Source: Hericium rajendrae
Lineage: Eukaryota > Basidiomycota > Agaricomycetes > Russulales > Hericiaceae
DNA: 64,000 nucleotides
Assembly: GCA_033439255.1 (NCBI GenBank)
Contig: CM065878.1
Span: 62,001-126,000 of the forward strand
Direction of reading: 5' to 3'
Shown: piece by piece, positions 1 to 64,000 of the stretch
Position numbering within the stretch: the first letter of the stretch is position 1
How the letters are laid out: every line of letters begins with the position of its first letter
Notes under the pieces: model-generated
The model's database searches: none
The model's input: the letters and a program-made list of their open reading frames with translations, nothing else
What the model was told of the DNA's origin: nothing
Program-made: the position numbers and the translations under genes

Positions 1-1527
1 AATACCGTGCATGCTTGCAATGTCCTGTCTGCATGCTCAAGCCCCCACACCCACTCACAACACCCTGCACCTGCTCACAATGCCTCAGACATGCATCAGG
101 AACCTTGACAACTTTCTGTTTGACCTGCTGGGTCTGACAGTATCTGACAGAAACTTGTACAAGTAAAATCAGATGCATCAGACAGTGTAAGAAAGCAATT
201 AGTAAAAATAAGACAACATCAAACCCTATCAGACAAGATCAGAAAATTTGACCTCAAGATGCTGTCAGAAATGAGCTCAGAAAGCTCTCAGATTGGTGTA
301 AATTTCAATATTGAGAAATTCTGCTATAATATATGATTAAAGACAAATGACTTATATATCTTATGATAGGTAACAATCTTCAAATGTATCATATGAATCA
401 GATATAATCATTTGAAAAGTGGCTTCAGACTGGTCAGATCCTACAGTAAGGTTAGAAACTGTCAGACTCATCAGAAAATTGTCAACCTTCCTGATGTGCA
501 CGCCACACCTGGTTGCATGTATGCTCCTGCACCTGCTCAACTCAACATGCCCTGCGTGTGTGCACAATGATCTGCACAGGTGCACAACAATCACACATGC
601 GTGACGTGCCATACAGTGCCTCTTCGTGCATGCAGAATGTTCCGCACGCCCGCTCCAGGCCTTCTACACATGCTTGACACCTGCGCATGCCCGACATCCC
701 CCGCATGTGCCCAGCTCCACCTCTGCATGCACACAGATGCCAGTGCATGATGGCACTGCAAGACTCCATCCCACAACAATGCATGCACGACACCCAGCAT
801 TTGCACTCAATGCCACTTGCCTACAACGCCCTGCATGTGCGCATACTCCCGCGTGCCCACTCAACACCCCGCACCCTCCAGATGCTCTGCGTACATGCGC
901 AACGTCCCACACGCATGTACGCAACCTGCGCGCATGCACGGCAGCCCTGACCCCATTTGTGGGCATGGCCACCTGCACGCAGCTACACATGGTCCAGCTT
1001 GCTGTGCATGGACCATGTATGCTGTGCGCGGCCCATGCCTACCCCTGTGCCCTCTGTGCTGGCATTTGTGCATGTCGCACCACCTTTTGTGTGTATGTGC
1101 TGTCTTTTGTGTGTCCGTGCTGTCTTTGCACCTGTGCCTGCACCCTCCACAGTGACTTGCATGCCCTCCGCATCCTGTGCCCTACGCAGTAGCTCGACTA
1201 GCTTACATATGTATGGTAGTAGATTTATTACAATTTATTATGATAAATTCTGACTTGTAATATCTGGTGCTTATCTGACTTGTGGTAGTAATCATAGGCA
1301 TCATAGTAGCCATAGCACACCTTGTTAATCATGATAGCCCTATGTATATCAGACTACAGGCTATGGAGGCTATGATAACCCTATGAATGTCACACTGTCT
1401 GCTATGTAGGCTATGATAGCTCTCATAGCTCTACATAGCTGGATAAGCAAACTTCATAGCTCTGATAGCTCAATGATAGCACCTGTAATGTAACCTGCAG
1501 CTATGTCAAATTCAAATTTCTCAGATG
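1..1527 (+). mobile_element. CATCWG-TIR element, copy 1 (left part outside window)
   Basis: Right-hand part of the non-coding TIR element found repeatedly in this window. It begins inside a GC-rich tract (about 1-93 and 497-1190) made of GCATGC- and TGCACA-like words, passes into a TAGC/CATAG-rich tract (1200-1520), and ends in TTTCTCAGATG at 1527, the reverse complement of the CATCTGAGAAA start of copy B. A MITE is inserted at 94-496. The tract is open in several frames on both strands (for example 626-1192), but the residues are a monotonous Cys/His/Pro/Ala mixture with no domain, so no protein is called. The promoter-like core and hairpin seen in other copies would lie before base 1. Confidence 0.75.
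94..496. mobile_element. MITE with CATCAGGAA termini, copy 1
   Basis: Non-coding element of 403 bp with imperfect terminal inverted repeats of about 25 bp (left CATCAGGAACCTTGACAA, right end reads CATCAGGAAGGTTGACAA on the other strand). It is flanked by TG on both sides, a 2-bp target duplication. A second copy lies at 21897-22277 with AG on both sides. Ends and 2-bp duplications resemble those of the large CATCWG elements it inserts into, so both may use the same kind of transposase (inference). Confidence 0.8.
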
Positions 1528-2812
1528 AAGATCTTGAAAGGAAGATCTCAGTTTCGAGTTTTGATTTTTGAGTTCTGGGCAGATTGGGGTCTATGTAGCA
1601 TGTCTGGAATGCAATTAATCAGTAAATTCTAGTGCATTTTAGAACAATTAAATTGGTGGAGAACTGCCAGACTTACCTTAAGGTCAAGATCTTGGGGGGG
1701 AGATCTCAGTTTCGAGTTTTGATTTTTGAGTTCTGGATGGCATGGGGTTTATGTAGCATGGCTGGAAAGCGATTAATCATTACATTCAGGCCCAATTTAG
1801 AATGAGTGAATCGGTGGAGAACTGCTAGACTTACCTCAAGGTCAAGATCTTGGGGGGGAGATCTCAGTTTCAAGTTTTGATTTTCGAGTTCTGGGCAGAT
1901 TGGGGTCTATGTAGCATGGCTGGAAAGGATTAATCAGTACATTCCAGCGCATTTTAGAACAATTAAATTGGTGGAGAACTGCCAGACTTATCTTAAGGTC
2001 AAGATCTTGGGGGGGGGGAGATCCCAGTTTCGAGTTTTGATTTTTGAGTTCTGGATGGCATGGGGTCTATGTAACATGGCTGGAAAGCAATTAATTAGTA
2101 CATTCTAGTGCATTTTAGAACAATTAAATTGGTGGAGAACTGCTAGACTTACCTCAAGGTCAAGATCTTGGGGGGAGAGATCTCAGTTTCGAGTTTTGAT
2201 TTTTGAGTTCTGGATGGCATTGGGTCTATGTAACATGGCTGGAACGCGATTAATTAGTACATTCTAGTGCATTTTAGAACAATTAAATTGGTGGAGAACT
2301 GCTAGACTTACCTCAAGGTCAAGATCTTGAGGGGGTAATCTCAATTTCGAGTTTTGATTTTTGAGTTCTGGATGGCATGGGGTCTATATAACATGGCTGG
2401 AACGCGATTAATTAGTACATTCTAGTGCATTTTAGAACAATTAAATTGGTGGAGAACTGCTAGACTTACCTCAAGGTTAAGATCTTGGGGGGAAGATCTC
2501 AGTTTCGAGTTTTGATTTTCGAGTTCTGGATGGTTTGGGGGCTATGTAGAATGGCTGGAAAGAGATTAATCAGTAGAGTTGAACGCATTCTAGAACGAGA
2601 GAATCGGTGGAGAATTGAAGGACTTACCTCAAGGTCAAGATCTTGAGGGGGTAATCTCAATCTTGAGTCTTGATTTTCGAGTTCTGGATGGTTTGGGGGC
2701 TATGTAGCATGGCTGGAAAGCGATTAATCAGTAGAGTCCAACACATTTTAGAATGAGTGAATCGGTGGAGAATTGATGGACTTACCTCAAGATCATTAGA
2801 ATAATGATAATT
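1528..2812 (+). repeat. 158-160 bp satellite array, eight units
   Basis: Eight head-to-tail units with a period of 158-160 bp, judged by the recurring TTTCGAGTTTTGA word near 1551, 1710, 1868, 2028, 2187, 2345, 2503 and 2661. Each unit holds a AAGATCTTGGGGGG-like stretch, GAGTTCTGG, a GGCTGGAAAGCGATTAATC segment and GTGGAGAACTG. The later units (from 2500) drift toward the sister family at 3.4-10 kb (GAATCGGTGGAGAATTG). The array starts exactly at the right end of copy 1. No coding potential seen. Confidence 0.92.
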
Positions 2813-3440
2813 GGTTGATTTTCAACTAGGCAGATAGGCTAGCATAGCTCAGAAGGCCTCATCTGGAAGCAGCTATCAATATCATTTTGATAAGCTCTAA
2901 TATACCTTAGTTGGTGCTAGATTTAGAGACCTATAAGTAAATTAGTCTGCCAGCTCAGCAAGTTAGATACATACAAGACGACCAAGGTGAGCCGTCGGGT
3001 CGAGTACCTCCTGGTTCCAAACTGTCAACCACTCAGCGGATGACTTGGAGATACCCATCGAGCCTTGCAGCCAACATGACATGCATGCAGGATGTAAAGC
3101 TCATGAGAAAGCAAGACTTTACTGCTGGTGCTTCAAAACTGAAATTTTGATTATATAATCAGTCTTCAAAATTATAGATTTCTAGGCATTTCTGTACTTA
3201 TAATATACTATAAGAGTAGACATTGTACTAATGCTAATTGCTCATTGATTATATTATTCTTAGTATTAGAAAATATCAAAAAAGTCTGGCATGAACTGGA
3301 ATTGAACTTGCAAACTCAAGAGAACTCACACTTCACCACCGAGTTTCGATTATATAATCATCACATGATCACCACCATGGTACGGCCGTACTGGCATGGT
3401 GAAGTGCTCATGTGATCACAACCATGGTACAGCTGTACCA
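2813..3440. other. Intergenic; partial tRNA-like repeat and small palindromes
   Basis: No gene seen. At 3285-3360 there is a fragment resembling the tRNA-like repeat on the minus strand (AATTGAACTTGCAAACTC with a TTATATAATCA segment). At 3375-3450 lie two nested palindromes around GGTACGGCCGTAC and GGTACAGCTGTACC. Confidence 0.5.
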
Positions 3441-4071
3441 TGATGAAGTGCTTCACATTCTATGAGTTCTGCATGGATCAAAATGCAAAAAATATGGTTC
3501 GAAAGCTATAAATGAGTAGTATTCGATCCACTTGAGAACGAGTGAATCGGTGGAGAATTGATTGAGATAACTAAGAATCAAGCATACTAGGAGGAAAAAT
3601 ACAGAAGTACTTCGTGTTCTACGAGTTCTGCACAGATCAAAATGCATAAAATATGGTTAGAAAGCAATGAATGAGTAAATTCTGATACATCTAAGAATGA
3701 GTGAATCAGTCAAGAACTGACTGAGTTAGCTGAGGATCAAGCATACTAGGGGGAAAATACAGGAATGCTTTGCATTCTGCAAGATCTGCATAGATCAAGA
3801 TGCATAATATATGGCTAGAAAGCGATAAATGAGTAGATTCTGGTGCATTTGAGAATGTGTGAATTGGTCAAGAACTGACCAAGTTACAGTAAACAAAGTG
3901 TAAAAGAAAAAGTCTGGCCAGAGCTAGAATTGAACCTGCAAACTCGTTAGATTGAAGATGTATGATTATATAAGCCAACTGCCTAACGGGCATAGTCATC
4001 GTTTTGGTGTCATTTTCACTATGAAAAGGTGGTATAGAGTAAACGATTCTAAGGAATCATAACTAGTTTTT
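3441..4071 (-). repeat. tRNA-headed repeat with three 158-bp body units, block 1
   Basis: On the minus strand the block starts with a tRNA-like head (3912-4071) that contains an A-box-like GGCAGTTGGCTTATATAATC and a B-box-like GGTTCAATTC. Three diverged body units follow, with period about 158 bp (marker ATTCTRYGAG at about 3455, 3615 and 3773). The outer edge of the head carries the perfect 14-base palindrome GATTCTTAGAATC-type word (here GATTCTAAGGAATC). The body units are related to the 1.5-2.8 kb satellite. A tRNA-derived SINE with a tandem body is the best reading; no functional tRNA fold is claimed. Confidence 0.7.
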
Positions 4072-5589
4072 TTAATAGAGCTTATATCTCTTCAATGTAT
4101 AATCTAGTCAGTATTTTTCTATTTTACATGCATTAAATACTATTAAAATTGAATTCTCACTTTCAAATCATATTTTGTATACTGGCAGAAATTAGTGACC
4201 AAATATGGCAACTACTTTCTGATAAAATTGCCTGTCAACTAACATGAAGGTCCAGAGTAACAAAAAACTCATACAAATGCATGAGAGCATCAATTGTGCA
4301 AACATCACTTTAAGCATATAAAAAAACACTATTTAATCTAATCTAATCATGAGTAGTTCAGCTCCTACCTCTGATAACTCTACATTTTCTGCTATGTCAT
4401 ATATCTTAGCATCTTATTTTATATATAATCTTGTGTGTTATATAGTACACACTTGTCATATCTTATTCTACTCAGCTCGATATATGATATACACTATTAT
4501 ATATACTTATACTATAGATACTTGTAATATCTACAGTTATAGTAGTAGTCTAGTTGTATGTCTAATCAAACAAGATTCAAGATTGAATATATGATCAATG
4601 TCAAACATTGTATTGTTGAACAAAGCTAATGGCCAATCACGTGATCAATAGCAGACCTTGTTCGGCCGCACAAGGTCTGGTGGCTGTGCTTAGCTTATGT
4701 CAGCAGTAGTTGATGTTGCGCTCTCTGCTTTCTCTTCTTTTCTTCAGATAGCTTTGAAGTCAGTGTGATACTACCAGTAGTGCACACTGACTACAAGGCT
4801 TGGACACGCCCAGTTCCCATCTACAGCGAGTTGCGGCTGAGGTGTCCAATGATGGTGTAGGGCCATCATCAACTTTCTGGATCTCTTCTGATGATGTGGC
4901 ATAGAGATTGCACCATGGCCCTCTCAATACCACATGAATCAGAATGAGTGAAAGCTTGTTGGAATCAGATTTAGAATAGCTTTAGAATAGTGCCATAAAC
5001 AGCAAGATAGCATGGCAAAATGCTGATCTATTGAACTATATGTCCGTGATGATGTGGCAGACTAATTGCTTTATAGCTCTGCTGATACTGCATCAATCAT
5101 GATGTATGAGGGCTTATTGAAATTGGATTTACAGTAGCTTTCTAACAGTATAGTTTACAACATTATAGCACCACTTGTTGTTGAGATAGGAGACAATACT
5201 GTTTTGCTGATGTGGCACATAAATCGAGAAATATCTCTGCTTGGAGTGATCCGATTATTATATTCTAAACTGGGTTGGAAAGATGTAATCTAAGGTATTA
5301 GAACACAATTTACAGTTTGTCGATTGATGGCTTCATTGCAGAGCTATAAAGCAATCACTGTATACAGTGTAATGGCTCTCTAGGCAATTTATGCTTATGT
5401 AAGCGGGCACTAAGACCTTGTTCGGCCGCACAAGGTCTTGTGGGATCACATGACCAAGTCTCAGGACCCACTGCTACCGATAAATTGCATTGTTTTGCTC
5501 ATTTTATCAATAAACAGTATGTACATTTGTTTGCTGTGTATCATTTTAGTGACTGTATCTTTCTGTGAGCAGTAAATTGTGTTGGAGAC
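4072..5589. repeat. Spacer of a higher-order repeat, with a recurring palindrome
   Basis: AT-rich, no gene. It contains internal repeats (GATGATGTGGCA words, GGCTTATTGAAATTGGATTT words) and the inverted repeat CAGACCTTGT-TCGGCCGC-ACAAGGTCTG at 4652-4679, which recurs as AAGACCTTGT-TCGGCCGC-ACAAGGTCTT at 5412-5439 and in decayed form near 6625. The part from about 5080 to 5590 is repeated at about 6297-6800, giving a higher-order period of about 1.2 kb together with the next block. Confidence 0.6.
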
Positions 5590-6296
5590 CAGCTTTCTGA
5601 TATATTAGGATGCATTTGAGAACAAGTGAATCGGCTGAGTACTGATTAAGTTAGCTGGAGTTCAAGCATTCTAGGGGGAAAATGCAGAAACAATTCGCAT
5701 TCTGCGAGTTTTGCACCGATCCTGACGCATGAGGTACCATCAGAAAGCTATCAATAAGTAGATTCTGATGCACTTTAGAACGAGTAAATCGGTTGGGAAT
5801 TGACCTAGTTAGCTAGGGTTCAAGCATTTTAAAAGAGGAAAAAAAGAAACACTTTGCATTCTGCAAGTTCTTAACCGATTTGGATGCATAAAATATGATA
5901 GCAAAGCTATAAGTGAGTAGATTTAGATGCATTTAAGAACAAGTAAATCAGTGGAGAATGCACTGAGTTAGCTCAAGTTCAAGTGTCATAAAGGGGAAAT
6001 GTAGAAATTCATTGCATTCCATGAGTTCTGCACAGATCAGGATGCAAAAAATACTGTCAGAAAGCAATAAATGAGCAGATCCAGATGCATTTGAGAACAG
6101 GTGAATTGGTCAAGAACTGATCAAGTTACATTAAATCAACAAAGTTTGGCCAGAGCTGGAGTTGAACCTGCAAACTCGTCAGATCGAAGATGTGTGATTA
6201 TATAAGCCAACTGCCTAATGGGCATCGTCATCGTTTTGGTGTTGTTTTCACTATGAAAAGGCGGTATAGAGTAAACGATTCTAAGGAATCGTAACT
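5590..6296 (-). repeat. tRNA-headed repeat with three body units, block 2
   Basis: Same plan as block 1: three body units spaced 158-159 bp (markers near 5698, 5857 and 6015) and a tRNA-like head at 6145-6296 on the minus strand, with B-box GGTTCAACTCC and the palindrome GATTCTAAGGAATC. Preservation is better than in block 1. The uninterrupted unit around 5863-5900 (AGTTCTTAACCGATTTGGATGC) serves as the empty-site reference for insertion A. Confidence 0.72.
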
Positions 6297-6922
6297 ACAC
6301 CAATGAAGGTGAATAAGGGCTCATTGAAAGCAGATTTGTAGCTGCTTTTAGATGATATCTTGTGAGTCATAATAGCATCACTAGTAACCAAGATATAGGG
6401 GTATGACTGATTGATGATGTGACAGATATACTGGATCATATCTTCACTTCCTGTGATCTGATTTTGCATTCTAAATTGCTTTGCAAAGCTGCTATATAGT
6501 ATGTTCCAACCCAGATTACTGCTTGTTGATTGATTCATTTGTTGCAGAGCTATGAGACAGTCATTGTTTACAGTAGGCTAACTCTTGGATGCATGTTTTG
6601 CTTATGTAAGCAGGTGCTAATACTTCATTTAGCTGCATAAGGTCCTGTGAGATCACATCACTGAGAGTCTCAGCACCCAGTGCCACTGATAAATTGCATT
6701 TTTGGCCCATTTAAGTAATAAACAGTATCTAACTTTGTTTGCTGTATATCTTTTTACTGGCTCTGTCTTTCTATAAGCAGTAAATTGTGTTGAAGACTGG
6801 TTTTATGATAGATTCAGACAAACTTGAGAACAAGTGAATCGGCAGAGAACTGACCAGTTTAGCTAGAATTCAAACATTTTAGGGGAGGAAACAAAGAAAT
6901 GCTTTGCATTCTACGAGTTCTT
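6297..6922. repeat. Second copy of the higher-order spacer plus start of block 3
   Basis: 6297-6800 repeats the segment at about 5080-5590 (for example GATAAATTGCATT followed by AATAAACAGTAT, and GCAGTAAATTGTGTTG). From about 6800 a body unit of the tRNA-headed repeat begins. It is cut at 6922 by TIR element A and resumes at 9586. No gene seen. Confidence 0.65.
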
Positions 6923-9585
6923 CATCAGAGAAAAACCACATAGATATATAGAGCTATATACTCTACATAGCTTATATAACTCCATAGCTATCCTCTTTTC
7001 TATATATTTGGCTATAGAGAGAGGTGTTCTATATAGTGCTATAGATGCTATATAGATATAAAGATAACTATATATGCTATGCAATTCAACTCAGCTATAG
7101 ATACTATATATGTTATATATAATCTATAGGCTATAATTACTTGTTTATCTTATGTAACTTATATATACTATACTTGAATACATAGACTACAAAACAAGTA
7201 ATTAAATTCATAATACAATTGAGCACAAAAGGTTTGAAACTCAATATTGATGATCACACAATAGTAAATGAGGACACATTAAATCATTTCATTGAAAAGC
7301 TATACAAACAGCAACTAAAAATAACACATGATATAAAGTAATATAAAAACTAAGTATACATACTACAAAAAGGTAAGCATGAGTTAGATTCTTACAAAGG
7401 ACTACAAGAAAAGCTTACTAGAATAATAAAAAGTAAAAATCTAATCACCTTAACAAAGACTAGTCAGTAAGTTAACACTAAAAGACTACAGCATAGACTT
7501 ACCAGCATATTAAAAAAGAAAGATATATATTAAGATAATATAAGACATCAGCATAGAATGAAAGACTGTAGAAGAGCATAAGGGTCACTTACCGAAATAG
7601 TGACAAGTAAAGACAACATCGCAGAGATGGTTGTGGTTCAAGAGAAAGAGATGACGCACAATGCATGCAATAAATACATGGGTGCATTGGAGTTCAAATT
7701 GTGGTTTTCGGGAACTGCTGCATGCCACATCAGGGGCTAGCTGTTAAATTTTACTAAGTGCCCTGTGCTGTCCGGGACCGTGCAGTACAATAGGTAAACA
7801 TATGTATCTCATTAAATACATTCTAATTATGTTTTACAGAGCTTACTTTTTTTTTCTTATTTTATTTGATTTTACTCGATTTGTTACATTGCAAGAAACA
7901 ACGAGTCGCGTGTTTGGTGGCGGGAGCACTGAACATGCATCGTTGTGTTTCGTCTTTACTGGTTACCTCTAACTTCTCACTCCCTTCCCTCATTCCCTCT
8001 GCCCTCTCCTTTCTACTGCAGCAACATCAAGGAAATGGGGGGAGGGGAGGGGAGGGGAGGATAGGACTCTGTGAGGGTTTAAAGGTGAGTAAAAGTAGTT
8101 TTTTTCATTTGTTTTTCGTACTAACTTGGGGAGTCTCGCTTGTTCTCGAGTGAGACTCCCCTGTTTTTCCCCTCGGCCATAACCCTCGCACCCCCGCCGT
8201 CCCCTCTGTGTCACCGCCATCGCTGCCATCGCATCGCCGCTCCTGCATCGCTGCCACTGGCCACTCGCACCCCTCACGTTGTGCATGCCCCAGCACCACC
8301 CATGTCGTGCCGCACTGCCAACACAATGCGAGCGGTGCCAATGTGGCATGCGAGCGGTGCCAGCACATGTGCCACGCATCGCTGCGCTGCATCACTGTGC
8401 CCCACACACCATATCACCACTGCCAATGCACCATGCACACCGCACGCCCCAGCGCTGCCCACATCGTGCCGTGCCACCACCGCTCACATCACGCCGTGCC
8501 AGCGCCACCAGTGATGCCAATGACACACCACATGTCATGCCGGTAATGCAATGTGAGCGGCGCCAACACGGCATGTGAACGGCACCAGCACATGTGCTGC
8601 ATGTCGCTGGCCCCACACGCCGCGTCACCACTGCCAATGCACTGTGCATGCCGCACGCCCCAGCGCGCCGTGCCAGTGCCACCAAGATGCACCATGCGCT
8701 GTGCCCCACACACTGTGTCACTGCCACCAACATGCCACGCACTGCATGCCCCAGCACTGCCCATGTCGCGCCGTGCCACCACTGCCCACATCGCACCATG
8801 CCAGCGCCACCAGCGCTGCCAACAATGCACCATGTGCTGCACCGCCAACGCAACATGCGAGTGGTGCCAGCGCGTGTGCTGCACATCGCTGCGCCGAGTC
8901 GCCATGCTCCACATGCCGTGTCACCACTGCCAACATTCCACATCGCTCCGCGTCACTGCTGCTAATGATGCCGCGCACAATGTGTCATCGCCACCAATGC
9001 ACCGTGACAATGCTGCCAACACACTTAACATCATTTTGGTGTGTGGCATTTAGGCCCTTACCTAAGTAGCCTGCCAACGACACGCCAATGCACCGAATGT
9101 GCCAAATGTGCTGCGCTTCGTCTGTGTGCCCAATGCCCTACACTGTCTCTGTGTGAGCTTCCTGTGTTGTACACAGGCCTCTTTCATTACTTTGTTCTGA
9201 CAATGTAGTAGAAATTTTTGTAGATAATCCTATGAATATACAAAATTTGACATATAAAGTTGGAGGGCTATCTGATAGCATAGCAGAAAATGCTGCTACT
9301 GTAATAGAGATAGAAGGCTTAGAAAGATCAAAAGTTCAAAGGTATATGACTCATATATAACTTGTATAGTTTATATAGCCAATATAGCCTATATAGAGAG
9401 CCACTAGAATTATATAGCTTGTATAGTCATTTAACCTAGCTATATAGCACTATATATCTGATACCTGGTGCTATATAGTCTATATAGTCTATATAGTGCT
9501 ATATTGTAAGGTGAGACACATATATAGACCATATATCTTATGTACTTCTAAGTGGTAGCTATATAAATTTAGGTTTTCTCTGATG
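6923..9585 (+). mobile_element. CATCWG-TIR element, copy A (2,663 bp)
   Basis: Complete copy with termini CATCAGAGAAAA and TTTTCTCTGATG and TT on both sides as target duplication. The flanks rejoin to a satellite unit (AGTTC-TT-AACCAATTCAGATGC) that matches the uninterrupted unit at 5870-5900. Inside, in order: CATAG/TATAG tract; AT-rich segment with minus-strand GTAAG donors; promoter-like core about 7600-7900; a plus-strand stem-like TTTGGTGGCGGGAGCACTGAA; intron-like 8085-8133 (GTGAGT, branch-like TACTAAC, AG); hairpin 8128-8161; GC tract 8163-9055 built from repeats of roughly 230-280 bp; and a final TATAG tract. The GC tract is open in five frames but without any recognisable protein. 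Confidence 0.88.
8128..8161 (+). repeat. Conserved hairpin of copy A
   Basis: Stem GGGGAGTCTCGCT pairs with AGTGAGACTCCCC (13 bp, one G:U) around a short loop. It overlaps the AG acceptor of the 49-nt intron-like segment. It takes the place of the GAGAGTATCGCTC stem of other copies: the sequence differs but pairing is kept. Confidence 0.8.
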
Positions 9586-10022
9586 TTAACCAATTCAGAT
9601 GCATGAAATATGGCTGGAAAGCTATAAATAAGTGGATTTATATGCACTTGAGAACAAGTAAATCAGAGGAGAATTGACTAAGTTAGCTCAAGTTCAAATA
9701 TTGCAGGGGAAAAATGTAAGAATTCATTGCACTCTGTGAGTTCTGCATGGATCAGGATGTAGAAAATACTATCAGAAAGCAATAAATGAGTAGATCCAGA
9801 CACATTTGAGAACAGATGAATTGGTTGAGAACTGATCAAGTTACATTAAATCAAGTGTAAATAAAAGTCTGACCAGACCTGGAGTTGAACCTGCAAACTC
9901 ATCAGATCAGTGATCTTGCAATTAGATAAGCTGACTGCCAAATGGAGGTAGTTACCGTTGAGCATGTCATTTTTGATAGAAAAACCCGGTACAGAGTAAA
10001 TGATTCTAAGGAATCATAATTA
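9586..10022 (-). repeat. tRNA-headed repeat, remainder of block 3
   Basis: Continuation of the unit cut by element A, one further body unit, and a tRNA-like head at about 9868-10022 on the minus strand (B-box GGTTCAACTCC; palindrome GATTCTAAGGAATC). Unit spacing across the removed insertion is about 157 bp, as expected. Confidence 0.7.
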
Positions 10023-10566
10023 CAGCTCGATCCAGAGTTAAACCTTGACTTTTGTAAATAGTGATTGCCCATGCCAAGGCAAGTGGCAATTGAGATTGAG
10101 ACATTGATACACCAGTCTTGTTGTTCCATCGAGCTGTGACAGGTACAATTGGTGCAGATATAGGATCAACATCAGAAAAATCATGATTTGGACCTGATAT
10201 TTGAAATAAGAAATGTTATGACTGCCTGAATAAACTTATAATTACTTACCTGTATATCCTTCAAATTTCACAAACACCACTGATGGCAAATGTGTTCATA
10301 CATTTGTCTAGTGTTTTGCGGGCTCAGGCTGGGCCTGAAGCCCAGGGCTTGGGCCTGGCTTTGCTGGGCTTGGGCTGAGGGAAACGGAGGCCCGAGCCTG
10401 ACTGGCAGGCTTAGGTCAGGCTTGGGCCAGGCTCGGGCTTGAGCCCGGGCTTTGGACTTGTACAGTAGACTGATTGCATGGGGCATGCATGGGGCATGGG
10501 CACGACATCAAGTTCAGGTACGATGATAGGCTTGGGCGTGGCGAGGGGCTCGGGCACAGCATCGGA
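10023..10566. other. Intergenic; Pro-rich open stretch next to insertion B
   Basis: 10290-10450 is a GGGCTTGGGCCTG-type minisatellite. From about 10470 to 10566 the sequence is open on both strands. On the minus strand it reads a Pro/Val-rich segment (PEPLATPKPIIVPELDVVP) that joins, across insertion B, to MPTSDKDKDPES from about 13390. This may be a small exon broken by B, or chance. No domain. Confidence 0.3.
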
Positions 10567-13357
10567 CATCTGAGAAAAGGACCACTGGTATATGACACTA
10601 TGTAGCCTACATAGCTCTGATAGGACCATAGGAGTTCTCTTTTCTACATAGCTACTCCATAGCAGTGAGGTAATCTACATAGAGTTATGATAGCTATCAT
10701 AGCTATGATAGCATAGAGTATAAGCTATCATAGCTATCATAGTTGCTATAGCATATAATGACTATCACAGCTATGTCAGCTATGTAATATATCTATGTTA
10801 TCATATTATGCCTAGTTAGTATGACTGCTATCCACTCTATATTGCCTCTGTCTTATATACTGCTTAAAAGTGTCTAAAATATTATTCAAATATTCAAATA
10901 TAGTATAAATTTCAGTCTTGTTGCATCTCAAACATTTAAAACATCGAAAATTAAAAGCATTATATTTAAAACAAAGCTACAAGCATCACTACAGATCTAT
11001 GATACACTACTCAAACCAACACCCCAAGATAAGATAACAAAATATACAAAGATAAGATAAGATAAACTTAAAGATAAAAGATAAATTCAAAGATAAGATA
11101 AGACTTACTTCATAGATCAGAAAAAGCGAAAATAATCTAAGGACAAAGTCAGTATACAAGATACAGATATAGAAAGAAATAAGACTTACTTGACATAATA
11201 AAAGCGAAAGTGTAAAAGTCTACAAAGAATAGTAGGGTTAGTGAACAACAAAACAATATAACAACAACATAACAGCTTATCGAACATCAGAGACTTGAAG
11301 CAGGAGAAGGGAGAGCGCCGAAAGACGAGAGATGGTAGTGGTAAGGAAGAGAGAGAGATAGCACATCGCACATGCCTTATATAGATGTGGCGAGCAAAAG
11401 CCAAATGCGGCTGCTGAGACCGGGCCAGGCAGTGCCGAGCACTTGCATCAGAGGCTAAGTGCCAGATTTTCCTAAGTTCTGTTCATTGGCCAGTAGCTTA
11501 TAGCAGCTGAGTTAGATACTCACCTCATACGGGTTGATGTAATAGATGATTTATAGCTGTTCCCTTTTTTTCAGAATTTAAACCATTTTATTTGATTTAC
11601 TATGCTTGAAACACTCGAACTCGCACGCGTTCGGTAGCTGAAGCACTGAAGGCACATGTCTCATACTATCCTTACCACCACACTCCTCTCTCGTCGTTCC
11701 TCTGCCGTTCCTCTTTCCATCAACTCGTCGGATTGAACGCAGAAGGATCTCGATAGGGTATAGAGGGGTAAAGGCAAGTATAACCAAACTTTTTATTCGT
11801 ATTGTTCGTACTAATAAAGAGAGTATCGCTCATTTTCGAGCGATACTCTCGTTCTTCGACACCCGCAATGCCTCACTCCCCTCCCCTGTCGCCTTCTCTC
11901 TGCCATGTCACCTGTGTCCCGCCCGCTTCTTGAACACGGCGTCGGCAGCCTCGATCCCCTGCGCATCACCAACAGCCGTGCACGAAACCGGCTGCATGCC
12001 TGCAAGCTCAACAACTCACGCTTCGGCCCCCCACGCCCTCGCTCACACCTGCGAACCTCCAGTTGCCCCATCCGCTGACGATGGCGTCTGCATCCGCATC
12101 GTGCTGCCTCGTTGCCGTAGCAACGGGCACGACACGTCATTCGCCCGGCTCCAGCACCCTCGGATCCCCTCAACAACCCCCCTGCACGTCCTCAACAGGT
12201 TCATGTGGGTCCATCTTGCCGTCGACAATGTGCTCACGGCTGAAACACTTGGCTGGGCGCACACGGCCATGCACGATGACAAGCCTGCGTGGTCTGACCT
12301 GCACGAGCAAGGCCAAGCAAGACCATGCCGACTGGTGACATGGCCACGCATGATCCACCACACCTCGCCCTGCCCTGAGCATGCCTGTGTGCTGACGCCA
12401 TGCCCCGCATACGTCCGCTCCAGCTTCAACATGCAAGCGTGCGATCAGGCGGGTCCACACAAGCACACCCACGGCCAGCACGACTCGTGCACCCCGCTTG
12501 GCCTGGCATGGCCTGTGTGCCAACACCCCGCCCTGCACATGACTCCCGCACGATCACCTCGCCCCGCGCATAGGCTGCGTGACCGTGCTGACTCGCGCAC
12601 GGCCATGCACGATCTGCGACACCCCACCCCGCCTGATGCGTGACCTGTACATCGGCGTTATGCCCCACACACGGCCCCCTCGCCCTATGCACATGCATAC
12701 AGCCAGGCACGGCCGCATCAGCTCGCATGCGGCCACGCACGATCTGCGCACCTCATCTCATCCCATGCATGGCCCGTGCGCTGATGCCTCACGCCGCACA
12801 TGGTTGCCTCGCCCCATGCGCGTGCGTATGGCCGTACGGCCATGCCAGCTTGCGCACAGCCACACACGGCTCGTGCATCCCGCTTCATTGCCCTGCCCAT
12901 CCACATCATCATCTGCCCGACAGCATGCATCAGATGGGTGAGAGTGCACCTATCCATGCACACACAGATGGTGATGTGCAAGAGGTGCGAGGGTGCGAGG
13001 TCTATTCAGAACCTTCGTTTACTAGTTAGATGGTGTTAGATTTGTCTACAGTAGTCTACACCTTGAATATAAGAAATCTTTGACTTAAATGTCTTGACTA
13101 CCTAGGTGACCCATCATAAGGACTATAGTAGCCATAGTAGTCATAGTTTCCCTTGGTAAGTATCATAGTCCTATGTATATGGCACCCCTAGCTATAGAGG
13201 CTATGGCCACCTATGTATTTAACACTTCATGCTATAGAGGCTATCATAGGCCCCATAGCTCCACATAGCTGAATAGTCCAAGTTCATAGCCCTCATAGCT
13301 CACTGATAGAGCCCATAATATGACTTGCTGCTATATAAAAAACAGATTTCTCAGATG
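10567..13357 (+). mobile_element. CATCWG-TIR element, copy B (2,791 bp)
   Basis: Complete copy with termini CATCTGAGAAA and TTTCTCAGATG and GA on both sides. Order: CATAGCTATGATAG tract; AT-rich segment with two minus-strand TTTTCGCTTTT words each followed by GTAAG (about 11105-11215); TATA-like CCTTATATAG near 11376 (minus-strand direction); plus-strand core with TTCGGTAGCTGAAGCACTGAA; intron-like 11774-11819 with a GC rather than GT donor; hairpin 11819-11850; GC tract 11851-13020; and a CATAG tract ending CTATATAAAAAACAGATTTC. No transposase or other protein recognised; the open frames in the GC tract overlap on both strands. Confidence 0.9.
11819..11850 (+). repeat. Conserved hairpin of copy B
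   Basis: Perfect 13-bp stem GAGAGTATCGCTC / GAGCGATACTCTC with loop ATTTTC. It begins at the AG of the 46-nt intron-like segment. Confidence 0.9.
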
Positions 13358-14693
13358 GACTCAGGGTCCTTGTCCTTGTCCGATGTGGGCATGGCAACTG
13401 GCAAGGGTGAGAGCAGAGGGGAGGAGAGGGCGAGGGCGAGCCGCTGCAGTATGCAGCAGAGAACGCGTCTGAGATGGGGCTGATGTATCGCTGTAAGCAC
13501 TGCAGGTTCCAGTCATGTAGCATGACCACGTCAACGATTCGCACAGCTGGTGCCAGTGTCACGGGCGCGATGTCATGACGATGATGAGTTCTGAAGTATG
13601 TTGGTATACCTCAGTAACACACTATCCTAGATACAATCAGATTTTCCTACTTTCCCGGATGTACTTAGTTGTTTGGGAGAGGTAGAAATGTAGGATGCTA
13701 TACCTTTTTCTTGCTGACAGTGGACTGTTTGACTGAGTTTAGGAGGTGGTTATGTTTATTCTAAGCTGTGCAAGACTTGAGCAAACAAACACAAACAAAC
13801 AGAAATATACTCCGAATTTTAGAGGAATGCCTATAGTGGCTTCGACCTTGGCTGACTTGATGATCTGGATGTTGGGTAACTGTTGTTGAGACTCGAGGCT
13901 GGCTAGAACTGAGAATTGGTATGATCTAAGAATTTTGACTAAACTTTTAGTAGGCTTCTAGCTGTCTGGCAAGACTAGACTAGATGCAACAATGGATGAA
14001 CAAAGATAAACTTATCCCCTGTGGGATTTTACCTGTTACTGACTAACAAGATAGGCTGACGAGGATGATTGGGGCTGTGAGATGAAACACTGAGTTACTG
14101 CAGTCTGAGCCGTTGCTCCAAGAACTGGCTTAAGTAATCAAATAAGGATATTCCCATGCTAGGGGACTGAAAGCAAAAATATTCCCACGGTAGGGAATGG
14201 ACTAGAATAATAGAAGCTGAGAACTGGGGTGGATTGGGGTGGTTAATGTGGCCTCCTGTTCCGGTTGATTTCAGGGCCTTTATATACCCCTGAGATCATG
14301 GGACGAGATTCCAAATATGTACATGGTCTATGCTACTGTGGGAACTAACTACTAAATTTGTAGCTATCTAATTTCCGGACTACATTTTTCTACGATTAAT
14401 AATCTGCTTTGTAAGGCAGAACATGCTTCGTCATCTGTTTCCTGCCTTAGTAATACTATTTTTCTGCCTTAATAAGCCAAATTCTGCTTAGTAATGAGTG
14501 TCTGAGTAAGCCGAGCATGTGATTGGTAATGATTGGTAAGCTCTATGAGGCTGTGTGCTTATATTTGGCTGGGCTGAGTAATTGGGATGACAGAGAGCAG
14601 GTGCTGAGTCATTGCAGGCTTATTAATGCCTTGGTAAATGCTTTACTAAGTGGATAGAAGTTTTCAGATCATTCTCTGAATTTCCGGAGTCTT
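13358..14693. other. No gene called; AT-rich downstream region of the KOW-like gene
   Basis: 13358-13570 carries a short open stretch on either strand that abuts insertion B. 13600-14690 is AT-rich with repeated TAAGC/AGTAAT words and a TATATACCCC at about 14280. A similar style of sequence (GAATAAGC words) lies beside the second KOW-like gene at 50.6-51.1 kb. No ORF of note. Confidence 0.4.
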
Positions 14694-15846
14694 TCAGAGC
14701 TGGGCTGAATATTTTTCAGGAATGAGTGCATTTTCCCAATCATCAAATAGTCTATCCTGAGCTCTGCGGGAATCGTAATATATGCGCATCTTTTGTAGCC
14801 TTCCAAGTAGTAAGTGACCCAAAGCTCGTAGCTGTACAAGCCACACGAGATGCAATAATCTACCGTAACGAGGTGAACAATGATGAAGTTTACAGCAATA
14901 TGCAGGGGGAAAATGGTGGCAAATAATGCAGAAGCGACGGGTGGGGTGTGTGTGAAGATAAATGAGATAGAATAGTTGGCAGATAATCATGGAGCAATAG
15001 CAAAGATTGATGGCATAAAGAAACAGCAAGGGCATAGCATGAGAGTATGAATGAATGTGGGCTTGACAAGACGAAAGAGTGCATGTCCAACGACTAAGAT
15101 CACAGGACATACCTGCTACGTCCTGTCAAAATTGCCACTTTGCATGTCCTCTGCTTGTATGCCTCAACCACCCTCTCCTCATCATCCTCCAGGTGGATGG
15201 GAACGATGAACGAGTGAGCAGCAACCTGCCTGTCACTGGCTGGGTCGAAGAGCTCATGTGTGTCAACCCGAGGTCGACGGCGGAAGAAGTCGCGAATGGG
15301 GAGAGTGCGAGGGAGTTGGCTCCATATACGAGGTATGATCAGCTTGAGCTCTGTGACCTCACTGCCTACTGCATCTTCGTGCTCAGTGCAGAAGTGGGTC
15401 CATGTTGTGCCAATGTAGAGGATGGAGGCAATGTGGGCATGAGTAATAATAGTGGTCTCACCATGTACGAGTGCAAGCTCGACAAGCTGGCCTTGACGAA
15501 TGAAGGGCGTGGGGTGCTTAGTGACGAACCATGGATGCAGGAGGGAGGATTGGTGTGCTCGTACTGAGAGACGATGGTATAGGAAAGGATACTGGATATT
15601 GTCGTCATCGTCATCGTTTACAATCTCGATGAGGGATGTGGGGCATAGAGATAGGGAATCATAATCTGAAGGGGCTGTGCTGCCTGACCTGCAACACACT
15701 GCAGAGATCGATGCATTGCTAGCAATGGACGTGCATGGAAAATACTGAGGCAGCTGATTGCCTGAGCTGCCCCGATTCAGTGAGCGTGTGAATTTGCGGG
15801 TGACTCGGACTTCTGCTGGTGACTGGTCGAAGGTCTGATTGAGCAC
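14694..15846 (-). pseudogene. Degenerate gene with KOW-like region (paralogue of 51134-52255)
   Basis: An open stretch of 248 codons (15846-15100, minus) is followed by a probable short intron (GTATGT just after position 15110) and a further open stretch to 14694 with the C-terminal text RLFDDWENALIPEKYSAQL. The central part GQLVELALVHGETT ... IASIL ... TELKLIIPRIWS lines up by eye with GERLVIMSGEEGYCVSGIVEELV ... VFVPRIWS of the gene at 51134-52255, so the two are paralogues. The G-x-x-V-x-V pattern resembles a KOW (Spt5-type) loop, less well than in the paralogue. The 5' end stops at a tRNA-like repeat (15855 onward), which may have truncated it. Function unknown. Confidence 0.45.
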
Positions 15847-15854
15847 CAGGGAAA

Positions 15855-15999
15855 ATTACGATTCCTTAGAATCATTTACTCTATACCAGCTTTTGCTATT
15901 GAAAACGACACCAAAATGATGACCATCCCCATTTGGCAGTTGGCTTATATAATCACAAGTCAACAATCTGATGAGTTTGCAGGTTCAATTCCAGTTCAA
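15855..15999 (+). repeat. tRNA-like (SINE-head) repeat, plus-strand copy
   Basis: Same head as in the three blocks at 3.4-10 kb, here in plus orientation: ACGATTCCTTAGAATC palindrome, TTTACTCTATACC, A-box-like GGCAGTTGGCTTATATAATC and B-box GGTTCAATTCC. It lacks the 158-bp body units. A decayed partial copy (TTTCTTGGAATCATTTACTC) follows near 16088. Confidence 0.65.
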
Positions 16000-17459
16000 C
16001 CTTGAATTCTTTTATTTCATTTTACAATCAACATATCTCACTGTCACTGTTCACAATCATTATACATAACATTTATATCTCATTATGATTTCTTGGAATC
16101 ATTTACTCTAACTAATTTCTCATATAAAGTGAGATTATAAGTTTGATTCTGCCAATTGCCATTCTTATAATTTTGGATATTTCTTAGAGATGTTCAGTCT
16201 TTGAAATCTAACTAAATCATTGTTAGACTATATGCATATGAAAGTCAATGCTAGTCATATTAGGACCAGAAGTTCTCAGTATGAAAAAGTGCAAACTTGT
16301 TACAAGATAGTGGATAAATGTACCTCATAGTAAAGTCTGTATCTTTTTATTGATGTAAGTGAGTATGAATTTTACCTCCTCAGAACATTTGTTTTCATAA
16401 CAATAGGTTCAGAAATGACTGAGATATGAGCAAATCACTTCAAAGATATCCTTGAGGAGGAGATCATAGTGATTGCATTGTAGTGGAGCAATGAGTGGTG
16501 CTATTTACATGCTAAAAATATCGTTGGAAATCTGATTCGTACCTTTCCAATGGCATATTATACAAGACGATCGGATACGTATTGAGAAAACGCGGTAGCA
16601 ATTACTGAAGGGTTGGTATTAGAGGTAGGGGCAAACTTGTTGAGGCCATATCTTTTTATTGACTCATCCAATTGTAGTGTACCTAGCATTGTTGAAAAGG
16701 TATAATGGAGAGCTTTCTGACGCAATCAAGGGACCGATGATATCTCCAGTACTTAAGGAGATACACTCGAATTATTACAAAACCTCCTATTTGACTATTT
16801 TCAAGATTTTACATAATCTGCAGCATGGGCAAAATGACATACTCCCATCCCATGACATCATGAGGGGGACGGGAGTACGTCATTTTGCCTGTGCTGCAGA
16901 TTACATAAGCAATTTATAAGCAGGAAAAAATCGAAAAAATCATTCAAGTCTAGGGACAAATCATCAAATCATCTGAGAATAGGCACATACTGAGTAGTGT
17001 AAAAAATCAGTAAAAATCGTGTTAATATGGCCATTGATAGTGCTATTCAGAAACACTTGAGTTTATGTTTATAGCTAGAGAATTGACAGAGATATAGCCA
17101 AATTACTGATTCAGACCCCTAGAAGGCAAAAATAAAATCAATCTAGACAACATACAACAGTTGACAGACCTTCAAAGGCCACACTTATGTACTTCATAAA
17201 TGTAAACACAATTTTTGAGAAGTCACGTGCAACAGCGAGCCTGGTCAGGCTCGCTGTTGCACGTGACCATTATTTTGTCATTAGTTCAACTCTTGCTGAT
17301 AACAAAGTTTAAAAATAAGAGATAAGTGTAAAACAATATACTTTGAAGATGGAGATCTTTGCAGCATTACAATACTAGTATATTCAATTCTCTGTTATCA
17401 TATTAATTCTGTGAGCATAACACTACAAAGTTTGAACAATTCAAAAGGAATCGTATTGC
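16000..17459. other. Repeat-rich AT sequence with two strong inverted repeats
   Basis: No gene seen. 16814-16903 is an imperfect inverted repeat with arms of about 36 bp (TAATCTGCAGCATGGGCAAA and its complement). 17222-17267 is a perfect inverted repeat (22-bp arms, 2-base centre) starting GTCACGTGCAACAGCGAGCC. Diverged words such as CCTTTCCAATGGCATA near 16545 resemble the repeat at 46.9-47.5 kb. Confidence 0.55.
17222..17267. repeat. Perfect 46-bp palindrome with CACGTG in each arm
   Basis: 22-bp arms, perfect match, 2-base GT centre. Each arm carries an E-box-like CACGTG. It stands in AT-rich sequence with no gene beside it; a tiny foldback element is one possibility. Confidence 0.9.
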
Positions 17460-19070
17460 CGTGCAGAGCATCGGCCCTCTTCCCCCAAGTGTAAGACTTA
17501 CCATCACTATAAAAAGCAAAAATTTTCAAAACAAATATATATTAGTATTGAAAGATAACAAAGAAAACATAATAAAGCTTACCAAACTAATAAAAAAGCG
17601 AAAATCTACTAAACAATTCATAAGACATCAGTATAAGACATAACAAACCTTACCTAGTAAATATACAAAAGTACTAATATAAGTATGAAAGCATCAGCAC
17701 AAGCCATAAGAGATTAAAGAATACAAACTTACCTTAATAGAGATAGCAACGACGAGCAACCAACGACGATGAGCGAGCAACCAACGACGATGAAGCGTCG
17801 ACGTGGCAAGACATGGTGGAAGTAAAGAGCAAGAGGCAAGGCACATCGCGTGAGCCTTATATACAAATCTCAGGCGAAGCCAAGAATCGTGGCTGCTGGG
17901 CGCTGCCAAGCGATGCATCAGAGACTGGGCCTGCAGAGTTGACTAAGTTGACTTTGTTACCCGGACATGTACAGTACAGTAGATACATAGTGTTCTCATA
18001 TATTTCGATACCATGTATCAATTGTACTTGTGGTCTTTTTTTCAGAATTGATGTGATTTTGTATGATTTCTTGGAGGTCGAACAACATAGCTTCGCTTGT
18101 TTGGTGGCTGAAGCACCGAATGCACATCGACTTGTTTCATCCCTCTCTCACTTGTTGTCTCTCCTCGCTCATTCCCTCACTGCCTCCATCCCTCATTCCA
18201 GCTCGTTCCTCATTCATTCTGAGCTTGTCAATTTCGGTCTGGAGGGCTGAGTAGTAAGCAGAGGGCTAGCAGGTGAGTAAAATCAACTTATATTTGTGAT
18301 CTTTGCACTAAAACAGAGAGTATTGCTCATTTTTTGAGTGATACTCTCAATATATTGTTCCTCTCGACTCTTCACGACCCCACCGCCTATTTTGCACCCC
18401 CTCTGTCCCTTCCATGCCCTGTCTCTGTCATGTTCACATATGTCTGCACCACGTCTGTGCCCTGCACCACAGCTCGTACTTCCTGTGCTCGACCCCAACA
18501 TTCTGCGACTCCCCCGTGCAGTTCTGATCTTGTGCACGGTCCCTCACCCTCTTTGGGCACACCAAGGTGTGCAGGCCACAGCGAACATGCATGCATGCAC
18601 CACGTGATGCTGTCTGCACACCTTCAATGACGTGAGCGCACTGGCCATGTCAACACCCATGCTTTCCATGTCTGCACGCATCAGAGTCCCGACTCAAATG
18701 TCATCTGCTCGTGCTCCCAGCCCTCAAGCAGCTCCATCTGGCCTCCACACTCCTGCCATGTCACCCACATGACGAATGGTTCCAGCATGCACCACTGACA
18801 CTCCTCACGTGTGCAATCTCCCTCATTCGCACCCGACCCCCATCCATGCATGCAATTGCGAGCACAATGACTGGCACCTGCATGCAAAGCTCGTTCTCAC
18901 AAGCAATGACCCATACACACATGCAATACCCTGTTCGTGTGCAGAACACCTCACCCTTGCCGGTCCTGCCCCACACATGCGCGCATGCCCGCTGAATGTA
19001 TCGTGTGCCCATTCAACACTCTGCGTGCATGCACGATGCCCTGCACATGCACGTGGCACTCCATGTACGT
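17460..19070 (+). mobile_element. CATCWG-TIR element, core of copy D (interrupted)
   Basis: Core only: minus-strand TTTTTGCTTTTT and TTTTCGCTTTTT words each followed by GTAAG (about 17490-17600), TATA-like CCTTATATAC near 17857, plus-strand stem TTTGGTGGCTGAAGCACCGAA near 18100, intron-like 18273-18316 (GTGAGT ... CACTAA ... CAG), hairpin 18316-18348 and a GC tract from 18350. The GC tract is interrupted at 19070 by the short-LTR element, continues 21463-21551, is interrupted again by copy C and the hAT element, and appears to run on after 40069. No left or right TIR was identified for this copy. Confidence 0.7.
18316..18348 (+). repeat. Conserved hairpin of copy D
   Basis: GAGAGTATTGCTC pairs with GAGTGATACTCTC (one T:G pair); T-rich loop. 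It lies at the 3' end of the 44-nt intron-like segment. Confidence 0.85.
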
Positions 19071-19231
19071 TGGACTGGCCCAAGGGCTCAGCCTGAAGCT
19101 AAGGTGATGATAGTGCAGACCATGGCTACTCTACATGAGGCGAGCCTGCTATGGACATGCTGACTAAGCCTCGGCAACTTCTGGAGCTCCTCCTAACCTC
19201 TGGATCTAGGAGCCCTCAGCTCCCTAGTCCA
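19071..19231 (-). repeat. 3' LTR of the short-LTR element
   Basis: 161 bp, TGGACT...AGTCCA, identical to the LTR at 21302-21462. Confidence 0.93.
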
Positions 19232-19272
19232 GGTGCCCCCCTCAAAAAAAGCGACATCCGCGTCGCTAGAAC

Positions 19273-20151
19273 CTAAGAAACATGAACCCAACCTAGACCT
19301 CGAAGAACCCGACCCAACTCCTGAAGACGAGGATCACCCTGCCAGTCCAAAGGCAGGGCGTCAAGCTTGACCGAATGCGAAACCGATGGTGAGGATGAGA
19401 CAGTGACCGAGGGATGATCCGCACGAAGACCAGCGGGATGTCGCCGCGTGATGATGGGCTCAGAAGTCGGAATGAACTGTCGAGATGGGCGTGAAGGATG
19501 AGTGGGCCATGCTTGTGATCGCCGTGCTCGCCGCTTCAGGGAGTCGAACGGCCGCGTGGAGCTGGATCGAAGAATAGAAAAATCACGAGGCGCAGGAGAA
19601 ATTAAAGGAGCTGGAGTCATAGTGGAAAGTGTACAGGCCTCATCAGCCCAAGAAAAAGAAGGTAGATGTGTATGTGCAGTGGTTAAAGACGTGTTGGCAT
19701 CATTATAGGACAATGAAAAGTCGTTAGAGGATGTGGAAGTATCAGGATTGGTCGGCGTCGTGTACGAATGAATAATGTCGGGGATCGGAATCAATATACG
19801 TGAAGTGTTGGTATCTTGAACGTATGGTGTGCGTGGCTCTGGGGGCACTGGGACATCCATCTGGATGCCAGCTTCGACACGCGTGGAGGTAGACGCCACG
19901 GGGATGGGAACGTCGCGCGGGACGTACGATTCAGCTGGCGGGATGAACGAGCGAGGCCGTGCGTCGGACGGCACGTCGATGTCTATTTGCGGGGTTGTGA
20001 TGGACATGCCGGTGGGAGTGGGGGATCGCGAGGGATGCGGCGGGGCATCGTATTGCACGCCGGTGTCGACGCGCGAGGTCATGGCAATGGAACGGGGATC
20101 GGGAGGCGCAGCGTCGTCCGCCTGGACGGTCGCATCGACGCGAGAGTGCAT
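19273..20151 (-). CDS. Second open frame of the short-LTR element, unknown protein
   Basis: Open frame of 292 codons directly after the first, rich in Pro, Ser, Thr and Asp with repeated short phrases (SRVD, VDTGVQYD, VEAGIQMD, IDIDVPSD). It looks disordered. No domain recognised. High GC and CpG content differs from the surrounding repeats and fits a recent arrival. Confidence 0.4.
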   Translation of the reverse strand: MHSRVDATVQADDAAPPDPRSIAMTSRVDTGVQYDAPPHPSRSPTPTGMSITTPQIDIDVPSDARPRSFIPPAESYVPRDVPIPVASTSTRVEAGIQMDVPVPPEPRTPYVQDTNTSRILIPIPDIIHSYTTPTNPDTSTSSNDFSLSYNDANTSLTTAHTHLPSFSWADEACTLSTMTPAPLISPAPRDFSILRSSSTRPFDSLKRRARRSQAWPTHPSRPSRQFIPTSEPIITRRHPAGLRADHPSVTVSSSPSVSHSVKLDALPLDWQGDPRLQELGRVLRGLGWVHVS

Positions 20152-20153
20152 AC

Positions 20154-21101
20154 TTACCTCGGTATGCGCGACCTCGAGTCCTTCTCGGTATCCCTCCCAC
20201 CGTCCTTGCTCATACCCGTCCTTCCAGGCTTGCTCGTGCCGGTGCTCGTCAACCCTCGCATCCCGCCTCGCTTCCTTCCGGCCTTCTCGCGGATGTCTTC
20301 GACTAGGGCCTCATCGATCTCGTGGATCGACTTGGCCAGGCGCGGGGGCGTGCTCGTCGACGGAACGTCATGCGACGTCGGGTGGTGGGTCTTGCATCGC
20401 TCGAGCTTCTGAGCGTGCTCCACGATCTGCGCGAGCAGATCATCGTCGATCTCGTCGAGCGACGTGGCCCATCGCACGGGCACGGAACGGCCAGGGTTGT
20501 CGCAGGTTGGCGCGAGCTCGAAATTGTGGGAGGGGCTTGTTATGTAAACGCCCGGGGGACCGATGCACGCGACAGCGGTCGCGAGATCCGCGGCTGCGTC
20601 TGCCGTGGTAGCTGGGGCGGAACATGCGGGGATGGGTGTGTATGGTGTGGTGCGGGCGTTCACGGCGGGTCTGGGCTCGCGGGGCTCGGGAAACGCGTGG
20701 GCTGCGTGCGTTTGCGGCGTTGCTATGGTAACGGCAGTGGCCGGGTGTGCGTCGGGGGTTGCTGGCTCGAGACCGAGCGAGGTGTCGTTGGTGGGCTGCG
20801 CGGGGAATGCTGCACGAGGCGCGCGAATCGTGTCTGCCTCGTGGCTAACGCGCGGTCGCGGTGGGCGGTTCGCGAGGAGTTCCTCAGCGTCGGATGTGGG
20901 TGTCGTGTCGACTGGGGTGATGCGTGTGTCGAGCAGACGTACTGGGCTCGTGGTAGCAGCTGGTGCTGGTGCTGGTGCTGCAGCTTGGCGCGCGGCTGAG
21001 CGTTTCTTGCCCATATCGGGTAATCGTGCAGATGGTATTGAACGCGGGTTCGAGTGCGCGAAAACGATACACGAGCGTCGAAATACGAGCGCAGGGGACA
21101 C
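20154..21101 (-). CDS. First open frame of the short-LTR element, unknown protein
   Basis: Open frame of 315 codons, Ala/Pro/Thr-rich and largely low-complexity, with a basic start (MGKKRSAARQ from an internal Met that may be the real start). Near the C-terminal half are two related short segments, SLDEIDDDLLAQI and SIHEIDEALVEDI, each followed by basic residues; this internal repeat could be an amphipathic helix pair. No zinc knuckle and no pol motif. Either an unrecognised gag-like protein or host sequence captured by the element. Confidence 0.45.
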   Translation of the reverse strand: MSPALVFRRSCIVFAHSNPRSIPSARLPDMGKKRSAARQAAAPAPAPAATTSPVRLLDTRITPVDTTPTSDAEELLANRPPRPRVSHEADTIRAPRAAFPAQPTNDTSLGLEPATPDAHPATAVTIATPQTHAAHAFPEPREPRPAVNARTTPYTPIPACSAPATTADAAADLATAVACIGPPGVYITSPSHNFELAPTCDNPGRSVPVRWATSLDEIDDDLLAQIVEHAQKLERCKTHHPTSHDVPSTSTPPRLAKSIHEIDEALVEDIREKAGRKRGGMRGLTSTGTSKPGRTGMSKDGGRDTEKDSRSRIPR

Positions 21102-21301
21102 TTGAGGTTGGCACTAGACACGGGAGCGACTTGGGACACGTGAGGAGACAAAAAACATGCGCAACACGGGGCGCGAGAACGGGACACGAGGCACGCGAGA
21201 AAGACAACGAAAATGATGCGAAAAACCAGAAAAAAGCCAGAAAAGCCAGAAGTGACTCAACCCAATGTGCAGTGGGTCAAATCACACTCTCATCACCATG
21301 A

Positions 21302-21462
21302 TGGACTGGCCCAAGGGCTCAGCCTGAAGCTAAGGTGATGATAGTGCAGACCATGGCTACTCTACATGAGGCGAGCCTGCTATGGACATGCTGACTAAGC
21401 CTCGGCAACTTCTGGAGCTCCTCCTAACCTCTGGATCTAGGAGCCCTCAGCTCCCTAGTCCA
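21302..21462 (-). repeat. 5' LTR of the short-LTR element
   Basis: 161 bp, identical to the partner at 19071-19231; followed by ACGT target duplication. Confidence 0.93.
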
Positions 21463-21896
21463 ACGTGCATAGCACCCTGCATGTGTGTAAAATGCCCCAT
21501 TTGCATGCAAAATGCTGGCAATGCCTTGCATGCATGTGCGTGCCTGCCCAACATCTGAAAAATGTACCAATGCTATGTTGTCCTATGTTGCTTACATAGA
21601 TCTCATAGTTTCATAGCAATCCCCTTTTATACATAGGGCCCCATAGCTGAAAGGCAGTCTATGGCAAGCTATATAGTCAAATAGGATTGCTATGTCTAGC
21701 TATGATAGCTATGATAGCTATTAGAGCATAAGACAAAGCTATGATAGCTATAGAGACTATGTTGGTTATGCTATGTATGCTCATTATCATATCATATCTA
21801 GCACAATAGGATTGCTATCTAATCTATACCAACTCTGCTTTATATACAACTTTCTCATGCTATAAAGATTTTATTAAAATCTCAGAAAATTTATAG

Positions 21897-22277
21897 CATC
21901 AGGAAGGTTGACAATTTTCTGATGAGTCTGACAGTTTCTAACCCTACTGTAGGATCTAATCTGTCTGAGATTACTTTTCAAATGACCATATCTGATTCAG
22001 CTTATATATTTAAGAGTTAACATCTATTGTTAGCTATAGTAGTTATCCATCTCTAACTATCCACTATAGCATAATTTCTGATATCCAAAATTTACATAAA
22101 ACTGAGAGCATTCTGAGAAATTTCTGAGCTCAGCTTGAGGTCCAACAAACTGATAGTGTCTGATAGTGTCTGATGCTGGCTTATACCATCTGATTCATCT
22201 GATTTCACTTGCACAAGTTCTGACAGATGCTATCAGATGGCCGCAGGTCAATCAGAAAGTTGTCAAGGTTCCTGATG
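21897..22277. mobile_element. MITE with CATCAGGAA termini, copy 2
   Basis: 381 bp, ends CATCAGGAAGGTTGACAA and (other strand) CATCAGGAACCTTGACAA, AG on both sides. In the interior it shares GACAGTTTCTAACC, AGATCAGA-like and CATATCTGATTCA words with the copy at 94-496, in opposite orientation. Non-coding. Confidence 0.85.
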
Positions 22278-23113
22278 AGCCTCAATAAGCTTATCACACA
22301 TCGAACAGAACAAACATTGAAAATTTTATAAACAATATATTTCAAATCATATCTACAAAGAATATTCTAAAGCTATCTAAATTACAAGTCAATACATCAA
22401 CACATAAGATATAAACACAAGTCATGAGAAGGCTTATCAATCATAAGAAAAAGTCGAAAATAGTCTAACATAAATGACACATCATCAACATGAGTTACAA
22501 CAGATATAAAAGAAGACTTACCTCAAAAAGGACAAAAAGCGAAAATTTGGGCCTATAGAATCAACACATCAACAAGTTAATACTAACGAACAACAGATAA
22601 AAAAATAACAAACTTACCTAAGATAAGAAAGTTGAAGACGAACGAGAAGAGGAAGGAGGGCGGACGACAGGAGATGGTAGTGGTTGAGAGACAAGAGAGA
22701 ACACGCGTCATGTGAGCGTTATAAACCCACGCCCGGGTCTGCCTGGCGGAGCCCGAATTGTGGCTGTCAGATGCTGCCGGGAGCCGTGGCTGAGGCTAGC
22801 TTTTAGATCTCCTTAAGTTAGCTGGACTGTCCAACAAAATAGAGTAGAGTACATACATTTGTAGCTCATCCATTGTGCTTAAGAAAATATTATATGCTTC
22901 ATATGTTTTTTTTTCTAATTTGAATGATTTTATTCGATTTGTTGAAGTCAAAAATGTCAGACGTGCGAGTCAAGTGCTGTGGCTCGACGCGTGACTTTTC
23001 TCTTCATCTCCCCTCATCTCCCCTCCCCTCTTCCTCTACACAAGCAATGCACGGTGTCGATCAATTGACCATCGGGAGAGTGAGCAGGAGGACCAAGGGC
23101 CTCTAGGTGAGTA

Positions 23114-23413
23114 GATATCATATTATTTTTTTTTGTCTTCGTGCTAATAAAACAAGTATCGTTCATTTGCAACGAGCGATACTCATATCATTCCACGACC
23201 GACCACGAGCCCATCGCACTGCACCCCACTCCCTCGACAATGCTGTCAATGACGCTTGTCGAGGATATCATATTATTTTTTTTTGTCTTCGTGCTAATAA
23301 AACAAGTATCGTTCATTTGCAACGAGCGATACTCATATCATTCCACGACCGACCACGAGCCCATCGCACTGCACCCCACTCCCTCGACAATGCTGTCAAT
23401 GACGCTTGTCGAG
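23114..23413 (+). repeat. 150-bp tandem duplication containing the hairpin
   Basis: 23114-23263 and 23264-23413 are direct tandem repeats that look identical by eye. Each contains the T-rich end of the intron-like segment, the AGTATCGTTC / GAGCGATACT hairpin (23155-23183 and 23305-23333) and the start of the GC tract. Confidence 0.92.
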
Positions 23414-23445
23414 TCTCGTTGCCATGGCAACGAGACTCGACAAGC
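23404..23445. repeat. Perfect 42-bp palindrome
   Basis: Reads the same on both strands from GCTTGTCGAGTCTCGTTGCC through its complement, with no spacer; centre CCATGG. It overlaps the end of the second 150-bp unit. A weaker GTTGCC-GTA-GCAAC hairpin occupies a similar place in copy B near 12110. Confidence 0.93.
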
Positions 23446-25343
23446 ATCATACAACGTGCATTCACTCTCTGCCGCGCCCACGCAACACCCTTGTTTCAAT
23501 GCTCCAAGCCATGCTGCGTGCACGTGCACATCCCCACGTGACCCCGGCCACATCCGCACAGTCATGCACGCCGGTGATTGCATGCGCACGGCCCCGCTCA
23601 TGCAAGTGGGTCCACATATGCCAACAACTGCGTGCGCACAACCTCAGATGACCGCACCAGCATGTATGTGCACACATGCAATGCAGGTTGCTGTGCCCGG
23701 CCTTGTCAACATGCGTGCGGTCACCCACGATCCCGCCCTTGCCTTCTCGCAGCCCCGCCCTCCTTCTCGCGGCCCTGCGTCACCTTCTCATCGCTCCGTC
23801 CTGCCTTCTCATCGCCCTGCCCCACTCCACCTTCTCACCACCCCACCCTGCCTGCACATGGCCATGGATGACCGCACCAATGCACACATGCAGACGACCG
23901 TGCCAGCCCATGCACGCACGTCACGGGCAGCCGCGCACGGCCCTGCCAGCACGCGAGCTGTCACACACAGTACCGCCCCGCTCCCACATGGCCGCAGACA
24001 ATCGCACCAGTGCGAGTACGTACGTACAGCCCTGCTGGCGTGCGGGCTGTCACATTTGGCCTTGTCTGCCAACGCAGAGCCACGCAGGCCGGCGACTGAG
24101 CGTGCATGGCCGCACCAGTGCGTGCACGCACCCATGCACGGCGTGGGCAGCCGTGCGTGGCTCAGTCTGCGCACGCACGGCCATACTCACCATGCCAACA
24201 CACGCACGCGACGATGGTGCAGGCAGCCACGTATGACGCTGTCTCTGTGCGCGAAACCACGCACGGTGCTGTCTCCATGCCCGAGGCCACGCATGCCAGC
24301 AACAGTGCGTGCGACCGTGCATGGGCAGTCCCATCTGCGCGTGCGGAGCCCCGCACACCGGCGACGGCGCTCGCACAGTGCAGACGGCCCTCTGCGTGCG
24401 TGGAGACATGCATGCTGGCGACAGTGTGCATGCAGAGCCATGCATGCCAGTGACGGCGTGCACATGGTAGCCCCGATGACGGCTGCCACGTTGTCTGCGC
24501 GTGCTGTTCTGTGCACACACGAGGTCTATAACCAGGCACTTAGTTACTTGAGCAATATAGTAGACTGCTTGTATAGTGTGATCCTTTGAATTTAAGAAAA
24601 TTCTTTGGTGCCTATCTCATTGAAGCTAGCCAGTATAGTAATCATAGGAGCCATAGCTCTTCTTACTAAGTACTATAGCTCTATGTATTTAATACTTCTA
24701 GCTATGGAGGCTATATATCTTACACTGCCTACTATGGCAGCTATGGCAGCTCTCATAGTTCTATATAGCTTGACAAGTTAAAGTCATAGACACCATAGCT
24801 CACCTATAGAATCCATAGTTTGACCCTTTACTATATAAAAATCAGATTTTTCAGATGAACATCCCTAGTGAATGGCATGGGTAACCCTTGGGTACTTTTG
24901 AGCTAACTCATACCCATACCCATCAAAACCCACACTCATGCTGTGGGTATGGGTTTTCTGTGGGTTAGGTATGGGTAGGATATGAGTTCATGGGTAGCTG
25001 TGGGTTTATGGTTTACCCAAGGGTTGTAACATGTATTGAGAGACTATAGTCTTGTTATGTCATAAATATCTCAATATAAGCAGACACACATCAATAACAT
25101 TGTAGCAGTAAACACTGATCAATCAAAAAAGTCAAGAAAGTTCCATTATATTGTATCTCTTTTTCATCTCAGACTCTTTATTATCTATTTTATTATCTTT
25201 TGGAGCATCTGCCATGTTAGCCACCCTTAATACATTAGTCTGATTGTTGCTTGATTTAGTATATAGTATGGTTTGCATCTTGATAATATACTTTGAACTA
25301 ATCATTCTCAATATAGAAAAACCCATAACCCATGGTATGGGTA

Positions 25344-25484
25344 TGTTAGATTCGGTAATTATGGCAGCCATCGGGCTTTGCCGAAGTCCTTAAACCTTAT
25401 CTACGAGTACTTACCGGTGTCATCAACGTCCCAATTTAGATGTGTCGTTTTATTCCGTTGTCGCTGCGCTTGCCGTTTTCAACA
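25344..25484 (+). repeat. 5' LTR of the copia-type element
   Basis: 141 bp, TGTTAG to CAACA; followed by the tRNA primer site. Confidence 0.9.
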
Positions 25485-25712
25485 GGTTATGGGCCCTGCC
25501 CGTTCCTAACTCTCGTCATTCTTGCTCGTATTCTGCGGTCTACATCAGGCTTGTTTTGACACCTGCTCCATTCCTTGTGCTTCATCCTCGAACCAATCGC
25601 TTGCAACGACCGGTAATCATGCATCAACTGTGTTCGGCCTGATCACTCGTCATTCAGCAGTCCTTCTCTCTATTCCCTATCCTTTCTAGTCATTCTTTTT
25701 GACATCACCATC

Positions 25713-26519
25713 ATGCAGTCCACCGAACGTGTTGACAAGCTGAAGGAGGGCAACTATGTGCAGTGGAGGACGGTCATGGAGGCACTTCTCATTGCAGCAG
25801 ATCTGTGGGAGGTTGTTGGACCAGAGGTGTCAGGGCTGGTGCCCAGAGGTGTGAAGGCAGTTCAGGCAAGGGAGAAGAAGAGGCAGCAGGCACACTCAAA
25901 GATCACACTGAGTATTGAGTCCTCTCAGATGCCTTTCATTGTGGGTTTGGAGGATCCAAGGCTTATGTGGAAGACTTTGCAGGATATTCATCGCTCTGGG
26001 TCTGTCAATCACATCCTCTCCCTTCGACATCGCTTCTTCAGTATGGCCAAGCTCAAGTCTGAGTCCACCATGGATTGGACTGGTCGTGTCCATTCCACAG
26101 CCCTTGAGCTATCCCATTCCCCTGTTCCTGTCCAGGACATCGACATCATCCTCATCATCACCGATGATCTCCCTGAGGAGTATCAGTCAATCGTCACTGC
26201 CCTCGATGGAATCCCTTTTTCTGATCTCACTCTTAGCAGTGTCATGTCACGTATCTCTGGCCTGGAGTCTCAGCTCAGCTGTTCCCAGGACAGGCGCTCA
26301 GTATCCGACCAAGCCCTGATTGCCAGGCAGACCCAGTTCACAGGGTCATCCAGCAAGGACATTACCTGCTACACCTGTGGTGGGAAAGGTCATATGGCAA
26401 GGGTCTGTCCATCCAGTCAGTCTCATGTCAGGTTTGCAGAGGCAGATTTTGTGGAGGGCAATGGTGAGGAGTCTGCTCAATCTGCACATGTTGATGACCC
26501 TTTCCTTCGCCTCTTTTGA
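25713..26519 (+). CDS. Copia-type gag polyprotein (UBN2-like) with zinc knuckle
   Basis: 268 residues. The N-terminal two thirds have the pattern of the copia gag family: LKEGNYVQWRTVMEALL near the start, WKTLQDIH at about 90, and LPEEYQSIVTALDG at about 155. A CCHC knuckle CYTCGGKGHMARVC lies at about residues 228-241, and the protein ends acidic. The protein would form the capsid of a virus-like particle. No protease or RT follows before the 3' LTR. The frame is open over its full length. The start was chosen as the first Met of the open frame, about 230 bases after the 5' LTR. Confidence 0.85.
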   Translation: MQSTERVDKLKEGNYVQWRTVMEALLIAADLWEVVGPEVSGLVPRGVKAVQAREKKRQQAHSKITLSIESSQMPFIVGLEDPRLMWKTLQDIHRSGSVNHILSLRHRFFSMAKLKSESTMDWTGRVHSTALELSHSPVPVQDIDIILIITDDLPEEYQSIVTALDGIPFSDLTLSSVMSRISGLESQLSCSQDRRSVSDQALIARQTQFTGSSSKDITCYTCGGKGHMARVCPSSQSHVRFAEADFVEGNGEESAQSAHVDDPFLRLF

Positions 26520-26558
26520 TTGTTACTTTCTGCCGATGGTTGCCTCATTATGTAGGAG

Positions 26559-26699
26559 TGTTAGATTCGGTAATTACGGCAGCCATCGGGCTTTGCCGAA
26601 GTCCTTAAACCTTATCTACGAGTACTTACCGGTGTCATCAACGTCCCAATTTAGACGTGTCATTTTATTCCGTTGTCACTGCACTTGCCGTTTTCAACA
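26559..26699 (+). repeat. 3' LTR of the copia-type element
   Basis: 141 bp. The gypsy element starts six bases downstream (26706), inside the copia target duplication. Confidence 0.9.
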
Positions 26700-26705
26700 G
26701 GGTAT

Positions 26706-27329
26706 TGTGACGCAACGGTCGCAAGTACCGGGAGTCCTCACCGTGGCTAGCGGGCGTTGGAGAGCAGAGGTGTGTGCGGTCCTCGAGTCCAAGCGAGGCG
26801 CCCGAGTCAAAGTCGAACGAGAAGTCTCAGTTCGGCTCGACAAAGACTCCTAGGAATCGGAGGGATGGAGGACAAGGCAGGCGAACTCGCCTGTTACCTC
26901 GGACGACGCGTCGTGGAGAGAAGAAGAAGACGAGGCGGTCCACTCACCAAAGACGGCCTTTGGCCGGATTTGCGTATGTGGGCGCGCTTTGACTTCCTCG
27001 TTCAGAAGCAAGGCGCGGGCACTCGTTCGAAGCGCGCGCGCAGACGTCGTTCGAGAGAAAGGAAAAAGCAAGAAGAGAGAAGTAAGATTCGGAAGATGAT
27101 AGACAATGATTGATGATCTTTTTCCTACACAAGACGTACACTAAATACGGAAGAAAATAAGATTGTAGGTCCGCCCTCAACTGTACAGTAGGTCGGCCGG
27201 TGTGGCTTGACTACCTAATCGGGAAGGCGGCGCTTCCGGGCCCGGCTACCTCGAGATTCCGTGTTGGCGCGTGATGGCTCCCGGCGCCTGGCGTCGCATG
27301 ACATCACTCGGCACCCGGCATCCGTTACA
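26706..27329 (-). repeat. 3' LTR of the gypsy element
   Basis: 624 bp, starts TGTGACG and ends TTACA; overlapping short open frames inside it are not genes. Confidence 0.95.
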
Positions 27330-27337
27330 AAGCCCCC

Positions 27338-30196
27338 CTAGTCAAGCCGCACCGTGGAGAACACTAGAGGTGTGGGCTCGGATCCGGCGGCGGGGCGGGG
27401 GTCGGGCGGAGGCGCGGCAGCGGGCTCGGGCGGTGGCGCGGCAGCGGGCACGGGCGGTGGCGCGGGCGCGAGCGCCGGGAAGGAGAGGGAAGGCAAAGCC
27501 GCGGCCTCGGGATACACGTTGACCATTTGATTAGCACTGAGTAAAGAACCCAGGCCATCCCCGAGGTGGCGCGCCGAAGTAAGGAGGCCACGACGAACCT
27601 GGCGACGCCAAGACGACTCGGAGCGGAGCAGGGAGTCACCCGCAGCGAGCTGCACGAGACGTTGCTGGAACCAATGCTCGTTCGCGGTATGCCACTCGCC
27701 AGTCCAGGCGGCGGACTGTTCCCATACGTCGACTGGGGGCCAGAAACCTCCGACGGCAGTCTGGCCAGTGAGGGCCGCCGTCTCCGCGTCCGTCGGCAAA
27801 TCGCCGATGCTGGACACGGGCAGATCCCAAGGACTACCCCGGCCCGAGATGAGTGCAGTGGAGGATGGCCCGGAGAGCGCGTCTGCGAGAAGGGAAGGAG
27901 GGCCGTAATGGAGAGCCAGACGCCAGGACAAGCCGCCGCGAAGGAGCCATTGCCGCGCGTGCGGCCGCTGGAGGAGGTCGTGAAGCATACCGAGGTAAAG
28001 CGACAGTGACGGGGACGCGGCGGCAGCCCATGAAGTGAGCAGGAAGTCGGGCGGAGGGCTGGCCGCGGGCACGCCAGGGGCGGGCAGGGGTCGAGGCACG
28101 CGCCACGTGACCGCAATGCCGCGCTGCACCAGGTCGCGCAAAAGATCCGCGAGCGGGGCAGATGGGGCGGCGGAGCGGTGCACCGCGACGCACAAGACGG
28201 AGCGTGCAGAAAAGTAAAGAGTGCCCCGCGCGGCGGAGGCGGGGACGGGAGGCACGGCAAGCGGCGATGCGGTGGCGTCGACGCCGAGCGTGACGGGAAC
28301 GGCAGGATGAATGGGCTCCAGCCGCGAAGGAAGTGGCAGTGGAGCCGCGGCCGCAGTCGAGAGAACGGAAGCGGGCGGCGGGACAACTGGCGCGGGGACT
28401 GTGGCAGCAGGCGGCGCAGGGGCGGGCGCAGCAGGCGGCGCGGCGGGAACGGCGGAAGGACGCATATGCAGGAGCAGACACGGCGGAGGGTCGGAGGCGT
28501 CCGACAGGCGTTGCAGCAGTGCCGGCGCGGCGCAATCGCCGTGGGGTGCTGCATCGCGGGGCGCGAGGCCGGGGTCCAAACGCTGCGTGAGGGTGGGCGA
28601 GGTGATACGGTCCGCCAGCGACGACCCGGAAACGAAGCGGCCCCGGAGGCCACTGGAGCGGGATGCCGAGGTGCGGCCGTGGATGGGGCTCGGCCGCCGC
28701 TGAGGGCGCTTGGCTTGCGCGGCGCGCCCGTCGTCCGCGGTGGAGTCGCTGCGGGGACGGGACATGGCGGGGCGCGGCGGCGAAAATGTGGGCCGGGGCG
28801 GGAGCGGGGCGAGACTGGCGGACGGCGCGGGCAGAGTGCTTGGCCCGGCGCCGTCGGGCGTGACTGGTCGGACGCGGGAGGCGGCGACGGCTTGAGCGAG
28901 GGCCGGGCTCCAATCGTCGGACAAGTCGCTGCCCAGGCTCACCTCGTCGTCGCGGTCGCGGGAGGCCGCGCGAGGAGGCGGCGCGGGCGCCTTGCCCTTG
29001 CCCTTCGCCGGCAGAGGAGGGGAAGGGACAGGGCTGGGCGCCCGACGAGACAGGCTGGCGGGGTCGACATCCATAGGGGCGGACGGGGAGGCGGCGGGCG
29101 AGCGGGGCGGACTCACGAGGTTACTGACGTGAGGGCCCTGCACGCGCGCCTCCTCCCAGTCGTCTTCGTCGCTGTCCAGTATGTCGTCCGTGAAGAACGT
29201 GGCGAAAGAGGCCGAGGGCCAGCCGAGCCGAAGGCGGAACGTCCGCTTGTAGTAGGCCAGCTGCTTGCGGCCGACTACCTTTTCGCTAGGGTCGTCCTCG
29301 TTGGCTCGCGCGCGGTACTGGTATGCGTACGGCCCGGGACTGGAAGGGCCAGGAGCAGGGCGAGCGTCGGGCGCGCGCATCTCACGGCGGTGAACCGATT
29401 TGTCGTGCCGGCGCTGGGCACGGTTGCGCGCTGTCTGAGCCACGAGGTTGTCGTGCCAATCCCGAGCGGCACGCCGAGTAGGGTGAAGGAGGGCGACGTG
29501 GTCGAAACCCCCGTTGTCGAAGCGGTGCGCCCAAAAGTAGCGGACCGGGATGTCGTGGCTGAGCAGGACTTCCACGGACGGGAGGTCGCGCGCGGGGACG
29601 CCAAGATCGAGCAGCGTGCCGACAGTGTCCGCGAAGGGAAAGCCCCAGCTTTCAACTGCGGTGCGCCAGGCGGGATCGGGCAGGATAATACGCCGCCAGT
29701 CATCGCCGACGTGGGACAGCAGCCAAAAGACGTAGCCGCGCCATTCGAGGACATCAGCCTGCACGCGCCGGATGACAGCGGTGTGGTCCTCAGGCTCGCG
29801 GAGGGCGGGGTAGGTACGCCAATCCGCAGGGCTGGGGGGCAAGGGGACGACACCCAAGAAGTCCGAGAGCTGGGTGGCGATGGTGAGGGCCTCCGCGCGG
29901 TCGCGGTCCATGGCCTGCGTACCGGCGGCGTCGATCCGCGCAACCTCTACCCGGAAAATCACCGGCCAGCGGGTGGCGGCCCTGGGGTCGTAGAGCCAGG
30001 AGAGACGCGTGGGGTCGCATGGGAGAGGGCGGTAAGCCAGCCAAGGCCGCAGCGGGTCATGCCAGCAGGGGTAGACACCATGGGCGTCGACCCAGTTGAC
30101 CGGCGCGGGCGAGGCGAGGCCGAGCTCATCTGAGGGATCCGAGGGAGGAGGCCCGAGGTCGCAGGCGGGATCGGGGAAACGGTCGCCGAAGGTCAC
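27338..30196 (-). CDS. Gypsy ORF3: large accessory protein of unknown function
   Basis: Open frame of 952 codons between the chromodomain and the 3' LTR, in the sense direction of the element. The first 300 residues look globular (WHDPLRPWLAYRPLPC, REPEDHTAVIRRVQADVLEW, VGDDWRRIILPDPAW, VRYFWAHRFDNGGFDHVALL). A basic stretch, a long Pro/Ala/Ser-rich linker (about 350-650) and a second compact region follow (WLLRGGLSWRLALHYGPPS, WPPVDVWEQSAAWTGEWH). No envelope features, signal peptide or enzyme motif recognised. Chromoviruses normally end after the chromodomain, so this is extra cargo. The antisense strand is also open (28178-30133) because of the GC-rich codons; the sense frame has the more protein-like composition. 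Confidence 0.7.
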   Translation of the reverse strand: MTFGDRFPDPACDLGPPPSDPSDELGLASPAPVNWVDAHGVYPCWHDPLRPWLAYRPLPCDPTRLSWLYDPRAATRWPVIFRVEVARIDAAGTQAMDRDRAEALTIATQLSDFLGVVPLPPSPADWRTYPALREPEDHTAVIRRVQADVLEWRGYVFWLLSHVGDDWRRIILPDPAWRTAVESWGFPFADTVGTLLDLGVPARDLPSVEVLLSHDIPVRYFWAHRFDNGGFDHVALLHPTRRAARDWHDNLVAQTARNRAQRRHDKSVHRREMRAPDARPAPGPSSPGPYAYQYRARANEDDPSEKVVGRKQLAYYKRTFRLRLGWPSASFATFFTDDILDSDEDDWEEARVQGPHVSNLVSPPRSPAASPSAPMDVDPASLSRRAPSPVPSPPLPAKGKGKAPAPPPRAASRDRDDEVSLGSDLSDDWSPALAQAVAASRVRPVTPDGAGPSTLPAPSASLAPLPPRPTFSPPRPAMSRPRSDSTADDGRAAQAKRPQRRPSPIHGRTSASRSSGLRGRFVSGSSLADRITSPTLTQRLDPGLAPRDAAPHGDCAAPALLQRLSDASDPPPCLLLHMRPSAVPAAPPAAPAPAPPAATVPAPVVPPPASVLSTAAAAPLPLPSRLEPIHPAVPVTLGVDATASPLAVPPVPASAARGTLYFSARSVLCVAVHRSAAPSAPLADLLRDLVQRGIAVTWRVPRPLPAPGVPAASPPPDFLLTSWAAAASPSLSLYLGMLHDLLQRPHARQWLLRGGLSWRLALHYGPPSLLADALSGPSSTALISGRGSPWDLPVSSIGDLPTDAETAALTGQTAVGGFWPPVDVWEQSAAWTGEWHTANEHWFQQRLVQLAAGDSLLRSESSWRRQVRRGLLTSARHLGDGLGSLLSANQMVNVYPEAAALPSLSFPALAPAPPPVPAAAPPPEPAAAPPPDPRPAAGSEPTPLVFSTVRLD

Positions 30197-30822
30197 CCAA
30201 AGCCCCGTAAATCACGGAGCGGTGAAGGCGGGGAGAGTCTCGCCGGCGCTGTTGCGCGGAAGGAAGGAGGCGCCGTCCCGATAACTACTGCCCGTGGTGC
30301 GCTCCAAGACGCAGATGGAGAGGGTATGCAGAGAATCTTGAAGGGCGAAGGACAAGGCGGCGGCAAGCGCCGGGTCGTCGCCGTCGGCGGAGGGGCTACG
30401 ATGGGTACCTGAAACCATGGCGTCGCGAAATCGCAGGGCCACGGTCGTCAGAGCAGGCGGAGAGAAGTGAAGCGGAGAGGGAGGGGAAGAGAAGAAGAGA
30501 AGAAGAAGAGAGAGAGAGAGAGAGAGAGAGGAGGGATGCGAAGAAGCCGCCGAAGAAGGAGATGGGAGTAGAGATAAGAAAAGAAAGAGAGTTCGGGGAC
30601 ACGCATGGGCGGAGCTAACGCGGATTAGAGCGCCGCCGGGAATTGCCGAGGCAGCGCGAAGTCGCAACTGGGCGGATGCTGCGGGCCGGCGGGCCGGGAC
30701 GAAATAGGAAGCAGAGTCCTGCACAGCGGAATAGCTAATTGGAAGAGAAATAAAGAAAAATAGAAATAGAAGAAAGAGCGGGGTAGAAAGAACAAGCAGG
30801 GCGAGGGAGCCACTGCCGGAAA

Positions 30823-31720
30823 TCACAGGTTATAAAACTGCTTGTAAGCAAAAAGGCGGCGAGGAGCGTTACGCAGGTCACGAGCCGTGAGCCAAAGATC
30901 AAACTGAGGGGAGTAGCCCTCCCAGCGGACCAAGTAGAGCATTTGCCGGCGCCACTTGTCATAGCGGTGCCCGACGATCTTTTCGACTTGGTACTCTTCG
31001 GATGCCACAACGTCGGGTCGCGTTTCTGGGAGAACCGTGCGGGTGATGTCGTCCTCTGCACGGCGATAGCGCTGTAAATGTTGGATGTTGAAAACGGTGG
31101 AGCCTGGATATTTGTCAGGCATATCCAGACGATAGACATTGGGGTTGAGGCGCTCCTGGATCGCGAAAGGCCCGATCGCGCGCTGCGTCAGCTTTGCGAA
31201 CTCGCCCTTTGACTCTAACCACTCTAGAGAGTGAGGATTGACAAGAACGAGGTCACCGACAGAAAGTTCGAGCTCCCGGCGAGTGCGATTAAAGCCGTCG
31301 GCTTGTTTAACCTGCGCGTGCGCAATGGCGGTTCGAGCGCTGTCGCGATAAAAGTGCAATTTGTCCACGAAAGCCTTCGCGTCACCGTTCAGCAAATCGC
31401 TTTGCGGGGAGGACGAGGCAGACGGCGGGGAGAAGAAGTCTAAGGTGCTGGTGGGGACAAACCCGTAGAGCACAAAATGAGGAGAAGCTCCTGTCGATGC
31501 GTGTGGGGTGGAGTTGTAGGCGTGTTCGAGCAGGTGGAGCCAGGAGGCCCACGAACTTTTATCGGTCGCCACGTAAGCCCGAAGCATGACTTCCAGCTTG
31601 CGGTTTACAATCTCCGTCTGACCGTCGTGCTGAGGATGATGTGACGATGACAGAGCCATGCGCGTCTTCAAGTATTTCGCGACGTTCTTCCAGAAGAGGG
31701 ACGTCCAGCACGGGTCGCGG
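30823..31720 (-). CDS. Gypsy integrase C-terminal part and chromodomain
   Basis: Contains the integrase core end (HHPQHDGQTEIVNRKLE), the GPY/F-type region (FAKLTQRAIGPFAIQERL) and a terminal chromodomain (YQVEKIVGHRYDKWRRQ, YLVRWEGYSPQFDLWL), which places the element in the chromovirus branch of Ty3/gypsy. The chromodomain is known to direct integration to particular chromatin. The upstream border is the solo LTR at 31721. Confidence 0.9.
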
Positions 31721-31892
31721 TGGAGTGGGGAGACAAGGTCTCCCACCCTCCAGAGGTTGGGTCAGCAGCGGTGGTTAGCCGAGGGCTTAGTCAGCATAGC
31801 CCATGTCTGTAGCATGTCACAGTAGGTAGCCTCATCATAGCATTCATCTGCATTCCTTCGGGGCATAGCTAGAGTCCCCTGGGCCCACTCCA
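31721..31892 (-). mobile_element. Solo LTR related to the short-LTR element
   Basis: 172 bp, begins TGGAGT and ends ACTCCA on both strands' reading, flanked by GCGG on both sides (31717-31720, 31893-31896). It shares CTTAGTCAGCAT, CCAGAGGTT and GTAGCCTCAT words and the TGGA...TCCA termini with the 161-bp LTR at 19071-19231, so it is a diverged member of the same LTR family. It lies inside the gypsy integrase. Confidence 0.82.
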
Positions 31893-32063
31893 GCGGTCGG
31901 AAATGATAGATCGTGGAATGCCAAACCGGCAGACAACGTGCTTCACAAACAGACGCGCGAACCCTTCCGTGGTGAGCCCGGTCGTTGTAGGAATAAATTG
32001 CGCATGTTTAGTGAGGCGGTCGACAAACACCAAGATTGAATTGGGAGCCGCAGTGGTCCCATA

Positions 32064-32747
32064 AGTTACTATCTTGCCACTATAGTGGTAGAGAGATAGT
32101 GTCTTTATCCAGTGGGTAGTAACTTTATCAGTACATAGTAACTTTACTAGAAAAGTAGGTTGAAAGTAACTTTCTTAGTAAGCCTAAAATTAAAAATTTC
32201 GAAAATTGGGTGTAACAAGGATTGAACCTTGAACCTTATGTTAAGGTAACTTTAACCATTACACTAAATGACCATGTTGTTTTTATAAATTTAGTTACTT
32301 TTATATCTAATCTAATATAACTTTTTATTAGTTTCAAGACAGAAAAACACATTCCCTGCCAACCTACCAACCCCAACCCAACCACCAACCTCAACCAACC
32401 CAACCCAGCCCAACCTCAACTCCAACTCAACCCATCCCAACCTCAACCAGGTGACCTCAAATAAGGCTTTGTTGAAACAATGTTAATTTCTTTGTGGTGT
32501 AGTGGTTGATGACATGAAATTCGAAAATATTTTCATTAGGTCATAGGTTCAATTCCTGCTATGGCCAGTATTATTTTTATTTATTTATTGATAAAGTTAC
32601 TTTAGTTACTTTATAATAGAACAAAATTACTATAGTTACTTTGATACTACTATTGATAAAGTTACTATTGTACACTTTTAATAGGCAAGATACTACCCAC
32701 TGGATAAAGACACTATGCTTTACCACTATTAGTGGTGGTATAGTAAC
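32064..32747. mobile_element. 684-bp TIR element with TA target site and two tRNA-like modules
   Basis: Ends AGTTACTAT on both sides, TA duplicated on each side (32062-32063, 32748-32749). Subterminal inverted repeats share TAGTGTCTTTATCCAGTGGG. The TA target suggests a Tc1/mariner-type transposase acting in trans. Inside are two tRNA-like stretches in opposite orientation: minus 32205-32276 (A-box-like TAGTGTAATGGTTA, B-box GGTTCAATCC) and plus 32493-32566 (GGTGTAGTGGTTGA, GGTTCAATTCC), separated by a CCAACC-rich stretch (32350-32450). Neither forms a convincing acceptor stem. No ORF. Confidence 0.85.
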
Positions 32748-35700
32748 TTAAGCAACCTCTACAGTTGGAATTGGCCTCCTCCGACCACGGCAGCCCTGTG
32801 ATGAGGTCCATAGACACGGAGTCGTACGGACGGCGAGGAATCGGGTTAGGCAGAAGCTTCCCGTATTTCGAGAAGTTCGCCGACTTGATCTTTTGGCAGA
32901 CGTCGCAGGTCGCGCAGAATTCCACGACGTCTTTGCACATGCTAGGCCAGTAAAACTTCCCACTCATAAGCTGCCATAATTTCTCCGGCCCCGCGTGAGC
33001 AGATTCGAAGGGAGATTCGTGGCATTGAACCATGAGTGCGGGTCTCTCGGACGCGGGCACGCAGAGCCAGGGTTGAAAATCGGCGTTGCGGAAGAAGAGC
33101 AATCCTTTCGCATCCTTGAAGAAATGTTCTCCCGCTTGCCAGGATCCGACGCTGGGGTCCAGCGTGGTCCACTTGGCTTGGAAGGAACGGTCTGCCTTAT
33201 AGCCCTCAATGAAGCGTTGGAGGTAAGCATCATTGAGATGGACAAGAATCATCGGAGGAGGGTTATCCGCCTCCCACCGAAGACGTTTCTCGTACAGATC
33301 AAGAGAATCGGAAGGATGACGAGGACCCTCCCCTACTGGCGGAATCGCCGGTTGGTGGAGGGTAGCTAGCTTATCTGGATGGGAAGAGCTGGAGGGACCC
33401 GCGTGCGTACTCGCAGTGGGGTCTGTGACGGTGCCCCCCCCATCGTCCGGGACGCGCGGGGTGGAGGAACGAGCCGCGGCCTCGCGATACCGATGCCGTG
33501 TTTGAACGGCGTGGGCGCAGGCAGCTCCGCCAGCGAGAGCATCCCGGATATCGGTAATGACAACTTGAGCAACTTTAAGAGCAGGCTCCCGCTGAGCGGA
33601 GTCTTCGGCCTCGGCGGCGACGGTACCGTTGGTCACGATCGCTGGAGCATCATCGGGCGGAGGGGAGACGTGTGGCGGGACATGTTGGAGAAGACGGGAC
33701 AGGGGATCGACGTTGGAATGAACACGTCCAGGACGATGGACAATTTCGAGGTAAGGTTGATAAGCAGAGAAAACGGTGCCCCACGCGGCCAGACGACGAT
33801 TGCTGTTTTCGTAGGTCCGAGCCCACTGCAGCGCAGCGTGATCGGTGACCAGCACGATACGCTCGCCCTCAATGAAGGGCTGGAATTTAACGAGGGCTTC
33901 CTTGGCAGCGAGGGCTTCGCGCTCGGTCGCCGAGTAGTTCCGCTCCGCGGGTTTGAAGGTACGGCTCCAATAAGCGATAACTCGCTCGACGAAAATGAAG
34001 GTTTCATCGAGCGAGGTAGCCCATTCGGAAGCGAAAGCGTCCGGGGTATCAGAGGAAGAAACGCAGGTCACGAACCGAGGTACTGCCAGGCCGTTATCAT
34101 ACGCTCGCTTCAAGCGATCGTATGCTTTGGTGCCGCTAAGGTCCTTGACTCGAATGCGTTGGACTTGCTGGAGCGTGCAGCCCAAGCCATCGGCAGACAC
34201 ATCGGTGTACAGACGGTATGGAGAGCCTTGTTCGGGGTGCCCTAAGACGGGTGCCGCGGCAAGGGAGGCCTTGATGCTTTGGAAGGCATGTTCTTCGTCG
34301 GAACTCCATGACCAGCGGACACCTTTGCGCATCAGCTGAAACAAGGGCGTGGCGATGCTGGCATAATGTGGCAGAAAAGTGGAGAAGTAGACAGCCAAAC
34401 CCAAGAAAGTCCGCAAATCGCTGACTTTGGTGGGGCGTGGCATATTCAGGATCTTCTCCACCTTTGCTCGGTGAGTGGAGAGGCCCAACCGAGACACCTT
34501 GTGACCCAAAAGAATGATGGAGCTGTAGAACATGTGGCACTTCGAGGGGCTGAGGGTGAGCCCGGCCTCCTCGATAGCTTCGAGGACCTTGTCTAAATGG
34601 TTCAAATGCTCTTCGTGCGATTTGGAATAAACGACGATATCGTCGATGTAGACCAAGCAGAAGAGCCACAGATAAGGCGCGAGAATGCCCTGCATCACGC
34701 GTTGAAAGATGGAAGGCCCGTTATGCAGGCCGAATGGCATGCGCAAGAATTGGAAAAGACCGCGGTGCGTGCGGAAGGCGGTTTTCTCGACGTCCTCGGG
34801 TGCCATCTCAAGCTGGGTAAAGCCAGAGAGGGCATCCAAGGAGGATAGGACTTGCGCGCCGGATAAGGAGGATAAGATCTCAGTTTGCCTGGGAATAGGA
34901 AACTCATCCGGCGTTGTGACCGCGTTAAGGTGTCGGTAATCGACGCAGAAACGCGGCTTGTTATTGCGGTAGACAATAACGACCGGCGCACTCCACGGAC
35001 TGCGAGAGGGTTCGATAACCCCTTGTTCGAACCATTTGTCGAGCTGGTCGTCAATAACTTCGCGCTTGGCCGGGGAAGTCCCGTACATGGGAACCGCGAT
35101 GGGGACTTGACCATCCTGGGTACGGATGTGGACGCAAGACGGATGTTGGCCTAAACGTCCATCGAATCCGAAGGCACCAGCGCGGCGCCGCAGCATGTCC
35201 CAGGCCTTGGCATGCAAGTGAGCCGGCAATTCCCCTACATCCAACAGGTCCTCCATGTCTGAGGAAGGGTAGACGGTCGTGTCGGGAACTTCCGCCGTCT
35301 TGGGTCCCCACTGCTCCTCGGAGGTCGGTTCGTCAGAGGGCGTGGCGCGCGAATCGCTAGTAGCCATGCACGCCTCGACTAGAACGGCCGTCTTTTTCGC
35401 ATGGTCAAGCAATAGGGAGAGGTGAGCGCGATCCTTCGGGGTGTCGAGGAACTCCACGGGGTCGACAAGTTGCCCGACGATATCCCCTTTACGAAGATAC
35501 TTAGGGCGCGATGAAGTATTGGCGATAGGGACGAAAGGGAAGGAGCCCGTAACGAGGGTGTTCGGCGTCGCGAAAACTGGATCCTCCGAGTTAGCGACGA
35601 TAGCCTTCTCCACTAGCCAGGTCCGATCGTCCAGGAAGGGCGCTTCGACTTCGACTTTGCTGACAGTACTGGCGGGAACCCGAATGTCCTTTTTGACGCG

Positions 35701-36267
35701 GACGAGACGCAGTTCACTGCCGAACTTGTGCTTCGCCGCACGGCGACGCGCTTTGGCGCGACGGTGAGATTTTGCCTTGACGAAGCACGCAAGGGGATAA
35801 CCCTTAGCGCGGGTGACAAGTCGGCGGTCCTTCGTGTGCTGGCACGGCTGGGCCAGGACGCTGTAGCCAGTTTCGCCAAACGTGATTGTAGTGCCCATGC
35901 TCGGACGCGCTACAGCAAGCTCGTAAGTTTGGTGGAAGTCCTCACCAAGAAGGATGGGAACCGTCATGCCTGAGACTACATAGGCCTTGGCTTCAAGGCG
36001 TAGGATTTCACCGTTGACGGCTTCTACGAAGATAGGCAAATTCACGTATCCAAGTAGGCACGCATCCTTCGCCGTGAGCTGCAGGAGCTGGAGCTTGAGG
36101 CCTCGTTTGAGAGGCGGAGGGTCCCTTAGTTCTTTGTAGAAGGCCTCCGATAGCAAGGTAATGTCGGCGCCAGAATCGAGGCGAAGGTCAAGGGGCGAGC
36201 CCCGTCGACTTAGTACCCATCCCAGCATCGAGAGTACCGAGACGCCCTCAGTGTTCCGTCCCGGCAA
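32748..36267 (-). CDS. Gypsy pol: protease, RT, RNase H, integrase N-terminal part
   Basis: Long open frame (about 1,170 codons) with, in order: aspartic protease (LDSGADITLL, residues about 26-35), reverse transcriptase (FRMPFGLHNGPSIFQRVM and the catalytic YIDDIVVYS at about 560), RNase H of the Ty3 type (LYTDVSADGLGCTLQ, VTDHAALQW), a linker, and the integrase HHCC zinc region (HAGPEKLWQLM ... CATCDVCQ). It ends at the TIR element at 32747. It would copy element RNA to DNA in the particle. It is part of the fossil element described above. Confidence 0.93.
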
Positions 36268-36273
36268 GGCAAA

Positions 36274-37893
36274 TCACCTTTTCGGAAGGTCCACTACAGG
36301 GCGACTAGCAGGCGTAACTTCCTCCAAGAGGGGGCCGTCCGCTTGCGACGGTTTCCTCCGAAGGTTAGCGAAGTGTTCATCCTCAATTTCTTCAATGTAA
36401 GGAGCTCGGGACAAGAAGGCTGACTTAGCCGGTGGAGTAGTCGGACATTCACACGTTTCGCGCAGGTCCGCGTCAAGCGCAACCACATCCACATAGGTAG
36501 AAGAAATAGATTCAGAAAGAAGAGCCTCGAAGGCTTTGCTGTATACAGCTTCTTCGGACTTTGTCCAAGAGGTATCCTCAAATCCTTCTAACCGATTGGC
36601 CATCTTCCTGGCTTCGTAGTAAGACCAATGAGGGCACTCCTTGTCCCAATGGTTGCTACTGCCACAGACTTTGCATGGGGAAGGCGGCTTGCGCGAGGAC
36701 TTGACTTGATCCGCCTTCGGAAATGGGTAGCCTCCTTTGGGAGGCGGCCTCTGGCGTTTCGCTTCATTGGCGAAAGCTTCGGCACGCACGCCGTCGACGT
36801 AGTCGTCGTCGTCGTCGTGGGATCGTCGGTCAGCTTCTGCAGAAGCTTCGTCGTCTTCGACAGAAACCGGAAATTCCTCGTCGGCTTCGTGAGCAGCGAT
36901 AGTGTTGGCGGTCCGACGCTTTCCGAAGAAGGGACGGCGGGCGGTGCCTCCTTCATTACGACCGCGGAAGCGGCTATCCAAGAGCGCGTTGAGCTCGTCG
37001 CGCGTAACGATGTCCGCACCTCTGCCACGATGAGCAGCGCGTAACTGTACTTCTTGCAAGCGAACTCGCTGCAGAAGTTCAGCCACGTTGGTGACGGACG
37101 AGGCATAGAGGATGTTGTGCCATTCGGGGCTGGCATTGCGCAAGACCAAGCGGACTTCTTCTTCGCCGTCGAGTCCAGTGCCCATGATCATGCGCGAATA
37201 CATGAGACGACGAGTGATGAAGTCGGTCAGGGACTCGTTTTCGTGGCGTTTCTGGCGGTAGTGCATTTCGGAGAATTCGATCTGACGATCGAGCATCCAT
37301 TTGTCCCTGAGCCAATACTTCTTGATGCCTTGGAGCCAGTTGAGATAGTGCGACGACATGTAGTCCTTAAGTTCGTCGTGGAGCAGCATGTACCAGCTAC
37401 GAATCGAGGACCCGTCGTCCAAACGACGCCATAGCCATCTGCCCATGACCTCTGGCAGGGTTCCGCCCATGGAAGCAAACTGTTGCACTTCCGTGAAGTA
37501 ATTAACGGCAGTGTAGGAGCTCCCGTTCCATCCTGGCAAATCGCTGGGATTAAGAATTTCCTTGAGACGAGGGCCTTTGTCGGGGGCGGATGGCGTAGGA
37601 AGGGCAGCGATCGCAGGAGGCGGCGGAGGCGGCGGAGCTGGCGGTCCCACTCCATCAGGAGGCCCTGCGTTCAGAGGTCGCAGAACGTGATGGTGAGGAT
37701 TCCTATGCAGAGGAGGCCCCCCACCGTTCCCGCCATGGCCCCCCGAACCACCTGGGCTTCCAGGGTCACTGGGATCCCCGCCTCCCCCAGCATAGGGAGG
37801 CCCCCCTGCGTAAGGAGGTCCCCCGCTTCCCGAACCTCCGGGCCCGGAAGATTGCTGCGAGAGCGCAGGAGATCCTTTCATTCTTGAGAGCAC
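36274..37893 (-). CDS. Gypsy gag with CCHC knuckle
   Basis: 539 codons. Gly/Pro-rich start; a retrotransposon gag core at about 130-290 (WRRLDDGSSIRSWYMLLHDE, HYRQKRHENESLTDFITRRL, LVLRNASPEWHNILY); and a knuckle CKVCGSSNHWDKECP at about 420. The acidic C-terminal tail runs up to the pol start, with a gap of only seven bases between the frames. Confidence 0.88.
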   Translation of the reverse strand: MLSRMKGSPALSQQSSGPGGSGSGGPPYAGGPPYAGGGGDPSDPGSPGGSGGHGGNGGGPPLHRNPHHHVLRPLNAGPPDGVGPPAPPPPPPPAIAALPTPSAPDKGPRLKEILNPSDLPGWNGSSYTAVNYFTEVQQFASMGGTLPEVMGRWLWRRLDDGSSIRSWYMLLHDELKDYMSSHYLNWLQGIKKYWLRDKWMLDRQIEFSEMHYRQKRHENESLTDFITRRLMYSRMIMGTGLDGEEEVRLVLRNASPEWHNILYASSVTNVAELLQRVRLQEVQLRAAHRGRGADIVTRDELNALLDSRFRGRNEGGTARRPFFGKRRTANTIAAHEADEEFPVSVEDDEASAEADRRSHDDDDDYVDGVRAEAFANEAKRQRPPPKGGYPFPKADQVKSSRKPPSPCKVCGSSNHWDKECPHWSYYEARKMANRLEGFEDTSWTKSEEAVYSKAFEALLSESISSTYVDVVALDADLRETCECPTTPPAKSAFLSRAPYIEEIEDEHFANLRRKPSQADGPLLEEVTPASRPVVDLPKR

Positions 37894-38771
37894 GTTGGTG
37901 ACGGGCTCGGGGTTGAGATTGACCCAACTGGGGTCGTCTGCGCTCTGACGGAGGCGTCTTGCGCGGACCAGGCTCCAGGAGGTCGATCAGCCCGAGAGGG
38001 AGTACCGAACGGCGGCGGAATCGCCGCTGTTCCGGTCTGCCTAACGGGCGTGTCGGGAAGCTCAGCAGCGCCTGGGATTCTTGAGTGTTGCGCAAGCCCG
38101 AAGATGACGTTGGATGGACGAGGGCGTCGCACGGCTGGTTCTATGGGTAGCGCCGTCGAACTCGGACGGGTTCGCAGTCCTTGGTCGAAGGCAGCATTAC
38201 TAAGAGGCCTTGCGTCGTATCGATGGGAATAATCGGGGCCGCGGTAAGTCGAGTCCCCTTCGGCCATAGTCAGCCCATGATCTATGGCCGATACGTCAGC
38301 TTGTGACAACGAGGACTGTCCTGAAGCGGCGAAAGCGGAGGTGGCTAACGGAGCTGACGACCTGTCTTGTTCGGATGGGTACGGAGGGCAGTCCAGGTTG
38401 CGGACCTCGTTGGGAACTGGAATAATGGCCCGTAGGGACACGGGAGGATTCTGTTGGAAGAGTTCCTGACGGTGAACAGGGAGCCGCGTTTTGATGGAAT
38501 TCGAAGCATAGAGTTGGCGCAGATATTCTGAGTGAACCGCCGTCTGTTGGCGAGCTTGTAAGCCAGAAGCAGTGGAGGAGGCTGGAGACGGAGGTCTCTG
38601 TTCAGTGACAAACTCCTGGCGGTACTTCTCGACGAATCGAGCCCCGTGCTGAAGACGATATCCGAGCGCTTGCCAGTTCATGAAGACTTGCATAGCGGAT
38701 TCGCAGCCCTCCAGCACGCCTTGCAGGCGGAAGTTGGGATCGATTTGGTATGCTATCCGACCGGCGCGCAT
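37878..38771 (-). CDS. Leader open frame of the gypsy element (297 codons)
   Basis: Open stretch between the 5' LTR and gag, slightly overlapping gag. Pro/Ser-rich with an N-terminal compact segment (VLEGCESAMQVFMNWQALGY). No recognised domain; probably part of the element's gag region. Fossil element, not a host gene. Confidence 0.5.
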   Translation of the reverse strand: MRAGRIAYQIDPNFRLQGVLEGCESAMQVFMNWQALGYRLQHGARFVEKYRQEFVTEQRPPSPASSTASGLQARQQTAVHSEYLRQLYASNSIKTRLPVHRQELFQQNPPVSLRAIIPVPNEVRNLDCPPYPSEQDRSSAPLATSAFAASGQSSLSQADVSAIDHGLTMAEGDSTYRGPDYSHRYDARPLSNAAFDQGLRTRPSSTALPIEPAVRRPRPSNVIFGLAQHSRIPGAAELPDTPVRQTGTAAIPPPFGTPSRADRPPGAWSAQDASVRAQTTPVGSISTPSPSPTCSQE

Positions 38772-38786
38772 TTTGGAAGGGAACAG

Positions 38787-39263
38787 CTAGAACAGACGGT
38801 CGAGGAAGCCTTGGACGCGCTCGACAAGGGTGTGTAATACCGATGCTTCTGTGAAAGATAATTGGAAGCGAGGTGATCCGTCTGCCTGGATTCCGCGATT
38901 GATGATAACAGCCTCGTTATAGCGCGCGAAATCGCGACCGGCTATGTACTCTGGCAGGAGGGTACGATCGACGAGAGTTTGTTGAAACTCATCATAGATG
39001 GCCGCCGCTGTCACGACGTGAAGGGCGAGCGCGGGCGCGTCCTCGTTAGATCCGCGCGAAGTCGAAAGAGAGTCGTCTGCGAGCGGCAGCCCGAGATGGG
39101 GAGGAGGATCCCGCCGAGGCGAATTCGCCTCGTCGGCATCCGGCAATGGTACAGCTAGGGATGGATCGCCAGCGTCGCCTTCTCCATCCGGGGCAACTGG
39201 AGATGGAGCAGGCGTCGGAGCCACGGGCGGATCCGCTCGGCTGCTGCGAGTCTTGGGAGCCAT
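38787..39263 (-). CDS. First leader open frame of the gypsy element (158 codons)
   Basis: Starts MAPKTRSSRADPP about 70 bases after the 5' LTR; acidic/Pro-rich then a compact end (YDEFQQTLVDRTLLPEYIAG). No recognised domain. Likely the start of the element's coding region. Confidence 0.5.
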   Translation of the reverse strand: MAPKTRSSRADPPVAPTPAPSPVAPDGEGDAGDPSLAVPLPDADEANSPRRDPPPHLGLPLADDSLSTSRGSNEDAPALALHVVTAAAIYDEFQQTLVDRTLLPEYIAGRDFARYNEAVIINRGIQADGSPRFQLSFTEASVLHTLVERVQGFLDRLF

Positions 39264-39333
39264 ATCGAAAGCTTTGAGATTTGGAGGAAAGAAGGTCGGC
39301 TAGGGGTGAAGGACTTCCGGATATGTCCACCTT

Positions 39334-39957
39334 TGTGATGCAACGGTCGCAAGTACCGGGAGTCCTCACCGTGGCTAGCGGGCGTTGGAGAGCAGAGGTG
39401 TGTGCAGTCCTCGAGTCCAAGCGAGGCGCCCGAGTCAAAGTCGAACGAGAAGTCTCAGTTTGGCTCGACAAAGACTCCTAGGAATCGGAGGGACGGAGGA
39501 CGAGGCAGGCGAACTCGCCTGTTACCTCGGACGACGCGTCGTGGAGAGAAGAAGAAGACGAGGCGGTCCACTCACCAAAGACGGCCTTTGGCCGGATTTG
39601 CGTATGTGGGCGCGCTTCGACTTCCTCGTTCAGAAGCAAGGCGCGGGCGCTCGTTCGAAGCGCGCATGCAGACGTCGTTCGAGAGAAAGGAAAAAGCAAG
39701 AAGAGAGAAGTAAGATTCGGAAGATGATAGACAATGATTGATGATCTTTTTCCTACACAAGACGTACACTAAATACGGAAGAAAATAAGATTGTAGGTCC
39801 GCCCTCAACTGTACAGTAGGTCGGCCGGTGTGGCTTGACTACCTAATCGGGAAGGCGGCGCTTCCGGGCCTGGCTACCTCGAGATTCCATGTTGGCGCAT
39901 GATGGCTCCCGGCGCCTGGCGTCGCATGACATCACTCGGCACCCGGCATCCGTTACA
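39334..39957 (-). repeat. 5' LTR of the gypsy element
   Basis: 624 bp; all 12 differences from the partner LTR are CpG to TpG or CpA. Confidence 0.95.
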
Positions 39958-40068
39958 GGTATGGGTTTTTCATAGGTTGCATAAGGCTGACCCATACCCA
40001 TATTCATGATATCCATACCCATGACCCACTGTGGGTTACCCATACCCATGCCATTCACTAAACATCCC

Positions 40069-40319
40069 GTGCCCTCACCAGACCCTGTAGATCAGTTGCA
40101 ACCTATACCAGTAGTAATAGGAGGGAGGGTTCCAACTGTACCAGTAACACTATAAACAGTATTTTCAGGCTAAATGCAATGTTTGGAACTTCATATGTTT
40201 TGCATAGAATATGTTTTTCATAGTACAACATATGAAAAAAAAAAACATGTTATATTCTTAAAAAAACATATCGGCCGAGATCTTAAGGATCTCAGCCACT
40301 ATTAATATCTACAACTTGC
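40069..40319. other. Short repeat and foldback sequence
   Basis: 40083-40160 contains a GGAGGGAGGGTT / CTGTACCAGTA repeat that recurs, in reverse orientation, at about 43670-43740. At 40268-40293 GGCCGAGATC and GATCTCAGCC form an inverted repeat around TTAAG, just before a GC-rich tract, echoing the hairpin-then-GC-tract order of the TIR elements. No gene. Confidence 0.5.
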
Positions 40320-41575
40320 TGGCGCTTCCACACGTGCTCACCAGCGCTTGTCATTGTGCTATCCTTGCGCTTGCCAGCACTTCCCCCTGTGCTCACTGAC
40401 ACTTTCCTCCACGCTCGCTGGTGCTTTCTCTCATACTCGCCAGTGCTTTTCTCTGCGCTCACCGGTGCTTTCCCTTGTGCTCACCAGCACTTTCCCTTGC
40501 ACTTGCCGGCACTTTCCCTCATGCTCCCTGGTGCTTCATGCATGCTATCCCTCTTGCTCCCTGGTGCCTACCCATACCATTCCCACTTTCGCCGCACAGC
40601 TACGCATTGTGCTGCATGCAGGTTGCGCATGCTGTTCGCCACACACCTGCTGCAGAGCATGCATGCCACAGTTGGTACACGTGCATGCACACTCGCCGCA
40701 CATCCACCACACACTGCTGATGGCTCCCGTGCATGGAGTGTGCGGGCAGAATTCACACACGGGTGCTGGGGTGGAGCAGGCTCAGGGCTAGGAGCACAAG
40801 GACGGTGCTGAAGCATGGGTGCCAGGGCTCGTGCACAGGCGCGGGCTCAGCATTGGAGCACATGGGCCCGGCACTGGGATCACGGGCATGGGAACGGGGC
40901 TGGACGCGGGGCTGGAGAGCGGAGCACCATACTGGGACAGCACGTGGGGGGCTGGAGATGGCACGCAGGGGAGTGAAGATGGTGCCCACAGGGCTGAAGA
41001 CAGTGCCTGCGGGGTTGGAGACAGTGCATGGGGCTGGAGAGGGCACGCACAGGACTGGAGACAGTGGGGCTGGAGATGGTGCACGCGGGGCTGGAGATGG
41101 CACGTGCAGGGCTAGAGATGGTGTGTGCTGGGCTGGATGGTGCGCATGGGGTTGGAGACACAGCATGCGGGACTGAAGATGCAGCATGCAGGACTGGAGA
41201 TACAGCGCACGGGCTTGGAGATGTAGCACGTGGGCTTGGACCAGCATGCAGGGCTGGAGACGCAGCATGCGGGATTGGAGATGTGGCGCATGGGGCTAGA
41301 CGTGGCGTGCGAGGCTGGGAGGTATGGGCATGATGCTGAGGTGTGCAGGGACTCAGGGCTGGGATGCAGGGTGCAGGCCTGGCAGTGGGGTGGAACATGC
41401 GTGCCTCCGGGTGAGTTTGACGGCATGTGATTGCAAGCACGGAGTCTTGTGTGCCGGTGAGTGCCCCTTCATGGCATGAGGAGGCATCACACGTGCATTT
41501 GAAAGCACGACAGAGGTGGGTAGACAGGCAGTGGAGGCATTGTGGTGCATGCAGCATGCCATGTCATGGCATTAT
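40320..41575. repeat. GC-rich minisatellite tract
   Basis: Two motifs: CTCRCCRGYRCTTTCCCTTG-like units (40320-40560) and GGGCTGGAGAYRSAGCAYGC-like units (40920-41330). Open on both strands in several frames, with translations that simply repeat; no gene is called. Style matches the GC tracts of the TIR elements. Confidence 0.7.
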
Positions 41576-42430
41576 GATGCTAAAGAAATCAAACTTCATT
41601 AGTAAGAATATACATGGAAAGAAAGGGAGAGAAAAACTTACAAACTATGAGGCTATTGAGCCTCTCTACTGCACCCACTTGAGGGAGGGAGGGAACAGAG
41701 ATAGCCTCAGCCAACGAGCTTGCAGCAACCATTCGGCAATTGCCGAATTAGGCGACTTACCTCATCCCAAGTCATTGAAGAGGGCTTTTAGAAATGAATA
41801 AATTCACTTAAACTATTCAAATAATACATGATATGTAGATAGTATGAATACAATGAAATATCAAGTTTGATAAGGATTGAATGCGGTGGAGGAAAGAAAA
41901 TCCCGAGCCGTTGATAAGAAAGTCTAAAACACGCAAAAGACTAAACACGTTAAGCTCGAATTGAGGCCTTGGGCATGCCAGGCACAAGATTTGAGCTGCA
42001 ATTGTGCAGCACAACCTGTTCTCATCCTGTATCGGTCTATCACAGTGCACTGGGACATGTATATATAATGTATTCAGACTTTACTGTAATTTTGAGTGGT
42101 CTAGATCTTTAGGATCTGACAATATAAATGAATTTTCAGTTCTGTGAGCTATATTTTGTGTCTATCTTGGGCCTCAAGCTCTGGAATTGGGTCCAAAAAA
42201 ATTGAAACTTTGTATTCACACTCTTTACAGTGTTATAAGCCAAATAAGATAGTTATATAAGTATGATCCCCCATAATGAAGTCTTTATTGCACAAAACTT
42301 GAGCTAGGGTTACTGTAGGGTTACAATAAGTCACTCATTGTGGCTTGAAAAATACTCTAAATCATTCGAAATTTTGTATATAGAATGTAAGCTACTCTAT
42401 GTACATATTTACTACTCTATTGAGGGATGA
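41576..42430. other. AT-rich segment with an 18-bp palindrome; no gene
   Basis: ATTCGGCAATTGCCGAAT at 41731-41748 is a perfect palindrome close to a minus-strand GGTAAGT (41755-41761). A minus-strand TATATATACATG stands at about 42058-42069. This could be a decayed core of a TIR-element copy in minus orientation, but the match is weak. Confidence 0.35.
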
Positions 42431-43640
42431 TTCACTCCAGAACTCGTGCGGAGATGCACCTCTCATCAAGCATCGGGCTTCTCAGGCTTCAGGGATGTTC
42501 AGCGATTTCCGAGCCACATCATAGCATGCATCACAGCACGTATGCGGCTCGTTCTCCAGCCCTTTCCTCATCCTCACTCTCCAGCCCTCCTCCTTCCCCT
42601 GCACTCATGCACATCTCCCCACTCTTCGTATCTCTCATTGCCCTCTCCGCTTGTCCTCCTCTTCTTGTGCCCTACCCGCACATTCCCTGCCCTCCCAGAT
42701 GTCTCTCCATGCCCTCCACGGCCCCCAGCAGTCATCCCCCCTCTTCCATGCATCTCGACATGCAATAGAAGCATGACAAGTCAGCCCAGACACGAACGAA
42801 CATGTGTGCAATGACGCAGATGCACACACGACACCTGCGCTTGCACCCATGCAGCGCAGACACCCACAGCCAAGACAACACCTGGCGTGCATGCACGTGT
42901 CATGTGTCATGTCCCCGCCACCCCTACGCATCGCATGTCATGTCCCCGCCACCCCTACGCATCATGTGTCGTGTCTCTGCTGCCCCTACACAAGCATGGC
43001 CCGCTCGCTCGATGCATAGCACATACCTGCGATGACTCAGCCACGGCCATGGCCCATGAGCCACAGCCTGCATGCCTTAGTGACCCACATCACTGGCAAT
43101 GGCACTGGGCTCCCAGCATCTGCACCACCCGCCCAGCACCCGCGCCACCCGCCCAGCACCTGTGCCGCACACCCAGCACCCTGCGCTGCACACCCAGCAC
43201 CCTGCACTGCACACTCAGTGCCCACCCGCTACAATAATGTCATGTGGGCCCCCTCGCTCAGTCCCCCCAAACTCCGCAATGCACCCTCGTGATGTAGCAG
43301 TGGCATCGTTGGCAGCGGCAATGGTGCTGATGACATGCATCGCAGCAACAGTGCAGGGAGCGAGCAGCGGCAGCAGAGAACAAATGGCGGGAGATGGGCA
43401 CAGGCACATGTGAGTGAGTGTGATAGCTGAGGTCAGGCGGGGCGGGCGGCAGCAGGCATTGATGAGGTCACATAGGGCGGGCACTGGCACACGCATAGCC
43501 GAGGTCGGGTGGGCCAGGCAGTGGCACACAAGTAGCCAAGGCAGGAAGCATGCAGGGCAGTGGATGGTGCCGAGGCAGGGCTGGGCAGTGAGTAGTGTAT
43601 GGCTCAGTAAGCAACCCGGACTGTCAAGATTCTATATTTA
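42431..43640. repeat. GC-rich tract with short tandem repeats
   Basis: Contains CATGTCCCCGCCACCCCTACGC units (about 42898-42990, three imperfect copies) and CACCCGCCCAGCACC / CACACCCAGCACCCTG units (about 43120-43215). No gene seen; overlapping open frames on both strands reflect composition. Confidence 0.6.
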
Positions 43641-44438
43641 GAATTATTTTATTTTGTCCGATTGGGTTCTGAACCCTCCCTAAGTTATTGGTACAAGTTG
43701 CAACCCTCCCTCCTGTACTTACTGGTACAGGTTGAGAATGGGTTACAGGGATGCCTTGCACCCCGCTCAACATCCCGCACACTCCTTGCCATACTCGTGT
43801 GTGTGCAATGACGACCCCTGCACATGCGAGGATGCCCCGCACACCCATGCGATGCACAGCATCTGGGCCCAACATCCAGTGCTTGCGTGCCATCCTGCAT
43901 GCATGCGCCATGCTCCGCCCTTGCACACAATCCTCGTGCTTACATGCCATGCTCTGCCCACGTGCCTTCATGTTCATGCCTATGCAGGGCCAGTTGCACC
44001 ACCATTGTGCTTGCATGCTCAATGCTTAATGGTGCTTAGTGGTGCCAACCGGTACTCAACATAGTTATATTTAGATTTTGTAAAGCATTTGTACTCATGA
44101 ATAAAATAAAAGAAATAGATTTCAGTACCTTTAGTGTAACTTTATCACATGTATGCTCTCAATGATTTGTATAGTTGCTGCATAACCCAGAGATATCATA
44201 GCATATAGCATGCACTTACAAGACAATATAGTGAACATAGGCTACATAGGCTCTATAGCAATTAGAGACATGTCCATAGCTTCCATAGTTGTGCTTGCTA
44301 TCTATATAGGCCTACATAGATGGCATATAGGGCTATGTAGCCTATATAGCTGCTATAGATCTATATATCTGTATATGCTATGTATATAGTTTAGATAATT
44401 GTGACTAGTAGCTATATAAATTTGAGATTTTTCAGATG
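43641..44438 (+). mobile_element. CATCWG-TIR element, right part of copy G
   Basis: GC tract (about 43740-44030), an AATAAAATAAAAGAAATAGA segment, a CATAG/TATAG tract and the right terminus GAGATTTTTCAGATG ending at 44438. The order and the AAATAGATTT...AGTGTAACT words match copy E at 49943 in reverse, so G and E form one subfamily. No core or left end is visible. Confidence 0.65.
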
Positions 44439-45856
44439 ACTTTAAAAAAAATAGCATGTTGTTCATCCTTTAACTGCTGCTAATCCACAAGAAGAAGAAC
44501 TTGTATATCATTATTAGGAGACTCTTTAGTCTGTCTAAGAAGCCAATCACTTCCATTTTTAATAACTTTATTATTTTCAGGAGAATTTTCAATCCAATCA
44601 TATTCTAAATCCATATCATGAGATCCTAAATTATCCAAATTTGATTCAACACATTGATTGGGAAATCTTCCAGCTTCATGCATCTATTCTGGTCTCCAGT
44701 TATTATTAGCTGCATCTTCATCAATTACTGATTCTGAATCATCTTCTGGCTCTTCTGGCTCTTTTTGTAAAGTAAGCAAAGTATCATCAAAGTGTATATG
44801 ATGATGATCAAGACAGAAAGTTTGATAAGCTGCTGTCCAATCTGCACAACCTCCTTTTAATTCTACTTCTGAATCACTTGAAAAAGGATGATTTAATATC
44901 ATGTGTGCATAGCAATATTTCTCATAAATTTCAAGATTTTCTGTATCTGGCTTATATATAGACCACACATTTACAATATATGGTAGAGCACCACGTTGAC
45001 CTCTCCTATGATAATTTTTGTTATCTGTAACCAATGCTATACAAAATTTAATAATGTTACATTTTCTTCAACACCTCTTCCATATTTAAGATAATGTGTT
45101 AACAAGTTCCATTTATCTGTTCTATTATGTTCAAAATCTACTACTTCAATACTTTGATTTGGAGCTACACATAGCTGCTTATAAGTACGAGATGTTCATA
45201 TAAGCTCTTCTTTAATTAGTATGTGACAAGTTTCTTGGTTAGATATATCACATTTAGCCACAAATGTAGATAACATTTTCTGATATGCTACATCAGCACA
45301 ATCTGTATCTTTTAAATGAAAGATTGTTGCTTGCAATGTATCATAATAAAATGCTGATGATGATTTAGCTTTACTTGCATATTTGGTCACATAAGCAATA
45401 ATTGCTTCTTTGTTAATAACAGGACAAAAGTCAATATTTGCTCTCCATCCAAAAATAAAAGCAGGATTATAAGGGTTGAGTAGTTCATCATTTTATTTTG
45501 AATGAAAGTCAACAAATATATCTCCAGGTTCTTTTGTATAAGCTGATTCATCTCTACATGCTTTTGGATAGCCAATTTGACAAAAAACTTCTTCTGTATC
45601 TTTCTTTTTATGCTCACAATAACCTGGTGCACATCAAGTATGTCTTTGAACATGATTTAGCATCTCAGCCAATTCTTTTTTTGTATCTTCATGTTGCAAA
45701 GCCTTGAGCAGATGGATGAACAACAGCAGGTGGACAGTTATGATCTGGATGCCAAGTTGATACATGCTGATCCTAAAAATTGATAAAATTTTGCAAGTGC
45801 TCTGAATTTTTTTTACATCAAGACTTTCAACAGAAGGAGCATCAGAAATCCATAAA
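44439..45856 (-). pseudogene. Helitron Rep (HUH) region, C-terminal part, decayed
   Basis: AT-rich minus-strand remnants of a Helitron Rep/helicase-type protein. Recognisable pieces: WISDAPSVESLD at the 45.85-kb edge, CPPAVVHPSA, FCQIGYPKACRDESAYTKE near 45580, NPYNPAFIFGWRANIDFCPV near 45450, and the Rep tyrosine motif YVTKYASKA near 45385. Further open stretches (45034-44480) are acidic and match the usual linker before the helicase, which is absent. Many in-frame stops, several TGA or TAG at places where Trp is expected. The protein would nick and rejoin DNA in rolling-circle transposition; this copy is dead. It is split from its N-terminal part by TIR element I. Confidence 0.8.
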
Positions 45857-46539
45857 CATCAGGAAAAACTGCAAATCCATCAAACATGCTTACCGATCAT
45901 CAGAAGTTTGATGGGCACTACTGATGTCAGATTAGCACTACTGATCTAGACTTAGTGATGTAATAGAAGAATCATGACCACTGTAATTTAGCCGTAGCTT
46001 CTGTAGCATGTAATTATGCAAAGCACATTTTGATCAAAGAATCTGTAGACATCATCTGCCTGCTGTAGCTATGATGCACCTGCTGTAGCTGTAGTAGACA
46101 ACATATTAACATGCATTATATCATTGACTTTAACTATTCTATGATTCTTATATACATATACCATTAGTTAGCAACATAAACATGATATATATGATCAACT
46201 CTTATGAGTTTACTTAAGACTGTATAGAGTTGAGTGTTGCCGCATTGTGTGAGTAGCAGGACGAAGAATGTTGCCCAAATATAGGCATGATTTGTCATTT
46301 CAAGTGTGGCTGTACTGGAGCGCTACGACTCCACAAGTTGAAACATTGAAGTTGTCAAGACTGGGTTCAGGGGAACAGTGAAGCCATCCAAGTCACCCCA
46401 AGGGATCAAGGATCAAAGAGCAGAGGATGTCATAGAGAGTAGAGACAGGTTGAGAATGTCTAGGGTACAATGGGACTGGAGAGTCAAGTGGACAAACTGA
46501 GGAAGCCAGTCAGGAAGGTAGCCCTATATATACTGGAAG

Positions 46540-46700
46540 GATAGCCCAAAGGTGAACAAGGGATATCCTAAAAGGAGAACAAGGGGAAGGAGAACAAGGG
46601 ATGTCCCAAAGGGGAACAAGGGATATCCTAAAGGGGAACAAGGGATATCCTAACAGGGAACAAGGGGATATAACAAGGGAGTGTCCATATAGGGAACAAA
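46540..46700. repeat. Minisatellite of GGGGAACAAGGGATATCCTAA type
   Basis: Six to seven imperfect units of about 19-27 bp built on GGGAACAAGGGATATCCTAA. No gene; a 79-codon minus-strand frame here is repeat text. Confidence 0.8.
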
Positions 46701-46899
46701 GGGAATGAAGAAGACCAATGGGCGATTCATGACAGAAGTCCTGTCTCAAGGTAAGTTCACAGTATATATTGATACTAATGCATATGGAATTATAGGTTCT
46801 ACTACTGCCCTTGCCTCTGGGCTTTGTATCTGGGCCTTGGCTCCAAAAAATGGTTCTGATAGGTACGTCAAATAATCTTCTGAATCATAGCACAAATGT

Positions 46900-47600
46900 T
46901 TCTCTCTAGACCTCAAACCTTTGTCGATTTACACGATCTTGGTGTCGTTCGAATCATGCTCATTGTAGCTTTCGAACGAGCCCACATGCGAGGCATTTGG
47001 ATAAGTATTAGGTGAGTTACCTGTCTTATTCTGATAGGTACTTACTGATAGAAGGATCTTGGCATAGCGCAACGAGCAGGGCATGCATCGGCTCGTATAT
47101 AGACTTGTTCAAATGCTATGATTATAGCTTTTGAATAAGCCTGCATATGAGTCGATCCAACCAGCCGTTGCTCCGCAGCAAGACATTCTCTCCTCCTGGT
47201 AAGGCGAAATTTGCCTTTTAGCAAATTTGTCATATCTCGATCAATACAGTACGTATCAACGACATTTTAACAGTTTTGGAAAGCACTGATTCATACCTTT
47301 CCAATAAGCCTGCATACATGTCGATAGGACCAGGTAGTGCCATGCAACAGCAAGATCTCCTGGATGATGTGGCAAAATGTGTTTTTGCCATATCTTGGGG
47401 GATATATTGTACGTATCACAGCTCTCATAGGCTCGGCTGAAAGTTCTAATTTGTAGCTTTCAAATATGCTCTCATGTGTCCATATTGGTGGACATTTCAT
47501 CATGCAAGAGACAAACTTGTCTCATCATCCCCCCTCCTAGGCGAGTTTTTCTTCACTTTCTCAAATCTCCATCATTTTCTATGATCTTAGGCTTATTTTG
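46900..47600. repeat. Diverged tandem repeat with 150-180 bp spacing
   Basis: Four spaced copies of a TAGCTTTCGAACGAGCCCACATG-like word (abridged TAGCTTTYRAA...GCYYRCATG) near 46965, 47120, 47300 and 47448, each preceded by TACGTATCA- or TGATTATAG-like sequence. Similar words occur near 16545. No gene. Confidence 0.55.
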
Positions 47601-48351
47601 CTCACACAATACAGGGTTTTCATTTTATTATATTAATCAGGTAAGTACTGGATGTGTGGTACTGCAATATTGATACCTCTGATTTCTTAGGTGTCACCTT
47701 GGAAGTTCCCACGCCCTCAGCAGAGTGGCACAGAGCAGGATGAAGAATCTTGCCCAAATTTGGGCAAGATTCTGAGCAAGATTCTTCGCCACACGGAGAG
47801 GGCATGCAGTGCAGTGCAGTGCATGGGTGAGGCACAGCGTGGCATGGATGTGGCTGTGGGTGCAATTCTGTGAGCATATGCATGGTGCAATGGATGGGCT
47901 TGTGGGTGAGGCATGGCGCAGCACAGTGGATGGGCACATGGGCAAGGCATGGTGCAGCACAGCAGGTAGGCACATGTGCACATCAGAAGCATGGGGTGCA
48001 GGCATGGGCACAGGATGTGGGCACACAGGTGAGGCACAGCACAGGCATGGTGCAATGTGTGGTCACACGGGCAGGTGCAGTGTGCAAGGCATGATGCAGG
48101 AGAGGCAGGGGTGAGCATAGTGTGGCATGTGAGCACAGGATGGGTGCGGGGTGGTAGGTGGTGTGACACATTGGTGGGTGACAAGGGGCATGCAGTAGGC
48201 AGTGCGATGCATCAGTGGGTGGTGTGATACATCGGTGGATGGTGCAATGCACGTGATAAGTGGGAGAGGCATGTGGTGGTGATGTCGAGGGGGGGCCAAA
48301 GCAGGAGGGGGCAGTGACGGAAAGTGACTCAAAGGGACAGGGAAGGAAATT

Positions 48352-48381
48352 GAGAGTATTGCTCGAATGAGTGATACTCTC
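48352..48381 (-). repeat. Conserved hairpin of copy I
   Basis: GAGAGTATTGCTC / GAGTGATACTCTC type stem, 12-13 pairs including one G:T, short loop; at the 3' end of the 45-nt intron-like segment on the minus strand. Confidence 0.85.
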
Positions 48382-49567
48382 AGTGTTAGCACAAATAAAC
48401 AAAGAGATTTTTTTTTTACTTACCTGTCAGGCCCTCATCATCCTATAACTGTCTACCAGTGTTTGATTCCACATGAAAGAGGGAGGAAGGAAGGAGGAGA
48501 GGAGAGATGGGAGGGGAGTTGATGGTAGCAGCTGCAAGAAACTTCAATGTGTGTTAAGTTGTTTAACCACTGAATGTATGTGAGTTCAAATGTTTGTAAT
48601 GTAGTAGATCAAATAAAATCAGGATAAATCTGAAAAAACAACAGTAGCTATATTTCATTAGTTTAATTCATTTGAATGATGGAACTATCTAGCTACTGTA
48701 CTATAAGCTATTGGACAGTGACACGAACTTAGTGAAGTCTGCTGTCTTGGTCTCTGATGCAGCACCTGGCAGCACTCGGGCCAGGTTGCAGCAGCTGCAT
48801 TTTGGGCTCTGCTCATGATATCTATATAAGGCATGCATGACATGCAACCTCTCTTTCTTTCCGACCCCCATCATCTCTTCTGTCATTGACTCAAGCTTTT
48901 GCATGATGAGTCTTCCTTTTCTTATGTCTAGTAATCTTTGTGCTTATGTCTTACCCTTACTATGGATGTATACATTTTCGCTTTTTTTTTAATTTTGGTA
49001 AGTCACTTTTAGTCTTTGATGCTTCACTAACGAGCTTTTACTACTTGTTAGATATTGCTTTTTTTGTGATGTTTGTAAGTGTTCATTTGAACCTTTTGTG
49101 ATGACCTTTATTAATGTTTGTTTGTCTTACAGTCTCTATACTTTTGAATCCTCTCATAGTATAGCCTCTTATAGTATCATGTATTTGCTAGTTAATAAAT
49201 TTTGATTGTTGTTTGATTAAATCCTTATGAACTGCATAAATTTTTTTTATTGACTTGGATGTTATATTGAGTAGTCAAGACCTGCAAATATAACAGACTG
49301 TATATGTGCAATAAATCTATTGTAGCATGTATAGACTACTGTAGTTGTGGTAGCACATTATAGCATTTGTAGAAGATTGCAGATTTTGAGAACTTGACTT
49401 GTCTACAGTAGCAAACCTGTACTATAGTGAACTACAGTAGACAATATCTGTCTACTGTAGGTATGAAAAATAAGAAGAGTCCTACAGACACTATGTCAAC
49501 TACTCTGACTACTGTAGCTACTGTAGCCAATGGTAGTTCACAATAGTACATACAGTTTTTCCAGATG

Positions 49568-49942
49568 AAAATCCATGAATATGACTGCTTCTATGGTGTT
49601 GCCATTCATATCTTCACCAAAAATCTTTAATTTTAAATTTTGGTTGCAAAAATTCTTTGAAAAACACCTGCCAATGTTTTTGAAAATATCATTCTGCAAT
49701 AGCAGAATTATTATTTAAATCATTCATTCAATGTTTATATGCTGTAGCATCTTCTTCAGAATTGGGATTATAGCTAGGCATATGACGATGCATATCAGGC
49801 CACTGAATATCTGCTGCAGATGCAGTAAAAAAGACATGAGGAGATTTACAGGTAGGTAATCAAATTTGAGCAATCATTTTGTTAACCTTTTGCCCAAAAT
49901 GGTCTAGATCCAGATAGCCTTTGGCCTGCATGAGATACATGC
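49568..49942 (-). pseudogene. Helitron Rep region, N-terminal part, decayed
   Basis: Minus-strand pieces in order: MYLMQAKGYLDLDHFGQKVN, SPHVFFTASAADIQWPDMHR, AYKH then YFQKHWQVFFKEFLQPKFK, and RYEWQHHRSSHIHGF up to the insertion at 49567. These match the Helitron-like N-terminal (Rep) domain, including the HxH of the HUH motif. In-frame TGA codons interrupt it. It continues on the other side of element I at 45856. Confidence 0.82.
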
Positions 49943-50610
49943 CATCTGAGAAAGTCCAAATTTATATAGCTATCAGCCATTGTTATCTAAGCTATATGAG
50001 CTATATACAAGCCTTATACAGATATATAGATCTATAGTGACTATATAGACTGCATAGCCCTGTATGTGATCTATGTATGCTATATAGCTACTTAGCATAG
50101 CTATGAGAGCTATAGACATGTCTCTAACTGCTATAGAGCTTATGTAATCTATGTCAACTATATTACCTTGTAAGTCTAAGCTATATGCTATGACATCTGT
50201 GAGATATACAGCAACTATACACATTATCCAAAGTATACATATGATCTAACTCACACTAAGGTAGAAATCAAATCCATTTTATTATTATTTTCATCATAAC
50301 TATGTACAAAGTTACAAGATAATTTAATTATAACTATGAATGAGCACCAGCGCTGGCACCTGTTGAGCGCGCAGAGGGCGAGAAGGTGGCACGCGAGTGG
50401 TGTACATAGGCACGTGCACATGCGGGGTGGGGCAGATCGTGCGAGGGTGGGGATCGTACGAGGGTGGGGATTGTGCGCGAGGGCGGGGCGTGTCGCGTGC
50501 ATGCGGGGTGATGTGCGTGCAGGGTGATGCGCGAGATTGGGGTGTTGGATGCAGATGTGGGGCGTTTTGCGCAGGGGCACGGCATTGAGCTGCATGTGCT
50601 GTCGCGCTGA
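49943..50610 (-). mobile_element. CATCWG-TIR element, right part of copy E (minus orientation)
   Basis: Begins CATCTGAGAAAGTCC at 49943, then a TATAG/CATAG tract (49965-50230), an AT-rich link and a GC tract (50340-50600). It is the reverse counterpart of copy G, and the two face each other across the Helitron remnant. No core or far end was found; the KOW-like gene region follows. Confidence 0.65.
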
Positions 50611-51133
50611 ATTGTGTTATCAGCCTAGATGAGCTGGGTTATGGTCTTTCCCAAGTACACCTAGTGGTTCAATGGGAGGATATAGCTTTCTGATTTTGCG
50701 CTCATCGCACACTTAATCGGATATATCTATATATATTCCTGAATTGTTCAGGACAGGCAGTCTGGCAGTCTGTCAGTCTTTGTTTGCACTTATTTAATGC
50801 AAGGGTGAATAGCGTGTATTCGAAGGGAAACTTTCTTCCTTATTTCTGGCTCTTTATATACTAGAGGAAATGAGGCTGTACGCGAATGACCAATCGACTA
50901 AAAACTCGGTTTGTAAGAAAAGGAACATATTACTAAACTCCAACCAGGCGACTCAGCGAATAACTGCATGAATCAGCAGAAAAACTGAACGACTCAGCGT
51001 ATTTGAAGAGGATGAATAAGCAAAAGGTAAATCTGTAATCGAACTAGGACGACTCAGCAAATCTCCTTTGAATGAATAAGCAAATGTAAGCCCTTATGAA
51101 TAAGCACTTATCCAAACTGGGATATCTTTCCCA
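50611..51133. other. AT-rich 3' region of the KOW-like gene; nothing else seen
   Basis: Contains repeated GAATAAGC and GACTCAGC words (50890-51110) and a minus-strand TATA-like TATATAAAG near 50866. No ORF of note. Confidence 0.4.
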
Positions 51134-52255
51134 TTAAGCTTGCCTGCCCCGGATCCTTGCCCATCCCTCCAGATTGATGTAGTACCTTGATTCGCGGTTC
51201 AGGATCTGGGCTGCTTTGATTCCTTCCATCCTCTTGACGTAGGAGAAGAACGCGGTGGTCCGCGGCAGCGGGATCGATGAATTGTGATGAGGAGGGAAGT
51301 AGGTGTGGATGTGATCGTATGGGTTGAACCGACCGAGTATGTTCATCTTCCCATACCCCTTCCAGGCGATGAGGCGTGATGCGAGTGATGACAGCGTGAT
51401 GCTCCAGATGCGGGGAACAAAGACGAACAGATGGTTTCCTTCCCACCTAAGCCCGTGCGTATTGATGATCTCAGGGACTCGTCTGACCTTGAACTGCATC
51501 CAGCTAGATCCTGCACTGACCAACTCCTCCACTATCCCTGATACGCAATATCCCTCTTCTCCACTCATTATTACCAATCTCTCTCCCATGGCTATGTCAC
51601 GTGTTGGACGGACGACACAGACCCATGGATTGTTCACATTTTCTTTGATTAGATCCGCAGAGGCAAAAATGAATGGGAGGTCGTGAGGAGCGCTGATGGA
51701 GTAGAATGAACCCAAGGGGCACTCCTTACGTATGAGGCTTGCGCTTGGCTTGCCCGGCTGGGTGGGAAGTATGATTTGATCTGTCAGAACGTAGTCTGGA
51801 ATGAGAAAGCGGATGAGCTGATCAGGATGTAGGATACAAGAAAATGGTGAATTAGGCGGCTGATATATAGGGGGAGGTGTTTCAAGATGCGTTCGGTCTT
51901 CTACCGGATCGTATTGCAGAGAGAAGCGTGGACCAAGAAGGGAGATGTTTTCCATGGTCATGTGGGTTTGACGCTCGACGTGAACTAAGAGCTGATCTTC
52001 AGGCTGAGGGGATCCGCTAAGAACATTGTGGTTACGCGAACGGAGAAAGAACATTGTGGTTACAGGGAAAGATTGGTGTCTCGGTTCGTCAGGGAAGTCC
52101 TTTAGCTGTTCTTGGCTCGAAATCCCCATCACACGTAAAGGTATGCTTAACCGAGATCTTCTTCTGTTACTGTGGCATATGCTTCGATTGCCGTTACTTT
52201 GCCCGGTCTGGACTGATTCAATTGGTGGCTGAGGCATATGCAATGCTGCATGCAC
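51134..52255 (-). CDS. KOW-like motif protein, uncharacterised
   Basis: Uninterrupted frame of 373 codons. Residues about 190-235 read VCVVRPTRDIAMGERLVIMS then GEEGYCVSGIVEELV, fitting the G-x-x-V-x-V-x-x-G...G-x-V pattern of a KOW loop as in Spt5-type elongation factors and some ribosomal proteins. Then comes a beta-rich stretch ending VFVPRIWSITLSSL and a C-terminal helix-like tail. KOW domains bind nucleic acid or polymerase, but a role here is inference. A degenerate paralogue lies at 14694-15846. The first Met is used as start; an internal start (MENISLLGP) is also possible. No intron is needed. Confidence 0.55.
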   Translation of the reverse strand: MHAALHMPQPPIESVQTGQSNGNRSICHSNRRRSRLSIPLRVMGISSQEQLKDFPDEPRHQSFPVTTMFFLRSRNHNVLSGSPQPEDQLLVHVERQTHMTMENISLLGPRFSLQYDPVEDRTHLETPPPIYQPPNSPFSCILHPDQLIRFLIPDYVLTDQIILPTQPGKPSASLIRKECPLGSFYSISAPHDLPFIFASADLIKENVNNPWVCVVRPTRDIAMGERLVIMSGEEGYCVSGIVEELVSAGSSWMQFKVRRVPEIINTHGLRWEGNHLFVFVPRIWSITLSSLASRLIAWKGYGKMNILGRFNPYDHIHTYFPPHHNSSIPLPRTTAFFSYVKRMEGIKAAQILNRESRYYINLEGWARIRGRQA

Positions 52256-52280
52256 GTTCCAATATCTCTTCCGGACGACT

Positions 52281-54977
52281 CATCAGATAAATGTGTAAGT
52301 GGTACATAGCTCTATAAAGTCTATATAGATTTCATAGTTCCATAGCACTGCCCTTTTCTCTATAGCCAGCATAGCTAAAGGGGAATGCTATGTAGTGCTA
52401 TGAAGCTAAAGGGTGATGCTATGAAGTGCTATGATAGCTATAATAGCTAACTATGTAGCTATGATAGTCTAGCTAGCTATGAAAGCTATAAGTGTCTATG
52501 AAAGCGGGGAAAGCTATAAGGCTTATGTGTCTTATATATTCTACATTCAGTATGTGTCTCATATATCTTACATTTAATATGTGTCTTACATATTCTATAT
52601 TCAATATCATATTAAAGCAATAAAATCTGTTGAAACTATGAATATTTTTTACAGTCATATCAGAATTAGTAACATATGATCACACAAGTATAAACTATTT
52701 CAATGCATTAAGAGTATATTGATATCATAAAAACTAATACTAATTAAAAAGCAAAAACATAAGTAAGAAAGTAAGAAAGTAAGAAATAAGATAAGATAAG
52801 ATAAGTAGTACAAGATAAGATAAGTAGTACAAGATAAGATAAGATAAGATAAGTAATCAAAGGTAAAAAAAAAACATTAGTCTTGAAAGATAAAGATAAC
52901 ACATGAAAACTTACCAAAGTAACAAAAAGCGAAATCTGAAAGACAACTCAAAAGATATTAGTATTAGTATGAGCAATAAGAAAAAACAATGAAAGGTTAC
53001 CTTAAAGACAACGAACAAAGTAAAGAATGATGACGAGCAAGCAAAGCACGTCGACGAAGGCGTCGACGTGGCAAGAGACAATGGGAGTTAAAGAGCAAGA
53101 GGCAACGCGTGTCACGCGAGCCTTATATACGAATCCCGGGCGGAGCTGGGATTTGTGGTTGCTGGGCGCTTGCCGAGCGTCGCGTCAGAGACTGGGTGCT
53201 AGACTTTATTATGTTGATGCTGCTGCTCAGCAATTCACGGTGCAGTAGATACATAGAATCCTCATTAATTCTGGTTTACTGTATGATCTATCATAGTATT
53301 CTTTTTCTCTGAATTGTTACGATTTTACTTGGTTTGTTAAAGCTCGAACAACGTAGCTTCACTCGTTCGGTGGCTGTAAGCACCGAATGCGCGTCGAAGT
53401 CAGTCTTGTCCCTACCACCCTCACTCCCCTGTCTCGCCCATTCGCCATCCCTCTTCTCGCTCCCATCGGATCGAACACCGGAGGAGGATAGTCAGATGCC
53501 GAGGGCCTCAAAGGTAAGTAAAAAAAGTCTCAATTCATCTATTCATACTAATCTAGAGAGTATCGCTCGTTCGACGAGCGATACTCTCGACTTCTTTCGT
53601 CCTCCCGCGCCCTCATCCCCTCTCGCCTCTGACTGCCACCTATCCCGCAACACCCTGCCCTCCGCTGACCTCGCCGCCATGCCGCCTCGCCGCCACGTCG
53701 TGTCGCCGCCACGTCGTGTCGCCGCCACGTTGCTAGCACCCAGCACGTCGCCTCCAACGACCATGATCAGCGGAGTGCGCACGGTCGTCCGCGACCCGGG
53801 ACGGGCACGCCAGCGCACGCACGTCGCGCGGAGCCCTGTCCGTCCTCGCGACGTCTACGCCATCGCGCCTCGCGTGCACGCCTGCCGCATTGCGCACGGG
53901 CTCGCGGTAGCCCGACGTTTCGTGCCTGGCCCTGCGCCTCGTGCACGGCCCCGCCACCCTCGACCCTCGCCCACGCCCCTCCACGTGCCTCGCGCTTTCT
54001 GCGTGCAGGTTACCGTGTCACGCACGAACCTGCGGCAGTCTAGTGCCTCGCGCACGGGCCCGTGGCCGCCCGACACTTTGCGCACGGACCTGCCACCCTC
54101 GACGCCTCACGCACGCCCTCGATGCCTCATGCACGCCCTCGGCGTCTCGCGCACAGACCCTGCGCCTTGCGTGCAGGCTGCCGCCTCACGCACGAGCCCG
54201 TGGCAACCCAGTGCTTCGCGCACGGGCCCGCCGCCCTCGACGCTTCGCCCACGTGCCCTGCGCGCCTTGCGTCTCCTGCACGCAGGCATGACGCATCGCA
54301 CACGAGCCCACGGTGGCCCAAGATCTTGCGCACGGGCCCCGCGCCTGCGTACAGGCCCGCCGCCTGGCGTACGGGCCCCGCACCTCCTGTGCGCACGTCT
54401 GCCGCATTGTGCACGGGCCCGCTGCCACCCAGCGCCTCGTGCACGCCCCGTTGTGCCTCGCGCATGGCCCTCCCGTCTCGCGCGCGCAGGCCTGCCGCGC
54501 CTCGTGCGTGTGCGCCTCGTGTCACGCACGTCGGCCAGTGCGCGCACTCTCGTGTACGGGCCCCGGGCCCGCGACGGCCTCCCGCGCCGTGGATGCATGC
54601 CCGCATTGGCCCTAATTACTTATTTACTTTTAATATAGTAGAATTAGCTGTTGTTTATTACTCCTGAGCCCATAATTTAAATATATTTTCAACCTAGACA
54701 ATTGGCTTAAGGTGCTCTTGCCTTAGTATATTTTGGGGTTCTAGGTATGGTATGATAGGAATCATAGCATTGATAGCAACCCTATAATGTTATATAGCTA
54801 GCATAGCTGTCACTCAAAACTACATAGCTCTATATACCCACCACCAACAGCTATAGAACCTATGATAGGTCTTATAGAGCTATAAAGCTGTGCTGCCAAA
54901 ATACATAGAGTGCATAGAACTATCATAGGAGCCATAACATTGGCTAGAAGCTATGTAGAAAACTGATTTTTCTGATG
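52281..54977 (+). mobile_element. CATCWG-TIR element, copy F (2,697 bp, best preserved)
   Basis: Termini CATCAGATAAAT and TTTTTCTGATG. The flanks read CT and CA, so the 2-bp duplication is not clean here. Order: CATAG tract; three 29-bp ATGTGTCT... units (52520-52610); AGATA runs; minus-strand TTTCGCTTTTTGTTAC followed by GTAAG near 52915-52930; TATA-like CCTTATATAC at 53121; plus-strand stem TTCGGTGGCTGTAAGCACCGAA near 53365; intron-like 53514-53555 (GTAAGT ... TACTAAT ... AG); hairpin 53556-53588; GC tract 53590-54610 still full of CGCGCACG; and a CATAG tract. The 434-codon frame at 53334-54638 is Arg/Pro/Ala repeat text open on both strands and is not called. Confidence 0.85.
53556..53588 (+). 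repeat. Conserved hairpin of copy F
   Basis: Perfect 15-bp stem GAGAGTATCGCTCGT / ACGAGCGATACTCTC with loop TCG, beginning the base after the AG of the intron-like segment. Confidence 0.93.
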
Positions 54978-55850
54978 CACTTCTCTCTCTCTTGTTTTAT
55001 TGTAAGTCCATTATTCTTTTGTTCTCATCTCTTTTCAAGTTAGAAGGGTGTGAGAGAAGGCTACAAGAGTGATACTGGTACATTGTATGTATGTTTGTTT
55101 TTATTTTATTGGTTGTTTCAGTGCTGACATGCTTGCTCATCTGCCCCCTACCTGCCTGCTCGCCCACGCAACCATCCACATGCATGCCTGCCTGCTTGCC
55201 TGCTTGCCTGCTCACTTGCCCGATGGCTTGCCCGCTTGCCCAATGGCTTGCCCACAATCTGCTTGCCTGCCTGCTCATCTGCACACCTGCCTGCTCACCT
55301 ATGTACCTTTCCACTTGTTCACATGCTCATCTGCTCATCTGCTTGTTTGCATGCTCGTCCACTTACCTGCTTGCCTACATGCCCATCTACTCACTCACAT
55401 GCCCACCTGCTCACTTGCATGCCTACCTGCTCACTTGCATGTCTGTCTGACCTATGTATGTACTACAGTAGAGGGGGCTGGTGTTTATATATCTGTGAGA
55501 TGACAGCACAAGTGGCCTCATGTAGTATGGAGTAGTGATTAGCTAGCTCATGTTATGTAGTTATTCTTAAATAAAGTTTTTGAATGTTCTGATATATTGC
55601 AATTGAGTGAAATATAAGGATATCAACAGTTGTTTATACATTGAATTGTATAACTACTATAAAGAGATTCATTACTACAGTAGAGACATATTCACTACAG
55701 GTCACTATGGCTTACTATTAGAGCCACAGTAGTAGGGGGGGTCCTACGAGTACTACAGGAGCTACGGGAGCTACAGGTCACTACGGTAGGATTCTGATCA
55801 CTACTGTAGCTCATGGTAGCCCACTGTAGCTCTTCCTGTTTTTCCAGATG
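54978..55850 (+). mobile_element. CATCWG-TIR element, right part of copy J
   Basis: GC-poorer tract of CTGCCTGCTCACTTGC words (55120-55450), a CTACAGTAGC/GTAGC tract (55640-55840) and the terminus GTTTTTCCAGATG ending at 55850, the same end type as copy I. The left part may lie on the other side of copy F, or be lost. The open frames here (for example 55069-55503) are repeat text. Confidence 0.6.
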
Positions 55851-55919
55851 TGGCATGCATGAATGGTAGGTTACTTGCCCCTGAAGCAGGTGCTAAAATA
55901 TCTCATGAGTCACAGTCAT

Positions 55920-57000
55920 TAGCCAATATTAGTGTACTCACAATATAGGCTGTGCATAAACACCTAGAACGGACCCTTGACAAGTTCCCCATACTTCTTA
56001 TATGCCGCATCAAATGTTCTCCCATCGCTCGAGCCAGAGTGGATGCTAACCGAGTATGTGAGTACACGATTGTTCCATTCGATGTCCGTGAGTTACTCAC
56101 GAAAATGCCTCCAATTCCCTGGCCCTTGCAGGGACAGGTGCACTGAACAAGATAGTAACTACGCCCCCCATCTGGGCTGCCATCTTGCGTGCGACATTCG
56201 TCGCTGTGCACGGAAACACATCAATGGCACTACGAATAGGTCAATTTTTGTTTCACCTTGACAATGAAGGTAGACTCACTCTTGGTACTTTTTAGCTTGG
56301 ACAAGTCGTGCCGCCTCCGCCTGGTCATATTTGCCAATCTCAGTGAACTCCTCGACCAACTTGAAATCAGGATCCATGGCCTTCTCGACCAGTCATTTGA
56401 CCTCATCTGACTCATCGACTAGGAGTTCCCCGGCACGCTTGGTATGCCAGGGAGTACTGTGCATGGGTGTCCTGCCATGCTCGACTTCCTCAGCCTGGTA
56501 TGCTTTGTACTGGGGTATGATCACGTCCTTCAGCTTCGAGTCCCAGAACAGGTGCTGATATGCTTGCACCTGAGTGCGCTTGCGCTTGCTGCCAAATTTC
56601 ATAGTTTTCTTGCAGCCTGTCTGACCCTGGACACTTCACGACGAATGGTTTCCGAACCATTGTTTAATGCACTGTGACGTGTTTGATGCATTTTCATTAG
56701 CATCACGACTTGCATATTAATTTTTGGGATATCCTCACCTCTCGAATAGGTGGTTCGTTGCCTTCGGGTGGCTTGTCAGTGTGGGGGAAGTCGTTGAACC
56801 AGCGACTATTGGCCATGGGCCAAAACTTGCCGAGTTTGTTCGCTGCCTTGGCCTCCAGATGCACCGGAATTAATTCACGGAGCACTTTAAGTTCCAGCTT
56901 GTTGGTTCAAGCGTGCTTGGAGTGGCCGCTGTTCTGTCCCGAGTTTGTAGTGTTTTTTCGTGCGTGGCATAGCGTAGAGGTTGCTCGTGAAGGGATACAC
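55920..57000 (-). pseudogene. Decayed multi-exon gene, Agaricomycete-type unknown family
   Basis: Minus-strand exon-like stretches: KAANKLGKFWPMANSRWFND to EPPIR (about 56890-56745, ending at a GTGAGG donor); IKQWFGNHS, then TMKFGSKRKRTQVQAYQHLF, KDVIIPQYKAYQAEEVEHGR and KAMDPDFKLVEEFTEIGKYD (about 56665-56280, ending at GTGAGT); and TDIEWNNRVLTYSVSIHSGS with FDAAYKKYGELVKGPF (about 56090-55955). The FWP..WF..FP / IKQWFGN / QAYQ layout recalls a family that is strongly expanded in Agaricomycetes and has no assigned function (recalled, not checked). Two in-frame TGA codons in the middle exon (at a CGA-like and a TGG-like place) suggest decay. Confidence 0.5.
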
Positions 57001-57233
57001 TCCTCTCGTCCAACGGGCATCCAGCTCCCTCCCATTCGTAGGCCGTGGGACAGCTGTCAAGGGTGAATCTGATATGATGCAAAGGAGGGCTCACCACGCA
57101 GATGTCGTCGAACAATCGTGTCGAAGGTCTGAGTATGGGGAAGTACTGTTACCATTTTTATCATACTCCGTCCTCACATATAGGCCTGCCCAGTGAGCTT
57201 ACCTCCCTTATCCCTTCCTTTCTTCTGTCCTTC

Positions 57234-58539
57234 ATGCCTGAGACCCCTGCTTCCAAGTCTGTTCCTAGCTCCTCTGCCCGTCTCGCCGGGGCAGGTTGTC
57301 CTGCCGTGGATGTTGGCGGGCAGAGGGGTTCTGGCCAGACTTCCACTGGCCAGGGCGCACGAAGCGATCGTCCCCCGCCCCCGACAGTTGAGACCATTAG
57401 TAAGTGTACTAGTTGTAATCATTCATCACGTGCCACATCTGACATGTCTCTAAGCTGATGCCAATGAGGATGAATTGTACAATGCCCCCCCAGCATTCGA
57501 TGATGGGGATTCTGAGGTCAACATCGACAACATCGATGCCACGGAGTTTGAGTGGGTGCCCCCACCTCCTGCACCCCAGCCCCAGCCGCTGTCCCCTCCC
57601 GTGTCGCAGCCCCAGAGTGACGATGGACAGGATGCGAGGATTTATGTCATCACCCATGGTCGCCAGACTGGGATATTTCGTGGATGGTAAGCTCGATGTA
57701 TCCCCCTTAGACCAAAAAGGCATACTCACCATGCTTTCAAGGCACCGGGTCGTGCCTTTGGTCAACGGCTTTTCAAATGCCGTGTTCCAGCGGTACCCTA
57801 CCCGCGAGTCAGCGGACAGCGCTTGGGCTCTCCATCTCAGGCTTCAAGAGGAAGCTCACATCCGAGCTCACTTGGATGCTGCCGAGGCTCGCCACTGTGC
57901 TGCTGAGGAAGCATGCCACCATGCTGAGGAAGTGTGCTGCCGTGCTGCTGAGGAAGCTCACCTCCATGCGGTAGAGGGTGCTCGACTTGCTGAATATATG
58001 CAAGGCCTTGGGCTTGGCAACCAGTTGGGGCCTGGCGGAGCGTCCCCTGCTGCTACTAAGCATGCTGCTACCCCTCATGCCACCACCTCCATCCCTGTTC
58101 CACCACGTGGTGGGACATCCACTCCTTCCACTCAATCCAGCCAGATGACATCTAGCTCATCCGCCTCCCCAAGCACACTTCCAGGGATCTCCGTCAACGT
58201 CAATGTCAATATCCCAGGGCTAAGCCCTGTGCAGAATCATCATGTGTCCGTCGTAAGTATCTGTTGTATCCTACCTGCCTGGTGTGGATGTTGATGTCCA
58301 TCTAGCATTACGGTGATCCCTCGGGGCAAGCCTCCGGGTCCAATGTGGATCCAACGCCCACCGTTGCAGTGCAGGATCCCCCTTGCCATTACTATGCCAT
58401 GGCTCATGGCTACCGCTGTGGTGTCTTCGACACATGGCAGGAAACTGCTCCGCTCGTGTTTGGGTACTTCAGGTCCATGTATAAGAAGTTCCGCACGTGC
58501 GAGGAGGCCGTGGCTTGGCTTGATGACCATCCGTTGTAA
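57234..58539 (+). CDS. Protein with two RNase H1 N-terminal (viroplasmin-like) domains
   Basis: Four exons (57234-57399, 57455-57686, 57742-58252, 58306-58539) with introns of 53-55 nt, all GT...AG, and the reading frame kept throughout; 380 residues. N-terminal 100 residues are Ser/Pro/Asp-rich. Domain 1 (about 118-170): RIYVITHGRQTGIFRGW ... PLVNGFSNAVFQRYPTRESA. An Ala/Glu/His helix-like segment with repeated EEA(C/H)H follows, then a Ser/Thr-rich linker. Domain 2 (about 325-378): HYYAMAHGYRCGVFDTWQET, MYKKFRTCEEAVAWL. In RNase H1 this small fold binds RNA:DNA hybrid; no nuclease domain follows here, so a binding role is inferred. The start was chosen as the Met just after a pyrimidine-rich stretch; an upstream in-frame Met exists at 57102. 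Confidence 0.78.
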
Positions 58540-58989
58540 GTGTTTGCACCCAGGGTGGGGCCTTTCTTTTGATATACATACATACATACATATGACCTCA
58601 ACTCCATCAATGCTTCTGTGTCTGGACACTCCTGATGCTTACATCCCCGGTTTCAACACCGGATATCTCTTTTGTCTACTGCTTGTCTCCCTGTGGCCCT
58701 GTTTACCCACGGCTTATCTATATGTTGTTGCTTGTATCATGGTTCGTACATGTTCATGGCCATTGTAGCCTCTTCCTGTGTCACCCTGTTGCCAATATAA
58801 CTGTGCTCTGCCCCCAATGTGTCTGAACATGAAGTATAAACAAGTGAACCTTCAATTTGAATGGCCTTTTAACTTTGAAGTCGTGCCACGTGACCACAGG
58901 CCAAAACGCCATTCATCTGTATATTGTAGATGACTGGGGACGACAAATCTTGAAAATAATGGTGATGTATCTTCTGTTTTGCCCCAACC

Positions 58990-59830
58990 TTTCAGCAAAT
59001 TTTTAGAATGTGTTTGTCTGCATAATCTGCTTCAGCATCACCTCACGCAGGATACTAAGCGAAATGAGTCAGAGATGCCAGAAGCCACGCCGTGCCACGC
59101 ACTAATGCTTGTCGTCTCTTCCCTCCCTCACCATGACCTATTACATGCGGTATCTTTTAATTCACCTAATTATCTGTCCTCCAGCTCAATGTTTTCTCTT
59201 CTAGGCATCGTCAAGAACATGTAGAGTATCAGTGCAAGTATCATCGCTGCAGTACAAGTGGTCGTTGCAAGATCGGACGAGCAGCGAAGCTTAGAGATGC
59301 AGCCTGCCCAGAAGAGGATGGACCGTCTTCCCTTTTTACAGGGCCTGGTGTGTAAGTACTCGCTACGTAGAATCCTTCTTGTCACTGACATGTCCTTCCT
59401 TTTGGCAGCAATTCAATCATATCGCGGTTGGGCAGCCGTGACCCGTCTCATACCCAAGAGATGGCACAGGACGAAGAGCGCCGATGGGACGAGTTGCTGA
59501 CACTTCGTGAGTCACTCAAAGAGAAATACAAGGATGCTTGGAAGAGAAGCAAGCTGAGCTTATTAAGTGTCGCAAAGGATGTCCCACTGATTTAAGTGTG
59601 GTCCACGGTCTATGCCATCTCATCGCTGTGTATCATCAAGAGCTCGAACATGTTGACCAAGCGGAGTCCATGTATAGGTGGAGGGCTGAGGCACGGCATC
59701 TTATCTGGGTTGGTGCTTGGTACATGCTCATTCATCGCATTTGCGGCCGTGCTGATCTTCCTTCAGTGTTCACAGGTTGTTCTTTCAGTGCCATTATCAT
59801 TTTTGATTTTGGGCTCATACGATCCATAGT
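58990..59830 (+). CDS. Probable spliced gene of unknown function, partly decayed
   Basis: Plausible exons: about 58996-59147 (FLECVCLHNLLQHHLTQDTK), about 59205-59347 after a TTCTCTTCTAG acceptor (RQEHVEYQCKYHRCSTSGRC, a His/Cys-rich stretch), and from about 59408 after GGCAG (SNSIISRLGSRDPSHTQEMA, EERRWDELLTLRESLKEKYK). From about 59540 a neighbouring frame carries a coiled-coil-like text (EEKQAELIKCRKGCPTDLSV, HQELEHVDQAESMYRWRAEA), so either a tiny intron or a frameshift lies near 59515-59545. No family recognised; exon borders are uncertain. Confidence 0.35.
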
Positions 59831-60589
59831 GTGCGAGATGATTTCATTTGGCGATGTGCCTTACCAACTTACCAACTTCGTTGTGTACTGTGTCACGTCT
59901 TTTATGCTAGTCTGAGCTGTCATTATGAAGTCTTTGAAATTATCTCATCTGCTTAGTTCAATAACTACATTTTATTGACTTGTTCAAAGCAAGATACGCC
60001 CAGATAATAAGTCTTGACGCAGCAGTTGACATCAGATGCATAATATGTTTTAGTCATCACAAATCACGGTCATGTGCCTCGTCACTCCACGGGGCACAAG
60101 TCGGTCAATGAAGTACTACCCAGGATGCTTGCGCAGACTCCTCCCGACCTCCTGACCTATTCTCCGTCAACACACACATGGGTCGCAAGCGCAAGCACAA
60201 TGATGTTCCAGTCGTGGTGCCTATGGGTGGTGTCTGGGCAATGGAGCATCCTACCAAACGCCTGCCTACTTGTGGTACACTGAGTGCTGTTCCCCGCACT
60301 TCGATCTCTCATCGACATGTCACCCTCAATGTGCCACAGCAGAAACAACAGAGACCAACTCAGTGTTAAGAACTGTATGTTTCATTTTCTTAACTTGACA
60401 TCACTCCTTTTGACATCCCCACCATGGTCGATGCCCCGTTGCTCTATTCCCTTTATTTAACCATATCTACATGCATGCATGGATGCTATCACACTGCCTC
60501 AATCCACTATCCATTTCCATCATGATCATTGCAGTGCTACCACACAATACATTGACTTTCACCGCAACCTATGGGTCAGACAAAAGTGG
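59831..60589 (+). other. Intergenic; one short exon-like stretch at 60178-60369
   Basis: 60178-60369 is open for 63 codons from ATG with MGRKRKHNDVPVVVPMGGVW as start, a basic N-terminus that could be the first exon of a lost gene. Nothing matching follows downstream. The rest shows no gene. Confidence 0.3.
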
Positions 60590-60910
60590 CCTAAGGCCGT
60601 AAGTTACGGACTGGTCAAAGCCAGCTGGAATCACCGTTTTTGGTCCGTAAGCCACGAACCAGCTGGATTTGGGAATAGACCGTAGGTTACGGGTCGGCTT
60701 GCATAGATATGTACCGCAGTCTACGGTGCAGCTCGGTCACCCATATTTAATGCCTCGCAAACTACGGCCCAGCTCAACTGGCCTCGTCCCTGTCCGGATT
60801 CACCAGCCCGGTCTCGGACCACTGCATGCACATTCGGACTCGGACTCAGACTCGGATTCGGACTTATATTATTCGGACTAGGGTTCGGATTCGGACTCGG
60901 AATTTCAGAT
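60590..60910. repeat. Pseudo-palindromic minisatellite and TCGGAC repeat
   Basis: 60590-60780: five variants of CCGTAAGTTACGG (for example CCGTAGGTTACGG, CCGCAGTCTACGG) spaced 35-48 bp, mostly followed by CAGCTGG- or CAGCTCGG-like words. 60838-60905: TCGGACTCGGACTCAGACTC-type hexamer repeat, with a short run after 60905. Confidence 0.7.
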
Positions 60911-61158
60911 TCTCAGATCCTTAGGCCTCGGACTTATGCTCAAATCTGGCTGCAGATTCGGATTCACTCAACGGACTTGGGCCAACCGGTTTCAGCGTGC
61001 AATGGACCGGTATACGAGAATCAGAATACAATTGTATTGTCTGCGGACTACTACTTTCTCAGCCGGACTATCCACACGATGAAGGGAACTACTGATAAAC
61101 GTGCACGAGAATCCATGCCTGACTAAATAAAATGTAAATAATGAGGAACTGACTGTGA

Positions 61159-63449
61159 CTACGCACTCTCGACCTGGATCCTTGTGACGTGTGCCACCTG
61201 GTCCTTCAACGTGTTCTGGTCCACCTGGAGGTTTCGCATCTGGCCCTGCAGCACAACGTAGTCCTCCTCCAGGCGCTGCTGCCCCAAACTGTTGTCACGT
61301 GCGTGAGTCTTGATGAGCCCTCGGAGCTTGCACACTTCCTCCTTGAGGTCATCAACCTGGCTTTGGAGAGACTGCACCGTTGACCATGAGCGTTGTGCGA
61401 GGTCCCGAATTGAGTGCAAGCTCACATCACTGGTCAGAGTGACACGACTATTAGAGCTGTTCTTGGCGCCTGGCAATCCTCTAGCTGCAGATGGACTACC
61501 CTCTCGGTCCGGGTGATGTGGGGGCAGCGTGCGGGGTTTCTTCCCCACAGGAGGTGCAGCAGGAATTGGTTCTGCTCCATCATTGTCCGTGACAACATAT
61601 TCCGCAGACTTCGGAGGGCCTAGAAATATGGTTAATGAGCCCCCATACTCTCGGCGATGGAGTGGATTACCTTTACGTTTCCGTCCCGAGACGTTGGTAG
61701 CTCGTTCTGCCGCTTGCTCCCCGGCTTCCCGCTCCCCGCCTTCTCCGTCGGAACCTCTCTTGCCTGTTCTACGGGTCTTGCCCCGCCCACCTGCCAAGGG
61801 ACACTTAGCCCGGCGTTTCCAACACCACCAGCATGCTCCATTCGAATTTTCAGACCGTACGCATCGAGTACCCTTTCGACTACAGGGGGAACAAGGTGGG
61901 GACTGAATGAAGACTTTAGCATGCAGGAACAAACAAGAGAAAGGCAGATATGCTTACCACTACAGGTAGGTCGTCTGGGGGCCCATCGGGCATAGGACTC
62001 CCTTTACCCTTCTTTCCCGCTCCGTTACCTGCAGGAGGATCCTGCACGTCCGGAGAGCTCTCCGCTTCGGCGTGATGGGGTCGGTCCAGTTCCTGATCCC
62101 CCGGACTGCCTGCCATAACCACATCGAGCTGTTCATTATGTGCGACTTGGAGGCCAGACTGGACTGGTGGAGCCGGCGCAGTCAGGGCCAGGGTCGTTGG
62201 AGCTCCAGAGGCAATCTGGGCTGGGATGCGGCGGTCTTCTGTAAATGTGATCGAAGATCCGGATGGCCTCTGCTCGTTTCTCTCCAGAGGATCATCAGTT
62301 GTTGCGCTCTGAGTAGTGCTTAGTGGTGCCGGATGGGGTGCAGATGTGAAACCAACAGACTTAACGGCCATTTCAGTCGTTGCTAAGATGGCATGTCCCG
62401 TGGATTGTACAGCAGGGGGTCGGATCGGTCTGCTGGTTGATGCAGCAGGTGTCTTTCCACCGTCAACAGACTCAGCAGACCGCACAGACTCAGTAGGAAG
62501 GCGTTCTGTGGCCCCACGTGATGTTCCCGGGACTGGGGGGGAGGGGGAGGGCACGGTTGTGTTGTGATCCAAATCTTCTGAAACCCACCAATGCTCTGAC
62601 AATGGAATTCTCCCCACACACTTCGACCAATCATCCCTCCCCTCCGAAAAGGAGTCCACCGTGCCCACGAAGGTCTTCGGATCCAACAATTTCTTCGCCC
62701 TTATAAGACCAACCAAATTCCTGCCAACACTCTGGATCAGCGGGGGTAATGCGAATGTCTTGTTCTTGTCCATCCCTTTGAGCATTTGAATGATGCAAGA
62801 CGCTGTGTCCTAACAACATGACCCCAGTAAGCTAAATGTACAAGCTAAAAGCTAGAACAGAACTTACACATTCTTTCAACAATCGGCGGTGCCACCACTC
62901 CCGGTGCTTGTTCGACATCGGCTGAATCTCAATGGCCTTCTTCAAAGCGACCAGGGCACACCCCACACGGGCCTCGTGCAATTGAAGGTTGCCAAGGAGT
63001 TCTGAAGTAGTAGTCATACTGGGTGGGCGAACAATGTCAACGAAGTGAGCGTGGGAGGGGGAACAGTACAACTGTGCTGGCAGACACAGCATCCGGCAAT
63101 AGCCGCTGGATGGGCGATCCGAGGTGACCGTGATGCGTGACTGTGACAACATATTGGCGACACCTCCATGCAGACCGAGAACGCCTTTACTGGGTCCCGT
63201 CTGCTTGTCCTGTTCTTGTCCTCTCAAAACAATATGTCTGACAATACCACAAAACAAACAGTCCTGAACAAGGTTAGAATGCACTTGTAAACCTGTCACT
63301 ATTAGTCCACTTAAACATGTCTCTTTTTGGACTCCATTGCTCCTGCCTCCTTGTGTTGCATGTACAGGACTCCACCCTTGCTTCGCGCCAGTTGCCAAAC
63401 CGCCGGAACCATGTCTCAACCGAGTCCCATCAGCCTGGACAGAATTCAT
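61159..63449 (-). CDS. Zn(II)2Cys6 cluster protein with C-terminal coiled coil
   Basis: Minus strand, at least three exons: up to 62868 (5' limit uncertain; open to 63449), 62809-61958 and 61902-61159, introns 62867-62810 (58 nt) and 61957-61903 (55 nt), GT...AG, both phase 0. Exon 1 part: GLHGGVANMLSQSRITVTSD ... SNKHREWWHRRLLKEC. Exon 2: IIQMLKGMDKNKTFALPPLI, then a Pro/Ser/Thr-rich linker. Exon 3 opens with CSPCSRKGTRC ... CWWCWKRRAKC, spacing CX2CX6CX9CX2CX6C, which fits the fungal binuclear zinc cluster. A basic region and a heptad-like helix to the end follow (VQSLQSQVDDLKEEVCKLRG). Zinc cluster plus coiled coil is the DNA-binding/dimerisation plan of Gal4-type regulators, but the cluster here is central, not N-terminal, so a regulator role is inference. 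Confidence 0.65.
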
Positions 63450-64000
63450 CTTTTCTGTCCTCGAGCCGGAATGATTCTGATATCACCCCACCTGAGGCAA
63501 GTTTCATCATTACGCTATAGAGCCGCATCTTCATCATTGGTACAGTGGCTCCGTATTACGTCGACATTGACCCTTCCGTCAGAACCGGACAGGAAGGCCT
63601 GGCAGCACCAGGTCCTGACCGGTGAGCGCCTACCCTTCACACCCACATGATTCAGTACTGATTTTCCGTAAGACCATGTTGAGCCAAACTGACACCGTCG
63701 CATTCTAGATTGGTGAGCTCACGTTGGCCAACGTCCTGGTGTAGTCATAGTAGTATGGCCAGAATGACAATCTTAATTATCATACCGCGTTGCCCAGGAA
63801 TGTTCGCCTATGCCCCTATACCTGACAGTTAGTTACCATGCAGTATTGTCTGGCCAAGTATACCATTTCTGCAATCGAATATGCCTGGCCAAGCACAAAA
63901 TATGCCTCAGCCTACCGCGGCATATTGCGGCATATCAGTATGCTTGGCCAATATCCAATATGCCGCAAGGCTGCATGACCTTATGATTGGCCAATGTGCA
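63450..64000. other. End of window; no gene called
   Basis: 63480-63700 is open on both strands in part (plus: LTSTLTLPSEPDRKAWQHQV-like text of low certainty), perhaps an exon of either strand. 63840-64000 holds interspersed TGGCCAAG and GGCATATTG words forming small inverted repeats (GCGGCATATTGCGGCATAT). Confidence 0.3.

Follow-up and report, generated by a model that had tools for sequence, protein, structure and literature searches.

Four repeats, A, B, C and I, and probably a fifth, J, in a 64,000-nucleotide stretch of the genome of the Agaricomycete Hericium rajendrae (C1:62001-126000, hereafter the window) are, with a probability that we put at about 85%, non-autonomous DNA transposons of the PlavakaB type, moved by Plavaka transposase whose gene lies elsewhere. 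The kind itself is already known: according to the available part of its description, published in December 2025, PlavakaB has CATCA..TGATG ends and duplications of 2 or 3 bp (PMC12730594), so the original prediction was wrong in holding that no described family fits, while its nearest idea for the source of the transposase, Plavaka, is supported. What is found here is a set of non-autonomous members that are long and whose conserved interior was not expected. Placing numerous protein-less mushroom repeats with PlavakaB by their ends and duplication makes them annotatable and allows their transposase to be sought.

Elements, ends and copy number

Four complete elements lie on the plus strand of the window: A (6923..9585, CATCAGAG ends, TT/TT duplication), B (10567..13357, CATCTGAG ends, GA/GA duplication), C (21552..24857, CATCTGAA ends, AA/AA duplication), and I (45857..49567, CATCAGG/CATCTGG ends, AA/AA duplication), in which the flank match reaches 3 bp (AAA/AAA). 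The coordinates and flanking dinucleotides first proposed for them were verified. J (52281..54977, plus strand) is a probable element with a left end like those of B and C and a right end paired by position only; it has no duplication (flanks CT/CA). Partial relatives comprise block D, from the interior of a partial copy (17486..18451, plus strand), two partial copies with A-like ends at 44438 and 49943 (43816..44438, plus strand, with 70% identity in reverse to 49943-50582; and 49943..50582, minus strand), and one whose right end is B/C-like and borders a satellite array (1265..1527, plus strand). Arrays of a 158-bp satellite are located at 1528-2795, 3451-3886, and 5609-6128, with A and other pieces in or beside them. 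Two MITEs of the same kind were also found, one nested in C (21897..22277, CATCAGGAA ends, AG/AG duplication) and the other at 94..496 (TG/TG duplication).

Comparison of copies showed that the ends of A, B, C and I coincide with the limits of homology. Among plus-strand loci, 31 match the A, B or I query from its first base; each of these matches opens with CATCWG, and the bases ahead of it vary from locus to locus. Among 41 end pairs, all ends read CATC(A/T)G, save CATATG (B_C11) and GATCAG (S_C1b), and the view of these repeats as a family of TIR elements with a shared internal plan was upheld.

The element families are numerous in the genome, which was searched over 46.8 Mb in 19 contigs. 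The left end of I had 23 matches and its right end 21, while for B the first-look candidates numbered 552 with the left part and 193 with the right end, 40 being scored in each case. The I-type pattern CATCAGGAAAAACYG, allowing at most one mismatch, occurred at 144 places in the genome, against eight for the reversed pattern.

Target-site duplications and an empty site

Genome-wide flanks bore out the variable 2-bp target duplications. The flanking 2 bp were identical in 32 of 41 pairs (37 with both flanks fetched plus the four window copies; the pair C1:622208-628686 is outside this table), against 143 of 1640 mispaired left and right flanks (8.7%). By class, agreement was 11/12 for B, 14/17 for I, 3/8 for the I-like class of 2.3-2.7 kb, and 4/4 for the window. 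The nine pairs without a 2-bp match were I_C5b, I_C8a, I_C2c, S_C1b, S_C2b, S_C5a, S_C5b, S_C5c, and B_C12b, and of the five pairs that failed in the 2.3-2.7 kb class, three represent one site in duplicated DNA. After rows with shared flanks were collapsed by hand, 30 of 37 pairs kept the match (binomial 9e-26). Matching pairs span 12 different dinucleotides, TA being present in two of the 32, and the longest flank match among the 41 pairs is 3 bp. Some I pairs are widely spaced, up to 18.7 kb, presumably owing to later insertions. The two points on which the finding could have failed, an absence of 2-bp duplications genome-wide and ends lying off the borders of homology, were both checked, and it survived.

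There is also an empty site for A, the neighbouring satellite copy at 5773..5972 (plus strand), to which the joined flanks of A align and which has a single TT where two surround A. Agreement over 2 bp was likewise seen in six of six fetched copies of a 401-bp MITE and in one 3.8-kb unit; this 401-bp MITE (G000, CATCAGGAACCTTCAAA ends, e.g., C2:3265627-3266027) is present in high copy number.

Plavaka genes in the same genome

The genome contains many Plavaka genes, and CATCAG-type ends lie upstream of Plavaka genes. The Plavaka transposase family PF18759 had 132 matches here and none in 14 control genomes. One fetched gene scores 366 bits, and the proteins nearest to a fetched Plavaka protein, among the matches listed, come from mushroom-forming fungi (best 55% identical). 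At the 13 listed places matching CATCAGTAAACCTCAAA with one mismatch (CATCAGTAAACC ends), a Plavaka domain in the same direction stands 6.9-12.3 kb inward in eight and one in the opposite direction in another, and four have a Plavaka domain on the outer side, within 13 kb. Since eight of the 13 CATCAGTAAACC ends lead inward to such a domain, Plavaka genes here appear to be accompanied by CATCAG ends. Among the 10 exact CATCAGTAACCCTCAAA places (CATCAGTAACCC ends), the domain is inward in one and outward in two. The gene-linked ends (CATCAGTAA.., with TCTGA repeats) resemble those of A, B, C and I little beyond CATCAG, and in the single fetched unit that is bounded by gene-type ends on both sides the flanks match over 3 bp (TAG), not 2 bp.

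An CATCAGTAACCCTCAAA end stands ca. 4-5 kb downstream of the 366-bit gene. Because the best similarities (ca. 77%; L017, L019-L021) start at most four bases from this end, a J-like element seems to be the place where the Plavaka unit was inserted; some weaker similarities start up to 80 bases before this end. A candidate for an autonomous I-like element is the locus L078 on C8, with an end 67-72% identical to the I end over 241 bp and 1.6 kb from a Plavaka domain; it has no clear right end, the candidate one being located in a stretch repeated elsewhere. A degenerate Plavaka piece adjoins the right end of one I copy (C12:1361507).

The original prediction had also proposed looking for an autonomous member between the exact ends of A, B, C or I. 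No such member, and no transposase moving these elements, was found among the ends listed. In particular, no Plavaka gene stands between the B- or I-type end pairs listed, in a search that covered 81 PF18759 matches out of 132 (the remaining 51 being fragments next to these), 40 scored places per B end, and 100 of the 144 I-type pattern places.

Classification and proposed movement

In the available part of its description (PMC12730594), PlavakaB shares with A, B, C and I the CATCA..TGATG type of ends, duplications of 2 (or 3) bp, and occurrence in Agaricomycotina. The duplications here are those of the 32 of 41 pairs and the empty site of A, and the CATCTG form of many ends departs from the published CATCA. 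A further difference is that A, B, C and I have no transposase: PF18759 was absent from the eight ORFs analyzed and from the B and I end pairs listed, as expected for non-autonomous copies. The elements described here also differ from PlavakaB in being long, with most pairs spanning about 2.3-3.9 kb, and in having a common TATA/micro-exon-like block. Marasmius oreades likewise has a Plavaka-rich mushroom genome, whose non-autonomous elements were delimited by their ends and duplications; in the available part of that report these are mostly <1 kb, compared with 2.3 kb and more here (PMC8290104). The link of A, B, C and I to Plavaka lies in the kind of end and duplication, together with the C8 locus.

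It is unlikely that these repeats belong instead to another, undescribed superfamily with an unrecognised transposase, their PlavakaB-like ends being merely common to the wider CACTA/Transib group. The lack of a Plavaka gene inside the B- and I-type pairs listed would be in keeping with it, and so would the CA..TG ends and 2 to 5 bp duplications that the accessible text gives for most of that group (PMC12730594). However, at least four end bases (CATC) and the 2-bp size match PlavakaB in particular, as far as that text describes it, and CATCAG ends appear to accompany Plavaka genes in the same genome.

Derivation from Tc1/mariner, in which 2-bp duplications also occur, or from CACTA/EnSpm is highly improbable, given the rarity of TA among the 12 dinucleotides duplicated here and ends that read CATC, not CAC(T), with a duplication of 2 bp of varied sequence. 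Deletion derivatives of CACTA/EnSpm of the dSpm kind do resemble A, B, C and I in their short TIRs, dense subterminal repeats, and related transposase, but they differ in their CAC ends and 3-bp duplications. The available part of the published classification gives CAC..GTG ends and a 3-bp duplication for EnSpm, and the 8-bp duplication of Zisupton and the 7-bp one of Kyakuja that it reports exceed the longest flank match found here (PMC12730594).

Under the PlavakaB assignment, A, B, C and I are most likely passive cut-and-paste elements moved in trans. Plavaka transposase supplied by other loci would bind the terminal and subterminal repeats and cut at the CATCWG ends, and the element would be inserted at a 2-bp staggered cut, which would produce a 2-bp duplication of any sequence.

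A conserved block with promoter- and splice-like features

One would not expect promoter- and splice-like modules in a DNA transposon that is non-coding. In B, they lie within 11104-11430 of the window (minus strand). A TATA-like box facing the left end (11376..11384, minus strand) has a column identity of 0.99 in 22 non-redundant copies, and all 30 B pieces contain a loose TATATAA pattern. The micro-exon-like modules (11104..11280, minus strand) contain two ATTTTCGCTTTT cores (11200-11211 and 11122-11133, minus strand) with donor-, branch-, and acceptor-like signals around them. Toward the nearer end, the box comes first and then the modules, so that the block faces outward, and each module runs from a branch-like CTRAY through YAG and the core to a donor-like GTAAGY, usually 10-13 nt past the core. 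At the donor position of exon 1, B itself has GATAAG and most relatives have GGTAAG. Modules are also present in C (core at 22546, minus strand), D (17605 and 17523, minus strand), and I (48974, plus strand). They were absent from the Plavaka gene pieces L127, L128, and L078, and neither A nor J in the window has a core within one mismatch.

Among 82 unique core contexts, which are not independent because the copies are related, a donor was found in 65, an acceptor in 71, a branch motif in 69, and all three in 50, versus 7%, 55%, 20%, and 0.9%, respectively, at shifted control places. The core plus donor occurred at 302 genome places and the reversed pattern at none; among 100 places listed, it stands 593 bp from the right end in five I copies. 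Mean column identity was 0.96 at TATA, splice-like, and core positions versus 0.85 in the rest of the block, and the 0.938 of the splice-like positions was reached by three of 430 circular shifts, for features chosen post hoc from an alignment already viewed. A palindrome GAGAGTATCGCTC/GAGCGATACTCTC (11819..11850) that borders the conserved block formed a hairpin in 30 of 33 folded sequences; it was absent from A in the window and from the B-type loci L040 and L043. Element C contains a perfect 150-bp tandem duplication (23114-23413) that doubles the palindrome.

We lean towards seeing the block as a relic shared through common descent, such as the 5' portion of a gene since lost, and not as a transcription unit that works. 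The relatedness of the copies, the choice of features after the alignment had been seen, the missing core in A, and the fact that no ORF follows the block all fit a relic. On the other side stand the higher identity at the key positions, the few circular shifts that equal the splice-like value, the occurrence of modules in B, C, D and I, which are ca. 60-65% alike, and their absence from the three Plavaka gene pieces. More tentatively, these features may mark a conserved outward unit that is transcribed by Pol II, contains a TATA box and micro-exons in tandem (branch point, AG, ATTTTCGCTTTT core, GTAAGY) but no ORF, and whose spliced RNA, or splicing into neighbouring DNA, might aid the spread or tolerance of the element; this is a doubtful reading drawn from sequence patterns. 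RNA data from the same fungus would reveal any working non-coding transcription unit kept by a non-autonomous element and any reach of that unit into neighbouring genes. We found no description of such a block in Plavaka elements in the available parts of the open-licence PMC literature.

Coding capacity, the GC-rich middle, and neighbouring repeats

As first proposed, the elements carry no recognisable protein: no Pfam family matched any of eight ORFs taken from A, B, C, D, I and J. No Rfam families or tRNAs were detected in the window. The 30 B loci have in common a left part of ca. 1.3-1.7 kb, plus the right end where the locus extends that far. Between them, B has a GC-rich, fast-changing middle (approximate limits 11978..12970) with internal degenerate repeats. 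A coding function for it was rejected, as no codon phase stands out clearly among substitutions in six copy pairs and, of 102 indels, 20 have lengths divisible by three; its longest ORF has 224 aa, versus a median of 153 and a 95% point of 247 in shuffled sequences. Captured host genes are also unsupported, the middle of B aligning with many of the 29 other loci and only the two sides aligning in others.

In five close copy pairs (L025/L026, L046/L052, L028/L029, L036/L037, and L031/L033), differences are mainly transitions, mostly in CpG/TpG context; one example has 120 transitions (97 of them in this context) versus four transversions. This concentration suggests that the repeats are methylated.

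Other repeats accompany the elements in the window. Identical 161-bp direct repeats lie 2.2 kb apart at 19071-19231 and 21302-21462, the second just to the left of C. A pair of 625-bp direct repeats (26705-27329 and 39333-39957, 98% identical) flanks long minus-strand ORFs in the manner of an LTR retrotransposon, with 160-bp repeats just outside them at 25331 and 26546.
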